From Candidatus Gastranaerophilales bacterium (GTDB lineage Bacteria; Cyanobacteriota; Vampirovibrionia; Gastranaerophilales; Gastranaerophilaceae): a stretch of DNA of 64,000 nucleotides. This document shows positions 1 to 64,000 of this stretch, in pieces (within the stretch, counting starts at the first letter, position 1; each line of letters opens with the position of its first letter). The stretch spans positions 62,001-126,000 of the forward strand of contig CALVED010000003.1 of the NCBI GenBank assembly GCA_944326485.1, written 5' to 3'. The notes beneath the pieces are model-generated. The model made no database searches. It was not told where the DNA came from and saw only the letters and a list, made by a program, of their open reading frames with translations. The translations under genes were made by a program, and so were the position numbers.

Positions 1-138
1 ATTTGGTTCAGCTAAACATAGATTGCAAAATAGAAAAATTATTATAAATGTGTATATAAATATATTTTTATTCATTATCCACCCTGTGTATTTATACTAT
101 CAAAAAATGTTTCTTATGTCATTATCCTACAAGAGATA

Positions 139-1137
139 TTATATATCGAACTCAAAAGAGTATTTTGAGTATTTAATTCTTGATGGTGGTTTTCTTTGAT
201 CTGGTTTATTATTGTAAATCATATTGTCTTTTAGCTTAACATCTTGAGTTGAAAACCCAGATGGTGAAAATCCATGTGAATAACTATTTGTAGTAACTTT
301 TTGATCTGTATTATTATCAAGTGATATGTTATTTGTTGTAATATTTGGAGTATTAATTTTTGAATTAGTATTTATTATTGCAGTTTCAATAGATACAAAG
401 AGATCTTGTGCATTTGTTACAACATAATATTTACCATTTGTTGCGTTTGTAATACAAGATAATTGAGAATATGCATTTTCATCTGTAGATATACCTATGA
501 CATCTATTCTAATATCATTACGTTTAGACATTATTTCCTTAATATAACGGCAAGGGTCATCACCACAGCCTTCTTGTCCATCTGTAATCAGTACAATATG
601 TTTAAGAGATGAACTTGAAATAAAGTCATTATTTATTGCTTGGCGAAGAGAATATCCAATTGGAGTTTCACCAAAAGGTCGCATATACGCTGATAATTTA
701 TTTTTTACACTTGATTTATTTCCCGATGATATTGGAACTTCAAGTCTTGATGCTTTGCAATCACCATTAGTATTGATTCCTGAACCAGAACGATACATTG
801 TTAATGATTTTTCATCTGGACCAAAAATTCTTAAACCTATTTTTGTATTATCAGGTAATTTGTCTATTACATTATGTAATGCACTTATTGCATAGTTAAT
901 TCTTGGCTGGTCGGTTAATTTTTTTTGCATTGATGATGAAAAATCTAATATTATTAAAATTTCTTCATCACTAAATTGTATTGAATTAATTTTACTATCA
1001 TCACCTGTATATTGAGTATATCCATAACGTCCGCCAAAATCATCATATGAAAAGGCATTTAATTGCAGACAATATAATAATAGTAATATAACTAATATTG
1101 ACAATAGTTTATTATACAATTTATAATCCTTCTTCAA
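139..1137 (-). CDS. Secreted VWA-domain protein (paralogue 1)
   Basis: A 332-residue protein with an N-terminal hydrophobic signal segment (about residues 10-29) and one von Willebrand factor A domain (about 58-250). The metal-ion-dependent adhesion site is complete: D65-x-S67-x-S69, Thr158 in GETPIGYSL, and Asp186 in LITDG. Cys191 and Cys196 lie in the loop after ITDG and could form a disulfide. An Asn/Thr-rich linker follows, and the last residues (KYSKYSFEFDI) share a pattern with the downstream paralogue. The start is TTG at 1137, because the signal peptide begins there. VWA proteins of this kind usually bind ligands or partner proteins outside the membrane; the ligand is unknown. It lies 37 bp after its paralogue, likely in one transcript. 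Confidence 0.85.
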   Translation of the reverse strand: MKKDYKLYNKLLSILVILLLLYCLQLNAFSYDDFGGRYGYTQYTGDDSKINSIQFSDEEILIILDFSSSMQKKLTDQPRINYAISALHNVIDKLPDNTKIGLRIFGPDEKSLTMYRSGSGINTNGDCKASRLEVPISSGNKSSVKNKLSAYMRPFGETPIGYSLRQAINNDFISSSSLKHIVLITDGQEGCGDDPCRYIKEIMSKRNDIRIDVIGISTDENAYSQLSCITNATNGKYYVVTNAQDLFVSIETAIINTNSKINTPNITTNNISLDNNTDQKVTTNSYSHGFSPSGFSTQDVKLKDNMIYNNKPDQRKPPSRIKYSKYSFEFDI

Positions 1138-1174
1138 GATATTAAAAGTTTATCAAAAATTTTCTTAATAGTCA

Positions 1175-1927
1175 CTATTTATCTGTTTCAAACATATAAT
1201 TTTTATAATTAATAATATTTCTTTGTGAAGGAGTATATTGTGAAAATTTAGAATATGAACTAAATTTAGATAGAACAGAAAGAAAAGCAAAATCCATTTG
1301 ATCTGGATTGTTTGCATTTTTAACTTCTCCGCCTGTATATTGGGCAAGACATTTTAATTGATGTATTGCTTTATCTTCTGTTACATTAATTGCTATTACA
1401 TCTATTTTAATATCTTTTCTAACTGAAGTGATTTCTTTTATAAATTGGCATGGATCTTGATCACAACCTTCTTCTCCATCTGTAATTAGAATAATATGCT
1501 TTGGATTTGCAGAAATAGAAAAGTCACTTGTAATTGCAGTTGCTAAACTGTATGTCATAGGTGATAGACCTAGTGGAAATATAGAATCAAGATTAACTAT
1601 TATATTATCTATATTATTTGATTTAATTGGGTTCAAAAGTTCTGTTGCTCTACACATTTTTTGTGGTGAAAATATATAACTAACCATGCTCGGATTTAAT
1701 GGTATGCCAATTATTCTTAATCCGATTTTTTTTGATGAATCAGTTCTTGATAATATCTTTTTTATGACATCAACCATTAGAATATACTTTGGTTGATTAT
1801 CTATTTCATACATCATTGAAGTACTTGCATCAAATAAAATTAATATTTCTTCTTCTGCTTTTGCTGTATTTACAGAAAAAAGCAGAAAAGATAATGTTAA
1901 TAGAATAAATGTTAATAACTTTCTCAT
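1175..1927 (-). CDS. Secreted VWA-domain protein (paralogue 2)
   Basis: A 250-residue protein with a clear signal peptide (residues 1-24, ending TAKA before EEE) and a VWA domain. The MIDAS residues D33-x-S35-x-S37 are present, with the SPMTYSL threonine and the LITDG aspartate. Like paralogue 1 it has GEEGC-x4-C after ITDG. It lacks the long Asn/Thr-rich linker but ends in NYKNYMFETDK, matching I-x-Y-x2-Y-x-F-E-x-D in paralogue 1. The ATG at 1927 is the start. The two genes run in tandem and are duplicates with the same surface-located fold. The role is inferred as metal-dependent binding; no enzyme activity is expected. Confidence 0.85.
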   Translation of the reverse strand: MRKLLTFILLTLSFLLFSVNTAKAEEEILILFDASTSMMYEIDNQPKYILMVDVIKKILSRTDSSKKIGLRIIGIPLNPSMVSYIFSPQKMCRATELLNPIKSNNIDNIIVNLDSIFPLGLSPMTYSLATAITSDFSISANPKHIILITDGEEGCDQDPCQFIKEITSVRKDIKIDVIAINVTEDKAIHQLKCLAQYTGGEVKNANNPDQMDFAFLSVLSKFSSYSKFSQYTPSQRNIINYKNYMFETDK

Positions 1928-1967
1928 ATATTAAAGTTTAACAAAAAATCAGTATTATGTCATTTAA

Positions 1968-1995
1968 AAAAGAGACTCATTTTTGAGTCTCTTTT
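1968..1995. terminator. Hairpin terminator between the small ORF and the VWA pair
   Basis: A perfect 12-bp inverted repeat (AAAAGAGACTCA / TGAGTCTCTTTT) with a TTTT loop starts 5 bp beyond the stop of the 55-aa ORF at 2000. On the minus strand the stem ends in a U-rich run. It would separate that ORF from the VWA genes. Confidence 0.75.
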
Positions 1996-1999
1996 AACA

Positions 2000-2167
2000 T
2001 TAACAACCAATTCCAAGCATTTTTTTATACCAACTAAATGTTTCAATATCACAACCATTAAAAGTAGTTTTTAAAGATTGCATTTTAAGGTATTTTTCAA
2101 ATTCTTCTGTAAATTTTGAAGTAATGGAAGATGAATTTTGTTTTAAATCTGTAGCATTATTAGACAT
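2000..2167 (-). CDS. Small ORF, 55 aa, unknown function
   Basis: An unlisted small gene with a strong ribosome-binding site (GGAGGG 5 nt before ATG) and an intrinsic terminator directly after its stop. The product is polar at the N-terminus (Asn/Ser/Thr-rich, residues 1-20), has a charged helical middle (FTEEFEKYLKMQ), and ends in FSWYKKMLGIGC. The only cysteines are C39 and C55, so 15 residues lie between them and the last residue is Cys. There is no signal peptide or membrane segment. The leader GGAGGGTTCTATG resembles that of the upstream GntR-repeat gene (GGAGGTTCTATATG). Function is unknown; a peptide signal or modified-peptide precursor is possible but unsupported. Confidence 0.6.
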   Translation of the reverse strand: MSNNATDLKQNSSSITSKFTEEFEKYLKMQSLKTTFNGCDIETFSWYKKMLGIGC

Positions 2168-2317
2168 AGAACCCTCCGTAAATTTTTATTATAAACACAA
2201 AGTATATAGCTTTTTTATATAATTATTTTAACATTTTATTTACATTTTTTCATTTTGTCTAATTGAGCTATATTATGAAACAATATATATCGTTGAATTG
2301 TATATATGTAAAATTTG

Positions 2318-2352
2318 ATTAACTTAATTGTTTTTTTAACAATTAAGTTAAT
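2318..2352 (-). terminator. Long perfect hairpin after the GntR-repeat gene
   Basis: A perfect 15-bp inverted repeat (ATTAACTTAATTGTT / AACAATTAAGTTAAT) with a T5 loop begins 6 bp beyond the stop of the gene ending at 2359. The U tract on the minus strand is weak, so it could also be a palindromic binding site ahead of the small ORF. Confidence 0.55.
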
Positions 2353-2358
2353 ATCATC

Positions 2359-3501
2359 TTAAATATAATTTGGATTAATTGAAAGCCATTGATAAGTTTG
2401 TTTTTCATAATCAATAGGAGTGTCAACAATAAATGTACCGCCAAATCTTCCTCTAGAAAAGGTAAGATAACCTTGTCCTGCCAAAGAATTCATTGCTTTT
2501 CGTATTGTATTTGTGCTAACATCAAACTCTTTAGATAAATCTTTCATTGATGGAAGTTTATCACCAATTTTATATTTTTTTGTTATTAAATTTATAATTT
2601 GTGATTCTATTTTTTGATAGCTGTAAAATGCTGCATCTTCAGCTTTTGAGAAAATTGAATTTTCTTTCAATGGTTCGTAAGATCTTTCTAATGGATTTTT
2701 TGCAAGGATCGTACCATAACGACCTCTTCTTGATATCAAAATTCCTTCCGATGATAGTTTTGTAATACTATCATGTATAGTTTTTACACTAACATTTAAT
2801 TCTGACGCTAAATATTCATGAGACGGTATTTTATCACCAATTGCATATTTAGATGCAAAATATTTTTTTAGTTCAATTGTTAGTTTATCGACTAAAGTGT
2901 CTGCTTTTAAAACATCTGTATTCCTATTTTCCAAATAGACTACTTGTGGATAATTTTTTAATATCCAGTTTGAATCATTGCCTCTTGATTGTTTTGATTC
3001 TAAAATACCTTCTTTGCATAAATATTCGTATGCTAATCTTGTTGTGTTTTGAGAAATACCAAGAATTTCAGACATTTTTCGAGTTGATGGTACACTTTTA
3101 TTTAATGAAAAATCTTTTTGAATTATAAATTTTTTTATAGCAAGTATTGCCTTATCACGTCTTGATGTTGACTTTATCATATCAGATGATGGATTTGTAA
3201 CATTAGAAATCATTGTTCCAATCTTTTGTTTAGATTTTAGTAATCCTTCATCTTCAACATATCTTATAGCATTTTGAACGGTTCCAACACTAACACCAAG
3301 ATATTTTGATAAATCTGTTTTTGAAGGTATAATATCATTCTCTTTAATTTTATTTTTTGAAACAGCAGATAATATCCAATTTATAATCCATTTTTTTATT
3401 AGAGAGTCTTTCGGTTCATATGAAGAAGTAAAATCAGGAATTTCATTCGGTAAATCAGTTATTTCAATTTTTCTTGGCATTGTCTTTATTTCTGCTTCCA
3501 T
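2359..3501 (-). CDS. Four tandem GntR-type winged-helix domains
   Basis: A 380-residue predicted DNA-binding protein built from four successive GntR-like winged-helix units at about residues 33-99, 114-178, 202-267 and 292-360. Each has the (I/V/L)PS-x3-L/M-S-x2 turn, a V/ISxxT recognition helix and a GxL/GIL wing with K/R-rich tips; compare LGVSVGTVQNAI, LGISQNTTRLAY, LNVSVKTIHDSI and FDVSTNTIRKAM. Ordinary GntR regulators have one such domain plus an effector-binding or aminotransferase-like domain; neither is present here. GGAGG 6 nt upstream fixes the start. The neighbours suggest control of the small ORF and VWA genes, but that is inference. Confidence 0.8.
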   Translation of the reverse strand: MEAEIKTMPRKIEITDLPNEIPDFTSSYEPKDSLIKKWIINWILSAVSKNKIKENDIIPSKTDLSKYLGVSVGTVQNAIRYVEDEGLLKSKQKIGTMISNVTNPSSDMIKSTSRRDKAILAIKKFIIQKDFSLNKSVPSTRKMSEILGISQNTTRLAYEYLCKEGILESKQSRGNDSNWILKNYPQVVYLENRNTDVLKADTLVDKLTIELKKYFASKYAIGDKIPSHEYLASELNVSVKTIHDSITKLSSEGILISRRGRYGTILAKNPLERSYEPLKENSIFSKAEDAAFYSYQKIESQIINLITKKYKIGDKLPSMKDLSKEFDVSTNTIRKAMNSLAGQGYLTFSRGRFGGTFIVDTPIDYEKQTYQWLSINPNYI

Positions 3502-3607
3502 ATAGAACCTCCGATTTTTTTATTTATTATAAGTCAGATTATTATTTTTTTTGTTATTATTAAGTATATAAGATTAATATTTCGTAACTTTAAATAAATA
3601 ATTATTA

Positions 3608-4276
3608 TTAAACTATTCCTTCTTTAATGGCTTTAACAGCAGCTTGGGTTCTGTCGTCTACGACTAATTTTTGAATAATATTACATACATGAGCTTTTGC
3701 AGTGTGTTCGCTTATACACAAAATCTTTGAAATTTCTAAATTTGATTTACCATCAACTACAAGTTTTAATACTTCATATTCTCTTTGTGTAAGATTTGAA
3801 TGTGTGTTTTTAAAAATTGCCCTTGAGGTTTGCTTTTGAGGTATTATTTTATCATTTTTTTCTCTCAATACCGGTACAATTTTAGGGTCAAGCCACATTG
3901 CTCCATCATTAACTGTTTTTACAATATTCATTAATCTATCTGTATTAACATCCTTTAATACATAGGCATAAACGCCTAATGATAATGCTTTTAAAATTTC
4001 ATCCGGCGAATTATGAGATGTTAATATTATTGTTTTTGAGCTGCATTCTTTGCTGTTTAATGTTTTTAATACATTTAAACCTGACATATCAGGCAGTGAA
4101 ATGTCAAGTATTATTACATTTGGTTTGTATTGAAATGCTTTATCTATTGCCTCTTTGCCGTTTTCGGCCTCTGCAACTATGTTAAAAGCCTTGTTGTCTG
4201 CAAATAGTGATTTTATGCCTATTCTCAGTAGTTTTTGATCTTCAACAAGCATTAGACTAATTATACAATTTTCCAT
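3608..4276 (-). CDS. NarL/FixJ-type response regulator
   Basis: A 222-residue two-component response regulator. The receiver domain (about 4-122) has the acidic pocket (VEDQ), the phospho-acceptor Asp58 in VIILDISLPDMSG, Thr in IILTSH and the conserved Lys in YVLKDVN. The C-terminal LuxR-type helix-turn-helix (about 160-217) contains LTQREYEVLKLV and the SEHTAKAHVCNI recognition helix. The start is set by GGGAGGG 5 nt upstream of ATG. No histidine kinase is encoded in this window, so the regulator is an orphan here. Palindromic elements lie upstream in its probable promoter region. Confidence 0.9.
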   Translation of the reverse strand: MENCIISLMLVEDQKLLRIGIKSLFADNKAFNIVAEAENGKEAIDKAFQYKPNVIILDISLPDMSGLNVLKTLNSKECSSKTIILTSHNSPDEILKALSLGVYAYVLKDVNTDRLMNIVKTVNDGAMWLDPKIVPVLREKNDKIIPQKQTSRAIFKNTHSNLTQREYEVLKLVVDGKSNLEISKILCISEHTAKAHVCNIIQKLVVDDRTQAAVKAIKEGIV

Positions 4277-4430
4277 TATTCCCTCCCAATTGAAATAATA
4301 GAAATATTATTTGTTTGTTTTATCCCTCTGATTAAAAAATATTTGTATATATATTTTTTTTTAATAAAAATAATAATTCTAAAATTTTAAATAAAAAATT
4401 TAAATTTAATTTTTTTAATTCTTTATTTAA

Positions 4431-4499
4431 TATCTAATAGATATATAGCAATAAAAATAAACAATTCTTATTTATATCTATTAGTAATATAGCAATAAA
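4431..4499. repeat. Two direct repeats containing an ATCTAATAGAT palindrome
   Basis: Two 25-bp copies at 4431-4455 and 4475-4499 match at 22 of 25 positions and start 44 bp apart, about four helical turns. The first contains the perfect palindrome ATCTA-A-TAGAT (4432-4442); the second has a degenerate version, and both end in ATAGCAATAAA. They sit 155-225 bp upstream of the response regulator start, just past the methyltransferase stop. Likely a protein-binding region, by inference. Confidence 0.5.
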
Positions 4500-4500
4500 G

Positions 4501-5532
4501 TTATACAATATTTTTGAGAAATTTTGTATGTGATATTCTATTTGAGTTATTTTGTTCAATAACTCGATTATTAATTATAGTAGAAGAGTCTAAATTCAAA
4601 TTTATGTCTTTATAGGTAATGCCACTTCTTGTTTCGATTAACTTTAAATCGTAATTAGTAAGTGGGTAAAAAATGTTATTTTTATTTTTAGATGCAATTG
4701 TTCCAAAATCTTCATTATTTAAAATTGTTTTACCAACATTAAGATTTAATTCTAATAGCGCACTTCTAAATGGAGTAGAGCGAGAATAAGATATAAGAAT
4801 AGAATTATTGTGCATAGCATTACTAATTAGACTTAAGAAATCAATGGTCCAAAGAGACGGATCTTTCTGTGGAGAGAAAGCGTCAAGAAATATAACATCA
4901 TAAGTACTATGTATATTATTTAGTATTATTCTGGCGTCATTGAAGTGATATTTAATTGATTTATTTAAGAATAAATGTGAAATTTCATCCTTAGAATTAC
5001 TAAACGATATATAATTATAATATATATTATGTAAGAAGGTGCCTTTTTGAGGGGTCTGCATTGTTTTATATGGTGATTTTGATAAAAAATATATCAAATT
5101 TAACATATCTTCGTCAAAAAAATGCTTATTTTCTAAATTAAGGCATTCTTTTAGTTCCATATTCAAATCATCTAATCTGATATTATTCTTTAGAATTTCA
5201 TTTAATAAGAAAAACTTTATGCTTTGATTATCTATTCCATCTTTTATAAATGGTGAAATCTTAACAAGAGAGTCATCTATATCTATACAATCTATAATTA
5301 ATTCCTTATCAATAAATTTATTTATAAATGCTTTTAAGTTGTATCCAATTCCTGTACATATATCTAATAATTTTATATTATTTTTATTCTTTAAAATTTC
5401 ATAAGATGGAGAAATAAATTTCTCATTTGATTCTTTATATGCACCTGTTTTTGAATGATATATATCACCTATTCTTAAATTATATAAGCCTGTTGAATTG
5501 TCATCTGTTTTAAAAAAATTATAATTTTTCAT
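4501..5532 (-). CDS. MnmC-like SAM-dependent methyltransferase
   Basis: A 343-residue class I methyltransferase of the MnmC/DUF752 (Methyltransf_30) family. The SAM-binding motif is LLDICTGIGYNLKAF (about residues 55-69) and the family signature is DVIFLDAFSPQKDPSLWT. In E. coli MnmC this domain converts aminomethyl-uridine 34 of tRNA to methylaminomethyl-uridine, fused to an FAD oxidase domain. Here the methyltransferase stands alone, and an extra segment (about 120-170) precedes the catalytic motif. An FAD protein is divergently encoded next door, but it does not look like the MnmC oxidase. The tRNA substrate is inferred from family. Confidence 0.75.
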   Translation of the reverse strand: MKNYNFFKTDDNSTGLYNLRIGDIYHSKTGAYKESNEKFISPSYEILKNKNNIKLLDICTGIGYNLKAFINKFIDKELIIDCIDIDDSLVKISPFIKDGIDNQSIKFFLLNEILKNNIRLDDLNMELKECLNLENKHFFDEDMLNLIYFLSKSPYKTMQTPQKGTFLHNIYYNYISFSNSKDEISHLFLNKSIKYHFNDARIILNNIHSTYDVIFLDAFSPQKDPSLWTIDFLSLISNAMHNNSILISYSRSTPFRSALLELNLNVGKTILNNEDFGTIASKNKNNIFYPLTNYDLKLIETRSGITYKDINLNLDSSTIINNRVIEQNNSNRISHTKFLKNIV

Positions 5533-5639
5533 ATCTATATTTAATTATAGTTTATATATAATTTAATTCCATTTATTCATATAACTTTACGATATATAAC
5601 AATAATAATTTAATGTTGTTCAATATTTTATAGTTATAT

Positions 5640-5650
5640 ATCTATTAGAT
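5640..5650. promoter_or_regulatory. Third ATCTA-W-TAGAT palindrome
   Basis: ATCTATTAGAT is an 11-bp palindrome in the divergent gap between the methyltransferase and the FAD oxidoreductase. It matches the palindrome at 4432-4442 except at the central base. Its recurrence in two nearby intergenic regions suggests an operator, possibly for the adjacent response regulator. No binding data are available. Confidence 0.35.
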
Positions 5651-5728
5651 TTAATTTGATAAATAAACTTTTATAAACAATTTTTTTATTTTTATTATTT
5701 ATTATAAAATTTTTAATAGGTATACATT

Positions 5729-7012
5729 ATGAAATATGATTTAGTTGTTTTTGGTGGTGGAACATCAGGTATTGCTGCAGCATACATTGCAGCAAAACAT
5801 GGAATTAATACTTTACTGGTTGAAAAATCAGATGTACTTGGAGGCAGTATAACTCAAGGACTTGTTATTCCATCTATGAAAATTGATTCTGATGGCATAA
5901 ATATTGAGTTTTTTAATGATTTAAAGATTTTTGCTGATAAATATTCTGCTAGACATACTTATATTGATGGAAATGAGGCTTGGTTTAATCCTGAACTATT
6001 GAAAATAGTCTTTGATAAGATGCTTTGTAGTGTTAAATGCAGTGTATTATTCTCATCTGAGCCATTTAGTATCTCATATGATCAAAATATTAACTCCTAT
6101 AGTATAAATTTATCTCATAAATTATTATCGATATATATCGAGTCGAGTTATATTGTAGACGCAACTGCAAATGGAAAAATTTTTAAACTTCTAAATTGTA
6201 ATTTTCAAAATGATGACGAAAAAAAACAATCTCCAAGTTTAAGATTTATTATGTCAAATATTGATATAAAATCATTTACAGATTGGCTTTATAAATTTGA
6301 TACAAACAGAGATGTTACTACAGTCGAGTATACAGAAAATCAGATATACTTATCAACTGCATGCACATGGGATGAGCATAAAAACTGGGCTTTATCCCCA
6401 ATATTTAAAAAGGCAGTTTGTGATGGTGTCCTTGAATATGAAGATACAGCGTATTTTCAGGTATTCTCAATCCCTCAAATGCCTGACGCGCTTGCTTTTA
6501 ACTGCCCAAGAATTATATTGGATGATAGTGAAGATATTAATGATCCATTTGTTTATTCTCGTTCTTTAAGGCAAGCTAGAGAGAGAATATATAGAATATC
6601 TGAATTCTGTAAAAAATATCTTAAAGGCTTTCAAAATGCTTATATTTCCCATATTGCCGATATGCTGGGACAGAGAGAATCTTACAGAGTAAAAGGTAAA
6701 TATACTATGACTGTTGATAAAATATTAAGTGGGGAAAAGCCTGATAATATTGCACTTGCTTGTGATTATCCAATTGATATACATACAAATAAAAATAATA
6801 CAGACCTCCTAAGATATACAAAACACAAATATTATCTGCCTGTTGAAGCCTTAATTTCTGATAAATATAATAATTTATATGCTGTTGGAAGAATTTTAAG
6901 TGCAGACTTTCAATCACAATCAGCATTAAGAACCCAAATAAGCTGTTTTAGCATGGGAGAAGCAGCAGCTAAAGACATTTTAAATAAAATTAATCTAAGT
7001 AAAATGCAGTAA
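5729..7012 (+). CDS. FAD-dependent oxidoreductase
   Basis: A 427-residue flavoprotein. The dinucleotide-binding fold is at the N-terminus: GGGTSG at residues 9-14 and a terminal acidic residue in LLVEKSDVLGGS. The C-terminus has the flavin-closing motif LYAVGRILSADFQSQSALR and SMGEAAA. The pattern fits the FAD_oxidored (PF12831) type seen in poorly characterised dehydrogenases. The substrate cannot be read from the sequence. Its 3' end overlaps the convergent SLOG gene by 23 bp. Confidence 0.8.
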   Translation: MKYDLVVFGGGTSGIAAAYIAAKHGINTLLVEKSDVLGGSITQGLVIPSMKIDSDGINIEFFNDLKIFADKYSARHTYIDGNEAWFNPELLKIVFDKMLCSVKCSVLFSSEPFSISYDQNINSYSINLSHKLLSIYIESSYIVDATANGKIFKLLNCNFQNDDEKKQSPSLRFIMSNIDIKSFTDWLYKFDTNRDVTTVEYTENQIYLSTACTWDEHKNWALSPIFKKAVCDGVLEYEDTAYFQVFSIPQMPDALAFNCPRIILDDSEDINDPFVYSRSLRQARERIYRISEFCKKYLKGFQNAYISHIADMLGQRESYRVKGKYTMTVDKILSGEKPDNIALACDYPIDIHTNKNNTDLLRYTKHKYYLPVEALISDKYNNLYAVGRILSADFQSQSALRTQISCFSMGEAAAKDILNKINLSKMQ

Positions 7013-7553
7013 CAACTTTATGAGAGTCTTCTGCATGCTGTATCGCTTTATGTAGAGTATTTGATGTATGTGATAAGAAACAAATTAATTGCTGACATTC
7101 ATCAATAATTTCTCTATTACATATTCTACTTGCATCAGCTAATGTCATCATTGAACGATCAGGATGTTCTAATATATTTGGAACTCCTATTAATTGATCT
7201 TGTACATCAGATGGCTGTTGTCCTATAGTTTGTGGTAATATTACTCTTAATTTTTCAGGGTTAGCTTTCATTGCACCTCTAATAGCAGCAGCATTTGTTC
7301 CACTTGAACCGCCACTTGTTATTACAGTATTCCCCTGTATTACAAGCGCATAAGATAAAATTTCAATAATTTGTTGATGAGTTATTGGTAAATTTCTACT
7401 TCCTATTATTGCAACTTTCTTTGCTGATTGTTGTATTGTTGCTAATTCCATTGCTAGTGCATCTAAAGTGTTTGGATCACTTGACTTTACTGTATCTAAA
7501 TCTTCATCAAGCGGTACCATTATTTGTTGTTCATTTTTATTCTCGTCTGACAT
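6990..7553 (-). CDS. SLOG/DprA-like nucleotide-binding protein
   Basis: A 187-residue Rossmann-type protein of the SLOG superfamily, which includes DprA, LOG and TIR-linked sensors. The motifs are VAIIGSRNLP (about 48-57) and VITSGGSSGTNAAAIRGA (about 77-94), corresponding to the GG-x-GxD loop of DprA. It lacks the SAM and winged-helix domains of true DprA. Such stand-alone proteins are common in Cyanobacteria, often annotated as DNA recombination-mediator protein A. AGGAAG upstream supports the ATG. The role (nucleotide binding or DNA-processing accessory) is inferred. Confidence 0.75.
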   Translation of the reverse strand: MSDENKNEQQIMVPLDEDLDTVKSSDPNTLDALAMELATIQQSAKKVAIIGSRNLPITHQQIIEILSYALVIQGNTVITSGGSSGTNAAAIRGAMKANPEKLRVILPQTIGQQPSDVQDQLIGVPNILEHPDRSMMTLADASRICNREIIDECQQLICFLSHTSNTLHKAIQHAEDSHKVVTAFYLD

Positions 7554-7729
7554 ATATCTTCCTATTTGCCTGTAAAATTTTTTTTATAAAAATATAATAC
7601 CACATTTTTGGAAAAATAAAAGATGTTAATAATTTTACAGGTTTTACATTCATATTAGTAAATAGTACTTTGAATAATAAATTTTTCAATTTATAATATT
7701 ATGTAGAGCTTAGTTTTTTATAATTAATT

Positions 7730-10222
7730 ATGACAAATATACTAGAGGGATTGAATAGGGAGCAGAAAGAAGCTGTACTTCAGGATAGAGGTACTATACT
7801 TGTTCTTGCTGGTGCTGGATGCGGTAAAACTAAAGTTTTAACTACAAGAATTGCTAATCTGGTTGAAAATGGAGTATCACCATACGAAATTTTAGCAGTA
7901 ACGTTTACAAATAAAGCTGCAAAAGAAATGGTGGAAAGACTTTCTAAAATGGTTGGTGAAGAAAAAGCAAAAAAAATGTGGATTGGCACTTTTCACTCTA
8001 TTTCAGGAAGGATTTTAAGAACAGACATTTCTGAATACAAAGATGAAAATGGCAAATCCTATGATAATAAATTTGTAATATATGATGAAACTGATTCTAA
8101 TTCAATTTTAAAAGCTGCTATCAAAAATTGTTCTTTAGATGAAAAAATATACCAACCTAAATTATTAAAAACTATTATTTCTAATGCTAAAAATAAAATG
8201 CTTGATGCATATTCTTATGCTACTCGTGCAAGAGACTATAGATCTGAAAAATATGCGCAAATTTTTCTTGAATATCAAAAACAATTGCAGTCAAATAATG
8301 CCCTAGATTTTGATGATATGCTTGTTCTTACTGTTAAATTACTTGAACAGTCCGATATTGTTAGAGAAAAATATTTTCAAAGATTTAAGCATATATTAGT
8401 TGATGAGTTTCAAGATACAAATATTTGTCAATATAAATTAATCAAATCAATATACACAAATAATAAAGAGGAAGAAGATATTCCTCTTGGAAAAAGTTTA
8501 TGTGTAGTAGGTGATGTTGACCAATCCATATACAGTTGGAGAGGTGCAGATTATAGGATTATCCTTAATTTGCAATCTGCATTTAAGAAAACACATCTAA
8601 TAAAATTGGAACAGAATTATAGATCTGCAGAAACAATATTAAATGCTGCAAATGCAGTAATTTGTAATAATCAACAAAGAATAAGTAAAAATTTATATTC
8701 TAACCTTGGTAAAGGGCATAATTTAAGCTTATATCAAGCTAATGATGAAGCAGATGAAGCATTAAACCTAGTAAGAGAAGTAAAAAGACTTTCACTTACA
8801 AAATCACTTTCTGATATTGCTGTTCTGTATAGGACAAATTCTCAATCAAGGGCCATTGAAGAAGCTTGTATGGCAAATAACATTCCATATAAAGTTGTTG
8901 GTGGACTGAAATTCTATGACAGAAAAGAAATTAAGGATATTATTGCATATTTAAAATTAATTTATAATCCAAGTGATTCACAAAGTTTAAGAAGAATAAT
9001 TAATGTTCCAAAAAGATCTTTAGGCTCCGGAACTGTTGATAAACTACTTCATATTGCTAAAAACTCAGGTTTAAAATTTATGGAGATTTTACAAGATATA
9101 GAAGAATATAATGAGTTTACTCCTGCATATAAATCTAAATTATCAGAATTTTACAATTTAATTATTGATTTTCAAAATCAATTTAATAAGATGGATTTAC
9201 CTGCATTTATTGGTTATGTTTTAGAAAAATCCGGATATATACAAGATATTAAAGAAAATGAAGATGAAACAACGGCTGAAGCAAGAATTGATAACCTTCA
9301 GGAATTTCTAAGTGTTGCTAAAGAATTTGTTCCGCAAGATAGTGATATCTTAGGGGAGTTTTTATCACAAGTTTCTCTTGTAAGCGATATTGACTCTTAT
9401 GTGGATGATTCAAATTCATTAACACTAATGACTCTTCATAGCGCAAAAGGACTTGAATTTGATACTGTTTTTCTTTGCGGTCTAGAAGAAGGTATTTTCC
9501 CTCATAGTCGCTCTCTTGACGCTCCGAGTGAAATGGAAGAAGAAAGAAGACTTATGTATGTTGGAATAACAAGAGCCAAAAAGAATCTTTACTTGAGTTA
9601 TGCTAAGCGAAGAAAGATGTGGGGAGAATATAAGTATTACAACCCAAGTAGATTTATATCTGAAATTCCTCAAGATTTAATTGATTACAGTGAATCATCT
9701 TACTCCGATGCAAATTCTTCATATAGTCAAAATACAACATTTAAGAAAGCCGTTGACACAATTAAAACAAGAAGGTTAGATGAAAACCCGGATGGAAGTA
9801 TTAAATCAACTACTTCTTTTGGAAAAAGCTTTATTGCACCTCAAAAACGTGTTCAGCATAATACTACTTTTGTTGTTAAAAGTAAAAGTAATCAAGCAAA
9901 TGCTGATCAAAGAAAAAAACTGGAAGAAGATAAGATGAAGGATTTCTTAGAGAATAATCCAATAAAGAAAATGTTGTTAGAAAAGAAACAAAAAGAAGCT
10001 GACGATAATAAAATTAAAATTAATACAGAACAACTTTCGGCAAATATTCATAGTAATTCAGAGATGTATAATGCAGGTGATAGAGTTTTTCATTCAAAAT
10101 TTGGTGTTGGAAAAATTGATGAAATTAAAAAAATAGGGTCATCTTCAATGTTAATTGTTGACTTTGGTAAATTTGGAAAAAAAGCTCTTGATGAAGCATT
10201 TGCTCAATTGAAAAAATTCTAA
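7730..10222 (+). CDS. pcrA: UvrD/PcrA-type DNA helicase
   Basis: An 830-residue superfamily 1A 3'-5' DNA helicase. Walker A is AGAGCGKT (residues 27-34), motif II is VDEFQDTN, motif III is GDVDQSIYSWRGA, and motif VI is RRLMYVGITRAKKNLYL. The C-terminus (about 780-830) has a small basic Tudor-like module, AGDRVFHSKFGVGKI, which PcrA uses to contact RNA polymerase. The linker between the helicase core and this module is Lys-rich and variable. It acts in nucleotide excision repair and conflict resolution between replication and transcription. It appears monocistronic and divergent from the SLOG gene. Confidence 0.95.
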   Translation: MTNILEGLNREQKEAVLQDRGTILVLAGAGCGKTKVLTTRIANLVENGVSPYEILAVTFTNKAAKEMVERLSKMVGEEKAKKMWIGTFHSISGRILRTDISEYKDENGKSYDNKFVIYDETDSNSILKAAIKNCSLDEKIYQPKLLKTIISNAKNKMLDAYSYATRARDYRSEKYAQIFLEYQKQLQSNNALDFDDMLVLTVKLLEQSDIVREKYFQRFKHILVDEFQDTNICQYKLIKSIYTNNKEEEDIPLGKSLCVVGDVDQSIYSWRGADYRIILNLQSAFKKTHLIKLEQNYRSAETILNAANAVICNNQQRISKNLYSNLGKGHNLSLYQANDEADEALNLVREVKRLSLTKSLSDIAVLYRTNSQSRAIEEACMANNIPYKVVGGLKFYDRKEIKDIIAYLKLIYNPSDSQSLRRIINVPKRSLGSGTVDKLLHIAKNSGLKFMEILQDIEEYNEFTPAYKSKLSEFYNLIIDFQNQFNKMDLPAFIGYVLEKSGYIQDIKENEDETTAEARIDNLQEFLSVAKEFVPQDSDILGEFLSQVSLVSDIDSYVDDSNSLTLMTLHSAKGLEFDTVFLCGLEEGIFPHSRSLDAPSEMEEERRLMYVGITRAKKNLYLSYAKRRKMWGEYKYYNPSRFISEIPQDLIDYSESSYSDANSSYSQNTTFKKAVDTIKTRRLDENPDGSIKSTTSFGKSFIAPQKRVQHNTTFVVKSKSNQANADQRKKLEEDKMKDFLENNPIKKMLLEKKQKEADDNKIKINTEQLSANIHSNSEMYNAGDRVFHSKFGVGKIDEIKKIGSSSMLIVDFGKFGKKALDEAFAQLKKF

Positions 10223-10272
10223 ATATTATAAAATTAAAATAAATAAAATTTATATAAAAAATATAGCACTTT

Positions 10273-10300
10273 TTGTAAGTCAAATGTTTTTATATATATA
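10273..10300 (+). promoter_or_regulatory. Putative promoter of the RHH gene
   Basis: TTGTAA (-35) and TATATA (-10) are separated by 16 bp, 30 bp ahead of the RHH start. A match by eye only; AT-rich DNA makes chance -10 boxes common. Confidence 0.35.
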
Positions 10301-10329
10301 AGAGAATAATTTTTGAAAGAGGTTATATA

Positions 10330-10518
10330 ATGGCTAGAGTTTTAATTTCAATGCCTGAAGAATTTTTAAACAGAATTGACCAAGTTGCTGAAGGCGAAAA
10401 CAGAACCAGAAGTGAATTAATTCGTGAAGCATTAAGAACTTACATTCACAAACAAAAAGTTAAAGAAAATGCGCTTGCAATAAAAAATGCAAGTATATTA
10501 GAAAGTTTACTTGACTAA
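10330..10518 (+). CDS. Ribbon-helix-helix DNA-binding protein
   Basis: A 62-residue protein of the CopG/MetJ/Arc fold. The N-terminal beta strand (ARVLISMPEEFLNRIDQVA) is followed by the helix pair NRTRSELIREALRTYI. It is expected to dimerise and bind DNA through the paired strands. AGAGG sits 8 nt ahead of the ATG. No toxin gene is next to it, so it is not an obvious antitoxin. It is a single-gene unit ending at the terminator just downstream. Confidence 0.8.
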   Translation: MARVLISMPEEFLNRIDQVAEGENRTRSELIREALRTYIHKQKVKENALAIKNASILESLLD

Positions 10519-10554
10519 TAGGCTACAGACTTAATAATTGGAGATTGGGGAATT

Positions 10555-10584
10555 AAAAAGAAGCTATTTATATAGCTTCTTTTT
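10555..10584. terminator. Bidirectional terminator between RHH gene and rlmD
   Basis: AAAAAGAAGCTAT and ATAGCTTCTTTTT form a 13-bp stem with a 4-nt loop, with T runs on both strands. It serves the plus-strand RHH gene and the minus-strand rlmD, whose stop codon lies inside it. Confidence 0.85.
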
Positions 10585-11932
10585 TTAATAATGTTATCAC
10601 TTCTGTATGATAAGTATTTGGAAACATATCAATTGGTTGAACTATTGTTGGACTGAATTTATTCTCAGTAAGAAATTTTAAATCTCTTGCGAGTGTAGAA
10701 ACATTGCAACTTACATATACTATATAATTATTTGTTAAAGAAATTAAATTTTCCAATGCTTTTAAATCACACCCTTTTCTTGGCGGATCAATTACTGATA
10801 CGTCAAATTTTATATTATTTTTCTTTAAGTTTTCAAAGCTTTTAGCAGCATCGCCATTTATAATTTCAATGTTTTTACAATTATTTAACTCAACATTATA
10901 CTTAGCGTCGATTGAAGCAGATTCAACTTCTTCTATGCAAACAACACTTGATGCAATATCGCTTAGCCATATTCCAAAACTAGATACCCCAGAATATGCA
11001 TCTAATATAGTTGGATTTGTAATATTTTCTTTTATTAATTTTTTAACTGTTTCAAACATTAATTCCCCGCAATATGGATTAACCTGAAAGAAACTATTTG
11101 CACTTATTCTAAACTTTTTATCTGATATGTTTTCTATATAATAATCATCACCTAGAATAATTTGTGTTTTTTTCCCCATTATTACATTTGATTTATTTTG
11201 ATTAAAGTTTATGCATACACCTTTAATCATGGGGAATCTTTTTGCTAATATATCTGCAATTGTTTTAAATTTTGTGTCTATTTTATCTTTATTTACAGTA
11301 AAAATTATTATTATATTTTTTAAGTCAGAAGATAGTCTAAAAATTATATGTCTTAGCTCTCCTATATGTTTTCGTTCGTTATATGCAGTAATATTTAATT
11401 CTTGAGCTTTTTCTTTTATAAATTCCATCATTTCATTGATTAAAGGATTTTGCATAGGACAATATTTAATATTTATAAGCTCATGAGAAGACTTCTTATA
11501 ATATCCGGCAATAATTCTTCCTGAATTTTTTTGAGATACTGGATATTGAACTTTGCACCTGTATTCTGATATCTTCGGTGATGGAATTATTTGATTAACT
11601 TCTATATCTATTCCTGTAATATTTTTTAGAGTTTCTTTTACTATATTTTCCTTTTGTCTTAGTTGTTCTTTATAGTCTATATGTTGCCAATTACAACTAC
11701 CACAAATATTACTAAGAGCACATATTGGCTTTATTCTGAATTTTGATGGTTCAATTATTTCAACAACATCAGCAACTAAATAATTTTTATTTATTTTTTT
11801 TATACAAATTCTAACAATATCTTCAGGACATACATTATCAACAAAGACAGGAATATTATTAATTCTGGCTAATCCTTTACCTTCATTTATAAGTTTTTCT
11901 ATCTTTACAGTATATTCTTCATTAATAAGCAT
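10568..11932 (-). CDS. rlmD: 23S rRNA (uracil-C5)-methyltransferase, RlmD family
   Basis: A 454-residue TrmA/RlmD-family enzyme that uses SAM to methylate C5 of uracil in RNA. The N-terminal TRAM domain (about 1-60) binds RNA. Cys71, Cys77 and Cys80 (C-x5-C-x2-C) plus the Cys in KYCPMQ form the 4Fe-4S site typical of RlmD-like members. The SAM site is near LDAYSGVSSFG; the DPPRKGC and SCNVSTLARDL motifs carry the catalytic nucleophile region. U1939 versus U747 specificity cannot be told from this sequence. It overlaps the upstream TPR-glycosyltransferase gene by 11 bp, suggesting cotranscription. Confidence 0.88.
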   Translation of the reverse strand: MLINEEYTVKIEKLINEGKGLARINNIPVFVDNVCPEDIVRICIKKINKNYLVADVVEIIEPSKFRIKPICALSNICGSCNWQHIDYKEQLRQKENIVKETLKNITGIDIEVNQIIPSPKISEYRCKVQYPVSQKNSGRIIAGYYKKSSHELINIKYCPMQNPLINEMMEFIKEKAQELNITAYNERKHIGELRHIIFRLSSDLKNIIIIFTVNKDKIDTKFKTIADILAKRFPMIKGVCINFNQNKSNVIMGKKTQIILGDDYYIENISDKKFRISANSFFQVNPYCGELMFETVKKLIKENITNPTILDAYSGVSSFGIWLSDIASSVVCIEEVESASIDAKYNVELNNCKNIEIINGDAAKSFENLKKNNIKFDVSVIDPPRKGCDLKALENLISLTNNYIVYVSCNVSTLARDLKFLTENKFSPTIVQPIDMFPNTYHTEVITLLKKEAI

Positions 11933-13958
11933 AACTTAATAGCTCTTCTTTTACTTTATTTATTACACTATTCCAATCATTAATCTTAGTTTGTCTGAAA
12001 ATTTCAATACTATTGTACCATGGTGTTGTTTTTGTATCATTAAACCAACGCCACTCTGCAGTATAAGGAAGTAATAGTAAAGTCTTTATACCTAAAGCAC
12101 CTGCCATATGAGCAATTGATGAATCAATTGTAATTAATAAATCTATATTATAGAGAAGTGCCGCTGTATCATCATAATTTTTAATATAATTATTTAGATT
12201 ATATAATCCCTCAATATTCTCAACTCCATTTTCATATTGGAACGAATACCATGTTATATTTTTCAATTTTAATATATGTGATAATATATCAAAACTTATT
12301 GATCTGTTTTTGAAAATTTTTTTATTTCCTTGCCAAAAAAGACCTATTTTTTTATTGTTATTATTAAAAATATCAAGATTTGAAAAATATTTTATAAGAT
12401 TTTTATCAGGTTTTAAATAACCCTCAGGATGTGGAATATTATTAAAATCCATACCTAAAATGTACTGCAAATCCATAATTGAAATTACAGTATCATATTC
12501 AATATCCGGTGTCTTGCTTTTAGGAATAACTGTTATATTAGGAAAATTTCTGCTTAAAATAGAAACAAGAGTTTTATCGGTTTGCAGTGTTATGTTTTTT
12601 GTAATCTCATATAAATTATTAATATATCTGGAATACATTATAGTATCGCCTAATCCGCAGTTTGAATATAACAATATATTTTTATTTTCTATATTTATAC
12701 CCTCATTCCAATATTTATCCTTAAATATTTCAATAAATTTAGTATCTTCACTTCTTTGTTTATATAACTTCATTCCTTTAGCAAATTCTTTATTAGTCAA
12801 AAGCATCATGCCAAGTGTAATTTTGCTTTGCTTAGCATCCGGTTCAATTTTTAGAATATACTCAAGTATTGATTTAGCTTCATTTAATTTACCCAAATAC
12901 TTTAATGCTACAGCTTTACCGTGAAGATAGTTTGTATTGTTTGGGGAAATATCCAGAGCTTTATTGTAAGACTCTAGTGCTAACTCGTACTCACCCATAT
13001 CCATATAATTAATTCCTAATAAAGAATATGCCTCATGTTTTGAAGTATTTAGAGTTAACAAATAATTTAAAATTTCTATACTTTTATTATTTTCATACAA
13101 TTCTCTGTATAGTTGCGCTAAATTTAATAATACATTTTTCTCATTTGGAGCAATTTCTCTTGCTTTAAGAATATACTCCATTGCTCGATTTTTATCTTTA
13201 TCTTTGTATAAAATGCATAAGTTTACCAGAGTTTCGGCATGGTTTGGCTTAATTTTTAGTACATTAAGATAATTTAGCGTTGATTTATCAATTTTATTAA
13301 TTTTAGAATATAAAACTCCTAGATTAAAATAATATAAATAATCATTTGGATTTATATAAACTGCTTTTTCTAAAGACTTGATTGCATCTTCAATATTATT
13401 ATCCAACTCATATAATGTTGATAATAAAGTATAAACTTCTAGTGCATCTTCTTTTATGATTAAGCATTTATTAGCATATTTTATTGCATCTTTTATTTGA
13501 TTTATATCTTTATAAGTTATTGAAAGATTATAACAAGCATTAAAATTCTTAGGATTAATTTCTATTGCTTTTGTATAACATTCAATTGCTTTATTAAAAT
13601 TATTATTACATTTATATGCAATAGCAAGCGAATAATAAATATCATCATTTTGACTTTTCTCTAATGCTTTTTCTAATAACTTTATAGCATTATCTATTTC
13701 TTTATTTGATAAATATGCCTTTGCAAGATTAGATAAAATATAGACAGAATCATTTAATACTAAAGCTTTAGATAGTAAATTAATTGACTTATTGTATTCC
13801 CCTTTTGAAATACATAATAAACCATACAAGTTTAATATATTAACGTCTTGAGGAGAAATGTCTAAAAGCTTTATATATAACTTTTCAGCTTCTTCAAGTT
13901 TATTTTCTGTATGTAATTTATATGCCTTATCCGAAATTTCTTTATAATTTACTGTCAT
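11922..13958 (-). CDS. TPR protein fused to a GT-B glycosyltransferase-like domain (1)
   Basis: A 678-residue protein. Residues about 1-400 are consecutive 34-residue tetratricopeptide repeats, such as YYSLAIAYKCNNNFNKAIEC and YNKALDISPNN. The C-terminal ~270 residues resemble the GT9/GT41-like domain often fused to TPRs: LLYSNCGLGDTIMYSRY, GLFWQGNKK, and ITIDSSIAHMAGALGIKTLLLLP with EWRWF. In OGT/SPINDLY and heptosyltransferases this fold transfers a sugar from a nucleotide donor, while the TPRs bind the acceptor. The acceptor here is unknown. It is 4 bp from its paralogue and in line with rlmD. Confidence 0.85.
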   Translation of the reverse strand: MTVNYKEISDKAYKLHTENKLEEAEKLYIKLLDISPQDVNILNLYGLLCISKGEYNKSINLLSKALVLNDSVYILSNLAKAYLSNKEIDNAIKLLEKALEKSQNDDIYYSLAIAYKCNNNFNKAIECYTKAIEINPKNFNACYNLSITYKDINQIKDAIKYANKCLIIKEDALEVYTLLSTLYELDNNIEDAIKSLEKAVYINPNDYLYYFNLGVLYSKINKIDKSTLNYLNVLKIKPNHAETLVNLCILYKDKDKNRAMEYILKAREIAPNEKNVLLNLAQLYRELYENNKSIEILNYLLTLNTSKHEAYSLLGINYMDMGEYELALESYNKALDISPNNTNYLHGKAVALKYLGKLNEAKSILEYILKIEPDAKQSKITLGMMLLTNKEFAKGMKLYKQRSEDTKFIEIFKDKYWNEGINIENKNILLYSNCGLGDTIMYSRYINNLYEITKNITLQTDKTLVSILSRNFPNITVIPKSKTPDIEYDTVISIMDLQYILGMDFNNIPHPEGYLKPDKNLIKYFSNLDIFNNNNKKIGLFWQGNKKIFKNRSISFDILSHILKLKNITWYSFQYENGVENIEGLYNLNNYIKNYDDTAALLYNIDLLITIDSSIAHMAGALGIKTLLLLPYTAEWRWFNDTKTTPWYNSIEIFRQTKINDWNSVINKVKEELLSYAY

Positions 13959-13962
13959 AAAA

Positions 13963-16146
13963 TTATATATTATTTTCTATTTCTATCTTTATTCTATCAA
14001 TTACACTATCCCAGTCATTTGGAATATTTTGTTTGAATATTTTTATTGAATTATACCATTCAGTTGATTTTTCATTATAGAACCAACGCCACTCCGAATC
14101 ATATGGTAGCATTAAATAAGTTCTAATTCCCATTGCACCTGCTAAATGAGCTATAGATGTATCAATTGTTATTAATATATCAATATTTTTTAATAAAGCT
14201 GCAGTATCTGAGTAGTTTTGAATATAAGGCGATAAATCAATAATTTGAGATTTTTCTTTAATGTCGTTTGATTCAAAATCAATATTTGTTAACTGAAATG
14301 AATAATATTTACATCTATCTATTAAAAAAAGAGGACTAAAATATTTTAACTTTGCAGATCTGTTTCTTAGTGTAGTAGGATTACCTTGCCAAAAAAGACC
14401 TACCTTAATTTTATCGTTATTAAATATGTCTAATTTCGCTTTTTCTTTTATTAATTCTTCTGATATATCTATATATTTTTCAGGAAATGGAATATTATTA
14501 AAATCCATATTTAAGTTATATATTAATCCCATTTCCGGCGTTGAAAAATCATAACAGCTTTCATCTATATCACATTCTCTGTTAATAACATCAACATTCT
14601 TAAAATTATATTTTAATAAATCTACAAGAGAATCAGGAGCTGTAAGCGTAATGTGTTTAGCTTTCTGAGATAAAATATTTAAATATCTAGAGAACATAAT
14701 TAAATCACCAGCACCGTGAGCAGAATAAACAAGTATATTTTTCCCCGATATATCCTCTTTATTCCACAACTTTTTCTTATATATATTAATCTTATTTAAA
14801 ATGTTCGCAGGCAGCTCGGACCTGAACTTAGAAAATATTTGCTCAGAAATACCATATTTTTCACCAACTTTAAGTTTATAAAAATATTTACTTGCCTTTT
14901 CTGCCGCATCTTTTACTGTATGACTTTTTGTATGCCAGTTATAATAATATTCTTCAACTTCTTTAAAGTTCTTCTTTCTTAAATGGATTATTGTCAAATC
15001 TTGTATTACTGCAGGAGTTTTTTCTAATTTATTAAGTATTTCAAGAGCTTTATCATCATTTCTATGACAAGAATATGCATAAGCAAGTGAACATTTTGCT
15101 CCATCATCATTAGGATTATATTCTAATGACATTTTATAATATTTTATAGCGTTATTATAATCAAACAATTCTAAATAGGCATCTGCAACCATTGAGTAAT
15201 ACATAGAATTTTTAGTATCAATTTGAATTAAACCTAATGCAATAGCTAACGCATTATCAAAATCTAACATATCAACATATACACTATATATGCAAAATAA
15301 AATATTTGTATCATCAGGAAACTTATTATGTGCTTCAATATAAATATTTAATGCTTCATTCTTATCAATATTTCTATATATCTGAGCAATATTTAAAAGT
15401 GCCTCTTTATTATTTGGTTCAATATTAAGAACCTTCTGAAAATATGTTACAGCATCATTATAAATCTCAAGATTCTTATAAAGAACACCCATTCTATAGA
15501 ATATATCAGGATTTTCAGATATTTCCGAAGCTTTTATTAAAAAATATAGTGCTTTTTCCTTATTATCTACCTTTTCAAAAAGATGCGCCAAATGTAATAA
15601 TAAATCTAAATCGTTAGAATTTAAATCATAAGCTTTTTGAGCATAATCAATTGCTTCATTTAATTTATTTAAGTATAAATAGCACAATGAAAGATTATAT
15701 AAAATATTTAAATTTTTATCGTCTACCGAAGTTAACTCCTCATAATATTTAGCAGCATTTAAATAATCTGATTTTTTCATATAGATAAATGCTATAAGAT
15801 TTAATATTGTACTATTCTTTTTATTAATAGAAGTTAATTCATCTATTGCTGTATTATAATCATTTTTATATACATAAACCTTTGCTAAATTTACTTTAAT
15901 ATCATCAATTTTAGTAATTTCATAAGCTTTTTTAAATAATAATATTGCTTTATCAAAAGCTTTAATTGCAACATATAATTGTGCCAATAAATTGATAACA
16001 TCAGGATTATTTGGATTTATTTCAATTAATTTTTCATATATCAATTTTGCTTCAGCATAATTGCCTGAAACATGTAATTTATATGCTTTATCTAACAATG
16101 TAGAATAATCATTATCCATGTTTTTATGATAATTCATATTATACAC
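13963..16146 (-). CDS. TPR protein fused to a GT-B glycosyltransferase-like domain (2)
   Basis: A 727-residue paralogue of the gene just downstream, with about 12 TPR units followed by the same C-terminal domain: LVYSAHGAGDLIMFSRY, GLFWQGNPT, and ITIDTSIAHLAGAMGIRTYLMLP with EWRWFYN. It has an extra segment (about 400-450) between repeats and catalytic domain. The start is uncertain: GTG at 16146, ATG at 16137, or ATG at 16119, which aligns with the first Met of the paralogue (LLDKAYKL against ISDKAYKL). None has a good Shine-Dalgarno. Tandem duplication suggests related acceptors, perhaps surface protein or glycan. Confidence 0.83.
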   Translation of the reverse strand: MYNMNYHKNMDNDYSTLLDKAYKLHVSGNYAEAKLIYEKLIEINPNNPDVINLLAQLYVAIKAFDKAILLFKKAYEITKIDDIKVNLAKVYVYKNDYNTAIDELTSINKKNSTILNLIAFIYMKKSDYLNAAKYYEELTSVDDKNLNILYNLSLCYLYLNKLNEAIDYAQKAYDLNSNDLDLLLHLAHLFEKVDNKEKALYFLIKASEISENPDIFYRMGVLYKNLEIYNDAVTYFQKVLNIEPNNKEALLNIAQIYRNIDKNEALNIYIEAHNKFPDDTNILFCIYSVYVDMLDFDNALAIALGLIQIDTKNSMYYSMVADAYLELFDYNNAIKYYKMSLEYNPNDDGAKCSLAYAYSCHRNDDKALEILNKLEKTPAVIQDLTIIHLRKKNFKEVEEYYYNWHTKSHTVKDAAEKASKYFYKLKVGEKYGISEQIFSKFRSELPANILNKINIYKKKLWNKEDISGKNILVYSAHGAGDLIMFSRYLNILSQKAKHITLTAPDSLVDLLKYNFKNVDVINRECDIDESCYDFSTPEMGLIYNLNMDFNNIPFPEKYIDISEELIKEKAKLDIFNNDKIKVGLFWQGNPTTLRNRSAKLKYFSPLFLIDRCKYYSFQLTNIDFESNDIKEKSQIIDLSPYIQNYSDTAALLKNIDILITIDTSIAHLAGAMGIRTYLMLPYDSEWRWFYNEKSTEWYNSIKIFKQNIPNDWDSVIDRIKIEIENNI

Positions 16147-16180
16147 AGTTGCAACTTAAATTTCTTAAAGAAAATTTAAG

Positions 16181-18835
16181 TTAAGATATATCAGGAAGTG
16201 TAGATCTATCAATACCTATTTTATCAAGGTAATCGAATATAGGTCCTTGCTTACCTTTTTGAATCCAGCTAAAATCTTCATCTAAAGAATCTTTAACCAT
16301 ATTTTGATATTTTTCAGGCTGGTCGAAATATATAGTCAATGCATCTTTCATTGCTTGATAAAATCCTTTTGAAGTAAGAGGTTTAGTTTTATCGGTAAGT
16401 ATTCCATTATTTTTACCATTTCTATTAACAGTATCTACAATACCACCTACAGCACTTCCAATAACAGGAGTAGCAACAGCAAATGACTCACCTTGAGTTA
16501 AACCGCAAGGTTCAAAAATACTTGGCAATAAGAAGAAATCTGATGCAGCAGTAATTGCATTCATTGGAGCAAATCCGTGAGCAAAGATTACTCTGTTAGA
16601 ATCTTCATTTGATAAATATTTATTTTTTAAATCTTCAACATATTTTCTTTGAACACCGCCTTCACCGTCTTGTCCGGCAATATAAAATATTGGCTTTGGT
16701 TTACCAGGGAAATCTTTTTCCCAATTGTTTAATAACATTCTAATTGCTTCAGTCATAACAGGTATGCCTTTTTGAGATACCAATCGACCAACTGATGAAA
16801 TTATTGGAGTATTAATAAGTTCTTCATCAGTAAGTTCAGGTAACTTTGAATTACCTTTTTCATCTACCAATTCTAATTTGGTTGTAAGATTTCTTACATT
16901 CCTAACTTGTTCTGTTTGTATACTTTCATCATTTTTAAGAGAAAAAGGTAGCATAAAATTGTTATAAAAACTTATTTTATTATTTTTTCTTGCCTGCATA
17001 ACTTCATCAATAGAAGAAGATTTTTTATAGGTTTGAAAATCTAGACCTGTTTGTTTTTTTATTGTATCTCTTTTTGCTTCAATGGAAAGATTATTAAAAT
17101 CATTGCCATTAATTATGCCAACTAAGGAACCGGCATTATTTTTCTGATTTAATGCCCATCTTAATTCACCTGAAAGTTCAGGATGATCATCTGAAATAAT
17201 TTCATTTGCATAATTTTGTGATACAGGATGGAAATAATCGCTCAAACAAATTCCTATATTTAAAAGATTAGTGTGATTTGATTGAGGATCATTTGGATTG
17301 ATTACTAATACATTATCAAGATTCTTTAAACCATGATCAGATGGATTTGTATCAGAAGCATTTGTTTTTGCATTAGTTACTATATCATATGCAAAATTAT
17401 CAAATAAAGTATTCAATATGTTAGTAGTTGCTTCCCTTCTTTGTGTATCATCATTATTATTTCTAGTTGAACCTTGATACATTGCATTATGTCCAATAGT
17501 TATAATTCTCATTTTTGATAGTTTATCAGCAGCATCATCACTTAATTGACCATAAGCATTTTCTAAAGGAGCCTTATATCTTGCAAGTGCTGCGACCGGA
17601 GATGCTTGCCAATCATTTAGGATTAAAGCATCAGGCGCTGTAATTGAATCGAATGTTTCTTTATTAGGAATAACTAAATCTTTAACACTTTTTCTATCGA
17701 TTTTTGCTTTTGCAAATTCATAAACAGCTTTTGAGAAAAATGCAAATTTTTCCGGTTCTTCTGTTTTTTCACTAGCTTGATATATTGTACCGTTAAAGTA
17801 GTTGTCATTTTTTACAAATACAAGTTGTTTTTTATTTCCATCTTTATCAAATGAATTGTTTACAAAAATTTCAACATCTTCAGTCTTTGATTTACCTGCT
17901 TGATATGTATCTAATTTAAAAGAAGCAACCTTTTCAAGTTCAAATTCTTTACCTTTGTAATTGTAAAAATACTTTCCTTCTTCTTCTCTAAAACTTGCAG
18001 TTCCTTTTTGTTGATACATAGGAATAAATGTAGGAATATTTATACCTAACTTTGAGACATTATTTTGGATTTCAACAGGAACTGAGCCCAGCCCACCCTC
18101 TTTAATCGGAGCAAATTCAGATGTTATCGACCATAATGTAGGATTTTGAGAAGTAATTGGTTTTATATCCGGTGCTTCGTATAAATATTTTGGTGCCGCA
18201 GACTGAATTTGTGCTATTGCTTGATTATATTTTTGCGCATTTTTGTTTAAAGAGTCTGAATTTTGCAAGAGCTGAATGCCATTTAAATTTACAGTATATT
18301 TTCTATTTAAACTATTTGCATTAACAGAAAGAGAATGCTGTGCACTATTAATTGCATCAGTTGATCTTCTATCAATACTTTCTACTCTATCTTGAATCCT
18401 TGTAGTAACGTCTCTTTTATCATCAGAAGTTAATTTTCCTGCATTATAAACTCCGCCGAGACCTGCTATAGCTAATAATGCAGACCAAATTTGAGAATTT
18501 CCTACTTTTGTCTTATCTATATGGTTTTCAACGGTTTTAGATACTAACCTTGAACGTTCTTCATCTACAACCTGTAATTTTGCTACTTCTCTTGTAAGGC
18601 TTTGTATATCACTTTTTAATGATTTAATATTTTTACTTGATAATTTATATGTAATACCAGCTGTAATAGGTATTGCAACTAATGGAATAACAATTGGTGC
18701 AGCTTTCTTTATTTTATTAATAGTAGTATCGCTTTTAGAATTTTTGTCGTCATTTTTCTCAGCTAAATTTTGACTATTATGCTTATAGTTAGTTGGTAAG
18801 GATGACTTAAATTCAGAAAAAACACCAATTTTCAT
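16181..18835 (-). CDS. Glycogen/starch-synthase-like GT5 with membrane N-terminus
   Basis: An 884-residue protein with a GT5 glycogen synthase catalytic region from about residue 232. It has KEGGLG (245-250) for ADP-glucose binding, ILNDWQ, SSVGRLVSQKG, and FEPCGLTQGESFAVATPVIGS. The first 230 residues are unlike GlgA: a polar stretch, one membrane helix (about 45-62), a Lys/Glu coiled coil (about 68-105) and a second hydrophobic patch (117-130). The catalytic part is itself longer than the usual ~480 residues. The start is ATG 18835, set by GAGGGG 6 nt upstream; an ATG 24 bp earlier lacks this. The glucan product is inferred. No other glycogen gene is nearby. Confidence 0.8.
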   Translation of the reverse strand: MKIGVFSEFKSSLPTNYKHNSQNLAEKNDDKNSKSDTTINKIKKAAPIVIPLVAIPITAGITYKLSSKNIKSLKSDIQSLTREVAKLQVVDEERSRLVSKTVENHIDKTKVGNSQIWSALLAIAGLGGVYNAGKLTSDDKRDVTTRIQDRVESIDRRSTDAINSAQHSLSVNANSLNRKYTVNLNGIQLLQNSDSLNKNAQKYNQAIAQIQSAAPKYLYEAPDIKPITSQNPTLWSITSEFAPIKEGGLGSVPVEIQNNVSKLGINIPTFIPMYQQKGTASFREEEGKYFYNYKGKEFELEKVASFKLDTYQAGKSKTEDVEIFVNNSFDKDGNKKQLVFVKNDNYFNGTIYQASEKTEEPEKFAFFSKAVYEFAKAKIDRKSVKDLVIPNKETFDSITAPDALILNDWQASPVAALARYKAPLENAYGQLSDDAADKLSKMRIITIGHNAMYQGSTRNNNDDTQRREATTNILNTLFDNFAYDIVTNAKTNASDTNPSDHGLKNLDNVLVINPNDPQSNHTNLLNIGICLSDYFHPVSQNYANEIISDDHPELSGELRWALNQKNNAGSLVGIINGNDFNNLSIEAKRDTIKKQTGLDFQTYKKSSSIDEVMQARKNNKISFYNNFMLPFSLKNDESIQTEQVRNVRNLTTKLELVDEKGNSKLPELTDEELINTPIISSVGRLVSQKGIPVMTEAIRMLLNNWEKDFPGKPKPIFYIAGQDGEGGVQRKYVEDLKNKYLSNEDSNRVIFAHGFAPMNAITAASDFFLLPSIFEPCGLTQGESFAVATPVIGSAVGGIVDTVNRNGKNNGILTDKTKPLTSKGFYQAMKDALTIYFDQPEKYQNMVKDSLDEDFSWIQKGKQGPIFDYLDKIGIDRSTLPDIS

Positions 18836-18883
18836 ATATTTCCCCTCTAATAAACACAAATATTTAAATATTCTAAATATAAT

Positions 18884-18913
18884 ATTATGCTAGTTTTTAG
18901 CTTAATATTACAA
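18884..18913 (-). promoter_or_regulatory. Putative promoter of the glycogen-synthase-like gene
   Basis: On the minus strand, TTGTAA and CATAAT are separated by 18 bp, about 50 bp before the ATG. Judged by eye. Confidence 0.35.
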
Positions 18914-19066
18914 TAATTTTACATTTTAAGACCATTATGTATATTATGATATTACAAAATTAAAAAAAATTAAATATTTAAATTAACATTAATTTATGTT
19001 TCAATCTTTAATATGACATTATTTCATTATAAAATAGATTAATATAATTTTGATTGGTAGGTTAAT

Positions 19067-20881
19067 ATGAAGTTAAAAGATACACAAGCATTGACATCCT
19101 TTAAATATGGCTGGCTTTTAAAAAGAATTTTTCCATATATAAAACCTGTTATGGGTAGAGTTATTTTAGGTTTTTTTATAGCAATTCCCGTCGGATTATT
19201 AGATGGAGTTGTATCATTTGCACTAAAACCATATATGGACTATGTTGTAGGACAACAAAATTTAATAATATGTGGATTTGAAATACCTTATTCCATTTTG
19301 GCAATTGCTATGCCATTTGCAATTATTGGATTTGCCCTATTTCAAGGAGTTCTAAGATATTTAAATTCATACTTTACTGATTGGACAAGTTTAAAAATTA
19401 CAAATGCTGTTAAAATTGATTTATTTTCAAGATTAATTTATATGGATACATCTTTTTTTGATGAAAATTCATCAGGAATAATAATAAATAGATATCTAAC
19501 TGATCCTGATTTTGCATCGAAAGGGATTGTAGAACAAATTAAAACACTTATAATAAGTATATTTGGTGCTGCTTCATTAATTGTTGTAATGTTATACAGT
19601 TCATGGAAACTTGCTGTAGTTGGAGTATTAGTTCTTACTATTGCCTTTATGCCGGTTTTATTAATAAGAAAAAAAATAAAATCTGTTTCAAATAAAAATA
19701 CTGTAATTACCGGTGATATAACAACTACGATAAATGAAACATATTCAGGTAATAAAGTAGTTACTGCCTACAACTTACAAGATAGGCAAATGAAAAATTT
19801 TATTGATGACATAAACAAAAGTTTTAATGTTTCAATATCCTTAACAAAAAGAGTTGGCTGGATGTCTCCACTAATGTATTTAATAGCTTCATTTGGTATT
19901 GCTTTTGTTTTATATTACGGTACAAAACTAATATATACAGGACAAATGACAGCAGGCTCATTCGCTTCGTTTGTTACTTCTCTTTTATTACTATATAAAC
20001 CTGTAAAAACACTTGGTAATACATTAACAAGTATTCAAACCATTTTTGTTGCAATGGGACGTGTTTTTGAATTATTTGATTATGTGCCTCTTATTAAAAA
20101 CAAACAGAATACTGTAAATGTACCAGTATTAACAAAAAATATATCATTTGAAAATGTTACTTTTTCATATAACGATAATTATACAGTGTTGTCAAATATA
20201 AATCTAACGGTAAAAATAGGAGAAACAATTGCTATTGTTGGAAATTCAGGAGGCGGAAAATCTACATTAGTAAATCTTATTCCAAGGTTTTATGATGTAA
20301 AAGACGGAGCAATTAAATTTGATGGTATAGATATAAGAGATTTTAATTTATCAGATTTGAGAGATAGTATTTCAATTGTTTTTCAAGATAATTTTTTATT
20401 TACAGGAACAATAAAAGAAAATATAATGCTTGCAAAACCGCAAGCAACAGAAGAGGAATTACAAATAGCATTAGAAACCTCTCATTTAACAGAAGTAATA
20501 GAGTCATTACCTGATGGAATTAATACATTTTTAGGTGAAAGGGGATTAACGCTTTCCGGTGGGCAAAGACAAAGAGTAGCGATTGCAAGAGCAATGATTC
20601 GAAATACTCCGATTATTATATTAGATGAAGCAACATCAGCTTTAGATAATGAATCTGAAGCCGTTGTACAAAAAGCTTTAGACAACTTAATGAAAAATAA
20701 AACCGTGTTTGTTATTGCTCATAGGTTGTCAACAATAAAAAATGCTGATAGAATTGCAGTAATTAATGATGGCAAGTTGGTTGAACTAGGCACACATGCT
20801 GAATTAATGTCAATTAATAATGGTCAATATAAGCACCTATATGAGATGCAATTTTCAAAAGAAGGGACAAAAGTACTATAA
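19067..20881 (+). CDS. MsbA-like lipid/LPS ABC exporter
   Basis: A 604-residue half-transporter. The N-terminal ~330 residues form the six-helix ABC exporter domain; the rest is the ATPase with Walker A GNSGGGKST, signature LSGGQRQRVAIARA, Walker B IIILDEATSALD and the H-loop AHRLS. Length and architecture match MsbA, which flips lipid A or glycolipids across the inner membrane. Other type IV ABC exporters look alike, so the substrate is inferred from the neighbouring envelope genes. The stop codon abuts the ATG of the UDP-xylose synthase, so they are cotranscribed. Confidence 0.85.
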   Translation: MKLKDTQALTSFKYGWLLKRIFPYIKPVMGRVILGFFIAIPVGLLDGVVSFALKPYMDYVVGQQNLIICGFEIPYSILAIAMPFAIIGFALFQGVLRYLNSYFTDWTSLKITNAVKIDLFSRLIYMDTSFFDENSSGIIINRYLTDPDFASKGIVEQIKTLIISIFGAASLIVVMLYSSWKLAVVGVLVLTIAFMPVLLIRKKIKSVSNKNTVITGDITTTINETYSGNKVVTAYNLQDRQMKNFIDDINKSFNVSISLTKRVGWMSPLMYLIASFGIAFVLYYGTKLIYTGQMTAGSFASFVTSLLLLYKPVKTLGNTLTSIQTIFVAMGRVFELFDYVPLIKNKQNTVNVPVLTKNISFENVTFSYNDNYTVLSNINLTVKIGETIAIVGNSGGGKSTLVNLIPRFYDVKDGAIKFDGIDIRDFNLSDLRDSISIVFQDNFLFTGTIKENIMLAKPQATEEELQIALETSHLTEVIESLPDGINTFLGERGLTLSGGQRQRVAIARAMIRNTPIIILDEATSALDNESEAVVQKALDNLMKNKTVFVIAHRLSTIKNADRIAVINDGKLVELGTHAELMSINNGQYKHLYEMQFSKEGTKVL

Positions 20882-21820
20882 ATGAAGAGGATTTTAATTA
20901 CTGGCGGAGCTGGATTTATAGGTTCACATTTATCAGAAAAGTTACTAAATCAAGGTAATGATATAATTTGTCTCGATAATTTTTTCACAGGTTCAAAAGA
21001 TAATATAAGGCATCTTATTGGTAATAATAAGTTTGAACTTGTTCGCCACGATATTATAAAAGAATATTTAGCTGAAGTTGATCAAATATATAATTTAGCT
21101 TGTCCGGCATCACCTATTCATTATCAATATAATCCGATTAAAACAATAAAAACATCTGTTATAGGTACTATAAATATGCTGGGTCTTGCCAAAAGATGTA
21201 AAGCATCAATATTACAGGCAAGTACAAGTGAAGTATATGGCGACCCTAAAATTCATCCACAAGTTGAATCATATTGGGGAAATGTTAATCCAATTGGAAT
21301 AAGAAGTTGCTATGATGAGGGAAAAAGATGTGCTGAAACACTCATGGTTGATTACCACAGACAGCATAAAATAAAAATTAAGATTGCAAGAATATTTAAT
21401 ACTTATGGTCCTAAAATGGCACTTAATGATGGAAGAGTAATTTCTAATTTTATTATACAGGCACTTAAAAATGAGCCAATTACTGTATATGGAAACGGTA
21501 AGCAAACAAGATCATTTTGCTATGTAGATGATTTAATCGAAGGTCTAATACTTCTAATGAATTCTTCAGATGATTTTATTGGTCCTGTTAATTTAGGAAA
21601 TCCTCAAGAATTTACAATTGAAGGTATTGCAAAATTAATAATTGAATTAACAAATTCAAATTCGAATATTGTATATAAACCACTACCTCAAGACGACCCA
21701 ATACAAAGAGAACCTGATATTACTCTTGCTAAAAATCAACTTAATTGGAGCCCAACTACAGATATAAAAAGCGGATTGTTAAAAACAATAAATTATTTTC
21801 ATAGTATTTTAAATATTTAA
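20882..21820 (+). CDS. uxs: UDP-glucuronate decarboxylase (UDP-xylose synthase)
   Basis: A 312-residue extended short-chain dehydrogenase. GGAGFIG (8-14) binds NAD, and the Y-x3-K pair is in [26 protein letters not shown], followed by [11 protein letters not shown], is characteristic of UDP-glucuronate decarboxylase, which makes UDP-xylose by oxidation, decarboxylation and re-reduction. [10 protein letters not shown] and the length agree. UDP-xylose would feed an envelope glycan. It directly follows the msbA-like gene with no gap. Confidence 0.88.
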
Positions 21821-21840
21821 ACAATTAATAATAGGTTTTT

Positions 21841-22959
21841 GTGAAAAAAATAATAGTATTAATTTTAATCATTTTTATTAATAATAGTTACGCAAATGCT
21901 ATTGAAGAAGTTATTTTAGAAAAAAATAGCTTGGATTTGAATTATTTATCAAATATATATTACGGTAAAGTTGAAGACAAAAATGAAATATCACCAATTT
22001 TAAGACTGTTCTCAAAAGATGGATTAGAATTCGAAAATTCAAAAATAAATAAAATTAAAGCTACATTTATATATTCGGGACATCTATCTTATGGAAATAC
22101 AAATCATAATGGTCAATTTCTTTCACACGACTTCCACACTGTTGAACCAATGGTATCAATATATTTTAATGAAAATAAATCAAAATTTATGTTTGATATA
22201 AATCTTACAAGAAGTTTAGAAGGATATTCTAATTGGTTTACACAAAGAATCTCACAAATTTATTTTTCACATCAAATAAATCCAAATCAAAAAATAGTAA
22301 TCGGTCAATATGGAAGAATTCCAAATTCTTTTGACGGAAGCAGAAGTACTTGGAACCAGGAAATGGTATTAAAATCACAACTGGGAAGAACTCTGGGAGA
22401 TTCCAGATCTGTTGGCTTAAAAAACATAGGTCATTATAAGTATTTTGATTATGATATTGGAATATACGATAGTACCCGATATATGAAAGACTTTGGAAAG
22501 GGCGCTGATTTTACAGGCTATTTTATGATTAAACCACTTGCAAATATATCAGAAAAAACAGGAGAACTTAAAATTGGCAGTGGATATAATATTGGTGAAA
22601 ATAATATTAGTTATAATATATATTCTTTTATGCTTGGTTATGATTATAAAAAGTTTCATACTCATATAGAATATGCAAACGCAAACGGATATAATGCAAT
22701 ACAAGAATCTAATAATGATGCTGACGGTTTTTATACGCTTGTTTCTTATGATATAACACCAAAACTAACTATATTAGGAAGATATGATATTTTTGATTAC
22801 AATAAACATATTAGTGATGATAATGTTAGTGAGTATACAATAGGAATATCATATAATATATTTACGAACATGAAATTAATGCTAAATTATGTCAGAAGAG
22901 ATTGTGAGAATATGCCTGATTCTAATCTGATTTTATTTGCTACTAGGTTTTTTATTTAG
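21841..22959 (+). CDS. Outer-membrane beta-barrel (porin-like) protein
   Basis: A 372-residue protein starting with GTG. A signal peptide (residues 1-20, ending SYANA) is followed by alternating amphipathic strands rich in Tyr, Phe and Asn. It closes with a terminal aromatic strand (LILFATRFFI), the C-terminal pattern used by the BAM complex. Strands such as KFMFDINLTRS, KLTILGRYDIFDY and YTIGISYNIF suggest a 14-18 strand barrel. A specific porin family is not recognised. It follows the UDP-xylose synthase by 20 bp and probably belongs to the same envelope operon. Confidence 0.75.
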   Translation: MKKIIVLILIIFINNSYANAIEEVILEKNSLDLNYLSNIYYGKVEDKNEISPILRLFSKDGLEFENSKINKIKATFIYSGHLSYGNTNHNGQFLSHDFHTVEPMVSIYFNENKSKFMFDINLTRSLEGYSNWFTQRISQIYFSHQINPNQKIVIGQYGRIPNSFDGSRSTWNQEMVLKSQLGRTLGDSRSVGLKNIGHYKYFDYDIGIYDSTRYMKDFGKGADFTGYFMIKPLANISEKTGELKIGSGYNIGENNISYNIYSFMLGYDYKKFHTHIEYANANGYNAIQESNNDADGFYTLVSYDITPKLTILGRYDIFDYNKHISDDNVSEYTIGISYNIFTNMKLMLNYVRRDCENMPDSNLILFATRFFI

Positions 22960-22972
22960 TATAATATATTTT

Positions 22973-24046
22973 ATGGATAAAGCTATTAAAGTTAATGAAA
23001 TAAAACAATTAATAAATGCAGTTGTATCAGATCCAAATAATTCAGAAAATTATTTAAATCTTGCAAATGCATATTTGAAAAATTTAGAGTATGATTTAGC
23101 TATCAATGTGTACGAAAGTTTGCTAAATTTTGAACCAACGAATTATATTGCATTAACAAATTTAGGCAGCTTATATTATTGTAAAAATGATTTTTTAATG
23201 GCAATAAATTATTATTCAAGAGCTATAGAATTAGGTATAGATAATATGTCTGTGTTCTTTAATCTCGGAAATGCCTATGCGGAAATTGGAGAATTCAAGC
23301 AAGCAATGTCGAACTATGTAAAAGCTCTAAATATTGATAAGAATAATTATATAATACCATCAGCAATTGCAATGCTTTATCAAGATAATAATAATTATAA
23401 TGAAGCATTAAGATACTATGAAAAAGCTTTATCTTTATGTAATACTTTGCCTGAAAATTATATTAATATTGCATTGGTTTTAATGAAAAAAAACCTCTAT
23501 ATTGAAGCTTGCAAATATTTTGACAGTGCTTGTAAATTAAAGCCAGATAATACAAGGTACATTTTATATTCTGCAAATGCATATTCTGCTGCCGGTGAGT
23601 ATACAATTGCAAATAAATTATTTAAAAAAGTAATTAAAATAGATCCAAAATATTATCAAGCAATAGTATGTTTTGCCATCTCTTTATATGAGCAAAATAA
23701 GATTAATTTAGCAATTGAATATTATAATAAGGCAATATATCTTTATCCAAATTTAACCAATGCATATACTTTACTTGGTAATTTATATTCATCAATAAAA
23801 AAATATGATGAAGCAATTTTCTATTATAAAAAAGTAATAGAAATTGAACCTATAAATGCTAACGCATATATTTTACTTGGAAATACATACGTAATGCTAA
23901 AAGATTTAAGAACAGCAATTTCAATGTACAAGCAAGCAATTGATATAGATACTGATAATGATGAATTAAAATTAATTTATATTGAAGTTGTTCAAGAATA
24001 TATTAATGATAAAATAAAAAAGAAAGATGATAAAAGTGCAGCATAA
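22973..24046 (+). CDS. TPR repeat protein
   Basis: A 357-residue protein made almost entirely of tetratricopeptide repeats (about nine, for example AYAEIGEFKQAMSNYVKALNI and LYSSIKKYDEAIFYYKKVIEI). The chosen ATG lies 13 bp after the porin stop; an in-frame codon further upstream would place a hydrophobic stretch inside the porin gene and has no ribosome-binding site. No enzymatic domain is attached, so it is a scaffold for protein interactions. Its partner is probably in the same envelope operon. Confidence 0.8.
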   Translation: MDKAIKVNEIKQLINAVVSDPNNSENYLNLANAYLKNLEYDLAINVYESLLNFEPTNYIALTNLGSLYYCKNDFLMAINYYSRAIELGIDNMSVFFNLGNAYAEIGEFKQAMSNYVKALNIDKNNYIIPSAIAMLYQDNNNYNEALRYYEKALSLCNTLPENYINIALVLMKKNLYIEACKYFDSACKLKPDNTRYILYSANAYSAAGEYTIANKLFKKVIKIDPKYYQAIVCFAISLYEQNKINLAIEYYNKAIYLYPNLTNAYTLLGNLYSSIKKYDEAIFYYKKVIEIEPINANAYILLGNTYVMLKDLRTAISMYKQAIDIDTDNDELKLIYIEVVQEYINDKIKKKDDKSAA

Positions 24047-24473
24047 TAGTATTAAAGTTACAAATATAGAAAAAATCATTTCTATATTATCATATATTAC
24101 AATGGGCATAGTCGGTTTATTATGGCTGATAATTGCTCATATAAAAAATAAAAAACTAAGATTTTTTCTTATGTATAATGTTGTTCAATCAATGGTAATT
24201 GCAATATTATTAACTATAATAAAGCTATGCTTAGATATAATATTATCAATATTAGCAAAATTACCAATACTTGATTTTATTGCAGCAATTATTTATTACA
24301 TAATTTCATTTAAAATAATAAGATTTTATTCATTAGGTATATCTTTTACTGCTTTTGAATTAATATTATTTTTATTGCTTATTTATATAATTATTGGAAT
24401 TTTTCTAGGTAGAATATTTTATATTCCATATCTATCAGACTTTATGAATAGAACAATGAAAAATTATTATTAA
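24027..24473 (+). CDS. Small polytopic membrane protein
   Basis: A 148-residue hydrophobic protein with about four membrane segments (residues ~18-40, 50-72, 83-103, 112-135). The pattern IISILSYITMGIVGLLW..LRFF.MYN..QS recalls the Tic20/DUF4870 family of small membrane proteins, but the match is weak and made by eye. It overlaps the TPR gene by 20 bp and meets the RSH-like gene tail to tail with a 4-bp overlap. Function is unknown. Confidence 0.6.
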   Translation: MIKVQHNSIKVTNIEKIISILSYITMGIVGLLWLIIAHIKNKKLRFFLMYNVVQSMVIAILLTIIKLCLDIILSILAKLPILDFIAAIIYYIISFKIIRFYSLGISFTAFELILFLLLIYIIIGIFLGRIFYIPYLSDFMNRTMKNYY

Positions 24474-25969
24474 TTAAGCATGTAAGATACGTAGCTTTTT
24501 GCCAATTTGATTTCATCACGTTTTCTAATGCTTTTTGCAGTAGTAGCAATATTATTACGATTTTGACTTAATTGTTCTTCTTCCATTGCCTTTAATTTTT
24601 TATCACAGTCAGATTTTATTTTGCGTAGTAAATTAAAATCAAGTTCTGGTGGTAATTTAGTATCAAATCCCAATTCAGCTAATGTTGGGAAAACTGTATT
24701 CCTTTTTGTCCCTGTTTTTAAAGCTCTTTGTGCAAGATATAAAGCATAAGTATAATCATCAAATGCATCTTTTGTAGATTCATTATAATACTTTAAAAAA
24801 TGCTCTCTAAAAGGTTTATAAGCAATATGTATAGCATTTTTATTATCTTTTAATTTATAGCATAAATCTTCTATATCTTTCAATTTTTCAACATCTTCAC
24901 CAATTATTTGAATTTCACCACTATATCCATTAAATACACCATTATTTCTTTCAAATGCTTTATTTGATAAATCAACATTTATATGGACAGCAAGGTATCC
25001 TGTTTTAGACTTATTTTTTATTAGTTCAGCACCTGAAGCTTTAGCTAAAGATCTAAGTTGAGCATCAGTTGCATATAGATAATCTGAAATTTGTTTATCA
25101 GGGGGTAATTTATCCGGATCAGGTACATTGTTTTCAATTGATGTTATTTTTAATTTGCCGTCTTCAACAGCTTTTTTTAATGCATTAATTATAATAGATG
25201 TATATTCCGGGTCAGCGTCTCTTAGAAGTATTCTTGCACCAACTATATCTTTTGCATAATGTTTTATACCAGCAATACTATTTGGATCAACATCTATTGA
25301 TTCACTGGGCGCTGAATCTTCAAGTGATTCAACAATTTCTGAATAAATTTTCTTAAATCTATCAGCAGATACTGAATCAAAATCAAATCTATTATATTTT
25401 TTTAATAGTTCAATAATTTCCATTAAATAATATGCACTATTCTGATAAATAGGTAATTTTTTTCTATTATCATCAGAATCAATTACTCTTCTAATATCTG
25501 CAATAATTGTATTCTTATTAACATTTGGATTAACTCTAAAATACTGAGATAATTCATCAAAAACTTGATTCGAAAATTTATTTACTTCTTGTCTTTGAAG
25601 TTTAGAATATTTTGATACAACTTTTTCTCTAATACTGGCCGGCGTTTTTTTTCGGGTTGAACATCTTGCTATAGGTGAAGAAGAAAGCTTAGATTCATGA
25701 GCTTTACTTATATATTGCCCTAAATATTTATTCAAAACAGAATCTAAATAGAATCTTGCAGGCTCAGAGTTTTCTTCAACAGTTCTACAAGTATACTCGG
25801 ACGGAGCATCTTTCATGTTTTCCGATAACAATTTTGCTCTGCCTGAAAAAGACACTACATCGTACTGTAATGGCTTCAAAAACTGATACGGCAATACATT
25901 TCTGTTATTTATTGTGCTAACACGATTAGATTTAAAATTAAAATTAAAATTTTGAACTGGAATAATCAT
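24470..25969 (-). CDS. RelA/SpoT-like synthetase-domain protein
   Basis: A 499-residue protein. Residues about 225-375 resemble the (p)ppGpp synthetase domain: DIVGARILLRD (241-251), GYLAVHINVDL (324-334) and GEIQIIG (351-357). These keep Asp241, Glu352, Tyr325 and His329, the counterparts of the catalytic and GTP-stacking residues of RelA. The ATP-binding R-x-K/SIxxK segment expected before Asp241 is not recognisable. No HD hydrolase, TGS or ACT domain is present. The N-terminal 220 residues are unrecognised and include VVSFSGRAK (38-46). It could be a divergent small alarmone synthetase or a toxin-like pyrophosphotransferase. It starts at ATG 25969. Confidence 0.65.
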   Translation of the reverse strand: MIIPVQNFNFNFKSNRVSTINNRNVLPYQFLKPLQYDVVSFSGRAKLLSENMKDAPSEYTCRTVEENSEPARFYLDSVLNKYLGQYISKAHESKLSSSPIARCSTRKKTPASIREKVVSKYSKLQRQEVNKFSNQVFDELSQYFRVNPNVNKNTIIADIRRVIDSDDNRKKLPIYQNSAYYLMEIIELLKKYNRFDFDSVSADRFKKIYSEIVESLEDSAPSESIDVDPNSIAGIKHYAKDIVGARILLRDADPEYTSIIINALKKAVEDGKLKITSIENNVPDPDKLPPDKQISDYLYATDAQLRSLAKASGAELIKNKSKTGYLAVHINVDLSNKAFERNNGVFNGYSGEIQIIGEDVEKLKDIEDLCYKLKDNKNAIHIAYKPFREHFLKYYNESTKDAFDDYTYALYLAQRALKTGTKRNTVFPTLAELGFDTKLPPELDFNLLRKIKSDCDKKLKAMEEEQLSQNRNNIATTAKSIRKRDEIKLAKSYVSYMLN

Positions 25970-26028
25970 AACAATTTTTTATAACTCTAAAAAAAAATTT
26001 TTTTGTTAATTTAAAAAAAAATATTAAA

Positions 26029-27120
26029 TTATTTTACAACTTTTGTTAAACCAATTGGTTTATCTACATTTCTTTTTAAAATAACAGCTGTTTCAAAAGC
26101 TAAAAGTTGCATAATTATAAGTGTTGTAAATATAAAATCAATATCAAACATCGTATTAACTGAAATTACTATATCATTTTCGAAGCTTTTAATAGGAATT
26201 GCAGAAATTATTAATAGATCTGATTTATAGTTATCTCTAACTTTTTTAATAACATTTTTTGTAAATTCAATATTATTGTTGTTTATTACAGAAATAACAG
26301 CACATCTCTTATTTAAAATTGCAATATGACCATGAAGAAATTCTCCTGTCGGATAAGCTGTTGTATTTATATACGATGTTTCTTTTATTTTTAAAGCACC
26401 TTCTTTTGCAAGAGGATAAAACATTCCCGAAGCTAAAATAGCTGCATTATCGTAATTATGTAGTTTTATAGAATATTCTTTAATTATTTTTCTATATTCA
26501 AATGCCTTCTTTATACTATTTCTTACATTTTGGAGTTCATAAATTATTTTATCGGAAGGAATCTCTTTTTGTTGCATAATTTTTGCAGCTATTAAGAATA
26601 AACAAAATAGTTGAGCACTCATTGATTTTGTTGAAGCAATTGACTTTTCTTCACCTGCAAAAGTCAATATTTTATACTTAACATTATTGTATAATGTAGA
26701 ATTTATAGTGTTTGTAATTCCAAGCGTCTTATTGGTCTTTTTACTTACCTTTTCTAATGACTTATTTGTATCAAAAGTTTCACCTGATTGGGATATGAAA
26801 ATATATAATGTATCAGAGTCAACATCTACATTCTCAACCAAAGAAAACTCACTTGCATAATATGATTGAGCCTCACAATGAACATTATTCCTAAGGTAAT
26901 TAGCTGCAATAGTAGCACTGTGATAAGATGAACCACTGGCAATTAAGGCTATTTTATTAACATTATCCGGAATATCTATGTTAATATTACCATTTTTTGA
27001 AATATATTTTTTAAGTACTTTATCTATAACATTTGGCTGCTCATAAATTTCAGCCTCCATTTTTGATTTATAACAAGACTTAAAAAATATATTATTAATA
27101 ATTTTATTTAATATACTCAT
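26029..27120 (-). CDS. SIS-domain sugar isomerase, GlmS-like without glutaminase
   Basis: A 363-residue protein equivalent to the C-terminal half of glucosamine-6-phosphate synthase. The GlmS linker MEAEIYEQPNV (from residue 21) precedes two SIS domains: ASGSSYHSA, FISQSGETFDT and ITNTINS in the first, and YPTGEFLHGHIAIL in the second. The N-terminal Cys-type amidotransferase domain is absent. Family relatives of this form include NagB-II-type glucosamine-6-phosphate deaminases and fructosamine deglycases. The first 20 residues are an odd hydrophobic-basic extension. Probably amino-sugar metabolism. Confidence 0.75.
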   Translation of the reverse strand: MSILNKIINNIFFKSCYKSKMEAEIYEQPNVIDKVLKKYISKNGNINIDIPDNVNKIALIASGSSYHSATIAANYLRNNVHCEAQSYYASEFSLVENVDVDSDTLYIFISQSGETFDTNKSLEKVSKKTNKTLGITNTINSTLYNNVKYKILTFAGEEKSIASTKSMSAQLFCLFLIAAKIMQQKEIPSDKIIYELQNVRNSIKKAFEYRKIIKEYSIKLHNYDNAAILASGMFYPLAKEGALKIKETSYINTTAYPTGEFLHGHIAILNKRCAVISVINNNNIEFTKNVIKKVRDNYKSDLLIISAIPIKSFENDIVISVNTMFDIDFIFTTLIIMQLLAFETAVILKRNVDKPIGLTKVVK

Positions 27121-27168
27121 TTACTTATTCCTGATAGTAAAGTACCCTGAAATAAAATATTTTATTCA

Positions 27169-28647
27169 TTAATAATATTTTTTTTGATAATCCTTCAAAA
27201 CACTATCAACACTTATTAGTCCGATTTCAAATAAAAGTTTTGATTGTGCTTTGTTATATTCAATCATATTGGTAATTAAATTAATGTTTGCTTTGACTTT
27301 TAAATTTTGAGAAGCAATAACATCAATAAAAGTTGCCTCTCCTGCCTTCATGTTTGCCAATGACAATTCTACACTATGATTAGCAGCTTCAGTTTCACTT
27401 TTAGAAGCTTCAATTTTTTTTATAGCATTTTCTGAGTCATAAAATGCATTTAAAATGTTTTCCTTTACTGTTCTTTGCAAGTTTATAAGTTCTAGCTTTT
27501 TTGCTCGTAAAACAGCAGTATCAGCCTTCATTTGCGTAATAGTTCCTAATAACATATTTTTCCCCAAATGTGCTCTTACATCAAAAATTACGCTATTATG
27601 AGATGATAAACCTACTCTCCTTGTTCCAACCAACCCATTTTGATATGAAAATGTGATTTCTGGAATAATATCAGTATAATTCATATTCCGCATTGCTCTA
27701 TACATTGATATTTCAGCCTTCTTAGATCTTATGTCTTCTCTTGATTTTAAAGCTTGATTATACAACGCTTCAATATCAAAAGACGGATCTACCAAAACTC
27801 TTCTATCTACAGAAATCTCAAATGGATATATTGCATCTAAAATATCTACTCCCATAATATTAGCTAATGCCGCTTGATTTAACCTCAAACTATTAAGTGT
27901 TGTTGTATAGTCTTGTTGAGCGCCGGCCAATTCTGCTTGTGCTCTTTTTACATCGTACAATGTACCTAAGCCACTATCAAATCTTGCTTTAGTATACTTA
28001 AGTTGCTCTATTCTGTCATATAAATTTACTTTCTGTACTTCTATTTCCATTTTCTTTTGCAAAGTATCATAATATGCAAGTACAGTATTTAAAATTATTT
28101 CTTCACGAGTATATTCAAGTTCAGCTTTTTGTGATTTTAATGCATTTCTTGTTATTGAGTTTTGAAAAAAATATTTACCTTGATTAATTGTTGACCACTC
28201 CAATACCGCTAAACTCTGTATTGGAACTTCATGGGCAGTAGTAGCAACTATCCCTCCAACTAAATATTCACCTGTTAAATATCTTATATCAAAATTATAA
28301 TATATATCAGGTAATATGCTAAACTGAGCATTTTTATTTAACCAATATGCTTCATTTTTATTCTCTTTTCTAATTCGAATATCAAAATTTTCACCTAAAG
28401 CTGTTTTTATACAATTTTCCAAATCAAGATAAATAAAATTAGAACCAAGTTCATCTGATATTTCTCTATCAATCAGTAGCCGCTTTTCAATATCAGAAAT
28501 TGTAGCATTACCTTTTGCTACTTCAGAAAATTTTTTATACGATTCGCTTTGATATGAATTTAGATAATCATCGATGTAATCTGTCATATCTGCATATACA
28601 GGATTTATAAAAAAAAATATAATTAGAAATATTAATATAATTTTCAT
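27169..28647 (-). CDS. TolC-family outer-membrane efflux protein
   Basis: A 492-residue outer membrane factor. It has a signal peptide (1-19, ending PVYA) and two OEP repeats with long alpha-helical barrel segments such as LNTVLAYYDTLQKKMEIEVQ and KARFDSGLGTLYDVKRAQAE. The conserved leucine-rich turn motif around LRLNQAALANIMG is visible. It forms the exit duct for type I secretion or RND/ABC efflux. No membrane-fusion partner is adjacent, so it may serve a remote pump. It lies between the GlmS-like gene and a GT2 gene, all on the minus strand. Confidence 0.88.
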   Translation of the reverse strand: MKIILIFLIIFFFINPVYADMTDYIDDYLNSYQSESYKKFSEVAKGNATISDIEKRLLIDREISDELGSNFIYLDLENCIKTALGENFDIRIRKENKNEAYWLNKNAQFSILPDIYYNFDIRYLTGEYLVGGIVATTAHEVPIQSLAVLEWSTINQGKYFFQNSITRNALKSQKAELEYTREEIILNTVLAYYDTLQKKMEIEVQKVNLYDRIEQLKYTKARFDSGLGTLYDVKRAQAELAGAQQDYTTTLNSLRLNQAALANIMGVDILDAIYPFEISVDRRVLVDPSFDIEALYNQALKSREDIRSKKAEISMYRAMRNMNYTDIIPEITFSYQNGLVGTRRVGLSSHNSVIFDVRAHLGKNMLLGTITQMKADTAVLRAKKLELINLQRTVKENILNAFYDSENAIKKIEASKSETEAANHSVELSLANMKAGEATFIDVIASQNLKVKANINLITNMIEYNKAQSKLLFEIGLISVDSVLKDYQKKYY

Positions 28648-28706
28648 ATGAAAATTATGTTTTAAATTTATATTAATTCAGATAGTCTACTAGTTATTTA
28701 TAAAGG

Positions 28707-29645
28707 CTATTTATTTTCTAACTTTTTTGTTCTTACCTGAACATCTTCAATAAGTTTTCTGTTTATAGCTAATAAATCAGCTAATATTCCAAAAAGAAAA
28801 GTTTGGAAGCCAGTAATAACTAACATCGAAGATATTATTAAAGATTGTATATGTCCATTACCTTCATCTAATATATAAAGAAAAATAAACCTTGCTAACA
28901 AAGAAAGACCAATTAGAAAAATACTCCCACCAATTATTGCGAAAAATCTAAAAGGTCTGTAAATAATAAACATCCTTAAAATTGTAAAAGAATTTCTTTG
29001 AATATACTGAAAAATATTTTTTACTAGTCTAGATTTTCTATATGAATCATTAACCCTAATTGGAACAGAAATTATATGTAATCCTTTTGTTTTAGATTGA
29101 ATTACAGTTTCAATAGTATAAGTATAATTATCAAAAACATTGATAGACAAAGCAGCATCTTTAGAAAACGCTCTAAATCCGCTAGGCGCATCTTCTGTTG
29201 CAGTAGCACTTAATAATCTTACAACTTTAGAACCAAAAAATTGTAAAAATTTTTTCAAAGGAGAAAATGTTTTTATTTGTCTAATTGGTCTTGCGCCAAT
29301 TACTATATCTGCTTTTTTTTCTAGTATAGGTCTAACTATTTTCTCAATATCATCTGCATTATATTGATTATCAGCATCTGTATTTACAATTATATCTGCA
29401 CCTTCGGCCAATGCTCTTTGTATTCCTGCTGTAAAAGTTCTTGCTAAACCTCTATGATGAGTTGTTGTAACAATATATTTTACTCCGTACTCTTTTGCTA
29501 TTTCAATTGTTCTATCAGTACTGCCATCATCTGATATAAGTACTTCTATTTCATCAATTCCGTCAATATGAGTAGGAAGCTTTGATAATGTAACAGGAAG
29601 TGCTACTTCTTCATTATAACAAGGTATTTGAATTATTAATTTCAT
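28707..29645 (-). CDS. GT2 polyprenyl-phosphate glycosyltransferase
   Basis: A 312-residue DPM1/GtrB-type glycosyltransferase. The GT-A domain (about 1-215) shows QIPCYNEE, SDDGSTDRT and the metal-binding VNTDADNQYNADD. Two C-terminal membrane helices lie at about 228-253 and 265-290. Such enzymes make polyprenyl-phosphate-linked sugars for lipid-linked glycan transfer. The divergently encoded GT39-family protein 62 bp away is the expected user of that donor. The ATG at 29645 is supported by similarity at MKLIIQIPCYNEE. Confidence 0.88.
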   Translation of the reverse strand: MKLIIQIPCYNEEVALPVTLSKLPTHIDGIDEIEVLISDDGSTDRTIEIAKEYGVKYIVTTTHHRGLARTFTAGIQRALAEGADIIVNTDADNQYNADDIEKIVRPILEKKADIVIGARPIRQIKTFSPLKKFLQFFGSKVVRLLSATATEDAPSGFRAFSKDAALSINVFDNYTYTIETVIQSKTKGLHIISVPIRVNDSYRKSRLVKNIFQYIQRNSFTILRMFIIYRPFRFFAIIGGSIFLIGLSLLARFIFLYILDEGNGHIQSLIISSMLVITGFQTFLFGILADLLAINRKLIEDVQVRTKKLENK

Positions 29646-29707
29646 ACTATATATTCTTAAATATGCTAAAATTATTATATTATAGTTTAAATATTATAAC
29701 AATTAAC

Positions 29708-31399
29708 ATGAAAAATAATAATACATTTAAATTAATTTTAATAATAATATTTGGTTTTTTGCTAAGAATATGGTTTTTAGATAAACCTGAAGGTTTCTGG
29801 TATGATGAATATTTAAGTTGGCAAATTTCTTCACAACCTGATTTATGGCTATTTTTTCAAAATATGGTAAGGAATTGCCATACACCACTATATTACCTCT
29901 ACTTAAAATTATGGATGTTTTTATTTAATGATACTGATACAATACTCAGATATTCTTCAGTTATTCCTTCTACACTTTCTATTGCAGTAATGTATTTTGT
30001 CGGAAGGACAATGAAGAATAATAAATTGGGCTATTTGTGTGCAATTACTACCACGATAAGTTCTTTTCTAATATATTTTTCACAGGAACTTAGACCATAC
30101 AGTTTATTATTTTTATTTACATCCTTATCTTTACTATACACAATTAAAGTTTTAAAGAATATAAATAAAAAAGATTTAATATTGTTTTTTATATTTAACG
30201 TATTAATTGTATTAACACATACTTTAGGCTTTATATATGTCTTTATATTATTAATTTTTTCATTATATTATATTTTAGATAAACTTGATGATAATTCACG
30301 TAAAAAAGTACTGTACAATATTTCAATATATGTATTATTACCACTTTTCGCTATTTTAATTGTCATTGCACCGTTTTTATATAATATACTTACATATAAT
30401 TCACTTTCACAATTTTGGACAGATTTCAATTTTACAAAAGTAATATTAACATTTACTGACTACTTTTCACCAATTCAAGCAAATGTACTTAATACTCCTG
30501 ACAGCATTTTTTATTATATTTATCAAAATGGAAAAATAAATTATATTTTTATTATTTTTGCCATAATTCCAAGTATATTAGGATTTATTGGAATAATAAA
30601 TACAATAAAAACAAAAAACAAAATTGCTCATTGTTTACTAATAATTATTTCAGTTTTTTATATATATTTAATACTCATTTCTTACACTGGAAGGATGGTT
30701 TTAATTACAAAATATTCAGCTGAAATATATCCATCATTAATATTATTAATGTGCTATGGTTTATATAGATTAAAAAATAAAAAAATAAGAGTAATAATCA
30801 TCTCTTCTTATTTAATTTTAAATTTATTCTATATATTTACTGCAAATGATTCAGCACAAAGAAGAACCAGACCTGAAGGTCATAGATGTGTTGTTGAATT
30901 ACTCAGAAACTCAAGGTTAAAGCAAAATGATTTTGTTCTTTTAACTTATTATGATAAAGACAAATTTGAAAGATATTTAACCAAAAATGATAATTATAAT
31001 TTTTATTCAATAAACAAATTTAATTTTAATTATTTTTTATATAATGATCCTGATTATAAGAGAGTTATTAATAGTGGTTCCTTAATATATAGGGATAGAT
31101 TTAAAGAATTTCCAAACAAAAATATATTATCTTATTCTATCAATAATTTTCAAAATAAAATGAAAAGAGGAGATAGAATAGGAATTATATATTTAAATAA
31201 TGTTTCATTTTTATCAAATGAAAACATACAAGAAATTTTAAATAATAAGAATTTATATAATAAGACTCCATTTATCTTTCTAGTCTTTTCGACAATAAAA
31301 AATTCTTTGATGGCATCATTTAAAGATAATTACAGAATTGATTCAATTACACATGCCGGAGATTGGACATTAGTAGTATATCTAAAGACAAAAGATTAA
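29708..31399 (+). CDS. GT39/ArnT-like membrane glycosyltransferase
   Basis: A 563-residue polytopic membrane protein of the GT-C class. The first periplasmic loop carries the catalytic-type acidic motif FWYDEYLSWQ, followed by about ten further membrane segments and a soluble C-terminal region. This family (PMT/ArnT/Dpm-dependent enzymes) transfers sugars from polyprenyl-phosphate to lipid A or protein. The start is ATG 29708; an upstream in-frame ATG would add 36 residues overlapping the GT2 gene and lacks support. It ends 4 bp inside the convergent recG. Confidence 0.8.
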   Translation: MKNNNTFKLILIIIFGFLLRIWFLDKPEGFWYDEYLSWQISSQPDLWLFFQNMVRNCHTPLYYLYLKLWMFLFNDTDTILRYSSVIPSTLSIAVMYFVGRTMKNNKLGYLCAITTTISSFLIYFSQELRPYSLLFLFTSLSLLYTIKVLKNINKKDLILFFIFNVLIVLTHTLGFIYVFILLIFSLYYILDKLDDNSRKKVLYNISIYVLLPLFAILIVIAPFLYNILTYNSLSQFWTDFNFTKVILTFTDYFSPIQANVLNTPDSIFYYIYQNGKINYIFIIFAIIPSILGFIGIINTIKTKNKIAHCLLIIISVFYIYLILISYTGRMVLITKYSAEIYPSLILLMCYGLYRLKNKKIRVIIISSYLILNLFYIFTANDSAQRRTRPEGHRCVVELLRNSRLKQNDFVLLTYYDKDKFERYLTKNDNYNFYSINKFNFNYFLYNDPDYKRVINSGSLIYRDRFKEFPNKNILSYSINNFQNKMKRGDRIGIIYLNNVSFLSNENIQEILNNKNLYNKTPFIFLVFSTIKNSLMASFKDNYRIDSITHAGDWTLVVYLKTKD

Positions 31400-33810
31400 T
31401 CAGATAATTTAAAATCAACTAATGCAGACAAATTTGAATTAATATAGTTTTTTAATTCATCATCAAATTCTTTTTTATTATCAACAAAAGATTTTGCATC
31501 ATTTCTTGCCATTTCTAAAATATACAAATCTTTAGTTAAATCGGCCAAATGCAGTTCAACCAAACCACTTTGTCTTACACCTAAAAATTCTCCTGGACCT
31601 CTTATTTCCAAATCCTTTTCTGCAATTACAAATCCATCATTTGTTTGAACAAGAACATTTAGTCTGTTAATTGCATCATCATTTTTAGATGAAGATATAA
31701 GAATACAATAAGATTGATCAACTCCACGACCAACCCTGCCTCTTAATTGATGTAACTGTGACAAACCAAATCTTTCTGCATTTTCTATAACAATAACTGT
31801 AGCATTTGGAACATCTACACCTACCTCAACAACAGTAGTAGAAACTAATACATCATAAATTTTATTTTTAAAATCAGACATTACTTTATCTTTTTCATCA
31901 GTCTTCATTTTTCCGTGTAAAAGTCCAACTCTTAAATCTGAGAAATAACCATTTTTCAAATTCTCAGCCTCTTTTGTAGCTGCTTTAGCAGATAATGTTT
32001 CAGACTCATCAATCAAAGGGAAAACAATATATGCTTGATGTCCCAGTTTTACTTGTTCCCTTATTAAATTTAATGCTTTTTTTCTCTGAGATGCCAATAA
32101 TAATGCTGTTTTAATTGGTTTTCTACCTTTTGGAAGTTCATCAATAACAGATAAATCTAAGTCACCATGTACAGTAAGAGCTAAAGTTCTGGGAATTGGA
32201 GTTGCTGTCATTGTCAGCATTTGAGGTATTACAGCTTTTGATTTTAAAGTATTTCTTTGTTTTACGCCGAATCTATGCTGTTCATCAATAACAACTGCAC
32301 CAAGATTATTAAATTCAATATTATCTTGTATAAGAGAATGAGTACCAACAGCAATATTAATTTGGCCATTTCTTAAATCTTTCTCAAGTTTTAACTTTTG
32401 CTTTTTAGTATTTGAAGATGTAAATAAAGCTACATTTATACCAAAAGGTGTAAGCCAATTAACGAAATTATTAAAATGTTGTTGTGCAAGAATTTCAGTA
32501 GGTGCCATTATAGCAGTCTGGAATCCATTTTCAATGGCCGCTAAAAGCATTATACAAGCTACAATTGTTTTACCGCTTCCAACATCACCTTGAAGAAGTC
32601 TTTGCATAGGTTTATCTGAATTAATATCATTTAAAATTTCATTTAATACTCTTTTTTGAGCACTAGTCAGCTCAAAAGGCAATGACTTGATGAATTTATT
32701 AACTAAACCATTTTCATGAATATTTAATGATACAGTTTTATATGTTTTAGAATTTCTTTCTTTTAATAAATATAATTTTAATTGTAATAGAAACAGTTCT
32801 TCATATACAAGAGAAAATCGTGCTCTTTCAAGATCTTCCATATTATTAGGGAAATGAATAATATTTAGAGCTTTTCTTCTATCAAGTATATTACGCTTTA
32901 TCCTTATTTCTTCAGGAATAATATTCTTTATTAAAGGCTTATATTCAGTTAAAGCATTATTAATTGCTTTTCTTAATGCTTTTATATTTAAATTTTCTGT
33001 TACAGGGTAAACAGGCACAATTCTTCCCAAATTTAAATTATCATCAGAATTAGTATTATCTCCGACTATTTGAAATTGAGGTTTATCAATTGTAAGTTCA
33101 TTCGAATAATTATCAAATTTAACACAGCCTGAAACCATTATGTTTGAATATAAAGGAAATTGAGCTTTATATCTTTCAATAGAATATCTGTTTATCTTAG
33201 AATAGAAAAAGTTTAAATTTAAGAATGAAGACTCATCTCTAACTGTAACTTTAATAATAGTTAAATTATTTTTAGTTGTAAAAGACTTAAGTGCGGATAT
33301 CTGTCCATATATAGTTACATTATTGCCAACAGATAAGTCTTTAATTAGTACTCTAGAAGAATAATCAATATACTTCTTAGGAAAATAACTAATTAAATCA
33401 AATACTGAGAAAATACCTACCTTATTGAGTAAATATCCAAACTTAGGTCCAACTCCCTTTAATTGAACAACATCAATTGTATATATGTCAGAATTATTTA
33501 TGTCATTGACAGAAGAATCTTCATCATTTTTTTCTGTTAGATCTTTTTTTAATATAGATACAAATCTTGTAATAGTTCTTTTTCTTTGCAATATATTTTC
33601 TTGAGAATAATGTTCAAAAGCTTCAATAATAGGAAGCCATTTTGGAGCCTTTGAAGAATACTTATATATTAATCTTAATTGTTTTATAATAAAACCTGAA
33701 AAAGAGGTTTCTCTACCCATAATATCAATATAATTATATTTTTCTTCAACAAGTATTGCTCTTTTTATTTGATCTATATCAATTTTATCTATATAACTAT
33801 TATTCATCAT
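31396..33810 (-). CDS. recG: ATP-dependent DNA helicase RecG
   Basis: An 804-residue RecG, which reverses stalled forks and branch-migrates Holliday junctions. The wedge/OB domain (about 130-260) is followed by helicase motifs: Walker A GDVGSGKT, DEQHRFGV (DEQH box), MTATPIPRTLAL, and QLRGRVGRG. It has about 110 extra N-terminal residues relative to E. coli RecG, as in cyanobacterial RecG. It overlaps the cyclase gene by 11 bp. Confidence 0.95.
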   Translation of the reverse strand: MMNNSYIDKIDIDQIKRAILVEEKYNYIDIMGRETSFSGFIIKQLRLIYKYSSKAPKWLPIIEAFEHYSQENILQRKRTITRFVSILKKDLTEKNDEDSSVNDINNSDIYTIDVVQLKGVGPKFGYLLNKVGIFSVFDLISYFPKKYIDYSSRVLIKDLSVGNNVTIYGQISALKSFTTKNNLTIIKVTVRDESSFLNLNFFYSKINRYSIERYKAQFPLYSNIMVSGCVKFDNYSNELTIDKPQFQIVGDNTNSDDNLNLGRIVPVYPVTENLNIKALRKAINNALTEYKPLIKNIIPEEIRIKRNILDRRKALNIIHFPNNMEDLERARFSLVYEELFLLQLKLYLLKERNSKTYKTVSLNIHENGLVNKFIKSLPFELTSAQKRVLNEILNDINSDKPMQRLLQGDVGSGKTIVACIMLLAAIENGFQTAIMAPTEILAQQHFNNFVNWLTPFGINVALFTSSNTKKQKLKLEKDLRNGQINIAVGTHSLIQDNIEFNNLGAVVIDEQHRFGVKQRNTLKSKAVIPQMLTMTATPIPRTLALTVHGDLDLSVIDELPKGRKPIKTALLLASQRKKALNLIREQVKLGHQAYIVFPLIDESETLSAKAATKEAENLKNGYFSDLRVGLLHGKMKTDEKDKVMSDFKNKIYDVLVSTTVVEVGVDVPNATVIVIENAERFGLSQLHQLRGRVGRGVDQSYCILISSSKNDDAINRLNVLVQTNDGFVIAEKDLEIRGPGEFLGVRQSGLVELHLADLTKDLYILEMARNDAKSFVDNKKEFDDELKNYINSNLSALVDFKLSD

Positions 33811-35776
33811 TATTCTTTAAATTAAGGACTTCATATATATCAATAGGTTTTGATTTGCCTTTCATGGTAACTTGTGTTAATTTTACGACATCAACATAGT
33901 CTTTTACAAACTTATAAGTATATTCGCTAATTAAAAACTGAGTTTTTAAAATTTGATTATAAGCCTCAATTCTATACGCCAAATTGACATTGTCACCAAT
34001 TATTGTATATTCAAATCTTTCTTCAGTACCTATATTACCGGCAAACACTTCTCCTGTATTAATACCTATTCCAACTTCAATTTTAGGTTTACCATCTTTT
34101 ATAAATTTTTCTCTAAGTACTTTAACACTGTTAATAATTTCTATTCCACAAGAAATTGCATTTATTGCGTGATTATCATTTTTTATAGGTTCACCAAAAA
34201 TAGCAAGAACTCCGTCCCCCATGTATTTATTAACAATTCCGTGATATTTTGCAATTATAGGTTCTATTGTAGAAAAGTATTCATTTAATATAGAAGTAAC
34301 ATCCTGAGGACTAAGTTCTTCTGATATTTTAGTAAAGTTTCTAATATCAACAAACAATATAGTTACAACTGTTCTTACACCACCAAGCTTTAATTTATCA
34401 AGATTCAATAAAACTTTTTTCATAACATCTTTAGATATATATTTTCCCATAGCATGTTTTATCATTTCAGTTGTTTTATCTGTGGTAATTATTGAATATA
34501 TTTTTTTCAAAAGAGCACAAGAATATAAAGTAATAATTGGAGTAAACGGAGGAACTAAAATTTTTAAATTATTTTCAAAAACAAAATAACAAAAGTATAA
34601 AAACGAAAGCAGTGTAGTAAAAATTAAATTATTTTTGAATTTTTTAAATCCAAAAATAATAAATAAAGAAAAAACAAAAGTAATAATAAAAGTAAAATCA
34701 TCTTTTTTTGTTGAAATAAAAGTATTCTCGAGCATGTTATCAATTACAGTAGCATGTATATCAATATCTGCCTGTTTTTTTAATATTGGTGTTTCACTAA
34801 GCTGTTCCCAAACATTTTTATCAGCATTTAAGCCTATAATAACAATTTTATCTTTAAATTCATTAACACTGAGTTTTGGTATTAATCCTTTTTTATATAA
34901 GTTATAAGAATCAATAACATCAATTGCAGAATAAGTATTATGAGTATAATAAGTGCTAGATGGTTTATACCAATTGATTAAAGATAATATACCATAAACG
35001 GTATTACCAATATAATCTCTATTCTTTTTTGTAAAAACAGGTATTTTTAGTGATTTACAATTATCACTAGAGCAAAGAAAATCATCATATAGAATAAAAG
35101 AATTTATGCCACTATACAAGGAATATGCACTAAGAGCAATAGAAGGAAACAACTTATCATTAAGTTGAACAACGGGCATATAATTACGAACAATTTCATC
35201 TTTATCTTCAAGAATGATAGAAGAAGCAAGTATATTTGCATTCTCTAAAAAATTCTTGGGAAACTTTATTACACCTTTATAAACAGTAAAAGGTTTCTTT
35301 GTTCTTTTATCCAAAATATTTATATGAGACTTATTTTCAAAATCAGATATATATTCAGATGGAAGAACTTCACCAGTTAAATTCGAATTCAATAAAATAT
35401 AGCTATTAATTAAATTATTATGCAAGGATAAATTTTTGTAGAAATAATCATCACTTTTGGGATTATATGTATCCGGAAAAACAACAAGATTGTGAAAAAC
35501 AACAACTTTAGCACCACATACAAATTCAAGATAATCAAAAATATCAGAAAATATATGTCTATTCCAAGGCCATTTTATTTTATTTAATGACTTATAATCA
35601 ATAACAACTAAAACAACATTATCAGAAGCTTTTTTGTTTAATAAATTAACATTTAATTTAATAAACATATCATTGACCTTACTATCACAATAATTTAAAG
35701 AAATAAAATATATTGAGATAATAATAAAAAGAAAAACCAAAACTATAGTTAATTTAGGGGTATAAATTTTATTCAT
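33800..35776 (-). CDS. CHASE2-domain adenylate cyclase (class III)
   Basis: A 658-residue sensor cyclase. It has one N-terminal membrane helix (about 9-28), a long extracytoplasmic CHASE2 region (about 30-345), a cluster of about three membrane helices (about 350-410), then a class III cyclase domain. The latter has LFVDIRNFTKISEEL (metal-binding Asp), VNKYMGDGVLAIFGEP (second Asp and the purine-selecting Lys) and GINTGEVFAGNIG. It would make cAMP in response to an external cue. The Lys in NKYMGD favours ATP over GTP. It likely forms an operon with recG. Confidence 0.9.
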   Translation of the reverse strand: MNKIYTPKLTIVLVFLFIIISIYFISLNYCDSKVNDMFIKLNVNLLNKKASDNVVLVVIDYKSLNKIKWPWNRHIFSDIFDYLEFVCGAKVVVFHNLVVFPDTYNPKSDDYFYKNLSLHNNLINSYILLNSNLTGEVLPSEYISDFENKSHINILDKRTKKPFTVYKGVIKFPKNFLENANILASSIILEDKDEIVRNYMPVVQLNDKLFPSIALSAYSLYSGINSFILYDDFLCSSDNCKSLKIPVFTKKNRDYIGNTVYGILSLINWYKPSSTYYTHNTYSAIDVIDSYNLYKKGLIPKLSVNEFKDKIVIIGLNADKNVWEQLSETPILKKQADIDIHATVIDNMLENTFISTKKDDFTFIITFVFSLFIIFGFKKFKNNLIFTTLLSFLYFCYFVFENNLKILVPPFTPIITLYSCALLKKIYSIITTDKTTEMIKHAMGKYISKDVMKKVLLNLDKLKLGGVRTVVTILFVDIRNFTKISEELSPQDVTSILNEYFSTIEPIIAKYHGIVNKYMGDGVLAIFGEPIKNDNHAINAISCGIEIINSVKVLREKFIKDGKPKIEVGIGINTGEVFAGNIGTEERFEYTIIGDNVNLAYRIEAYNQILKTQFLISEYTYKFVKDYVDVVKLTQVTMKGKSKPIDIYEVLNLKNNDE

Positions 35777-35842
35777 ATAATTATTCTAACTAAATAGATA
35801 TATTTTGCAAAAATATAAAAAATATTAAGAAAATATAGTCTC

Positions 35843-35871
35843 GTGACATAAAAATTTCTTTATAATAGAAT
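35843..35871 (+). promoter_or_regulatory. Sigma-70-type promoter of pheT
   Basis: GTGACA and TAGAAT are separated by exactly 17 bp, 28 bp ahead of the pheT ATG. The same GTGACA -35 and spacing occur at the rplI promoter in this window. Confidence 0.5.
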
Positions 35872-35899
35872 AAAAATATAGGGAAAAGAGGATAACGAG

Positions 35900-38353
35900 A
35901 TGAAAATATCATTAGAGTGGTTAAGTGAATTTGTAGATATTAGTGACATAAGTACAGAGGAGATAGTACATGCACTAACAATGAGTGGTTTAGAAGTTGA
36001 AGATATAGAAAAAACAGGAGCAAAATTCACAAATATAATTACTGCAGAAATAAAAGAAATTAGACAACACCCTAATGCAGATAAATTACACTTAGTAGAT
36101 GTAAATCTCGGAGATAAAATAAAGACGGTAGTATGTGGAGCCCAAAATATAGAAGTCGGACAAATTATTCCATATGCTTCAGTTGGTTCAAAAGTATTTT
36201 CAAGAAAAACTGGTGAACAATTTGAACTAACACCTGCTGTAATAAGGGGTGTTACATCAGAAGGTATGTTATGTTCTCAAGATGAGTTAGGTCTTGAAGG
36301 AATGCAAGATGAAGATGGAATATTAATATTAAATAAAATATACAGTGACGTAAAAGTTGGTTTACCATTAGAAAAAGTATTAAATATAAAAGAAGATACA
36401 ATAATTGATGTAGCCCCGACTGCGAATAGAGGCGATGAAATGTCAATGATTGGAGTTGCAAGAGAAATCGCATCACTTTTCAATAAAAAATTAATATTTT
36501 CAAAAATAGAATCTGTTAAAGATTTAAAAACTGATAAATTTAAAGTTGAAATTCTGGCACAAGATGCTTGTAAGTATTATGCTGCAGGTCTAATTAAAGA
36601 TGTTGTAATAAAGCCGGCACCAGAATGGATGAGAAGAAGACTAGAAGTTTCCGGAATAAGAGCTATAAATAATGTTGTTGATATTACAAATTATGTATTA
36701 CTTGAATATGGACAACCATTACACGCTTTTGATATGGATAAATTAAACGGATATATATGCGTAAGAAGAGCAAAAGAAAATGAAACAATAATAACCTTAG
36801 ATGGCGTTGAAAGAAAATTAAATAATGATTCAATTTTATGTGCAACAAAAGAAAAAGGAGTATGCGTAGCAGGCGTATTTGGCGCCGAGAACTCAGGAAT
36901 TGATGATAAAACAAAAAATATAGTCCTGGAATCAGCATACTTTACTCCTGCAACAAACAGAAAAAATTCAAGAAGCATAGGATATAGAAGTGAAGCTTGT
37001 GCAAGATTTGAAAGAGGAGTAGACATAGAGGCATCAAAACCTGCATTACTAAGAGCAATACAATTATTATCAGAATATGCTGATGCAAAAATTGAAGGTA
37101 TAGCTGAAACAGGTTCTAATAAACTTGATGATTTACATATAACATTAAGATTTAATCAAATAAAAAGAATTCTGGGTACCGAAATACCTTCAGATAAGTG
37201 TATAGAAATTCTTAATAATCTAGGCTTTGAACTAATAGGAAAAAATGATGCCGCAGCAAGATTTAAAGTACCAAGCTACAGAATAAATGATGTAATGCAA
37301 GAAGTTGATTTAATAGAAGAAATTGCCAGGATATATGGTTACGATAAGATTGAACCAACGCTTCCTGATAAAACAAAATCTCCTGAAATATCATTTGAAA
37401 CTAAACTTTTAAAAGAAATTAATTCATTATTTATAGGATATGGTTTTAATGAAGCAATAACATCATCTTTAATTGGAGAACCATTATTAAATCAATTTGG
37501 TTTAAAATATGATAAAGAAAAAGCAGTATTTGTACAAAATCCACAATCTGATGAACACACAATGTTAAGGCAAACAACTATTGCCAATATACTTAATACT
37601 GTAAAAACAAACTTTGATAACGGACAAAAAAATATTTGGATATATGAAATAGGTAAAACATACTTTATCAAACAAGCAGCGACAGAAAAAGATAGTGGAG
37701 TTGAAGAAAATCAAATTTTATCAGGTGCAATTACAGGTGAAACAAATTCAAATTTATGGAAGAAATTACCAAAAGTCGATTTCTATTCATTAAAAGGGAT
37801 TATGGAAAGTTTATTTAAAACACTAAATATTAATAATAGAATTAAACTTGTTCCAGCTGATGATTGTGAATATTTACATCCCGGCAGAGCAGCTAAAGTT
37901 TTATTACTAGGAAAGAATCCGGAAGTTATTGGATATTTTGGTGAAATTTATCCTATAATAAAAGATAAATTAAAAATAAATCAAGATGTATTTTTATTTG
38001 AAATAAATATAGGTAAATTAATAAATTCTGTTTCATCAACAGTTGTAAAATATAAACAATTGCCACAATTTCCTGAAGTACAAAGAGATATATCTTTTGC
38101 AATTGAAAAAGAAGTTACAAATGAACAAATTATGTTGGCTATAAAGAAATGTGCTGATTCTAAGATATTTAAAGGCTCAAATTTGTTTGATATATATGAG
38201 GGAGAACACATTCAAGAAGGATATAAGAGTCTTGCTTATAGGATAACATTGCAAAATGAAGAAGCAACATTAACTGATGATATAATTGAAAAAGAAATAA
38301 ATACAATAAAATCAGGATTAGTAAAGAAATTTCCTACAATAAATTTTAGATAG
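35900..38353 (+). CDS. pheT: Phenylalanyl-tRNA synthetase beta subunit
   Basis: An 817-residue PheRS beta chain. The EMAP-like tRNA-binding domain (about 40-150) is followed by the B3/B4 editing domain (about 210-390, with GQPLHAFDMDKL), the B5 DNA-binding-like domain, the inactive synthetase-like core and the C-terminal ferredoxin-fold anticodon-binding domain (about 720-817). It pairs with PheS to form the alpha2-beta2 enzyme. pheS, normally adjacent, is not next to it here. AGAGGA precedes the ATG. Confidence 0.96.
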   Translation: MKISLEWLSEFVDISDISTEEIVHALTMSGLEVEDIEKTGAKFTNIITAEIKEIRQHPNADKLHLVDVNLGDKIKTVVCGAQNIEVGQIIPYASVGSKVFSRKTGEQFELTPAVIRGVTSEGMLCSQDELGLEGMQDEDGILILNKIYSDVKVGLPLEKVLNIKEDTIIDVAPTANRGDEMSMIGVAREIASLFNKKLIFSKIESVKDLKTDKFKVEILAQDACKYYAAGLIKDVVIKPAPEWMRRRLEVSGIRAINNVVDITNYVLLEYGQPLHAFDMDKLNGYICVRRAKENETIITLDGVERKLNNDSILCATKEKGVCVAGVFGAENSGIDDKTKNIVLESAYFTPATNRKNSRSIGYRSEACARFERGVDIEASKPALLRAIQLLSEYADAKIEGIAETGSNKLDDLHITLRFNQIKRILGTEIPSDKCIEILNNLGFELIGKNDAAARFKVPSYRINDVMQEVDLIEEIARIYGYDKIEPTLPDKTKSPEISFETKLLKEINSLFIGYGFNEAITSSLIGEPLLNQFGLKYDKEKAVFVQNPQSDEHTMLRQTTIANILNTVKTNFDNGQKNIWIYEIGKTYFIKQAATEKDSGVEENQILSGAITGETNSNLWKKLPKVDFYSLKGIMESLFKTLNINNRIKLVPADDCEYLHPGRAAKVLLLGKNPEVIGYFGEIYPIIKDKLKINQDVFLFEINIGKLINSVSSTVVKYKQLPQFPEVQRDISFAIEKEVTNEQIMLAIKKCADSKIFKGSNLFDIYEGEHIQEGYKSLAYRITLQNEEATLTDDIIEKEINTIKSGLVKKFPTINFR

Positions 38354-38430
38354 TCAACAAATAAATATAATATACAAACTCTAATATTATTACAAATTGT
38401 ATCATAACGTAATAAATGACTAATATTTTA

Positions 38431-38458
38431 TTGAAATAGTTATCTAAACATATATAAT
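38431..38458 (+). promoter_or_regulatory. Sigma-70-type promoter of the Cys-rich gene
   Basis: TTGAAA and the perfect -10 box TATAAT are separated by 16 bp. Transcription from here would start near 38465 and include the leader ORF at 38484. Confidence 0.5.
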
Positions 38459-38483
38459 ATAAGTAAGTAATTAGGGAATGTAC

Positions 38484-38543
38484 ATGCTAAAAAACAATAC
38501 ATTACAAAATTATTTGGGGATTAATTCAAGGAGGAATTTCTAG
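38484..38543 (+). CDS. 19-aa leader ORF overlapping the next start codon
   Basis: ATG with AGGGA 6 nt upstream opens a 19-codon ORF (MLKNNTLQNYLGINSRRNF). Its TAG stop overlaps the GTG start of the Cys-rich gene as TAGTG. The Shine-Dalgarno AAGGAGGA of the downstream gene lies inside this ORF and encodes its SRR. This layout is typical of translational coupling. It is too short to judge by homology. Confidence 0.4.
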   Translation: MLKNNTLQNYLGINSRRNF

Positions 38544-38761
38544 TGCTTAGAAGCAGAGATATGGGTAGATCCATCGCAGTAAGAAGATGGACAAACACAG
38601 CTTTAGAATGTTACAAAAGAGGTTGTGTTTGTGAAGGTTGTTTTTACACAGACTTTTTTAACGGAACATCACAAAGATGTCAAATGAAAGCATCCGTTTT
38701 AGAATTGGTGAGAGTATTGGGTAAACCAAATGTTGAAATTCAACAAGTTTTGGTAGATTAA
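38543..38761 (+). CDS. Small Cys-rich protein
   Basis: A 72-residue protein with five cysteines: C23, C28, C30, C33 and C46 (C-x4-C-x-C-x2-C-x12-C). The core RGCVCEGCFY, followed by RCQMK and a C-terminal helix (ASVLELVRVLGKP), suggests zinc or Fe-S binding. It starts with GTG, clearly set by AAGGAGGA 7 nt upstream. Small proteins with a CxCxxC core followed by a Cys-x-Met-Lys segment occur elsewhere, but their function is not established. It forms a short transcription unit with its leader ORF. Confidence 0.7.
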   Translation: MLRSRDMGRSIAVRRWTNTALECYKRGCVCEGCFYTDFFNGTSQRCQMKASVLELVRVLGKPNVEIQQVLVD

Positions 38762-38766
38762 ATATA

Positions 38767-38788
38767 AAGCTCCCGAAAGGGAGTTTTT
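38767..38788 (+). terminator. Terminator of the Cys-rich gene
   Basis: CTCCC-GAAA-GGGAG extended by A-T pairs into an unbroken T run; a GNRA-type tetraloop hairpin just after the stop codon. Confidence 0.9.
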
Positions 38789-38799
38789 TTTTTATATAT

Positions 38800-38825
38800 A
38801 AAAAGCTCCTTGTTAGGAGCTTTTT
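38800..38825. terminator. Terminator of the symporter gene
   Basis: AAAAAGCTCCT and AGGAGCTTTTT form an 11-bp stem with a TGTT loop. It lies downstream of the minus-strand symporter and back to back with the previous terminator. Confidence 0.85.
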
Positions 38826-38845
38826 ATTATATTTAATACAAGTAA

Positions 38846-40177
38846 CTATATAATTTCTTTATATTCTTCTGTATTACTTAACAAATCATAGTTAATTTCA
38901 TTTTCATTATCAGCAATAACAGCAGCAACAACAGCATCACTAGCGACATTAACAGTAGTCCTTAACATATCAACAACTCTATCAATTGCAAATAAGAATG
39001 CAAAACCTTCTACCATTTGCTGTGGAGTTAGACCCAAACCATTCAATACAAGGGCAATAGTAATTAAACCTGCACCAGGTATGCCTGCACTAGTACTTGA
39101 AGCAATAATTGCTAAAATCATAATTTGTATAATTTGTAATGGCTCAATCGTAATGCCATAAGCCTGAGTTAAAAATATAACAGCTACTGTTTGAAATAAT
39201 GCAGTACCATCCATATTTAATGTTGCACCTAAAGGAAGAACAAAACTGCAAACTTTATGAGAAATTCCTCTTTTTTCACAACAAGCAATAGTTAAAGGAA
39301 GTGTAGCACTACTTGATGCAGTACCAAAAGCAACTAACAATGCTTCAATAACAGCGGTATATAATGTACCAACAGGAACCTTACTAAAGAATTTTAGAAC
39401 TAATGGATAAACAACAAGAAGTTGTAACATAAATCCAATAAATATTACTGCGAAAAATTTAGAAATAGTATTAAAAATACTAAGACCAAAAGAAGAAACA
39501 GCAACAGTTGTAAGAGCAAAAATACCAGGAGCCGCAAAGATCATAATCCAATCAGTAACTTTCATTGTTGCTGCAAAAACTGATTCAAAAAATGAAACAA
39601 TAGGTCTATTTATTTCTCCAACTTTAGATAAAGCTAAAGAAAAAATTAAAGCAAAGAAAATAATAGGAATCATTTCACCTTTTGATAGTGACTCTAAAGG
39701 ATTTTGAGGAATCATATTCAAAAACATATTTCCAAGTTGACCTTTTTGAGCTGCAATAGCACTATTAACTTGATTTTGAAGTTCTAATGCAGAAGCCTGA
39801 CTAATATATTCTTGAACACCAACACCAGGTTTTATAACTAAAACAAGTAAAGCACCCAATGAAACAGCAAGTACAGTTATGATACCATAATAAAGTATCA
39901 TTTTTTTACCAAACTTACCAATCTGTTTGCTATCACCAATACTTGATATTCCAACAACAATTGCACTGCAAACAAGTGGAATTACAACCATTTGAATAAC
40001 TCTAATAAATGCTTGACCAATTATGTTTAGAATTTTAATAAATGGAACTAAAAAGTCAGGATTTTCGTGAATATAATTTCCGAAAATCACACCTGCAATA
40101 ATAGCAAGAAAGATGTGCCAATTTCTCTTTATCCCAAGACCTATGGCAACAAATAATGTTTGTACGTGTAATTTCAT
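38846..40177 (-). CDS. Dicarboxylate/amino acid:cation symporter
   Basis: A 443-residue member of the DAACS (SLC1/GltP/DctA) family. It has about eight membrane helices plus two re-entrant loops. The Ser-rich hairpin GTASSSATLPL and the substrate/sodium signature LGATLNMDGTALF are both intact. It imports glutamate, aspartate or C4-dicarboxylates with cations; the substrate cannot be set from motifs alone. AGAGGT 4 nt before the ATG supports the start. Confidence 0.9.
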   Translation of the reverse strand: MKLHVQTLFVAIGLGIKRNWHIFLAIIAGVIFGNYIHENPDFLVPFIKILNIIGQAFIRVIQMVVIPLVCSAIVVGISSIGDSKQIGKFGKKMILYYGIITVLAVSLGALLVLVIKPGVGVQEYISQASALELQNQVNSAIAAQKGQLGNMFLNMIPQNPLESLSKGEMIPIIFFALIFSLALSKVGEINRPIVSFFESVFAATMKVTDWIMIFAAPGIFALTTVAVSSFGLSIFNTISKFFAVIFIGFMLQLLVVYPLVLKFFSKVPVGTLYTAVIEALLVAFGTASSSATLPLTIACCEKRGISHKVCSFVLPLGATLNMDGTALFQTVAVIFLTQAYGITIEPLQIIQIMILAIIASSTSAGIPGAGLITIALVLNGLGLTPQQMVEGFAFLFAIDRVVDMLRTTVNVASDAVVAAVIADNENEINYDLLSNTEEYKEII

Positions 40178-40337
40178 ATTAACCTCTTATTCATACCGAA
40201 GTGTCCTCATTGTACAATTATTTCAATAATAATTCAACTATTTAAAGAAATTGGACTAGAAGAAATTCACTACAAGCTTAAAGTATTAGTGATTTTTTTA
40301 AGTGACTTTGATAGAAGTTGGCTCAGTAAAAAAGTGT

Positions 40338-40362
40338 AATATTATATTGGTTTTATAATATT
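40338..40362. promoter_or_regulatory. Inverted repeat in the symporter-murC gap
   Basis: AATATTATA and TATAATATT form perfect 9-bp arms separated by 7 bp, about 85 bp ahead of murC in a 266-bp divergent gap. It may be an operator or a pair of opposed -10-like boxes. Nothing else clear is visible in this gap apart from a CAATTTAT direct repeat. Confidence 0.3.
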
Positions 40363-40443
40363 GCAATTTATATATAAATATAAAAATACAATTTATTTTT
40401 TTATAATAAAATTATAAATGGAATACATAATAAGAGAATAGCC

Positions 40444-41844
40444 ATGGGAAATTTACAAAGTAAGCATTTTCACTTTATAGCGATAGGTGGAGTTGGAATG
40501 AGTGCTCTAGCTAAATATTTAAAAGAAAGAGGAGCAAAAATTTCAGGTTCAGATATAAAAGAAAGTAAGTATACAAGATTATTGAATAATATAGGCGTTG
40601 AAATACATATTGGGCATAGTAAAGAAAATATATCAAAAGATATGATTATTATTGCAAGCAGTGCAATACATGAAGATAATCCTGAAATACAAAAAGCTAA
40701 GGAATTAAATTTAAAAATATATCATCGTTCCGATATTTTAAAAATGATATCAGATGAATTTTCCAAAAATGAAAATTCCTACTTTATTGGTTTCTCAGGA
40801 ACACATGGAAAAACAACTACAAGCGGACTATGTGCGTATGTTTTAGAGAAGGCTGGCTATTCTCCTTCTTATGTTGTGGGAGGAATCATACCTGAAATTA
40901 ATACTAATGGTAAGTATAGTAGTAATAAGTATTTTATTGCAGAGCTTGATGAATCTGACGGAACTATACAAAAATACTCTACTGACATTGCGGTAATAAA
41001 TAATATGGAAGAAGACCATCTGGATTATTATAAAAATGGTTTTATTGACATTGCTAGAGCTTTCAATAAATATTTGTCTAACAATATAAATCAGAACGTT
41101 ATAATAAACAATGATAATTTAGGTAATAAAAAATTTATGGAATTATATAAAGATTATAATTACATAACATTTGGACTAAAGAATAATTCAATATATATGG
41201 CAAAAAATATAAAGAAGAAAGGATTAACATCAGAATTTGACGTTTGCAAAAATGAAATATATATTGATACATTTAAAATAATTATACCAGGAGAACATAA
41301 CATATATAATACATTAGCAGTTATAGCATCACTTATAGAAGCAGGTATTGATATAAAAAAAATAAAAGAATATTTTTCAACTTTTTCTGGTATGGGAAGA
41401 AGATTTCAAAAAGTTGGAGAATATAAAGGAATAAGCGTATATGATGATTATGCACATCATCCAAGCGAAATAAAGACAACATTGAATAGTGTTAAAAATT
41501 CATTGGAGGGAAATCACAGATTAATTGCAGTTTTTCAACCGCATAGATTTACAAGACTTCAAGGTTTATGGAATGAGTTTAAAACTGCATTTGGCTCAGC
41601 TGACATGGTTTATATAACAGATGTATATTCTGCTGGTGAAAAAGAAATAGAAAATGTTAACGCAGAAACATTTTCAAAAGTTATTGAGAATAAAAATTCT
41701 AAATATATACCAGGCACAATAGAGGAAACTGCCTATAAAATATATCCTGAGTTAAAAAAAGGTGATATAGTTATAACATTAGGGGCCGGTGATATAACAA
41801 ATTTTGGAAAAGCCTTAATAGATAATTTAGAGGAAAGAAAATAA
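40444..41844 (+). CDS. murC: UDP-N-acetylmuramate--L-alanine ligase
   Basis: A 466-residue cytoplasmic Mur ligase that adds L-Ala to UDP-MurNAc. The N-terminal Rossmann motif FIAIGGVGMSALA, the ATP loop SGTHGKTTTS, and YDDYAHHPSEI in the C-terminal domain are all intact. First gene of a murC-murB-ddl-ftsQ run, the classic division/cell wall order also seen in Cyanobacteria and Gram-positives. Its promoter must lie in the 266-bp gap upstream. Confidence 0.96.
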   Translation: MGNLQSKHFHFIAIGGVGMSALAKYLKERGAKISGSDIKESKYTRLLNNIGVEIHIGHSKENISKDMIIIASSAIHEDNPEIQKAKELNLKIYHRSDILKMISDEFSKNENSYFIGFSGTHGKTTTSGLCAYVLEKAGYSPSYVVGGIIPEINTNGKYSSNKYFIAELDESDGTIQKYSTDIAVINNMEEDHLDYYKNGFIDIARAFNKYLSNNINQNVIINNDNLGNKKFMELYKDYNYITFGLKNNSIYMAKNIKKKGLTSEFDVCKNEIYIDTFKIIIPGEHNIYNTLAVIASLIEAGIDIKKIKEYFSTFSGMGRRFQKVGEYKGISVYDDYAHHPSEIKTTLNSVKNSLEGNHRLIAVFQPHRFTRLQGLWNEFKTAFGSADMVYITDVYSAGEKEIENVNAETFSKVIENKNSKYIPGTIEETAYKIYPELKKGDIVITLGAGDITNFGKALIDNLEERK

Positions 41845-41845
41845 A

Positions 41846-42766
41846 TTGACAATTATATACAATGATTACAACATAAAAAAACATTCTACTTTTAAAATTG
41901 GTGGTAATGTCAAAACAGTTGCATTTCCAGAGACAATAGAAGAATTAATTAACTTATTAAGTTCAGAAGAATATGATTACATACTTGGCAATTGTTCAAA
42001 CATATTATTTTCTTCTGATTATATTAATAAGTCTATAATTTTAACAGAAAAATTAAATAAATATTTTATAAACGGATGTAAGATAAATGTTTCTTGCGGA
42101 ACAAAAGGTCCTATAGTATCAAGTGAATGCAGAAAAAGAAATCTCAGTGGATTTGAATTTTTAATTGGATTTCCAGGCAGTTTCGGTGGAATGATTTGTA
42201 TGAATGCATCAGCACATAATCAATCTATATCTGATACATTTATAAGTGCAAATATATATGATGTAAAAAATAAAAAAGTAATAACATTAAAAAAAGAAGA
42301 AATGAATTTTAAATATAGGAATTCAATCATTTCAAATAGCGGCTATGTCCTATTAAATGCTGATTTTGAGTTAAAGAGAGGGAATGAAGAAGACATAGAT
42401 GAAATAATGAAAAGAAACATTGAATTCAGAAAGACAAGACAGCCATCATTAACTTATCCAAATGCTGGAAGCATATTTAAAAATCCATTAAATGATTCAG
42501 CCGGAAGGTTACTTGATTTGTGTGAGATGAAAGGTCAAACAGAAGGCGGTGCAATGGTTTTTGACAAACACGCAAATTTTATAATAAATAAAGATAATGC
42601 ATCATCAAAAGATGTATTAAAGTTAATGTACAGAATGTATTCAAAAGTAAAGGAAAAATATACAATTAGCTTAAAACCTGAAATAATATATATCGGTAAT
42701 AAAGGAACGGAAGAGTATAAATTATGGGAATTAATGACAGAAAATATTCAGATGGCACAAAAATAG
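41846..42766 (+). CDS. murB: UDP-N-acetylenolpyruvoylglucosamine reductase
   Basis: A 306-residue FAD enzyme that makes UDP-MurNAc from UDP-GlcNAc-enolpyruvate with NADPH. FKIGGNVKTVAFP, GFEFLIGFPGSFGGMICMNA and NAGSIFKNP are the FAD and substrate motifs. The length indicates a type II MurB. It starts with TTG 1 bp after murC, behind GAGGAAAG, and overlaps ddl by 43 bp. Confidence 0.95.
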   Translation: MTIIYNDYNIKKHSTFKIGGNVKTVAFPETIEELINLLSSEEYDYILGNCSNILFSSDYINKSIILTEKLNKYFINGCKINVSCGTKGPIVSSECRKRNLSGFEFLIGFPGSFGGMICMNASAHNQSISDTFISANIYDVKNKKVITLKKEEMNFKYRNSIISNSGYVLLNADFELKRGNEEDIDEIMKRNIEFRKTRQPSLTYPNAGSIFKNPLNDSAGRLLDLCEMKGQTEGGAMVFDKHANFIINKDNASSKDVLKLMYRMYSKVKEKYTISLKPEIIYIGNKGTEEYKLWELMTENIQMAQK

Positions 42767-43677
42767 GAGTATTATGTGGTGGCTTATCCAGTGAAAGAGA
42801 AGTTTCATTAAGATCTGGGAAAAATGTTTTAGATGCTTTAAAACGACTAGGATATAGCAATTCTCAAATTATAGATGTAGATAAGAATATTGCAAATACA
42901 CTAATAGAAAATAATATAGAAGTTGCATATAATGCATTACATGGGAAATATGGCGAAGATGGTTGTATACAAGGTATATTAGAAATTTTAAAAATTCCAT
43001 ATACAGGAAGTGGTGTAATGGCGAGTTCCATATGTATGAACAAAGAATATACAAAAAGAGTATTATCAACAAACAGAAATATTCCATTAATAAAGTCTGT
43101 ATTTATAAAAAAAGGTGAAGATGTATTAGAAAAATGTAAAAATTTAAATTACCCATTAATAACAAAACCTGTATGTGAAGGTTCAAGCTTTGGAATGACA
43201 AAAGTAAATACAAAAGAAGAACTTATGCCTGCTTATAAAGAAGCAATAAAATATAATGATGATGTACTTATTGAAGAATTTATTAACGGATTTTTTATAA
43301 CAGTAGGTGTATTAGAAAAAGACAATGAAGTATTTGCTACTGAAATACTAGAGATAAGACCAAAAAACGAATGGTATGATTATGAAGCAAAATATACAAA
43401 AGGAATGTCAGATTTTATAGTTCCATCAACATCATTATCAGAAAAAACAACAAAAGAAATTAAAGAGATATCAATAGAAGCTCATAAAACAGCAGGTTGT
43501 TCAGGAGTTTCAAGAATTGATTTTATGGTAATGAATGACAGACCATATTTTCTTGAGATAAATACAAGTCCAGGAATGACTGATACAAGTGATCTTCCTG
43601 CTCAAGCAGAAGTAATGGGAATTACATATGATGATTTAGTATTATTAATATTAAATAATGCGGGCTTAAATAAGTAA
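42724..43677 (+). CDS. ddl: D-alanine--D-alanine ligase
   Basis: A 317-residue ATP-grasp ligase that makes the D-Ala-D-Ala end of the peptidoglycan stem. GGLSSEREVSLRSG binds the first alanine; KPVCEGSSFGMTKV is the ATP loop. WYDYEAKYTKG keeps the Tyr typical of D-Ala-D-Ala rather than D-Ala-D-Lac ligases. FLEINTSPGMT completes the metal site. It begins inside murB, so the two are translationally linked. Confidence 0.95.
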   Translation: MGINDRKYSDGTKIGVLCGGLSSEREVSLRSGKNVLDALKRLGYSNSQIIDVDKNIANTLIENNIEVAYNALHGKYGEDGCIQGILEILKIPYTGSGVMASSICMNKEYTKRVLSTNRNIPLIKSVFIKKGEDVLEKCKNLNYPLITKPVCEGSSFGMTKVNTKEELMPAYKEAIKYNDDVLIEEFINGFFITVGVLEKDNEVFATEILEIRPKNEWYDYEAKYTKGMSDFIVPSTSLSEKTTKEIKEISIEAHKTAGCSGVSRIDFMVMNDRPYFLEINTSPGMTDTSDLPAQAEVMGITYDDLVLLILNNAGLNK

Positions 43678-44529
43678 ATGTCAAATGAATATTCAGTAGA
43701 AAGAAGAATAAAGCAACATAAACTCCGCAGAAAAGCAAGACGCGGAGAAATTGCAATACGAAGAATATATAAATTAATAAGATTTATATTTATACTTATT
43801 ATATTGTACGGTGTATATCGTATTTTAATATCGCATTATTGGTATCTACCAAATGATATATATACAAATCCAAACAGTAAAAATATTGAAATATTAGGGA
43901 ATAGGATTGTAAAAAAAGAAAGAATCATTGGTGAGATGAAAAAAATTAATCTTGAAAAAAAACCAATATACAGAATAAATCCAGCCCCAATAGCACATCA
44001 AATAGAAACATTGAAGCCAATAAAAAGGGCATATGTAAGAAGATTTTGGCTGCCTGCACGATTAGTAGTAATGATAGAAGAAGTAACGCCAGCAATAACA
44101 GTTTCTCCTACAGAAGATACACCAGCTGTTATAGCATATGCACTTACAGGAGAAGTTATTCCAAAAGAGTATTTACCGCTTGATGAGAGTTATAATACAG
44201 TAAAAGTATTAAGTTACGGGACACAAGGGGACGATTATGAGAAATGGAATAATGAAAGAATATCAACATTATATAGATTAGCAAAGAACATAGAAAGTTA
44301 TTCAAAAGAGAGAGTAGAATATATTGACTTAAGACAACCGCATAACATCTTTGTACAATTAACGAGTGTAAAAATAAGACTTGGCGAATTAGATGTATCA
44401 GTTTTTGAGAGAATAAAAGCAATAAGTGATATACTTCCGGAAGTTAAGATGTTAAATGAAAATATAAAATATATTGACTTATCTTGGAAAGAATCAAAAT
44501 ATATTAAGCTAGATAAAAAAAGTACTTGA
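43678..44529 (+). CDS. ftsQ: Cell division protein FtsQ/DivIB
   Basis: A 283-residue bitopic protein. A very basic N-terminus (RRIKQHKLRRKARRGE) precedes one membrane helix (about 36-54), followed by a POTRA domain (NIEILGNRIVKKERIIGEM) and a beta domain (YIDLRQPHNIFVQL). It links early and late divisome proteins in the periplasm. Identity rests on topology, the POTRA pattern and its position directly after ddl, as in dcw clusters. Confidence 0.85.
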   Translation: MSNEYSVERRIKQHKLRRKARRGEIAIRRIYKLIRFIFILIILYGVYRILISHYWYLPNDIYTNPNSKNIEILGNRIVKKERIIGEMKKINLEKKPIYRINPAPIAHQIETLKPIKRAYVRRFWLPARLVVMIEEVTPAITVSPTEDTPAVIAYALTGEVIPKEYLPLDESYNTVKVLSYGTQGDDYEKWNNERISTLYRLAKNIESYSKERVEYIDLRQPHNIFVQLTSVKIRLGELDVSVFERIKAISDILPEVKMLNENIKYIDLSWKESKYIKLDKKST

Positions 44530-44681
44530 AATAAAATATTTATATAATATTATAAAAAAGTCAGAAAAATATAATCCAACATATAACATGCAAAAACCAA
44601 ATACTTATGCTAAGGTAAGTAACGGTTTAATTACATGTTTTTTTATTTTTAAGGATACATAACTTATGAAAGGCAATCAAA

Positions 44682-45221
44682 GTGGAAGAAACTAAGACAA
44701 AAAGTAAAAAAAGAAAAGTTGAAACTGTTGTAGAAACACAACAAACAGAATGGAAAGAACAAGTTATTCAAGTAAGAAGAGTAACAAAAGTAGTAAAAGG
44801 TGGAAAAAAATTAAGTTTCAGAGCAATAGTTGTAGTTGGAAATAAAAACGGCCAAGTAGGTGTAGGTTGTGCAAAGGCATCTGAAGTAATAGTTGCAATA
44901 CAAAAAGCTATAGCAGACGGACGTAAAAATTTAATAACAGTTCCAATATTTAAAACAACAATACCACATCCAATTACAGGAACATCAGGAGCTGGCAGTG
45001 TAATGTTGAAACCTGCTTCACAAGGTACTGGAGTTATAGCAGGCGGTGCAGTTCGTGCTGTATTAGAGCTTGCTGGAATTGAAAATATATTAAGTAAATC
45101 ATTGGGATCAAAGTCTCCATTAAATGCTGCAAATGCAACATTGAAAGCACTACAAGAATTAAAACCATTTGATGTAGTTGCAAAAAGACGCGGATTATCA
45201 TTAAAAGATATGCTAAATTAA
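44682..45221 (+). CDS. rpsE: 30S ribosomal protein S5
   Basis: A 179-residue S5 with the double-stranded RNA-binding fold ([17 protein letters not shown]) and the C-terminal ribosomal fold ([23 protein letters not shown]). It starts with GTG behind AAAGG; a 9-codon ATG reading frame just before it ends in another frame. S5 aids decoding fidelity. It is the first gene of a shortened spc operon: L18 and the upstream ribosomal genes are absent and ftsQ stands in their place. Confidence 0.96.
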
Positions 45222-45234
45222 GAGGAAAATGAAA

Positions 45235-45417
45235 ATGGCAAATAAAAATATAAAAATTACATTAGTAAAAAGCTTAATAGGCTCAACAGAGAAGCAGAGA
45301 AGAGTTGCAAAAGCTTTAGGACTAACGAAAAAAGATCAAACAGTTGAACATGAAAATACAGCTGTAATAAAAGGTATGGTAAATGCAATCTCTCACTTAT
45401 TAAAAGTAGCTGAGTAG
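45235..45417 (+). CDS. rpmD: 50S ribosomal protein L30
   Basis: A 60-residue L30 ([23 protein letters not shown]). Two in-frame ATGs are 6 bp apart; the second (45235) is preferred because GAGGA is about 8 nt from it and only 2 nt from the first. Standard position between rpsE and rplO. Confidence 0.94.
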
Positions 45418-45435
45418 TAAGAAAGGTAATTTAAA

Positions 45436-45888
45436 ATGGCTGAAAGAATAAAAATAGAAGATTTAAGACCTGCAGAAGGTGCCACAGGTAAAATAAAAAG
45501 AGTAGGCAGAGGAAGATCATCAGGAATGGGTAAAACCTCTTGCCGCGGTAACAATGGTGAAGGACAGAGAGCAGGAAGATCATCAAAAAGAGGATTTGAA
45601 GGTGGTCAAATGCCTGGATACAGACAAATGCCTAAATTAAAAGGATTTAAAAATTTCAATGCAATATGCTATGCAGCAATTAATGTAGGTGACTTGTCTA
45701 ATGTACAAGCAAATGAAATAACATTAGAATCTTTAAAGGCAGAAGGAAAAGTTGATTCTAAAGCGCAAGCATTAAGAGTATTAGGTAACGGTGAATTATC
45801 AAAAGCTGTTAATGTAAGTGCAAGATATTTTACTGAATCAGCAAAAGAAAAAATTGAAAAAGCAGGTGGAAAGGCACAGTTAGTATAA
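45436..45888 (+). CDS. rplO: 50S ribosomal protein L15
   Basis: A 150-residue L15. The basic, Gly-rich N-terminal extension (RVGRGRSSGMGKTSCRGNNG) threads into 23S rRNA, and the globular C-terminus contains ITLESLKAEG. GAAAGG precedes the ATG. Its stop overlaps the secY start. Confidence 0.95.
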   Translation: MAERIKIEDLRPAEGATGKIKRVGRGRSSGMGKTSCRGNNGEGQRAGRSSKRGFEGGQMPGYRQMPKLKGFKNFNAICYAAINVGDLSNVQANEITLESLKAEGKVDSKAQALRVLGNGELSKAVNVSARYFTESAKEKIEKAGGKAQLV

Positions 45889-47231
45889 TGCAACAATACA
45901 CACCAAGTCAGCAAAATTTACAAGCAATGTTATCAAATTTAAATATTGCAGGTTTAAAGAATAAAATAATCTTTACACTTGCAATGATAATGGTCTTTAG
46001 GTTGTGTGCACAACTTCCACTATTTGGTATAGATGCACAAAACTTTGCAAATTTAGCTGCAACAAATAATCTAATTGGATTTTTAGATATGTTTTCAGGT
46101 GGAGCACTAGGAAATGTATCAATAATAGCTCTTGGGATAGGTCCATACATAACTGCATCAATTATAATGCAATTATTAGCGGTAGTTATTCCACAATTAG
46201 AACAATTACAAAAAGAGGAAGGCGAAGCCGGAAGAAGAAAGCTTTCTCAATATACAAGAATATTTACAATAGTAATAGCTGCATTACAATCTCTTGTTTT
46301 TGTAATATACCTGTTAAAAACAGCAAGAGGAGCAATAATGCCAGATGTTAATATTGTAGCATTTGCTCTTGGTTCAGTCATTATAATGACTGCAGGTTCT
46401 GCATTTACAATGTGGCTTGCAGAATTAATGACAGAAAGAGGCATAGGAAATGGTGCATCAATGTTAATATTCTGTGGTATCATTTCTAAAATTCCGTTTT
46501 ATACAAAACAAACAGCAACGCTAGTTTCAGGTAATTCTTCATTGCAGCCTGGCTTAATATTATTATTGCTAATATTTTTTGCAACAATGGTATTTATTGT
46601 AATAATGCAAGAAGCAGCAAGAAAAGTTATTATTGTAAATCCAAGAAGACAGGTAGGCAATAAAGTTTATGGCGGAACAAATACTTTTATTCCGTTTAAG
46701 TTAAATCCTGGTGGTGTAATGCCAATAATTTTTGCAATAGCAATACTATTATTCCCAACTACAATAATTGAACTTGTAGGAAGGGCAAATATGAGTAACG
46801 GAACATTCGGAAATATATTAGTATTAATATCAAATGCATTAAATCCGTCAGGTTTTCTATATAATGCAATATATTTTGCATTAATAGTTGGTCTTACATT
46901 CTTCTATGCATCAATAATTCCTAATTTACAACCAAAGGAAATAGCAACAAATTTAAAGAAATATGGTTCATCAATACCAGGAATAAAACCTGGAAAACCA
47001 ACCGCTGAGGCTTTAGATAAAATTCTAAGTAAAACAACCTTTATAGGAGCTTTTGGACTAGGTATTGTTGCACTAATTCCTTCTATCGCTTGTAGTATTA
47101 CAGGAATTACAACGCTTCACGGAATAGGGGCAACATCATTAATAATTATGGTTGGAGTTGCACTTGACTTTATTAATCAGGTAAGAACCAATTTGTTGCC
47201 AAAAAACTATGAAAGTTTTTTAAAACAATAA
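45888..47231 (+). CDS. secY: Protein translocase subunit SecY
   Basis: A 447-residue channel protein with ten membrane helices. MDMFSGGALGNVSIIALGIGPYI-type segments near the plug and the GITLHG-like loop (ITTLHGIGATSLIIMVG) are recognisable, as are the cytoplasmic loops that bind SecA and ribosomes. It is translationally coupled to rplO through TAATG. Confidence 0.96.
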   Translation: MQQYTPSQQNLQAMLSNLNIAGLKNKIIFTLAMIMVFRLCAQLPLFGIDAQNFANLAATNNLIGFLDMFSGGALGNVSIIALGIGPYITASIIMQLLAVVIPQLEQLQKEEGEAGRRKLSQYTRIFTIVIAALQSLVFVIYLLKTARGAIMPDVNIVAFALGSVIIMTAGSAFTMWLAELMTERGIGNGASMLIFCGIISKIPFYTKQTATLVSGNSSLQPGLILLLLIFFATMVFIVIMQEAARKVIIVNPRRQVGNKVYGGTNTFIPFKLNPGGVMPIIFAIAILLFPTTIIELVGRANMSNGTFGNILVLISNALNPSGFLYNAIYFALIVGLTFFYASIIPNLQPKEIATNLKKYGSSIPGIKPGKPTAEALDKILSKTTFIGAFGLGIVALIPSIACSITGITTLHGIGATSLIIMVGVALDFINQVRTNLLPKNYESFLKQ

Positions 47232-47243
47232 AAACTATAATAG

Positions 47244-47268
47244 AAAAGAACCCAGTAAGGGTTCTTTT
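47244..47268 (+). terminator. Terminator after secY
   Basis: AAAAGAACCC and GGGTTCTTTT form a 10-bp stem with a 5-nt loop followed by a T run. It divides the ribosomal-secY unit from adk. Confidence 0.88.
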
Positions 47269-47330
47269 TTTTATACAAAAAGTATTATGTGATATAATTT
47301 TTAAGTAACTAGTCAAAGCAGGAGAGAATT

Positions 47331-48002
47331 ATGAAAAAAGAATTTATTTTTATCGGACCACCTGGAAGTGGCAAAGGAACACAAACAAAAAAATTATCAA
47401 AAGAATTCAACCTGCCACATATTGATACTGGTTCACTATTAAGAGAAGAGGTTGCATCCGGAAGTGGAAACGGAAAGCTAGCAAACAGTTATATGGAAAA
47501 TGGGCAGTTAGTACCAATTGAACTTGTTTCTACAATTATAAAAAATAGATTATTAAAAGACGATTGTAAAAATGGATTTATTCTGGATGGATATCCAAGG
47601 AGTATGGAACAAGCCATAGCTTTAGATGAAATATTAAATGAAATTGATAAAAATGAAGAAGCAGAATTACAAGTTTTTTACTTTAATGTATCACAAGAAA
47701 AACTTGTAGAAAGGCTTGTAAATAGACGTTCATGCAGCAAATGCGGAGCAATATATAATTTAAAGACAATGCAATTAAAAGATGAAACAAAATGCGAAAA
47801 ATGCGGCGGTGAATTAACAAGAAGAGAAGATGATACAGAAGAGGTTGCGAATAAGCGTTTTGAAACTTATTTTAAGCAAACTGAACCGCTAGTAAAATTA
47901 TATGAAGATAGAGGTATATTAATGCAGTTAGATGCAAGCTTAGATATAGATACAATTTATAATAATTTAAAAGGAGCAATAAAAGAAAATGTCTATTCAT
48001 AG
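47331..48002 (+). CDS. adk: Adenylate kinase, zinc-binding LID
   Basis: A 223-residue long-form adenylate kinase that equilibrates ATP, ADP and AMP. The P-loop is GPPGSGKGTQ and the AMP site contains DGYPRSMEQA. The LID has a four-cysteine zinc site, CSKCG and CEKCG about 18 residues apart, as in Gram-positive and some other bacteria but not E. coli. AGGAGAG precedes the ATG. It overlaps map by 14 bp. Confidence 0.96.
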   Translation: MKKEFIFIGPPGSGKGTQTKKLSKEFNLPHIDTGSLLREEVASGSGNGKLANSYMENGQLVPIELVSTIIKNRLLKDDCKNGFILDGYPRSMEQAIALDEILNEIDKNEEAELQVFYFNVSQEKLVERLVNRRSCSKCGAIYNLKTMQLKDETKCEKCGGELTRREDDTEEVANKRFETYFKQTEPLVKLYEDRGILMQLDASLDIDTIYNNLKGAIKENVYS

Positions 48003-48741
48003 AAAATCGAAGTTTGAAGTAAACTTGATGAAACAGGCAGGAAATGTTGTAGCTCTTGTTCATGCAGCAATGAAAGATGCGGTAAAAGAAGGAGTAACAA
48101 CTAAAGAACTAGACGAATTAGCTTATAAAATAATAAAATCAAACAAAGCAGATCCTACATTTTTAGGTTACCATGGATTTCCGGGAACAATATGTACATC
48201 TGTAAATGAACAAGTTGTACACGGCATTCCATCAAATGACGTTATATTAAAAGATGGAGACATAATAAGTATAGATGTAGGTGCAACATTAAAAGGTTTT
48301 GTAGGCGATAGTGCCTGGACATATCCTGTTGGTAAAATTTCAGAAGAAAAGGCAATGCTGCTAAAAGCAACAGAAGAGTCGCTCTTTGCAGGATTAGAAT
48401 ATATGAAAAGCAATGAAAGACTTGAGACAGTTGCAGGAGCCATAGAAGATGTTGCAAAAAAGTATAAACTGGGAATAGTAAGACAATATGGCGGACATGG
48501 AGTTGGCCGAGAAATGCATGAAGACCCATTCGTTTTTAACTATAGAACAAATAATCCACTTATTTTACAAAGGGGAATGACTATTGCAATAGAACCAATG
48601 TTAAATCTTGGTTGCGATGAAGTAGATGTACTTGAAGATGAATGGACAGTTGTAACAAGAGATAAAAAAGCATCTGCACACTTTGAACATACAGTTAATG
48701 TTACAGACGATGGAGCTGAAATTTTAACAAAACTATTATAA
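47989..48741 (+). CDS. map: Type I methionine aminopeptidase
   Basis: A 250-residue metallo-aminopeptidase that removes the initiator methionine. The five metal ligands lie in DVGATLKGFVGDSAWT (two Asp), GGHGVGREMHEDP (His), IEPM (Glu) and FEHTV region (Glu). Its position after secY-adk is the usual one. infA and rpmJ, which normally follow, are missing here. Confidence 0.96.
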   Translation: MSIHRKSKFEVNLMKQAGNVVALVHAAMKDAVKEGVTTKELDELAYKIIKSNKADPTFLGYHGFPGTICTSVNEQVVHGIPSNDVILKDGDIISIDVGATLKGFVGDSAWTYPVGKISEEKAMLLKATEESLFAGLEYMKSNERLETVAGAIEDVAKKYKLGIVRQYGGHGVGREMHEDPFVFNYRTNNPLILQRGMTIAIEPMLNLGCDEVDVLEDEWTVVTRDKKASAHFEHTVNVTDDGAEILTKLL

Positions 48742-48751
48742 GGAATACAAA

Positions 48752-49261
48752 ATGATTGAAATGAAAGTTATGGGTATAGCAATTGATACAGCAAGCGGTT
48801 CACCTATTATTGTATTGAATGATAAAGAAAACAGAAAGGCACTACCAATATGGATTGGATCAGCTGAAGCAAGTGCTATTATAAGAAAAATTGAGAATAT
48901 AAAAGTCTTAAGACCAATGACTCATGACTTAATTATAGACATAATAGATAAAACAGGATACTGTGTTGATAGAATAGAAATAAATGATGTAGAAAAAGAA
49001 ACTTATTTTTCTACAATATATTTAACAAATAGTGAAGGAGAAGAAATAACTATAGATTCAAGACCTTCAGATGCAATTGCAGTGGCAATTAGAGTTGATG
49101 CACCAATATTTGTATCAGCAAAAGTTTTAGCAGATGGTAGTGTTTCTTGTGATAGCGCAAAAGACGAAGAAGAATCAGAAGAATTCAGAAATTTTATACA
49201 AAGCATAAAACCATCTGATTTTGAAAAATTACTTAAAGACGATAAGCAGTCTGATCAATAG
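48752..49261 (+). CDS. Bifunctional nuclease (DUF151) family protein
   Basis: A 169-residue member of the BFN/DUF151 family. MKVMGIAIDTASGSPIIVLND, LPIWIGSAEASAI and SRPSDAIAVAIR are family hallmarks. Plant BFN homologues have RNase and DNase activity; the bacterial role is less clear. It follows map by 10 bp and ends at the terminator at 49311. Confidence 0.88.
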   Translation: MIEMKVMGIAIDTASGSPIIVLNDKENRKALPIWIGSAEASAIIRKIENIKVLRPMTHDLIIDIIDKTGYCVDRIEINDVEKETYFSTIYLTNSEGEEITIDSRPSDAIAVAIRVDAPIFVSAKVLADGSVSCDSAKDEEESEEFRNFIQSIKPSDFEKLLKDDKQSDQ

Positions 49262-49310
49262 TGAAGCTATTGAAAAAATAATTATTATTGTATTTTTTAT
49301 TAAAAAGAGT

Positions 49311-49340
49311 ATTAGAATATTTATTTTTAAATATTCTAAT
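49311..49340 (+). terminator. Terminator after the bifunctional nuclease gene
   Basis: ATTAGAATATTTA and TAAATATTCTAAT make a perfect 13-bp stem with a TTTT loop, followed by a T run. It closes the adk-map-nuclease unit. Confidence 0.85.
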
Positions 49341-49487
49341 TTTTTTATTTCTTTCAATTTGACAAAGACCAATTGTAGTATCTTTACAAAAAATATCAAT
49401 TAAATATCTAAACATATACACCTATACTAATCTTGTTGTATAATTTTAATGATATATATTAAATAATCAAGGAAAGGTCAAATAATC

Positions 49488-49688
49488 ATGTCAAAAATTA
49501 CAAAAGAAATGGGATTAATAGAAATAGTACAACAATATCCTGAAACAATAGAAGTATTTCAAAAATATGGGTTAGGCTGTATCGGTTGTGCAGCAGCAAG
49601 ATTTGAAAACTTAGAAGCTGGAGCAAAAGTTCACGGAATAGACCCAGAAAAAATGGTCGAAGATCTTAATGCAGTTATTGGACAGTAG
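49488..49688 (+). CDS. DUF1858-domain protein
   Basis: A 66-residue protein matching DUF1858. The pattern is IVQQYPETIEVFQKYGLGCIGCAAARFENLEA-like; the CxxC (GCIGC) and the following Ala-rich helix are diagnostic. The domain is often found with hybrid-cluster proteins and may bind a metal or act in redox sensing. AAGGAAAGG lies upstream. A single-gene unit between terminator and rplI promoter. Confidence 0.85.
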   Translation: MSKITKEMGLIEIVQQYPETIEVFQKYGLGCIGCAAARFENLEAGAKVHGIDPEKMVEDLNAVIGQ

Positions 49689-49736
49689 TATTAAATAACG
49701 AAAAAACAACTCACGGTTAAATTTATTAATATAAAC

Positions 49737-49765
49737 GTGACAATTTATTTTGTTTTTATTATGAT
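49737..49765 (+). promoter_or_regulatory. Sigma-70-type promoter of rplI
   Basis: GTGACA and TATGAT are separated by exactly 17 bp, 40 bp before the rplI ATG. Confidence 0.6.
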
Positions 49766-49805
49766 TTAATACTATAAGACAATAATTATATTAAGGAGAC
49801 ATAAA

Positions 49806-50300
49806 ATGGAAGTAATTCTAAAAAAAGACGTACAAAATATCGGAGAAGCAGGTGATATAGTAACTGTAAAAGATGGTTATGCAAGAAACTTTTTATTACC
49901 TCAAAATTTTGCAGAAATAGCAACAAAGGGTGCAAAAGAAAATAGAGAAAAAAATATTGCAAGAATAAAAGCAAAACAAGAAAAATTACACGCTGAAGCT
50001 TTAGAATTAGCAAAGAAAATTGAAGCTTTAGAAATGATTGAATTTTCTGCAAAAGCAGGAGAAAGTGGTAAATTATTTGGAGCAATTACTACAAAGAAAC
50101 TTGCTGAAGAAATTAAAAATAAAACAGGAATTGAAATTGACAGAAAAACAATTTCTTTAGATGCACCTATTAATAAACTTGGCAAGTTTAATATGCAAAT
50201 TAAATTAACTTCAAAAGTTAAAGTTTCATTAGGTGTTAGTGTTACAGCTTCTGAAGTATTAAAAGAAGAAGTAGAAGAAGAAACAGTTACTGAAGAATAA
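49806..50300 (+). CDS. rplI: 50S ribosomal protein L9
   Basis: A 164-residue L9. The N-terminal rRNA-binding domain (MEVILKKDVQNIGEAGDIV, GYARNFLLPQ) is joined by a long helix to the C-terminal domain (KLFGAITTKKLAEEI, ISLDAPINKLG). The C-terminus carries an extra Glu-rich tail. AAGGAGA precedes the ATG. rpsF and rpsR, often neighbours, are absent. Confidence 0.96.
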   Translation: MEVILKKDVQNIGEAGDIVTVKDGYARNFLLPQNFAEIATKGAKENREKNIARIKAKQEKLHAEALELAKKIEALEMIEFSAKAGESGKLFGAITTKKLAEEIKNKTGIEIDRKTISLDAPINKLGKFNMQIKLTSKVKVSLGVSVTASEVLKEEVEEETVTEE

Positions 50301-50330
50301 TTTATGGTATACTAAAGAAAAAGGTAAAAC

Positions 50331-50384
50331 ATGATAAACATTCAAAATCGACGTTATATAAATAAAGGAGGCTTTACGATATAA
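50331..50384 (+). CDS. 17-aa leader ORF
   Basis: AAAGG followed by ATG opens a 17-codon frame (MINIQNRRYINKGGFTI) ending 84 bp after rplI. Its 3' half covers AAGGAGGCTTT (50365-50375), which can pair with the left arm of the terminator at 50413. It contains adjacent CGA CGT arginine codons, unusual in this AGA-using sequence. It may be a leader peptide of an attenuator or a chance frame. Confidence 0.35.
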   Translation: MINIQNRRYINKGGFTI

Positions 50385-50412
50385 TCGTACGATTTTTGAT
50401 GTACAAATATAT

Positions 50413-50445
50413 AAAAGCCTTCTAATTAATGATTAGAAGGCTTTT
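50413..50445 (+). terminator. Terminator/attenuator hairpin after rplI
   Basis: AAAAGCCTTCTAAT and ATTAGAAGGCTTTT form a perfect 14-bp stem with a 5-nt loop and a T run. It can end the rplI transcript. Bases 50414-50423 can alternatively pair with 50366-50375 (nine Watson-Crick pairs and one G-U). Confidence 0.85.
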
Positions 50446-50466
50446 TAGCATAGAAAAGGAGATAAA

Positions 50467-50550
50467 ATGAGCAATATTCGACGAGAAGAAAAAATAAAAA
50501 AGGCAAATGCCCCATTTGTCAAATTAATGAATTTAGTTTGGGGCTTGTAG
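50467..50550 (+). CDS. Small ORF, 27 aa
   Basis: AAAGGAG 5 nt before ATG opens a 27-codon frame beginning MSNIRREEKIKKANAP and ending KLMNLVWGL. It is basic at the front and hydrophobic at the end, and uses paired CGA CGA arginine codons. It lies 21 bp before the next gene, so it may be a leader or a small membrane-associated peptide. Coding status rests only on the good ribosome-binding site. Confidence 0.4.
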   Translation: MSNIRREEKIKKANAPFVKLMNLVWGL

Positions 50551-50571
50551 TACAAAAAAAAAGGAAATTAT

Positions 50572-51903
50572 ATGTCGATACAAGCAATAACAACAAAAGT
50601 AGTTTCAACATTAGGTAATAAAGAATCATTAGTACCAATAATGATAAAAGATGGAGTAGATTCATCAAGTTTAACATACAAGTCATTTAAAGAAGGTGGT
50701 CCCATTGAAGGAATGGATAGAGCAATTGATGAGTTTGGGACACAAGCAATTTGGATTGGTGGTATTCCATTTTATAAAAAATTAATAGACTTTACTGCGT
50801 ATAAAATTGGAAAAATAAATCCCCAAGTAGATCCAAGAATAATAGCGAATAAAGAATATGCAACATGGGCAAAAGAAAATGCAAAAGGGATAATGACAAA
50901 TACGGAAAGTCAGACTGTACAATCAGCAATAAAAGACTGTCTAAAAGATGGAGGCAAGCTTGCTAAAAATTTATATAAAGGCAAAATTATTGCAGCAACA
51001 GCTCTAACATTAGCCACATTTTTTCTTCTAACAAAAACAAAACAAAAAAGGACTAAAGATACAGTTCTTGATGAAATGAAATCAATAAAAGATCATGAAA
51101 TAGAGGAAAAAGAAGAAAAGAATATTTTTTCAGAATTTAACGAGTATCAATCAATGAAAAATCCTGCATTTAAAGGGATTGGGAAAAATCTTAGCGAAGC
51201 AATAATGTTTAATCCTGTACATAACATGAAAATTATAGATGCAGGAATTACCACAGAAAGGCTTGCATGTTCAAGGAATAAAACAGAATTTTTCGAACAC
51301 GCAATAAAAGAAGGTGGATTTTTATTCTTTATATATGGCTTTGGAAACTTAATAGAAAAAGGGATAAATAAAGCTGCTGATAAATTTTTCCATAAACCAA
51401 TTGATTTAAAAATTGATGTATTAATGGATAATAAACTATCTGATGCACTATTAAAGGGTAAAATAGCAAAAGACGTTGCACAATTACCTGCAAAAAATAA
51501 AACATTAACAGAAAAATTAAATTTTCTAATAAATAATCCCGATAATATATTAGTTCAAGCAGCAAAAAAGTCTAAGTTTATACAAACATTAAAAGATTCA
51601 AACGGAGTTAATGTAATAGATACATCAAAATACATTGATATGAATGAAATAGAATCATTGGCTGAACAGTTATTAAATATAGATAAAAACTTCCAATCGG
51701 CAAAAGAACCAGTTAATAAATTCTTAGCAAAAACGAAGGCACTCAAAGTAAGCTCTGTTATGGCAAATATTGGAATATCTTGTCTGGTTCTTGGTTATGT
51801 AATACCAAAACTAATATATAAATACAGAGAAATGAAAACAGGAACTACAAAATTCCACGTTGTAGAAGATATTAAGAATAAAAACAAAAAAGACATTCAA
51901 TAG
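50572..51903 (+). CDS. Unrecognised membrane-associated protein
   Basis: A 443-residue protein that matches no family known to me. Hydrophobic helices are visible at about 139-153 (IIAATALTLATFFLL), 249-264 (GFLFFIYGFGNLIEKG) and near the C-terminus (NIGISCLVLGYVIPKLIY). An acidic/Lys linker (165-190) and mixed helices lie between. Compositionally it resembles its neighbours, so transfer is not indicated. AAGGAAA precedes ATG, and a terminator follows the last codons. It could be an envelope or host-interaction protein of this lineage; function unknown. Confidence 0.7.
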   Translation: MSIQAITTKVVSTLGNKESLVPIMIKDGVDSSSLTYKSFKEGGPIEGMDRAIDEFGTQAIWIGGIPFYKKLIDFTAYKIGKINPQVDPRIIANKEYATWAKENAKGIMTNTESQTVQSAIKDCLKDGGKLAKNLYKGKIIAATALTLATFFLLTKTKQKRTKDTVLDEMKSIKDHEIEEKEEKNIFSEFNEYQSMKNPAFKGIGKNLSEAIMFNPVHNMKIIDAGITTERLACSRNKTEFFEHAIKEGGFLFFIYGFGNLIEKGINKAADKFFHKPIDLKIDVLMDNKLSDALLKGKIAKDVAQLPAKNKTLTEKLNFLINNPDNILVQAAKKSKFIQTLKDSNGVNVIDTSKYIDMNEIESLAEQLLNIDKNFQSAKEPVNKFLAKTKALKVSSVMANIGISCLVLGYVIPKLIYKYREMKTGTTKFHVVEDIKNKNKKDIQ

Positions 51904-51913
51904 AATGTCTTTT
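51888..51913 (+). terminator. Terminator upstream of the radical-SAM operon
   Basis: AAAAGACATTC and GAATGTCTTTT form an 11-bp stem with an AATA loop, overlapping the last codons of the preceding gene. It implies a separate promoter for the radical-SAM genes, possibly the TGATAAAAT extended -10 box near 51931. Confidence 0.75.
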
Positions 51914-51965
51914 CCTTTTAATAAGAGTTATGATAAAATTAGAGAGAGAAGAGGGATAATAAATT

Positions 51966-52940
51966 TTGCGCTATAAGAGTTGTTATTGGATAGAATCAGG
52001 AATAAATTTTGATATAGATGCATACAAAGTATGCTGTTTATATAGTGCAAAAGGTGGCGGAAATACCATAATTGAAGACAATTATAAAGGAAAACCCATA
52101 AACTGGGAGAAAGTCTTTGAGTTTAAGAAAAATATTAAAGACATTTTCAAAAGCGGAAAAATATATCCAAAATGCGAAGGGTGCATTTTTTTAGAAGAAA
52201 AAGATTGGGATGATGATCATACAAAAATAAGTATGATAAATCTGGATTATTGGACAAAATGCAACTCAAGATGCACATACTGTCACACAATGGCAGATAA
52301 AAAAAGATATAATAGTTTTAAAAATTACAATTTTCTGCCGATTTTAAAAGACATGATAAAAAGAGATATATTAAGGCCAAATGGTCATGTTAGTTTTGGT
52401 GGCGGAGAAGTTACTTTATTAAAAGAATTTGAAAAATTGCTTAATATATTCATTGATTTTGGATTTCCACTAATTAGAATTCATTCATCTTGTATTATAT
52501 ATTCAAAAGCAATAGAAAAAGGATTAAAAGAAGGATGTGTCGATTTAATTGTTTCAGTTGATTCAGGAACAAAAGAAATGCACAGAAAAATAAAAGGGGT
52601 AGATTCATACGATAAAGTTTGGAAGAATCTTAAAAATTATGCTTCAAAACAAAAAAATAAATATGCGGTAAAAACAAAATACATAGTAATACCTGGTGAA
52701 AATGACATAAAAGAAGAAATTGATGCTTGGCTTATAAAATCAAAAGAGAATGGAATTAATTTTGTATTGCACGAAATTGAATCAAAGTGGTTTTATGCAA
52801 GAAGAGAAAATGTACCAGATGAAATTTTTGAAATATTTAATTATGCAAAAAATAAAGCAGAACAACTCGGATTAAAATATGAACTTTATGAGAGAGCAGA
52901 ACATATGATGAAATTTCATAAAGAGAAAGAGACACAATAA
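51966..52940 (+). CDS. Radical SAM protein with N-terminal SPASM-like module (1)
   Basis: A 324-residue radical SAM enzyme. The catalytic C99-x3-C103-x2-C106 (KCNSRCTYC) binds the 4Fe-4S cluster, and GGGE (145-148) binds SAM. Before it, residues 1-75 carry C6, C23, C24, C70 and C73 in a layout recalling a SPASM auxiliary-cluster domain, here N-terminal instead of C-terminal. It starts with TTG behind GAGGG; no better start exists. First of three tandem paralogues, sharing 1 bp with the next. Possible substrates are a peptide, sugar or small metabolite; unknown. Confidence 0.78.
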   Translation: MRYKSCYWIESGINFDIDAYKVCCLYSAKGGGNTIIEDNYKGKPINWEKVFEFKKNIKDIFKSGKIYPKCEGCIFLEEKDWDDDHTKISMINLDYWTKCNSRCTYCHTMADKKRYNSFKNYNFLPILKDMIKRDILRPNGHVSFGGGEVTLLKEFEKLLNIFIDFGFPLIRIHSSCIIYSKAIEKGLKEGCVDLIVSVDSGTKEMHRKIKGVDSYDKVWKNLKNYASKQKNKYAVKTKYIVIPGENDIKEEIDAWLIKSKENGINFVLHEIESKWFYARRENVPDEIFEIFNYAKNKAEQLGLKYELYERAEHMMKFHKEKETQ

Positions 52941-53923
52941 TGGGCAAATATACTAGCTGCCATTGGATATTACACGGTTTAAGTTTTGAAAATGATCACA
53001 TTGAGATGTGTTGTTTGTGTTGCCATAAGGGTGGCGGAAGATTATATATTAAAGAAAACTATAGTGGGAAAGATTTAACTTGGGATAATATATTTGATTT
53101 AAAACAAAAATTTATAAATGAAAATAAAGAAAATATTATAAATGACAAATGCGAAGGCTGTTTCAATCTTTCAAATAGAGATTGGGATGACAATGAAAAA
53201 TATATAAATTATATTCATTTTAATCATTGGACAAAATGTAATAGTGATTGCATATATTGTTACACAGCATGGGATAAAAAAAATTATCAAAAGAAACAAC
53301 ACTACAATGTTTTACCAATAATAAAAGAATTATTTAAGAAAAAATTATTTAAACCCGGCGGAGAAATAACTTTCGCAGGAGGAGAGCCTACTATACTTGA
53401 AGAATTTGATGATTTAATTAAATTACTATTAAAAAATGGAGCTGATAGAATAACAGTTCACTCATCAGGTATTAAATTTTCTAAAGCAATTGAAAAAGGA
53501 ATAAAAGAGCAAAAGTTGCACGTATGTCTTTCTGCTGATTCCGGTACAAGGGAAATGTACAAAATAATAAAGAGAGTTGACTGTTTTGACAAGTTCTGGA
53601 AAAACGTAAAAAAATATGCAAATGCCCAAGTTGACAATGCAAAGAACTTTGTTGAAACTAAATATATATTAATACCTGATGTAAATACAAATAAAGAAGA
53701 AATAGATAAATGGTTAGAACTAAATATTAAAAATGGAGTAAAATCAATTGTAATAGATATAGAAAATGAATTTTGCAAAAAATTAAGAGAAAAAAATGTA
53801 GAAACTCCTACATATTTAATTGATATTTGCAAATATATAATTGAAAAATCAAAAGAATATAACCTAAATTTAATAGACTATAATAATTTCAGATACTTAA
53901 CAACAGAATACAAATTAATATAA
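52940..53923 (+). CDS. Radical SAM protein with N-terminal SPASM-like module (2)
   Basis: A 327-residue paralogue. Radical SAM cysteines C100-x3-C104-x2-C107 (KCNSDCIYC), then FAGGEPT. The N-terminal module has C7, C24, C25, C27, C28, C71 and C74 (CCLCCHKGGG, CEGC), the richest cysteine set of the three. Conserved DWDD follows CEGC. It overlaps gene 1 by one base, indicating translational coupling. Substrate unknown; probably sequential or parallel to its neighbours. Confidence 0.78.
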   Translation: MGKYTSCHWILHGLSFENDHIEMCCLCCHKGGGRLYIKENYSGKDLTWDNIFDLKQKFINENKENIINDKCEGCFNLSNRDWDDNEKYINYIHFNHWTKCNSDCIYCYTAWDKKNYQKKQHYNVLPIIKELFKKKLFKPGGEITFAGGEPTILEEFDDLIKLLLKNGADRITVHSSGIKFSKAIEKGIKEQKLHVCLSADSGTREMYKIIKRVDCFDKFWKNVKKYANAQVDNAKNFVETKYILIPDVNTNKEEIDKWLELNIKNGVKSIVIDIENEFCKKLREKNVETPTYLIDICKYIIEKSKEYNLNLIDYNNFRYLTTEYKLI

Positions 53924-53933
53924 TGAGGGAAAT

Positions 53934-54929
53934 GTGGAAAAATTTGAAAGTTGCAGCTACATAGAACACGGAATGGTACTTGATTCTTGTAATACTATAA
54001 GATTTTGTAATAATTTCAATCCAAGATATGGCGGTAGACCAATAATTTATGAAAACTATCACGGTGAAAAAATTAATTGGGAAGAATTTTTCAATATAAA
54101 AAAAGAATTAAGAGAAAAATTTAGACAAAACACATGTCCTGAACTTTGTAAGGAATGTGTAAATATTGCATATAAAGAGTGGGATAATGGTGATTACATT
54201 GATTATTTATTACTAACCCCTTGGGTTCCTTGTAATTCTAATTGTATATATTGTGATGCGCCAAGAGATAAATATGTTCTAGAAAATACAAAACCATATA
54301 AAGTTTTGCCTTTAATAAAAGATATGATAAAAAATAACATATTAAAGAAAGATGGAACAATTGATTTTGCTGGTGGTGAACCTACTATATATAGTGAGTT
54401 TGAATCACTATTAAAAGAATTTATAGATAATGATTTTAAGAAAATCATCATACACACTAATGCCATTAAAAGAAGTAATTCTATAATAAAAGGGTTAAAA
54501 AAAGGAGTAATAAGAGTATTAGTATCAATAGATGCAGGTACACAAGAAACACATAAAAAAGTAAAACAAGTCAATTCTTACAAAGAAGTCTGGAAGAATT
54601 TAAAAGAATATGCAAAAAATCAACCTAAAGACGCTGATTATGTAAAAGCAAAATATATCATTGTGCCAGGATATAATGATAGCGAAGAAGAAATTTTGAT
54701 TTGGCTAAAAAAATGTAAGGAAATAGGAATAAAAAGTGTTGTTCTAAATCTAGATTTTAGATGGATTATGAATAATGTAAATAATGATTTAATTCCAATA
54801 TATAATCTAATGCAATTTACATTAAATAGTTCAAAAGAAATAGGTTTAAAATGTGAGTTGTATGGACAAATTTTTCAGGTAAAATGTGAAGTAGAACACT
54901 CCAGGGAAGAAAATATAGCTGGATTTTAA
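53934..54929 (+). CDS. Radical SAM protein with N-terminal SPASM-like module (3)
   Basis: A 331-residue paralogue starting with GTG behind GAGGG. Radical SAM cysteines C100-x3-C104-x2-C107 (PCNSNCIYC), then FAGGEPT. The N-terminal module differs: C7, C19, C25, and C68-x3-C72-x2-C75 (CPELCKEC) in place of CC and CEGC. This suggests altered auxiliary-cluster ligation or function. It follows gene 2 by 10 bp and is 1 bp from the dehydrogenase gene. Confidence 0.78.
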   Translation: MEKFESCSYIEHGMVLDSCNTIRFCNNFNPRYGGRPIIYENYHGEKINWEEFFNIKKELREKFRQNTCPELCKECVNIAYKEWDNGDYIDYLLLTPWVPCNSNCIYCDAPRDKYVLENTKPYKVLPLIKDMIKNNILKKDGTIDFAGGEPTIYSEFESLLKEFIDNDFKKIIIHTNAIKRSNSIIKGLKKGVIRVLVSIDAGTQETHKKVKQVNSYKEVWKNLKEYAKNQPKDADYVKAKYIIVPGYNDSEEEILIWLKKCKEIGIKSVVLNLDFRWIMNNVNNDLIPIYNLMQFTLNSSKEIGLKCELYGQIFQVKCEVEHSREENIAGF

Positions 54930-54930
54930 T

Positions 54931-55911
54931 ATGAGAATAATAATATTTGAAAAAAGAGATTATGAAGAAAAAATAATAACTGAATATGCAAAAAGAAAAG
55001 ATATAGAAATTATATCGACAACAGAAATTTTAAATGAAAAAAATATTGATTTATGCAAGAATGCAGATGCAATATCAATTCTTGGTTATAGTATATTAAG
55101 AAAAGATTTACTAAATAAAATTAAGAACATTGGTGTTAAATACATCTCGACAAGAACTATAGGTTATAACCATATAGATGTAAAATATGCAAAAGAAATT
55201 GGATTAAAAGTAAGTAATGTATCTTATGCTCCAAATGGAGTTGCAGATTTTACCGTAATGCTAATGCTTATAGCAATAAGAAAATATAAACCGGCAATGT
55301 GGCGTCAAAATGTAAATGATTACACTTTAAATGGTCTAATGGGAAAAGAGATGAGGCATTTAACTGTTGGAATTTTAGGTACCGGTAGAATTGGATCAAC
55401 TGTAATTAAAAATTTGTCAGGATTTGGTTGTAAAATACTTGCATTTGATAATTATCAAAATGATAATATAAAAAATATAGTGCAATATACCAGTTTTGAA
55501 GAATTACTTAATGAATCTGATATTATTTCAATCCATATGCCACTTACAGAAGAAAATAAAGAAATAATAAATAAACAAAATATATCAAAAATGAAAGACG
55601 GCATAATTTTAATAAATACAGCTCGAGGAGAATTAATGAATATTCCTGATATTATAGAAGGAATAGAAACAAAGAAAATAGGAGCTATTGCACTTGATGT
55701 ATTTGAAAATGAAGATACAATATATCACCATTCTTTTTCAACAGATATAATAAAAAACAGAGATATGGCATATTTAAGACAATTTCCAAACGTAATTTTA
55801 ACCCAACATATGGCTTTCTTTACAGACTCAGCAGTAGAAGAAATGATTACTAACAGCCTAAAATGCTTAATTAACTTTAATAGTAACGGAACTTGTCCAA
55901 ACGAATTATAA
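54931..55911 (+). CDS. D-2-hydroxyacid dehydrogenase (D-lactate dehydrogenase/VanH type)
   Basis: A 326-residue NAD-dependent dehydrogenase. The fold has GILGTGRIGSTVI (GxGxxG), catalytic Arg in NTARGEL, Glu in DVFENED, and His in LTQHMAFFTDSAVEEM. RTIGYNHIDVKYAKEIG and SYAPNGVADFTV match the D-lactate dehydrogenase/VanH branch, which reduces pyruvate or other 2-keto acids. One base after the third radical SAM gene, so it is the fourth gene of that operon. It may supply or reduce the 2-hydroxy acid made or used by that operon, or simply be fermentative. Confidence 0.85.
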   Translation: MRIIIFEKRDYEEKIITEYAKRKDIEIISTTEILNEKNIDLCKNADAISILGYSILRKDLLNKIKNIGVKYISTRTIGYNHIDVKYAKEIGLKVSNVSYAPNGVADFTVMLMLIAIRKYKPAMWRQNVNDYTLNGLMGKEMRHLTVGILGTGRIGSTVIKNLSGFGCKILAFDNYQNDNIKNIVQYTSFEELLNESDIISIHMPLTEENKEIINKQNISKMKDGIILINTARGELMNIPDIIEGIETKKIGAIALDVFENEDTIYHHSFSTDIIKNRDMAYLRQFPNVILTQHMAFFTDSAVEEMITNSLKCLINFNSNGTCPNEL

Positions 55912-55912
55912 C

Positions 55913-56791
55913 TTACAAACTCAATTTATCTGCTAATGCAGGAGCAATAATGTTCCATACTTCTTCAGTCGGATGCGGATCTGTTGAAGATAATTGGTAC
56001 CTTGAATTAAAGAAATTAATTCCAGTAATTTCTTGTGTTTGTAAAATAATAAAACCATTTTTTTCTAATTTAGATAAGTCGAGCCCAAAATTATTTTTAT
56101 CTCCAAATATTAATATTACAAATTTAATATTAGGATACTGTTTTTTTATTTCCTTATTCATTTGTAAAAAATATGCATTAACATATCTATTATGCCTTTT
56201 ATAGTCTTTGTATAAGAGATTATTAAAAATAAGATTATTAAAGAAATAAAAAGTATAGAACTGCCTATAGAATGGAAAATAATCATATTTTAAGGTAAGA
56301 TTGTCATATTTATCAATTTTATATATAGGGTAACCAACAAAATCTCCCATACAAACATTGGTATATAGCCTTCTAATATGATCACTCATCATAACATAAA
56401 TAACATATTGCGGATTTTTTATAGAATTATCATAAATTTTATTTTGTAATATAAAAAGAGCATTTTGCAAACCTTTCCCTTGAACAGCATAATTATATAC
56501 AGGAACATTTGCATATTGAGATAACTTAAAGCCTAAAGTTTGTTCATCTTTTAAAGCCCAACCGTATGCAAAAGAACAACCTAAAATTATAATTGGCTGC
56601 TTTGTACTATTAAGACCTGAAGGTTTTCTAAACCTTTCAGGTCTTAATAAATTAATATATGGAAGTTTTCCAATATGATATTTATCGTTAGGGGCTTTTC
56701 TTTTATTATCAATAACTAAAAAAACTTCAAATACACATAATAATAAAAATAATATTAAAATATTAAAAAATATTATTTTTAATACACGCAT
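55913..56791 (-). CDS. SGNH-hydrolase-like membrane protein
   Basis: A 292-residue protein with one N-terminal membrane helix (about 6-27). A nucleophile elbow, GCSFAYG (Ser73), and a terminal D271-x-H273 pair (STDPHPTEEVWN) fit the SGNH/GDSL hydrolase triad. The substrate is unknown; such membrane-anchored enzymes often trim acyl groups from surface glycans. It ends 1 bp from the convergent dehydrogenase gene and is 3 bp from the Bax-inhibitor-like gene on the same strand. Confidence 0.7.
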   Translation of the reverse strand: MRVLKIIFFNILILFLLLCVFEVFLVIDNKRKAPNDKYHIGKLPYINLLRPERFRKPSGLNSTKQPIIILGCSFAYGWALKDEQTLGFKLSQYANVPVYNYAVQGKGLQNALFILQNKIYDNSIKNPQYVIYVMMSDHIRRLYTNVCMGDFVGYPIYKIDKYDNLTLKYDYFPFYRQFYTFYFFNNLIFNNLLYKDYKRHNRYVNAYFLQMNKEIKKQYPNIKFVILIFGDKNNFGLDLSKLEKNGFIILQTQEITGINFFNSRYQLSSTDPHPTEEVWNIIAPALADKLSL

Positions 56792-56794
56792 ATA

Positions 56795-57529
56795 TTATCT
56801 GTCTCTTAATTTAGACAACAATCTTAATATTTCAATGTAAAGCCACAAAATTGTAACAAGAAGTCCAAAAGCACCATACCACTCAAAAGAAGATGGAAGT
56901 GGAGTTTGTACACCTCTTTCAATAAAATCAAAATCAATAATTAAGTTTAAAGCAGCAATAACTGCAATAACAACATTTACAACAATAGAAAGTATTGAAC
57001 TAGAATAGAAATAAGGTGGTAATACACCAAAAAATGACATAATAAAAGAAACAATATAAAAAATCATAATAGCTAATGTTGCAATAAAAATAACTGCTTT
57101 AAATTTTTCAGTTGCCTTTATAGCACCTATTTTGAATAACATAGCCATCGAAAATACAGCAATTAAAGTCATAGAAATAGCTTGAATAACAATACCAGGA
57201 TATACTTTTTCAAAGAAACAAGAAATACCGGATAGAACAGCACCTTGAGAAAAAGCATATACAGGAGCAAGATATTTAGTTAAATCTGTTTTAAAAGCGA
57301 TAATAATAGCACATATAAAACCAACTATTATTCCGGCAGTCATAATCATATTTACAAAATCATAATGCTGAAGTGAGAACTGATAGAAAACAGCAGCAGC
57401 TCCAATAATCATAATTAATGAAAGAATTAGAAGTTTATTCATTGTTCCTGAAATACTCATAGGTCTTTCAGTTAATGCATAAGTTTGCTCTAATACATTA
57501 TCTCTTAATATAGGATTTGAACTTTTCAT
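56795..57529 (-). CDS. Bax inhibitor-1/YccA-family membrane protein
   Basis: A 244-residue membrane protein with about seven helices, ending FEWYGAFGLLVTILWLYIEILRLLS. The pattern (PVYAFSQGAVLSGIS, then ILRLL at the end) fits the bacterial BaxI_1/YccA family, linked to calcium leak and membrane proteostasis. The start is ATG 57529 because GGAGGT lies 4 nt upstream; an in-frame start 22 codons earlier is unsupported. Divergent to eno. Confidence 0.85.
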   Translation of the reverse strand: MKSSNPILRDNVLEQTYALTERPMSISGTMNKLLILSLIMIIGAAAVFYQFSLQHYDFVNMIMTAGIIVGFICAIIIAFKTDLTKYLAPVYAFSQGAVLSGISCFFEKVYPGIVIQAISMTLIAVFSMAMLFKIGAIKATEKFKAVIFIATLAIMIFYIVSFIMSFFGVLPPYFYSSSILSIVVNVVIAVIAALNLIIDFDFIERGVQTPLPSSFEWYGAFGLLVTILWLYIEILRLLSKLRDR

Positions 57530-57615
57530 ATTACCTCCACAAATATATACATGTAGATTATACCATATTATAAAAATACGTGAGATTGTTTTCATAAAAC
57601 GAAAGGATAATTAAA

Positions 57616-58860
57616 ATGGAAACAACAATTGAAAACATAGTCTCAAGACAAATAATTGATTCTAGAGGAACACCAACACTAGAAACAGATATTATACTAA
57701 ATGACGGTACCATTGGGAGATGCAGCATACCATCAGGAGCTTCAACCGGAAAATACGAAGCAATTGAATTAAGAGATAATGATGAAAAAAATTATTTTGG
57801 GAAAAGCATATTTAAAGCCATTAACAATATAGAGAAAGTAATTAAACCTTTACTAATTGGAAAAAACATATATAACCAAAGAGAAATCGATTATTTGATG
57901 ATAGAAAAAGATGGAACAAGTAATAAAAAAAATCTTGGTGCAAATGCAATATTAAGTGTATCTTTGGCTGCAGCAAGAGCTGCAGCAATAAGCAGAAAAA
58001 TGCCACTATATGAATACATTGGCGGAATATATGGTCATGAATTACCAATACCAATGATGAACATTATAAATGGCGGAGCACATGCAAATAATAAACTGGA
58101 TATACAAGAATTTATGATACAACCTATAAAAAGTTGCAGCATCAAAGAAAGTTTAAAAATTGGTATTGAAATTTTTCATGAACTAAAAAGAATATTAGAT
58201 AAAAACGGTTATTCAACAACAGTAGGAGATGAAGGAGGTTTTGCACCAAATCTTAATTCTAATACTGAAGCTTTAGATATTATAATTGAAGCAATAAAAA
58301 GAACCGGATATACAACAGATGAAATTAAAATATGTCTTGATATTGCAGCATCAGAACTATTTCAAAACGGTAAATATATACTGATCGGAGAAAACAAAGA
58401 ATTTACAAGTGACGAAATGATAGAATACATTTCAAAATTAATAAATAACTACCCAATAATTTCAATAGAAGATTGTCTGGATCAAGATGATAAATCAGGA
58501 TGGGAAAAAATAACAAAAGATCTTAGCGAAAAATGCCAACTTGTAGGAGATGACTTATTTGTAACAAACTACAAAAGATTAGAAAATGGAATAAAAAATA
58601 AAATAGCTAATGCCATATTAATAAAACCGAATCAAACAGGTACATTAACAGAAACACTTGATACGATACTTTTAGCAGAACAAAATAATTATAAAACAAT
58701 AATATCTCACCGATCAGGAGAAACTGAAGATACTTTTATTGCTGATTTATCAGTAGCAGTTAACTCAGGGCAAATAAAAACAGGATCACTATCAAGAAGT
58801 GAAAGAACATCAAAATACAATCAATTGATACGAATAGAAGAAACATTATATAAATATTAA
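57616..58860 (+). CDS. eno: Enolase
   Basis: A 414-residue enolase, which interconverts 2-phosphoglycerate and phosphoenolpyruvate. SGASTGKYEAIELRD (loop), GDEGGFAPNL (catalytic Glu region), SIEDCLDQDD (Mg ligand Asp/Glu) and LIKPNQTGTLTETL (catalytic Lys) are intact, as is SHRSGETED. Slightly shorter than the usual ~430 residues because the C-terminal tail is trimmed. GAAAGG precedes the ATG. Confidence 0.96.
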   Translation: METTIENIVSRQIIDSRGTPTLETDIILNDGTIGRCSIPSGASTGKYEAIELRDNDEKNYFGKSIFKAINNIEKVIKPLLIGKNIYNQREIDYLMIEKDGTSNKKNLGANAILSVSLAAARAAAISRKMPLYEYIGGIYGHELPIPMMNIINGGAHANNKLDIQEFMIQPIKSCSIKESLKIGIEIFHELKRILDKNGYSTTVGDEGGFAPNLNSNTEALDIIIEAIKRTGYTTDEIKICLDIAASELFQNGKYILIGENKEFTSDEMIEYISKLINNYPIISIEDCLDQDDKSGWEKITKDLSEKCQLVGDDLFVTNYKRLENGIKNKIANAILIKPNQTGTLTETLDTILLAEQNNYKTIISHRSGETEDTFIADLSVAVNSGQIKTGSLSRSERTSKYNQLIRIEETLYKY

Positions 58861-58862
58861 AT

Positions 58863-58891
58863 TTGCAAGAAAGTAATTTTTATTTTAAAAT
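58863..58891 (+). promoter_or_regulatory. Promoter of the SRP RNA gene
   Basis: TTGCAA and TAAAAT are separated by exactly 17 bp. The predicted start, 7 bp after the -10 box, coincides with G58898 where the RNA helix begins. Confidence 0.65.
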
Positions 58892-58897
58892 AATATA

Positions 58898-59154
58898 GCC
58901 GTGCTCCACGGGGACATTGCGGATCTCTTGACCCGAACGCACAGCGGGGTGCAGAGCCTACTGTGAGGCACTTGTGAATACGGCAGAGTTTATCTTTATT
59001 GATGATAGCAAAAGTATTTATGGCATAGTCCATCGAACCGTGTCAGGATGGGAACATAGCAGCACTAAGATGTAAACTGTGGGTGTATTTATTTTTGAAG
59101 GAGATAAAAATAAACAAAACTTTATTTATAAATGTCGATAGGTAGTGGCACGGC
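58898..59154 (+). ncRNA. ffs: Signal recognition particle RNA, large bacterial type with Alu domain
   Basis: About 257 nt. The ends pair (GCCGTGC / GCACGGC). The 5' part, CCGTGCTCCACGGGGACATT, matches the Bacillus-type Alu domain start by eye, and the 3' end AATGTCGATAGG..GCACGGC matches its closing strand. The apex holds the conserved SRP54-binding loop: GTGTCAGGATGGGAACAT followed by AGCAGCACTAAG, a GGAA tetraloop with stem ATG/CAT and the CAGG/AGCAG internal loop. It guides co-translational export with Ffh. Flanked by a promoter and terminator. Confidence 0.93.
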
Positions 59155-59188
59155 AAAATTGAGAGTTCTCACAAGAATTCTCAATTTT
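59155..59188. terminator. Terminator of the SRP RNA and of the minus-strand TPR gene
   Basis: AAAATTGAGAGTTCT and AGAATTCTCAATTTT form a 15-bp stem (one G-U) with a 4-nt loop. T runs on both strands allow it to act in both directions; the TPR gene stop (59181) lies within it. Confidence 0.85.
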
Positions 59189-60107
59189 TATTTTCTTCAG
59201 CTACTTGGAGTTCCTTTTGAACTTCTTCTATATCACCGGAAAAAGTTACTTGCTTATTTATTGTATATTTTAAATACTTAATATAATTAATTCTACTTTT
59301 TAATTCTTTATATACTTTTGCAAGCAAATAACACATATCTGCATCTTGAGGTAAATCATGAATAGCTTGTCTTAAAACTCTTTCGGCTAATGAATATTTT
59401 TTATGTTTTGAATATACCTTAATTAATAATTTTATAGCTTCTTTATCTAAAGGATTAGTTTTTATAGTTTTTTCTAATAATGAAATAGCAGTATTATCAT
59501 CACCTTTTTCTAAATATATTAAGGCTAAATTATAATATGCCCAACTATAATCAGAATTTTGTTCTAAAACTTTATTATACCAATCAATTGCCAAATCAAT
59601 TTTTCCGATAGCATTATATTCATAAGCCAAATAAAACTTTGCAATAATATCTTCATTATTAAGCTGAATTGCTTTTGTTAAATTTTCAATAGCTTTTTCA
59701 TGAATTCTTTTTTTAGAATATATTTCACCTAAATGAAAATAAGAATTGGCATCGTTTTTATCCTTCTGTATAACAAGAGTAAACAAATTTTCAGCATCAT
59801 TATAATTTTTGACAGTAACATAAACATTTGCGAGATTATACATAATATCAGTATCATCTGGTGTTATATCTAATGCCTTAACATATGCGGAAATTGCTTT
59901 ATCATAGTATTTCAGCTTTTCTAAAATTATGCCAATGTTATATAAAATTTTAGAATTATTTGGAAATTGTTCATTTAGAAAAATAAAATTTTTTAATGCT
60001 TCCTCATTTTCACCAATATCAGAAAGCCTGACGGCATATTCTTCTAAAAGGTTATAATCATTAGGATTTTGTTTTAATTTTTCTTGTAATAATTTAAGGT
60101 CATCCAT
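59181..60107 (-). CDS. TPR repeat protein
   Basis: A 308-residue protein of about eight tetratricopeptide repeats (for example LYNIGIILEKLKYYDKAISA, SWAYYNLALIYLEKGDDNTA) with a short charged C-terminal tail. No signal peptide or catalytic domain. Last gene of a compact minus-strand operon with nnrD, trmL and a phosphatidyltransferase gene. Partner unknown. Confidence 0.85.
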   Translation of the reverse strand: MDDLKLLQEKLKQNPNDYNLLEEYAVRLSDIGENEEALKNFIFLNEQFPNNSKILYNIGIILEKLKYYDKAISAYVKALDITPDDTDIMYNLANVYVTVKNYNDAENLFTLVIQKDKNDANSYFHLGEIYSKKRIHEKAIENLTKAIQLNNEDIIAKFYLAYEYNAIGKIDLAIDWYNKVLEQNSDYSWAYYNLALIYLEKGDDNTAISLLEKTIKTNPLDKEAIKLLIKVYSKHKKYSLAERVLRQAIHDLPQDADMCYLLAKVYKELKSRINYIKYLKYTINKQVTFSGDIEEVQKELQVAEENKN

Positions 60108-60118
60108 TAGAATAATAC

Positions 60119-60988
60119 TTACTCCACAGTAATTATTTCTCTTAATGCAAAAGGAATATAGTCAATAACATCAGACGCAAGCACAGAATATTCTGTCATA
60201 TCTGATGAAGCAATATCACCGGCTAATCCATGAATAAATACACCAGCTAAAGCAGCATCGAGAGGAGAAAGTTTTTGTGCAGATAAACCAGCAATAATTC
60301 CAGTAAGGACATCACCTGTTCCAGCCTTAGCTAAAGCAGAATTACCACTCTGATTAATATATATTTTTTCTCCATTTGTTACTATTGTTTGATTTCCCTT
60401 TAACACCGTAATACATTCATAAGTCTGAGAGGTTATTCTAGCATATTTTTCTCTATTGTCATTTATTTCCGCAACACTAACATTAAGTAGTCTCGAAAGT
60501 TCTTTAGGATGAGGTGTAATTATTGCATTTTTTAAATATATATCACTCTTATTCATAGCAATTATATTAATGCCATCAGCATCAATAACAAGTCTTTGCC
60601 TTTCTGATATTTGCGGAAGTAAATTAAGTATAAAGTTTTTAGTCGTATCATTTGTTGTAATTCCACAACCTAAAGAAATTACATTATATGTTGATAAGTC
60701 TTTAATTTTATTATTTGAATCAATACAACCTGTAGAACTAGAATTTAAAGAAATATATGTAATTTCAGGCGCCATAGAAGAAACAATACTAATTAACTGA
60801 GGTATACAAGCAAGCGAGACATATCCTGCCCCAATTCGTAATGCAGATATAGAAGAAAGAAATGCAGCTCCAGGATAAAAAGCTGAACCTGCTATATTTA
60901 AAACTCTACCAAATGTGGATTTATTTGAATTCTGAATTCTTTTTGGTAGGAGTGAATTTATCAGTTTTTTATTAATTATATTAGCCAT
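60119..60988 (-). CDS. nnrD: ADP-dependent NAD(P)H-hydrate dehydratase
   Basis: A 289-residue ribokinase-like repair enzyme (NnrD/YjeF C-terminal domain) that restores damaged NAD(P)H hydrates. ADGINII, ITPHPKELSRLL, LKGNQTIV and AGTGDVLTGIIAGL are diagnostic. The N-terminal NnrE epimerase domain found in E. coli YjeF is absent. The start overlaps trmL by 8 bp. Confidence 0.93.
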   Translation of the reverse strand: MANIINKKLINSLLPKRIQNSNKSTFGRVLNIAGSAFYPGAAFLSSISALRIGAGYVSLACIPQLISIVSSMAPEITYISLNSSSTGCIDSNNKIKDLSTYNVISLGCGITTNDTTKNFILNLLPQISERQRLVIDADGINIIAMNKSDIYLKNAIITPHPKELSRLLNVSVAEINDNREKYARITSQTYECITVLKGNQTIVTNGEKIYINQSGNSALAKAGTGDVLTGIIAGLSAQKLSPLDAALAGVFIHGLAGDIASSDMTEYSVLASDVIDYIPFALREIITVE

Positions 60989-61442
60989 TTTGTCTTATTG
61001 CCTCATATATAACAATTGCCACAGAATTAGAAAGATTTAAACTCCTTTGACCGTCCAACATAGGAATAGTAACGGCTGATTTTTCATTTTCCTTTAATAA
61101 TTTTTCTGGTAATCCTCTTGTTTCAGGTCCGAAAACAAAAAAGTCACCATCTTTATATGAAAAATCTGTATAAATATTTTTTGATTTAGTAGTAAGATAA
61201 TAGAATTTAGAATTTGGGAAATCTGACATTAGATTATTTAAATTACTATATTGAGTTATTTCAACACTATTCCAATAATCTAATCCGGCTCTTTTTAAAT
61301 ACTTATCAGATAAAGAAAATCCTAATTTTCCGACTAAAAATAACCTCGCACCACAACAAGCACAAAGCCTTGCAATATTTCCGGTATTTTGAGGTATTTC
61401 TGGTTCATATAATACTATATTAAAACGACTATTAATCTTCAT
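60981..61442 (-). CDS. trmL: tRNA (cytidine/uridine-34 2'-O)-methyltransferase
   Basis: A 153-residue SPOUT enzyme of the TrmL family. IVLYEPEIPQNTGNIARLC is the N-terminal signature, with VFGPETRGLP and the knot motif IPMLDGQRSLNLSNSVAI at the C-terminus. It methylates the wobble ribose of certain leucine tRNAs. Full length; overlaps the phosphatidyltransferase gene by 11 bp. Confidence 0.94.
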   Translation of the reverse strand: MKINSRFNIVLYEPEIPQNTGNIARLCACCGARLFLVGKLGFSLSDKYLKRAGLDYWNSVEITQYSNLNNLMSDFPNSKFYYLTTKSKNIYTDFSYKDGDFFVFGPETRGLPEKLLKENEKSAVTIPMLDGQRSLNLSNSVAIVIYEAIRQNG

Positions 61443-62067
61443 CTAAATATCTTTTACTTTCAAAAATAACAGGAAGACCTCTAATTACACACATAGCAAC
61501 AGTAATATAAACTAATACATTTGCAGTTTTAATTAAGTATGGTTGAATACTACTATAAAGAACAAATTGGTCTACAGTCATACAATCATAAAATTCTAGA
61601 TTTGGTATATAAGCAATAATTAGCATTAAAAATACTAAAGTCTTTGCAACACCATATATCGCTCTTGAAAATCTTGATGCTGTTAAGAAGTGACAAAATT
61701 TATTCTTCATCATTGAAGATTCTCCAAAAGCAGTATATCCCTTAGAAAGAGCTATACTTCTCAACCCATCTGTAATAATACCACGAGTAACAACAACCAT
61801 AGGAACCCAAACTCCAACAGTACCTATTACAGCAAAAGCAATCCAATATAAATTTTCAACAACTCTGTCTCCTAAAATATCAAAAACAGAACCAAACTTA
61901 GATTGCTCATTTAACTTTCTTGCAACATAACCATCTAAACCATCTAAAACAATAACAAATAAAGTTAAAAATATAGCAGTAATACTTAAAGCAGGACTGC
62001 CCGTAAAAAGAAACTCGATTGCAATTACAGCAAGAATCATTCTTAATATTGTTAACAAATTAGCCAT
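61432..62067 (-). CDS. CDP-alcohol phosphatidyltransferase
   Basis: A 211-residue membrane enzyme of the CDP-alcohol family with about six helices. The full catalytic motif D-G-x2-A-R-x8-G-x3-D-x3-D lies in LDGLDGYVARKL followed by GSVFDILGD. PgsA (phosphatidylglycerophosphate synthase) is the likeliest identity from N-terminal NLLTILRMILA and length, but the alcohol substrate is not set by the motif. Inner-membrane phospholipid synthesis. Confidence 0.85.
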   Translation of the reverse strand: MANLLTILRMILAVIAIEFLFTGSPALSITAIFLTLFVIVLDGLDGYVARKLNEQSKFGSVFDILGDRVVENLYWIAFAVIGTVGVWVPMVVVTRGIITDGLRSIALSKGYTAFGESSMMKNKFCHFLTASRFSRAIYGVAKTLVFLMLIIAYIPNLEFYDCMTVDQFVLYSSIQPYLIKTANVLVYITVAMCVIRGLPVIFESKRYLDED

Positions 62068-62085
62068 TATTATCCCCTATACTAA

Positions 62086-63084
62086 TTATCTCTTACTTCT
62101 AGACAAAGCAAAGTTAACATTATCAAGTTTTTTTACTTTTTCACCTAACATAATTTTCTCTGCTTCTTCTAAAACTTTTACAACATTAAACCCATTGTGA
62201 CCATCACTTCTAGCTTGTTTACCTTGCTCTATACAATTTAGGAAGTGTTGGCATTCTAATTTTAAAGGTTCTATTTCAATATAATCAAGAACTTCAGTTT
62301 TGGATACTTTAGGACTTGAACTTTCAAAAACTTGTAATTTATTTTCTGCAAGAGTGTCGTCAAAAATAGCAGTTGCCTTAGTTCCTCTTACTAATAAATT
62401 AACTCTTTTTTGAGGATGTATCCAACTATCAGAAATATGAGCAATAATATTACCTTCGTACTCAATAGTAACATGTGTAACATCCATAATATCATTATTA
62501 TCAGAAGAAGCACCAACAGCACTTATAACTCTGACTGGTTCTTTACCTAAAATATAACTTGTCATAGAAACATCGTGCGGAGCTAAATCCCACATTACAC
62601 TCCTGTCATTCTTAAAATGATTTATATTTAATCTATCACTTTGAACATACCTTATATCACCCAAAGCACCTTCATTAATTAACATTTTTAATCTATTAAC
62701 GGCAGGATGATACATTAATAAATGACCAACCATAAGCACTATATTATTTTTATCAGCAAGTTCTGCAAGTGCCATAGCTTCTGTTGAAACAGTAGAAATA
62801 GGTTTTTCTACATATACATGTTTACCTGCTTCAATTGCTTGTTTAACTAATTTATAATGTGTATGACTAGGGGTAACAACAGCAACTGCTTCAATTTCAG
62901 GATTATTTATCACCTCATTAGAATCAGCAGTTAGTTCAATATCAGGATATAATTCTCTTAAGTTTTTTCTATTTTCAGCATCTAAATCACAAACTGTATG
63001 TAATGCATTTAAATTATAAAAATTTCTGACAACATTCTTTCCCCAAATACCGCAACCTATTACAGCAACATTATGTGACCTCAT
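62086..63084 (-). CDS. Gfo/Idh/MocA-family oxidoreductase
   Basis: A 332-residue NAD(P)-dependent sugar dehydrogenase. VAVIGCGIWGKNVVRNF is the Rossmann motif and VEKPIS the conserved Lys region; NDRSVMWDLAPHDVSM supplies a substrate-binding His. The pattern is reminiscent of WlbA-type UDP-N-acetylglucosamine 3-dehydrogenases, so an envelope sugar role is plausible. The start is ATG 63084, set by GGAG 6 nt upstream; a TTG at 63096 lies before that site. It precedes the phosphatidyltransferase gene by 18 bp. Confidence 0.82.
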   Translation of the reverse strand: MRSHNVAVIGCGIWGKNVVRNFYNLNALHTVCDLDAENRKNLRELYPDIELTADSNEVINNPEIEAVAVVTPSHTHYKLVKQAIEAGKHVYVEKPISTVSTEAMALAELADKNNIVLMVGHLLMYHPAVNRLKMLINEGALGDIRYVQSDRLNINHFKNDRSVMWDLAPHDVSMTSYILGKEPVRVISAVGASSDNNDIMDVTHVTIEYEGNIIAHISDSWIHPQKRVNLLVRGTKATAIFDDTLAENKLQVFESSSPKVSKTEVLDYIEIEPLKLECQHFLNCIEQGKQARSDGHNGFNVVKVLEEAEKIMLGEKVKKLDNVNFALSRSKR

Positions 63085-63182
63085 TTTATACTCCAAAATT
63101 CTTACAACATGTACTATATAACATTATTATTGTAAAAAATAAGAAATAAAAGGTCAAATTAAATATTTATAAAGAAACTATT

Positions 63183-64000
63183 CTATACAATTTGTATTCT
63201 GTTATCTTTTCTCACTTCGAATGGTTGATTAATTGTTTTAATATAGTCAATAGTAACTTTATCTTTATCAAATGCATAACGTTCCAAAATATCATTATTA
63301 TCACGTTTTAACATTTCAAGGTTATCTCCGCCACCAACAAGAAATTCATCATAAACAGCAGTATATACCTTATTAGGATCAGGATTATCTACATCTATAA
63401 ATCTTTTATGTCCTTGTTTATCTACATAAATTAATTCCAACAGATTACCACTTCTATCTAATTTATAAGAAAGACCTGAAACTTGCATTATTCCTGGTTT
63501 AGAATTCTTAGATGTTAGCGATTTTCCACATAATTTAATTGCATCAACCAAATCTTTTTCATTTAATTTAACTTTAAAAAGCTTATTATTAAATGGGAAA
63601 ATACTAGTAATATCTCTTTCTGTAACTCTACCATAATCAACACTTCCTCTGAAATTAGCAGAATTTATTAATACAATATCAGAATCAAGATTTTGTCTAA
63701 GCGCATCTGCAACAAAATCTGCCCAAGGATTTTCTTCAAGTAAATTATTTTTAGGTATTGGATCAACATGTTTTAAATAACCGATTTCAGGAGATTTACC
63801 GAGAATAGAATCAATTGTCTTTGACATAATTAAATTTGGAGAATAAAGATTAGTATCTAAAACATTATTTTGTACATAAGTAATTTGACCATCTTTATTA
63901 AACTCAAGATTTAAAATGCCAAAATGATTACCATCTCTTCCTGCTTGAGTTATAACAACAGGTTCTCCTGTTGGAGAATAAAACATATTTTCACCTGGTC
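63183..64000 (-). CDS. 5'-nucleotidase (UshA-like), C-terminal part, cut by window edge
   Basis: The frame stays open to the window end, so the 5' part lies beyond 64000; the internal ATG at 63986 is not the true start, because PGEN continues upstream of it. The visible ~270 residues match the C-terminal nucleotide-binding domain of 5'-nucleotidases (PF02872): ADFVADALR, INSANFRGSVDYG, DITSIFPFNN, and YTAVYDEFLVGGGDN. PGEN..FYSPTGEPVVITQAGRDG is the end of the metallophosphatase domain. Probably a secreted or periplasmic enzyme; the signal peptide is not visible. Confidence 0.85.
   Translation of the reverse strand, partial: PGENMFYSPTGEPVVITQAGRDGNHFGILNLEFNKDGQITYVQNNVLDTNLYSPNLIMSKTIDSILGKSPEIGYLKHVDPIPKNNLLEENPWADFVADALRQNLDSDIVLINSANFRGSVDYGRVTERDITSIFPFNNKLFKVKLNEKDLVDAIKLCGKSLTSKNSKPGIMQVSGLSYKLDRSGNLLELIYVDKQGHKRFIDVDNPDPNKVYTAVYDEFLVGGGDNLEMLKRDNNDILERYAFDKDKVTIDYIKTINQPFEVRKDNRIQIV

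Follow-up and report, generated by a model that had tools for sequence, protein, structure and literature searches.

Three adjacent genes of a Candidatus Gastranaerophilales genome, here called W1, W2 and W3, encode members of a radical SAM family with an N-terminal Twitch-like module, and these enzymes most likely modify cell-surface sugars or glycans, a reading to which we give a probability of roughly 45%. It is drawn from four invariant cysteines and a confidently predicted fold of the module, from glycan genes fused to or adjoining relatives outside the genus, from a 45-kb gene island, from a glycosyltransferase gene in place of W3 at one locus and from a transporter fusion. The host, a gut bacterium not yet in culture, is related to the cyanobacteria but is not photosynthetic. 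A literature search found no description of the W1-W3 family under the terms used, and the family contains no characterised enzyme.

A conserved triad of radical SAM genes

The window analysed, a stretch of 64,000 nucleotides, contains the following features:

51888-51913, + strand: terminator-like stem-loop between the upstream gene (50572-51903) and W1 (consensus scan only)
51966-52940, + strand: W1, radical SAM protein, 324 aa, TTG start (ORF, Pfam match)
51966-52238, + strand: N-terminal Twitch/SPASM-like module of W1, residues 1-91 (alignment)
52940-53923, + strand: W2, radical SAM paralogue, 327 aa (ORF, Pfam match)
52943-53215, + strand: N-terminal module of W2 (alignment A3)
53934-54929, + strand: W3, radical SAM paralogue, 331 aa, GTG start (ORF, Pfam match)
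53937-54209, + strand: N-terminal module of W3 (alignment A3)
54931-55911, + strand: D-2-hydroxyacid (D-lactate-type) dehydrogenase, 326 aa (ORF, profile match)

The gene arrangement given in an earlier note on this DNA was exact: the four genes are co-directional, W1 and W2 overlap by 1 bp, and gaps of 10 bp and 1 bp follow W2 and W3. W1, W2 and W3 matched Pfam Radical_SAM (PF04055) at 3e-17 to 2e-21, with scores of 63.6-77.5 bits against a gathering cut-off of 29.5. Both motifs that had been reported were found in all three proteins, CX3CX2C as CNSxCxYC (C99/C103/C106 in W1) and GGE as GGGEVT in W1 and AGGEPT in W2 and W3, and the fourth reading frame is indeed a dehydrogenase (2-Hacid_dh_C, 1e-48). 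The stem-loop suggests, on nucleotide sequence, that the triad may have its own transcription unit start. The upstream gene is conserved at most loci, but it was rejected as a partner in view of this hairpin before W1 and of its presence in genomes without the family.

The triad is syntenic among congeners, purifying selection on it is strong (dN/dS 0.03-0.04; 0.03 for W1 against L053), and an orthologue of W2 with at least 67% identity was found in 30 of 35 congeneric genomes. Since W1, W2 and W3 fall in different sub-branches of the tree, a recent local tandem duplication was ruled out as the origin of the triad; they are three non-redundant members of the family.

The N-terminal cysteine module

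A cysteine module precedes the radical SAM barrel in each of the three proteins, as the earlier note had claimed. Its layout in W1 is C6-x16-C23(C24)-x45/46-C70-x2-C73, and the four core cysteines (C6, C23, C70 and C73 in W1 numbering; C-x16-C-x46-C-x2-C) are invariant across 86 family proteins, 85 of which also retain the cysteines of CX3CX2C. The statement that the three modules have different cysteine sets therefore holds for the extra cysteines, which vary, but not for the core: W3 lacks the second cysteine of the CC pair and keeps all four core residues. Because the pattern is common to 37 paralogues of the same genome, it is not due to chance.

The AF2 model of W1 had a pLDDT of 94.4 over the whole protein, and the module alone was predicted with a pLDDT of 91.9. 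Structure prediction thus gave a confident fold with a compatible order of elements (strand-hairpin-helix-CxxC), but a search of the isolated module against the PDB returned no match, and an assignment to SPASM by this route was dropped. None of 59 N-terminal modules matched Pfam SPASM (PF13186) at E values up to 1, and module-only hhalign against a family of N-terminal SPASM proteins gave no match. These radical SAM proteins are encoded in the same genome, in an island (C1:206-231k) and elsewhere, and 7 of 7 match PF13186 (alignment A4). The full-length profile of the W1-W3 family is collinear with them (hhalign 98.2%, E 3e-14), with low per-residue confidence across the module. They share the N-terminal position of the module but are a separate family, with low profile-to-sequence scores of 2 to 47 bits. 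What stands of the proposed SPASM-like domain is an auxiliary-cluster-like module, collinear with N-terminal SPASM proteins; the direct tests for SPASM were negative or insensitive.

W1-W3 share the CX3CX2C barrel and the module order C-hairpin-C, helix, CxxC with the SPASM/Twitch enzymes SkfB, SuiB, anSME and BtrN, an order that would fit a single auxiliary 4Fe-4S cluster. They differ in that the module is N-terminal instead of C-terminal, is shorter than a full SPASM domain and has no Pfam SPASM match. The N-terminal position of a twitch has a precedent: by its name, NCBIfam NF033640 (N_Twi_rSAM) is a model of radical SAM proteins in which such a module precedes the barrel. However, W3 matches only its barrel portion (30 bits) and leaves the module unmatched, and no protein of the genome reaches its cut-off of 170 bits (best score 52.7 bits). 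W1-W3 also stay below the cut-offs of the named NCBIfam radical SAM models (MoaA, viperin, PFL-AE, NrdG2, BlsE and others). The best reading is that W1-W3 are Twitch-type radical SAM enzymes, and we propose that the N-terminal module of W1 would bind one auxiliary 4Fe-4S cluster.

Expansion of the family in one genus

The genome (1.9 Mb) encodes 37 paralogues of the family (the count is also given as about 37), one per 51 kb, of which 16 lie within one 45-kb island and about 21 apart from this main, glycan-rich island. The family was found in 32 of 35 sampled congeners and is missing from G008, G019 and G033; outside the genus, distant relatives occurred in only 13 sampled genomes of the class, with one or two each, and viral contigs, phages and plasmids yielded none. 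The family is genus-restricted and greatly expanded. The earlier note, which saw three tandem paralogues, overlooked this expansion, and also that the three genes did not arise locally and that their distant relatives have links to glycans. Radical SAM enzymes catalyse reactions open to few other enzymes, and about 37 genes of one family with an auxiliary-cluster-like module in a small genome suggest that bacteria from the guts of ruminants, rabbits and other animals carry out unknown radical chemistry, whose target is probably surface glycans. The family offers concrete, orthologue-rich targets for enzymology.

Polytopic membrane proteins of about 500 aa, without an informative Pfam family, recur beside family members.

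Genomic context and proposed function

Editing of surface sugars is suggested by the genomic context of the distant relatives. In the outgroup, the same module is carried by a GT2 fusion protein of 705 aa (L132:6268-8382) and by a 632-aa fusion to hexapeptide-transferase repeats that adjoins a PGA_cap gene (L129), and other relatives adjoin genes for GT2, polysaccharide pyruvyl transferase, NeuB, UDP-galactopyranose mutase or a sugar dehydratase; at 4 of 10 outgroup loci, neither a neighbouring gene nor a fusion indicates a glycan pathway. Neighbourhoods in the genome of the triad were read from the stretches around family members. The 45-kb island also contains a GDP-mannose dehydratase, a DegT aminotransferase and two GT2 genes; glycan neighbours are absent for about half of the members, including the triad, which have housekeeping surroundings. 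At one congeneric triad locus (L083), a GT2 gene replaces W3, 11 bp after W2. A family member of about 760 aa fused to a MatE transporter lies beside a second family member and is conserved in several congeners; since it might just as well mean that a small molecule is exported, this fusion also counts against the glycan reading.

Radical SAM structures dominate the structural matches of W1, with Z up to 16.2 (partial TIM-barrel fold), and its neighbours are mixed, comprising the peptide enzymes SkfB and SuiB and the sugar/nucleoside enzymes DesII and BlsE. The latter two resemble W1-W3 in barrel fold (Z 13.5-14.6, rmsd 3.7-6.2 Å over 216-245 residues) and in the glycan context seen in the outgroup relatives, but their domain layout is unlike, and W1-W3 score 22-28 bits against a cut-off of 400 for the NCBIfam model of BlsE.

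If W1-W3 act on sugars, the 4Fe-4S cluster at CX3CX2C would cleave SAM to a 5'-deoxyadenosyl radical, which would abstract hydrogen from a C-H bond in a nucleotide-, lipid- or polymer-linked sugar unit. The putative N-terminal cluster (C6, C23, C70, C73) would lie next to the substrate and accept or relay an electron, and the outcome may be dehydrogenation, epimerisation or deoxygenation of the sugar. A bolder version of this proposal, which we regard as doubtful, is that one Gastranaerophilales gut genus possesses a combinatorial toolkit for radical chemistry, with up to about 37 dedicated N-terminal-Twitch enzymes in a genome of 2 Mb, each responsible for its own C-H edit on cell-surface sugars, and with W1-W3 as conserved core.

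Alternative explanations

The alternative that survives best, though unlikely, is that the proteins are SPASM/Twitch enzymes that modify peptides or proteins (RiPP or protein maturases), with each paralogue introducing a crosslink, an epimer or an oxidised residue into its own target. Peptides are the substrates of most SPASM enzymes characterised so far, SkfB and SuiB are among the best structural matches, and among the members off the main island a solitary gene under strong constraint could be devoted to a single, fixed protein target. However, the spacing of the triad leaves no room for a precursor-peptide gene, and the fusion partners in the outgroup are glycan enzymes. Two of the three YcaO genes of the genome adjoin family members, but such neighbours are sporadic and missing from congeners with full family size (e.g. 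G006, G014, G026 and G031, with 16 to 38 members), and a RiPP link through YcaO was rejected.

Making or tailoring of a small molecule (cofactor, lipid or secondary metabolite) and its subsequent export is rather improbable. It would account for the conserved MatE fusion beside a second family member, and W2 lies near this fusion in the tree, but the triad has no other biosynthetic genes, and a single pathway would not need nearly so many family members.

Much less probable still is the pathway favoured by the earlier note, in which the triad and the dehydrogenase together make or use a 2-hydroxy acid. W3 and the dehydrogenase are separated by 1 bp, and triad and dehydrogenase are kept together at 20 of 30 informative orthologous loci; at the other 10, including that of the closest relative, the triad stands without the dehydrogenase, and in two congeners that lack the family (G033 and G019) the dehydrogenase occupies the equivalent site by itself. 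This distribution largely refutes the proposed coupling. The dehydrogenase, with its 2-Hacid_dh domains, matches NF000492 over its full length with 308.8 bits, short of the 540 bits required for VanH; this profile, like that of D-lactate dehydrogenases and VanH, indicates an ordinary function. We judge it to be an optional bystander, an independent gene outside the system.

Activation of glycyl radical enzymes is highly improbable: a PFL-activating enzyme was the top Foldseek match of the W1 model (2e-10), but no NCBIfam activase model was matched above its cut-off, the likeness is that of the shared barrel, and the counts rule this role out, since the genome has 37 paralogues but a single glycyl-radical locus.

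The triad and its neighbours

Re-reading of the open reading frames confirmed the positions, overlap and gaps that the earlier note had described for four of the following genes, three radical SAM genes and a dehydrogenase (window coordinates).
50572-51903, 443-aa protein
51966-52940 (+), W1, radical SAM protein
52940-53923 (+), W2, radical SAM protein
53934-54929 (+), W3, radical SAM protein
54931-55911 (+), D-2-hydroxyacid dehydrogenase (Pfam)
55913-56791 (-), 292-aa protein

W1, W2 and W3 all matched Pfam Radical_SAM far above the cut-off, with 42% (W2) and 40% (W3) identity to W1; none of them reached the cut-off of an NCBIfam radical SAM model and their first ~90 residues matched no Pfam family. 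The nearest NCBIfam profiles of the dehydrogenase were VanH/D-lactate dehydrogenases, but the score was below cut-off. The 443-aa protein had no match in Pfam; it is conserved upstream of the triad, and congeners without the family have it too, along with paralogues. The 292-aa protein has a signal-anchor-like N-terminus and GCSFAYG and DPHPT motifs that read like those of an SGNH-type hydrolase or acyltransferase; the Pfam search gave no match.

A genus-restricted expansion

When W1 was searched against the genome (1.90 Mb in 15 contigs, 97% complete), 41 matches were obtained. After the stretches surrounding them had been read, a family profile was built from the clear members; 37 proteins scored >270 bits and the next only 60 bits, a density of one family gene every ~51 kb. 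Queried with W2, 32 of the 35 same-genus genomes gave family matches (5 to at least 38 each) and, at E 1e-20, none of 23 genomes from other genera did; a W2 orthologue (identity ≥67%) was present in 30 of the 35. Scanning 240 genomes of the class with a profile turned up 13 genomes outside the genus that have distant relatives, one or two each. Candidatus Gastranaerophilales MAGs from the guts of rabbit, ruminant and other animals make up the named relatives. Radical_SAM matches totalled at least 70 in the own genome; other families of the order had 16-45, and two congeners without the family had 18-19. The type of chemistry is already known; what is unusual is the N-terminal module, as well as how large the expansion is and how tightly it is restricted, and a literature search under the terms used found no paper describing it.

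The N-terminal module

C6, C23, C70 and C73 (W1 numbering) were invariant among 86 family proteins; of the own-genome members, 37/37 had C6, C23 and C73 and 36/37 had C70. Therefore, the different cysteine sets noticed earlier concern only extra cysteines, such as the second C of the CC pair (28/37), whereas the core ligand set is held in common. The radical SAM cysteines were kept in 85/86 proteins. The exception, L108:5019-5966, retains all four N-terminal cysteines and is perhaps a degenerate or non-catalytic copy. Two ~465-aa members (C1:163401-164801 and C1:164855-166249) each resemble a whole enzyme with part of another barrel copy behind it.

The AF2 model of W1 (mean pLDDT 94.4, pTM 0.92) has a barrel resembling radical SAM structures, with PFL-AE as top match by Foldseek and SuiB/SkfB by Z. 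Modelled alone (pLDDT 91.9), the module runs strand, Cys, short helix, hairpin, Cys, strand, long helix, CxxC. The proposal of an N-terminal SPASM-like module was only partly borne out: the module alone matched nothing in the PDB, 0/59 modules matched Pfam SPASM, and hhalign of the module alone with an N-terminal SPASM family gave no significant alignment. However, that separate own-genome radical SAM family carries the Pfam SPASM domain N-terminally in 7/7 members, and the full-length profiles are collinear from the first module cysteine on (hhalign 98.2%, E 3e-14). The N-terminal module is therefore likely to be Twitch-like. Members of the separate family lie at C1:206668-231238 and C3:27569-28603, mostly within the glycan island described below. 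NCBIfam NF033640 has the N-terminal twitch as its name and subject, but the family proteins fall short of it. The radical step would follow the known chemistry of radical SAM enzymes; the module's putative auxiliary cluster may act as in Twitch enzymes such as BtrN.

Conservation of the gene order

Among 33 orthologous triad loci, a sample chosen by similarity to W1, W2 followed W1 in 32/32 informative loci and W3 came next in 30. At most loci rplI and the 443-aa gene still precede the triad and BaxI or enolase follows it; in two (L072, L082) the triad has been relocated. Relative to the closest relative, L053, dN/dS was 0.03-0.04 for W1, W2 and W3, similar to rplI (0.04) and map (0.03).

In the tree the genus family stands apart from outgroup members (SH-aLRT 96). 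W1 lies beside singletons on contigs C7 and C9, W2 beside a MatE-fused paralogue and W3 beside an island member, some such forks being modestly supported. Since each has different nearest paralogues, W1, W2 and W3 are, judged by the tree, old, distinct lineages brought together. Recent duplication as source of the triad was rejected, as the tree scatters them.

The coupling of the dehydrogenase to the radical SAM genes did not hold in the neighbourhood survey: of 30 informative loci, 20 had it after W3 and 10 lacked it, among them L053, which has a second copy of the 292-aa gene at its place. It also occurs in genomes without the family, in the order rplI - 443-aa gene - dehydrogenase (G033) or adjoining BaxI and enolase (G019). 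Dehydrogenase and triad were thus gained or lost independently at one site.

Possible function

The following genes bear on function.
L132:6268-8382 (-), outgroup relative fused to a GT2 glycosyltransferase
L129:5571-7466 (-), outgroup relative fused to hexapeptide-transferase repeats, overlapped by a PGA_cap gene
L083:7994-9049, GT2 gene in W3's place in the operon, 11 bp downstream of W2
C1:267749-270043 (L013:7749-10043, -), radical SAM-MatE fusion, one 764-aa protein

Outgroup relatives retain the cysteine module (alignments start at profile position 1-12), and five of ten fetched outgroup loci are polysaccharide loci, with genes for GT2, polysaccharide pyruvyl transferase, NeuB, UDP-galactopyranose mutase, a GDP-mannose-dehydratase-like protein and TPP enzymes. 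An own-genome island (C1:198-243k) holds 16/37 members with GDP-mannose dehydratase, DegT aminotransferase and GT2 genes. The MatE fusion (~760 aa) immediately follows another family member and is kept in several congeners. Because of the outgroup fusions and loci, the island and the GT2 gene of L083, considered together with the MatE fusion, we tentatively favour modification of surface sugars (probability roughly 0.45), but most other members, triad included, are surrounded by housekeeping genes. Action on peptides or proteins ranks below surface sugars and is unlikely; production of exported small molecules, also ranked below, is improbable.

L129:5571-7466 has an additional ~120-aa N-terminal domain, for which Pfam gave no convincing match. 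Polytopic ~500-aa membrane proteins recur beside members (L125:3799-5328, L128:6778-8304, L020:12959-14461, L012:5327-6772); they matched no informative Pfam family and are candidate GT-C-like or transport proteins.
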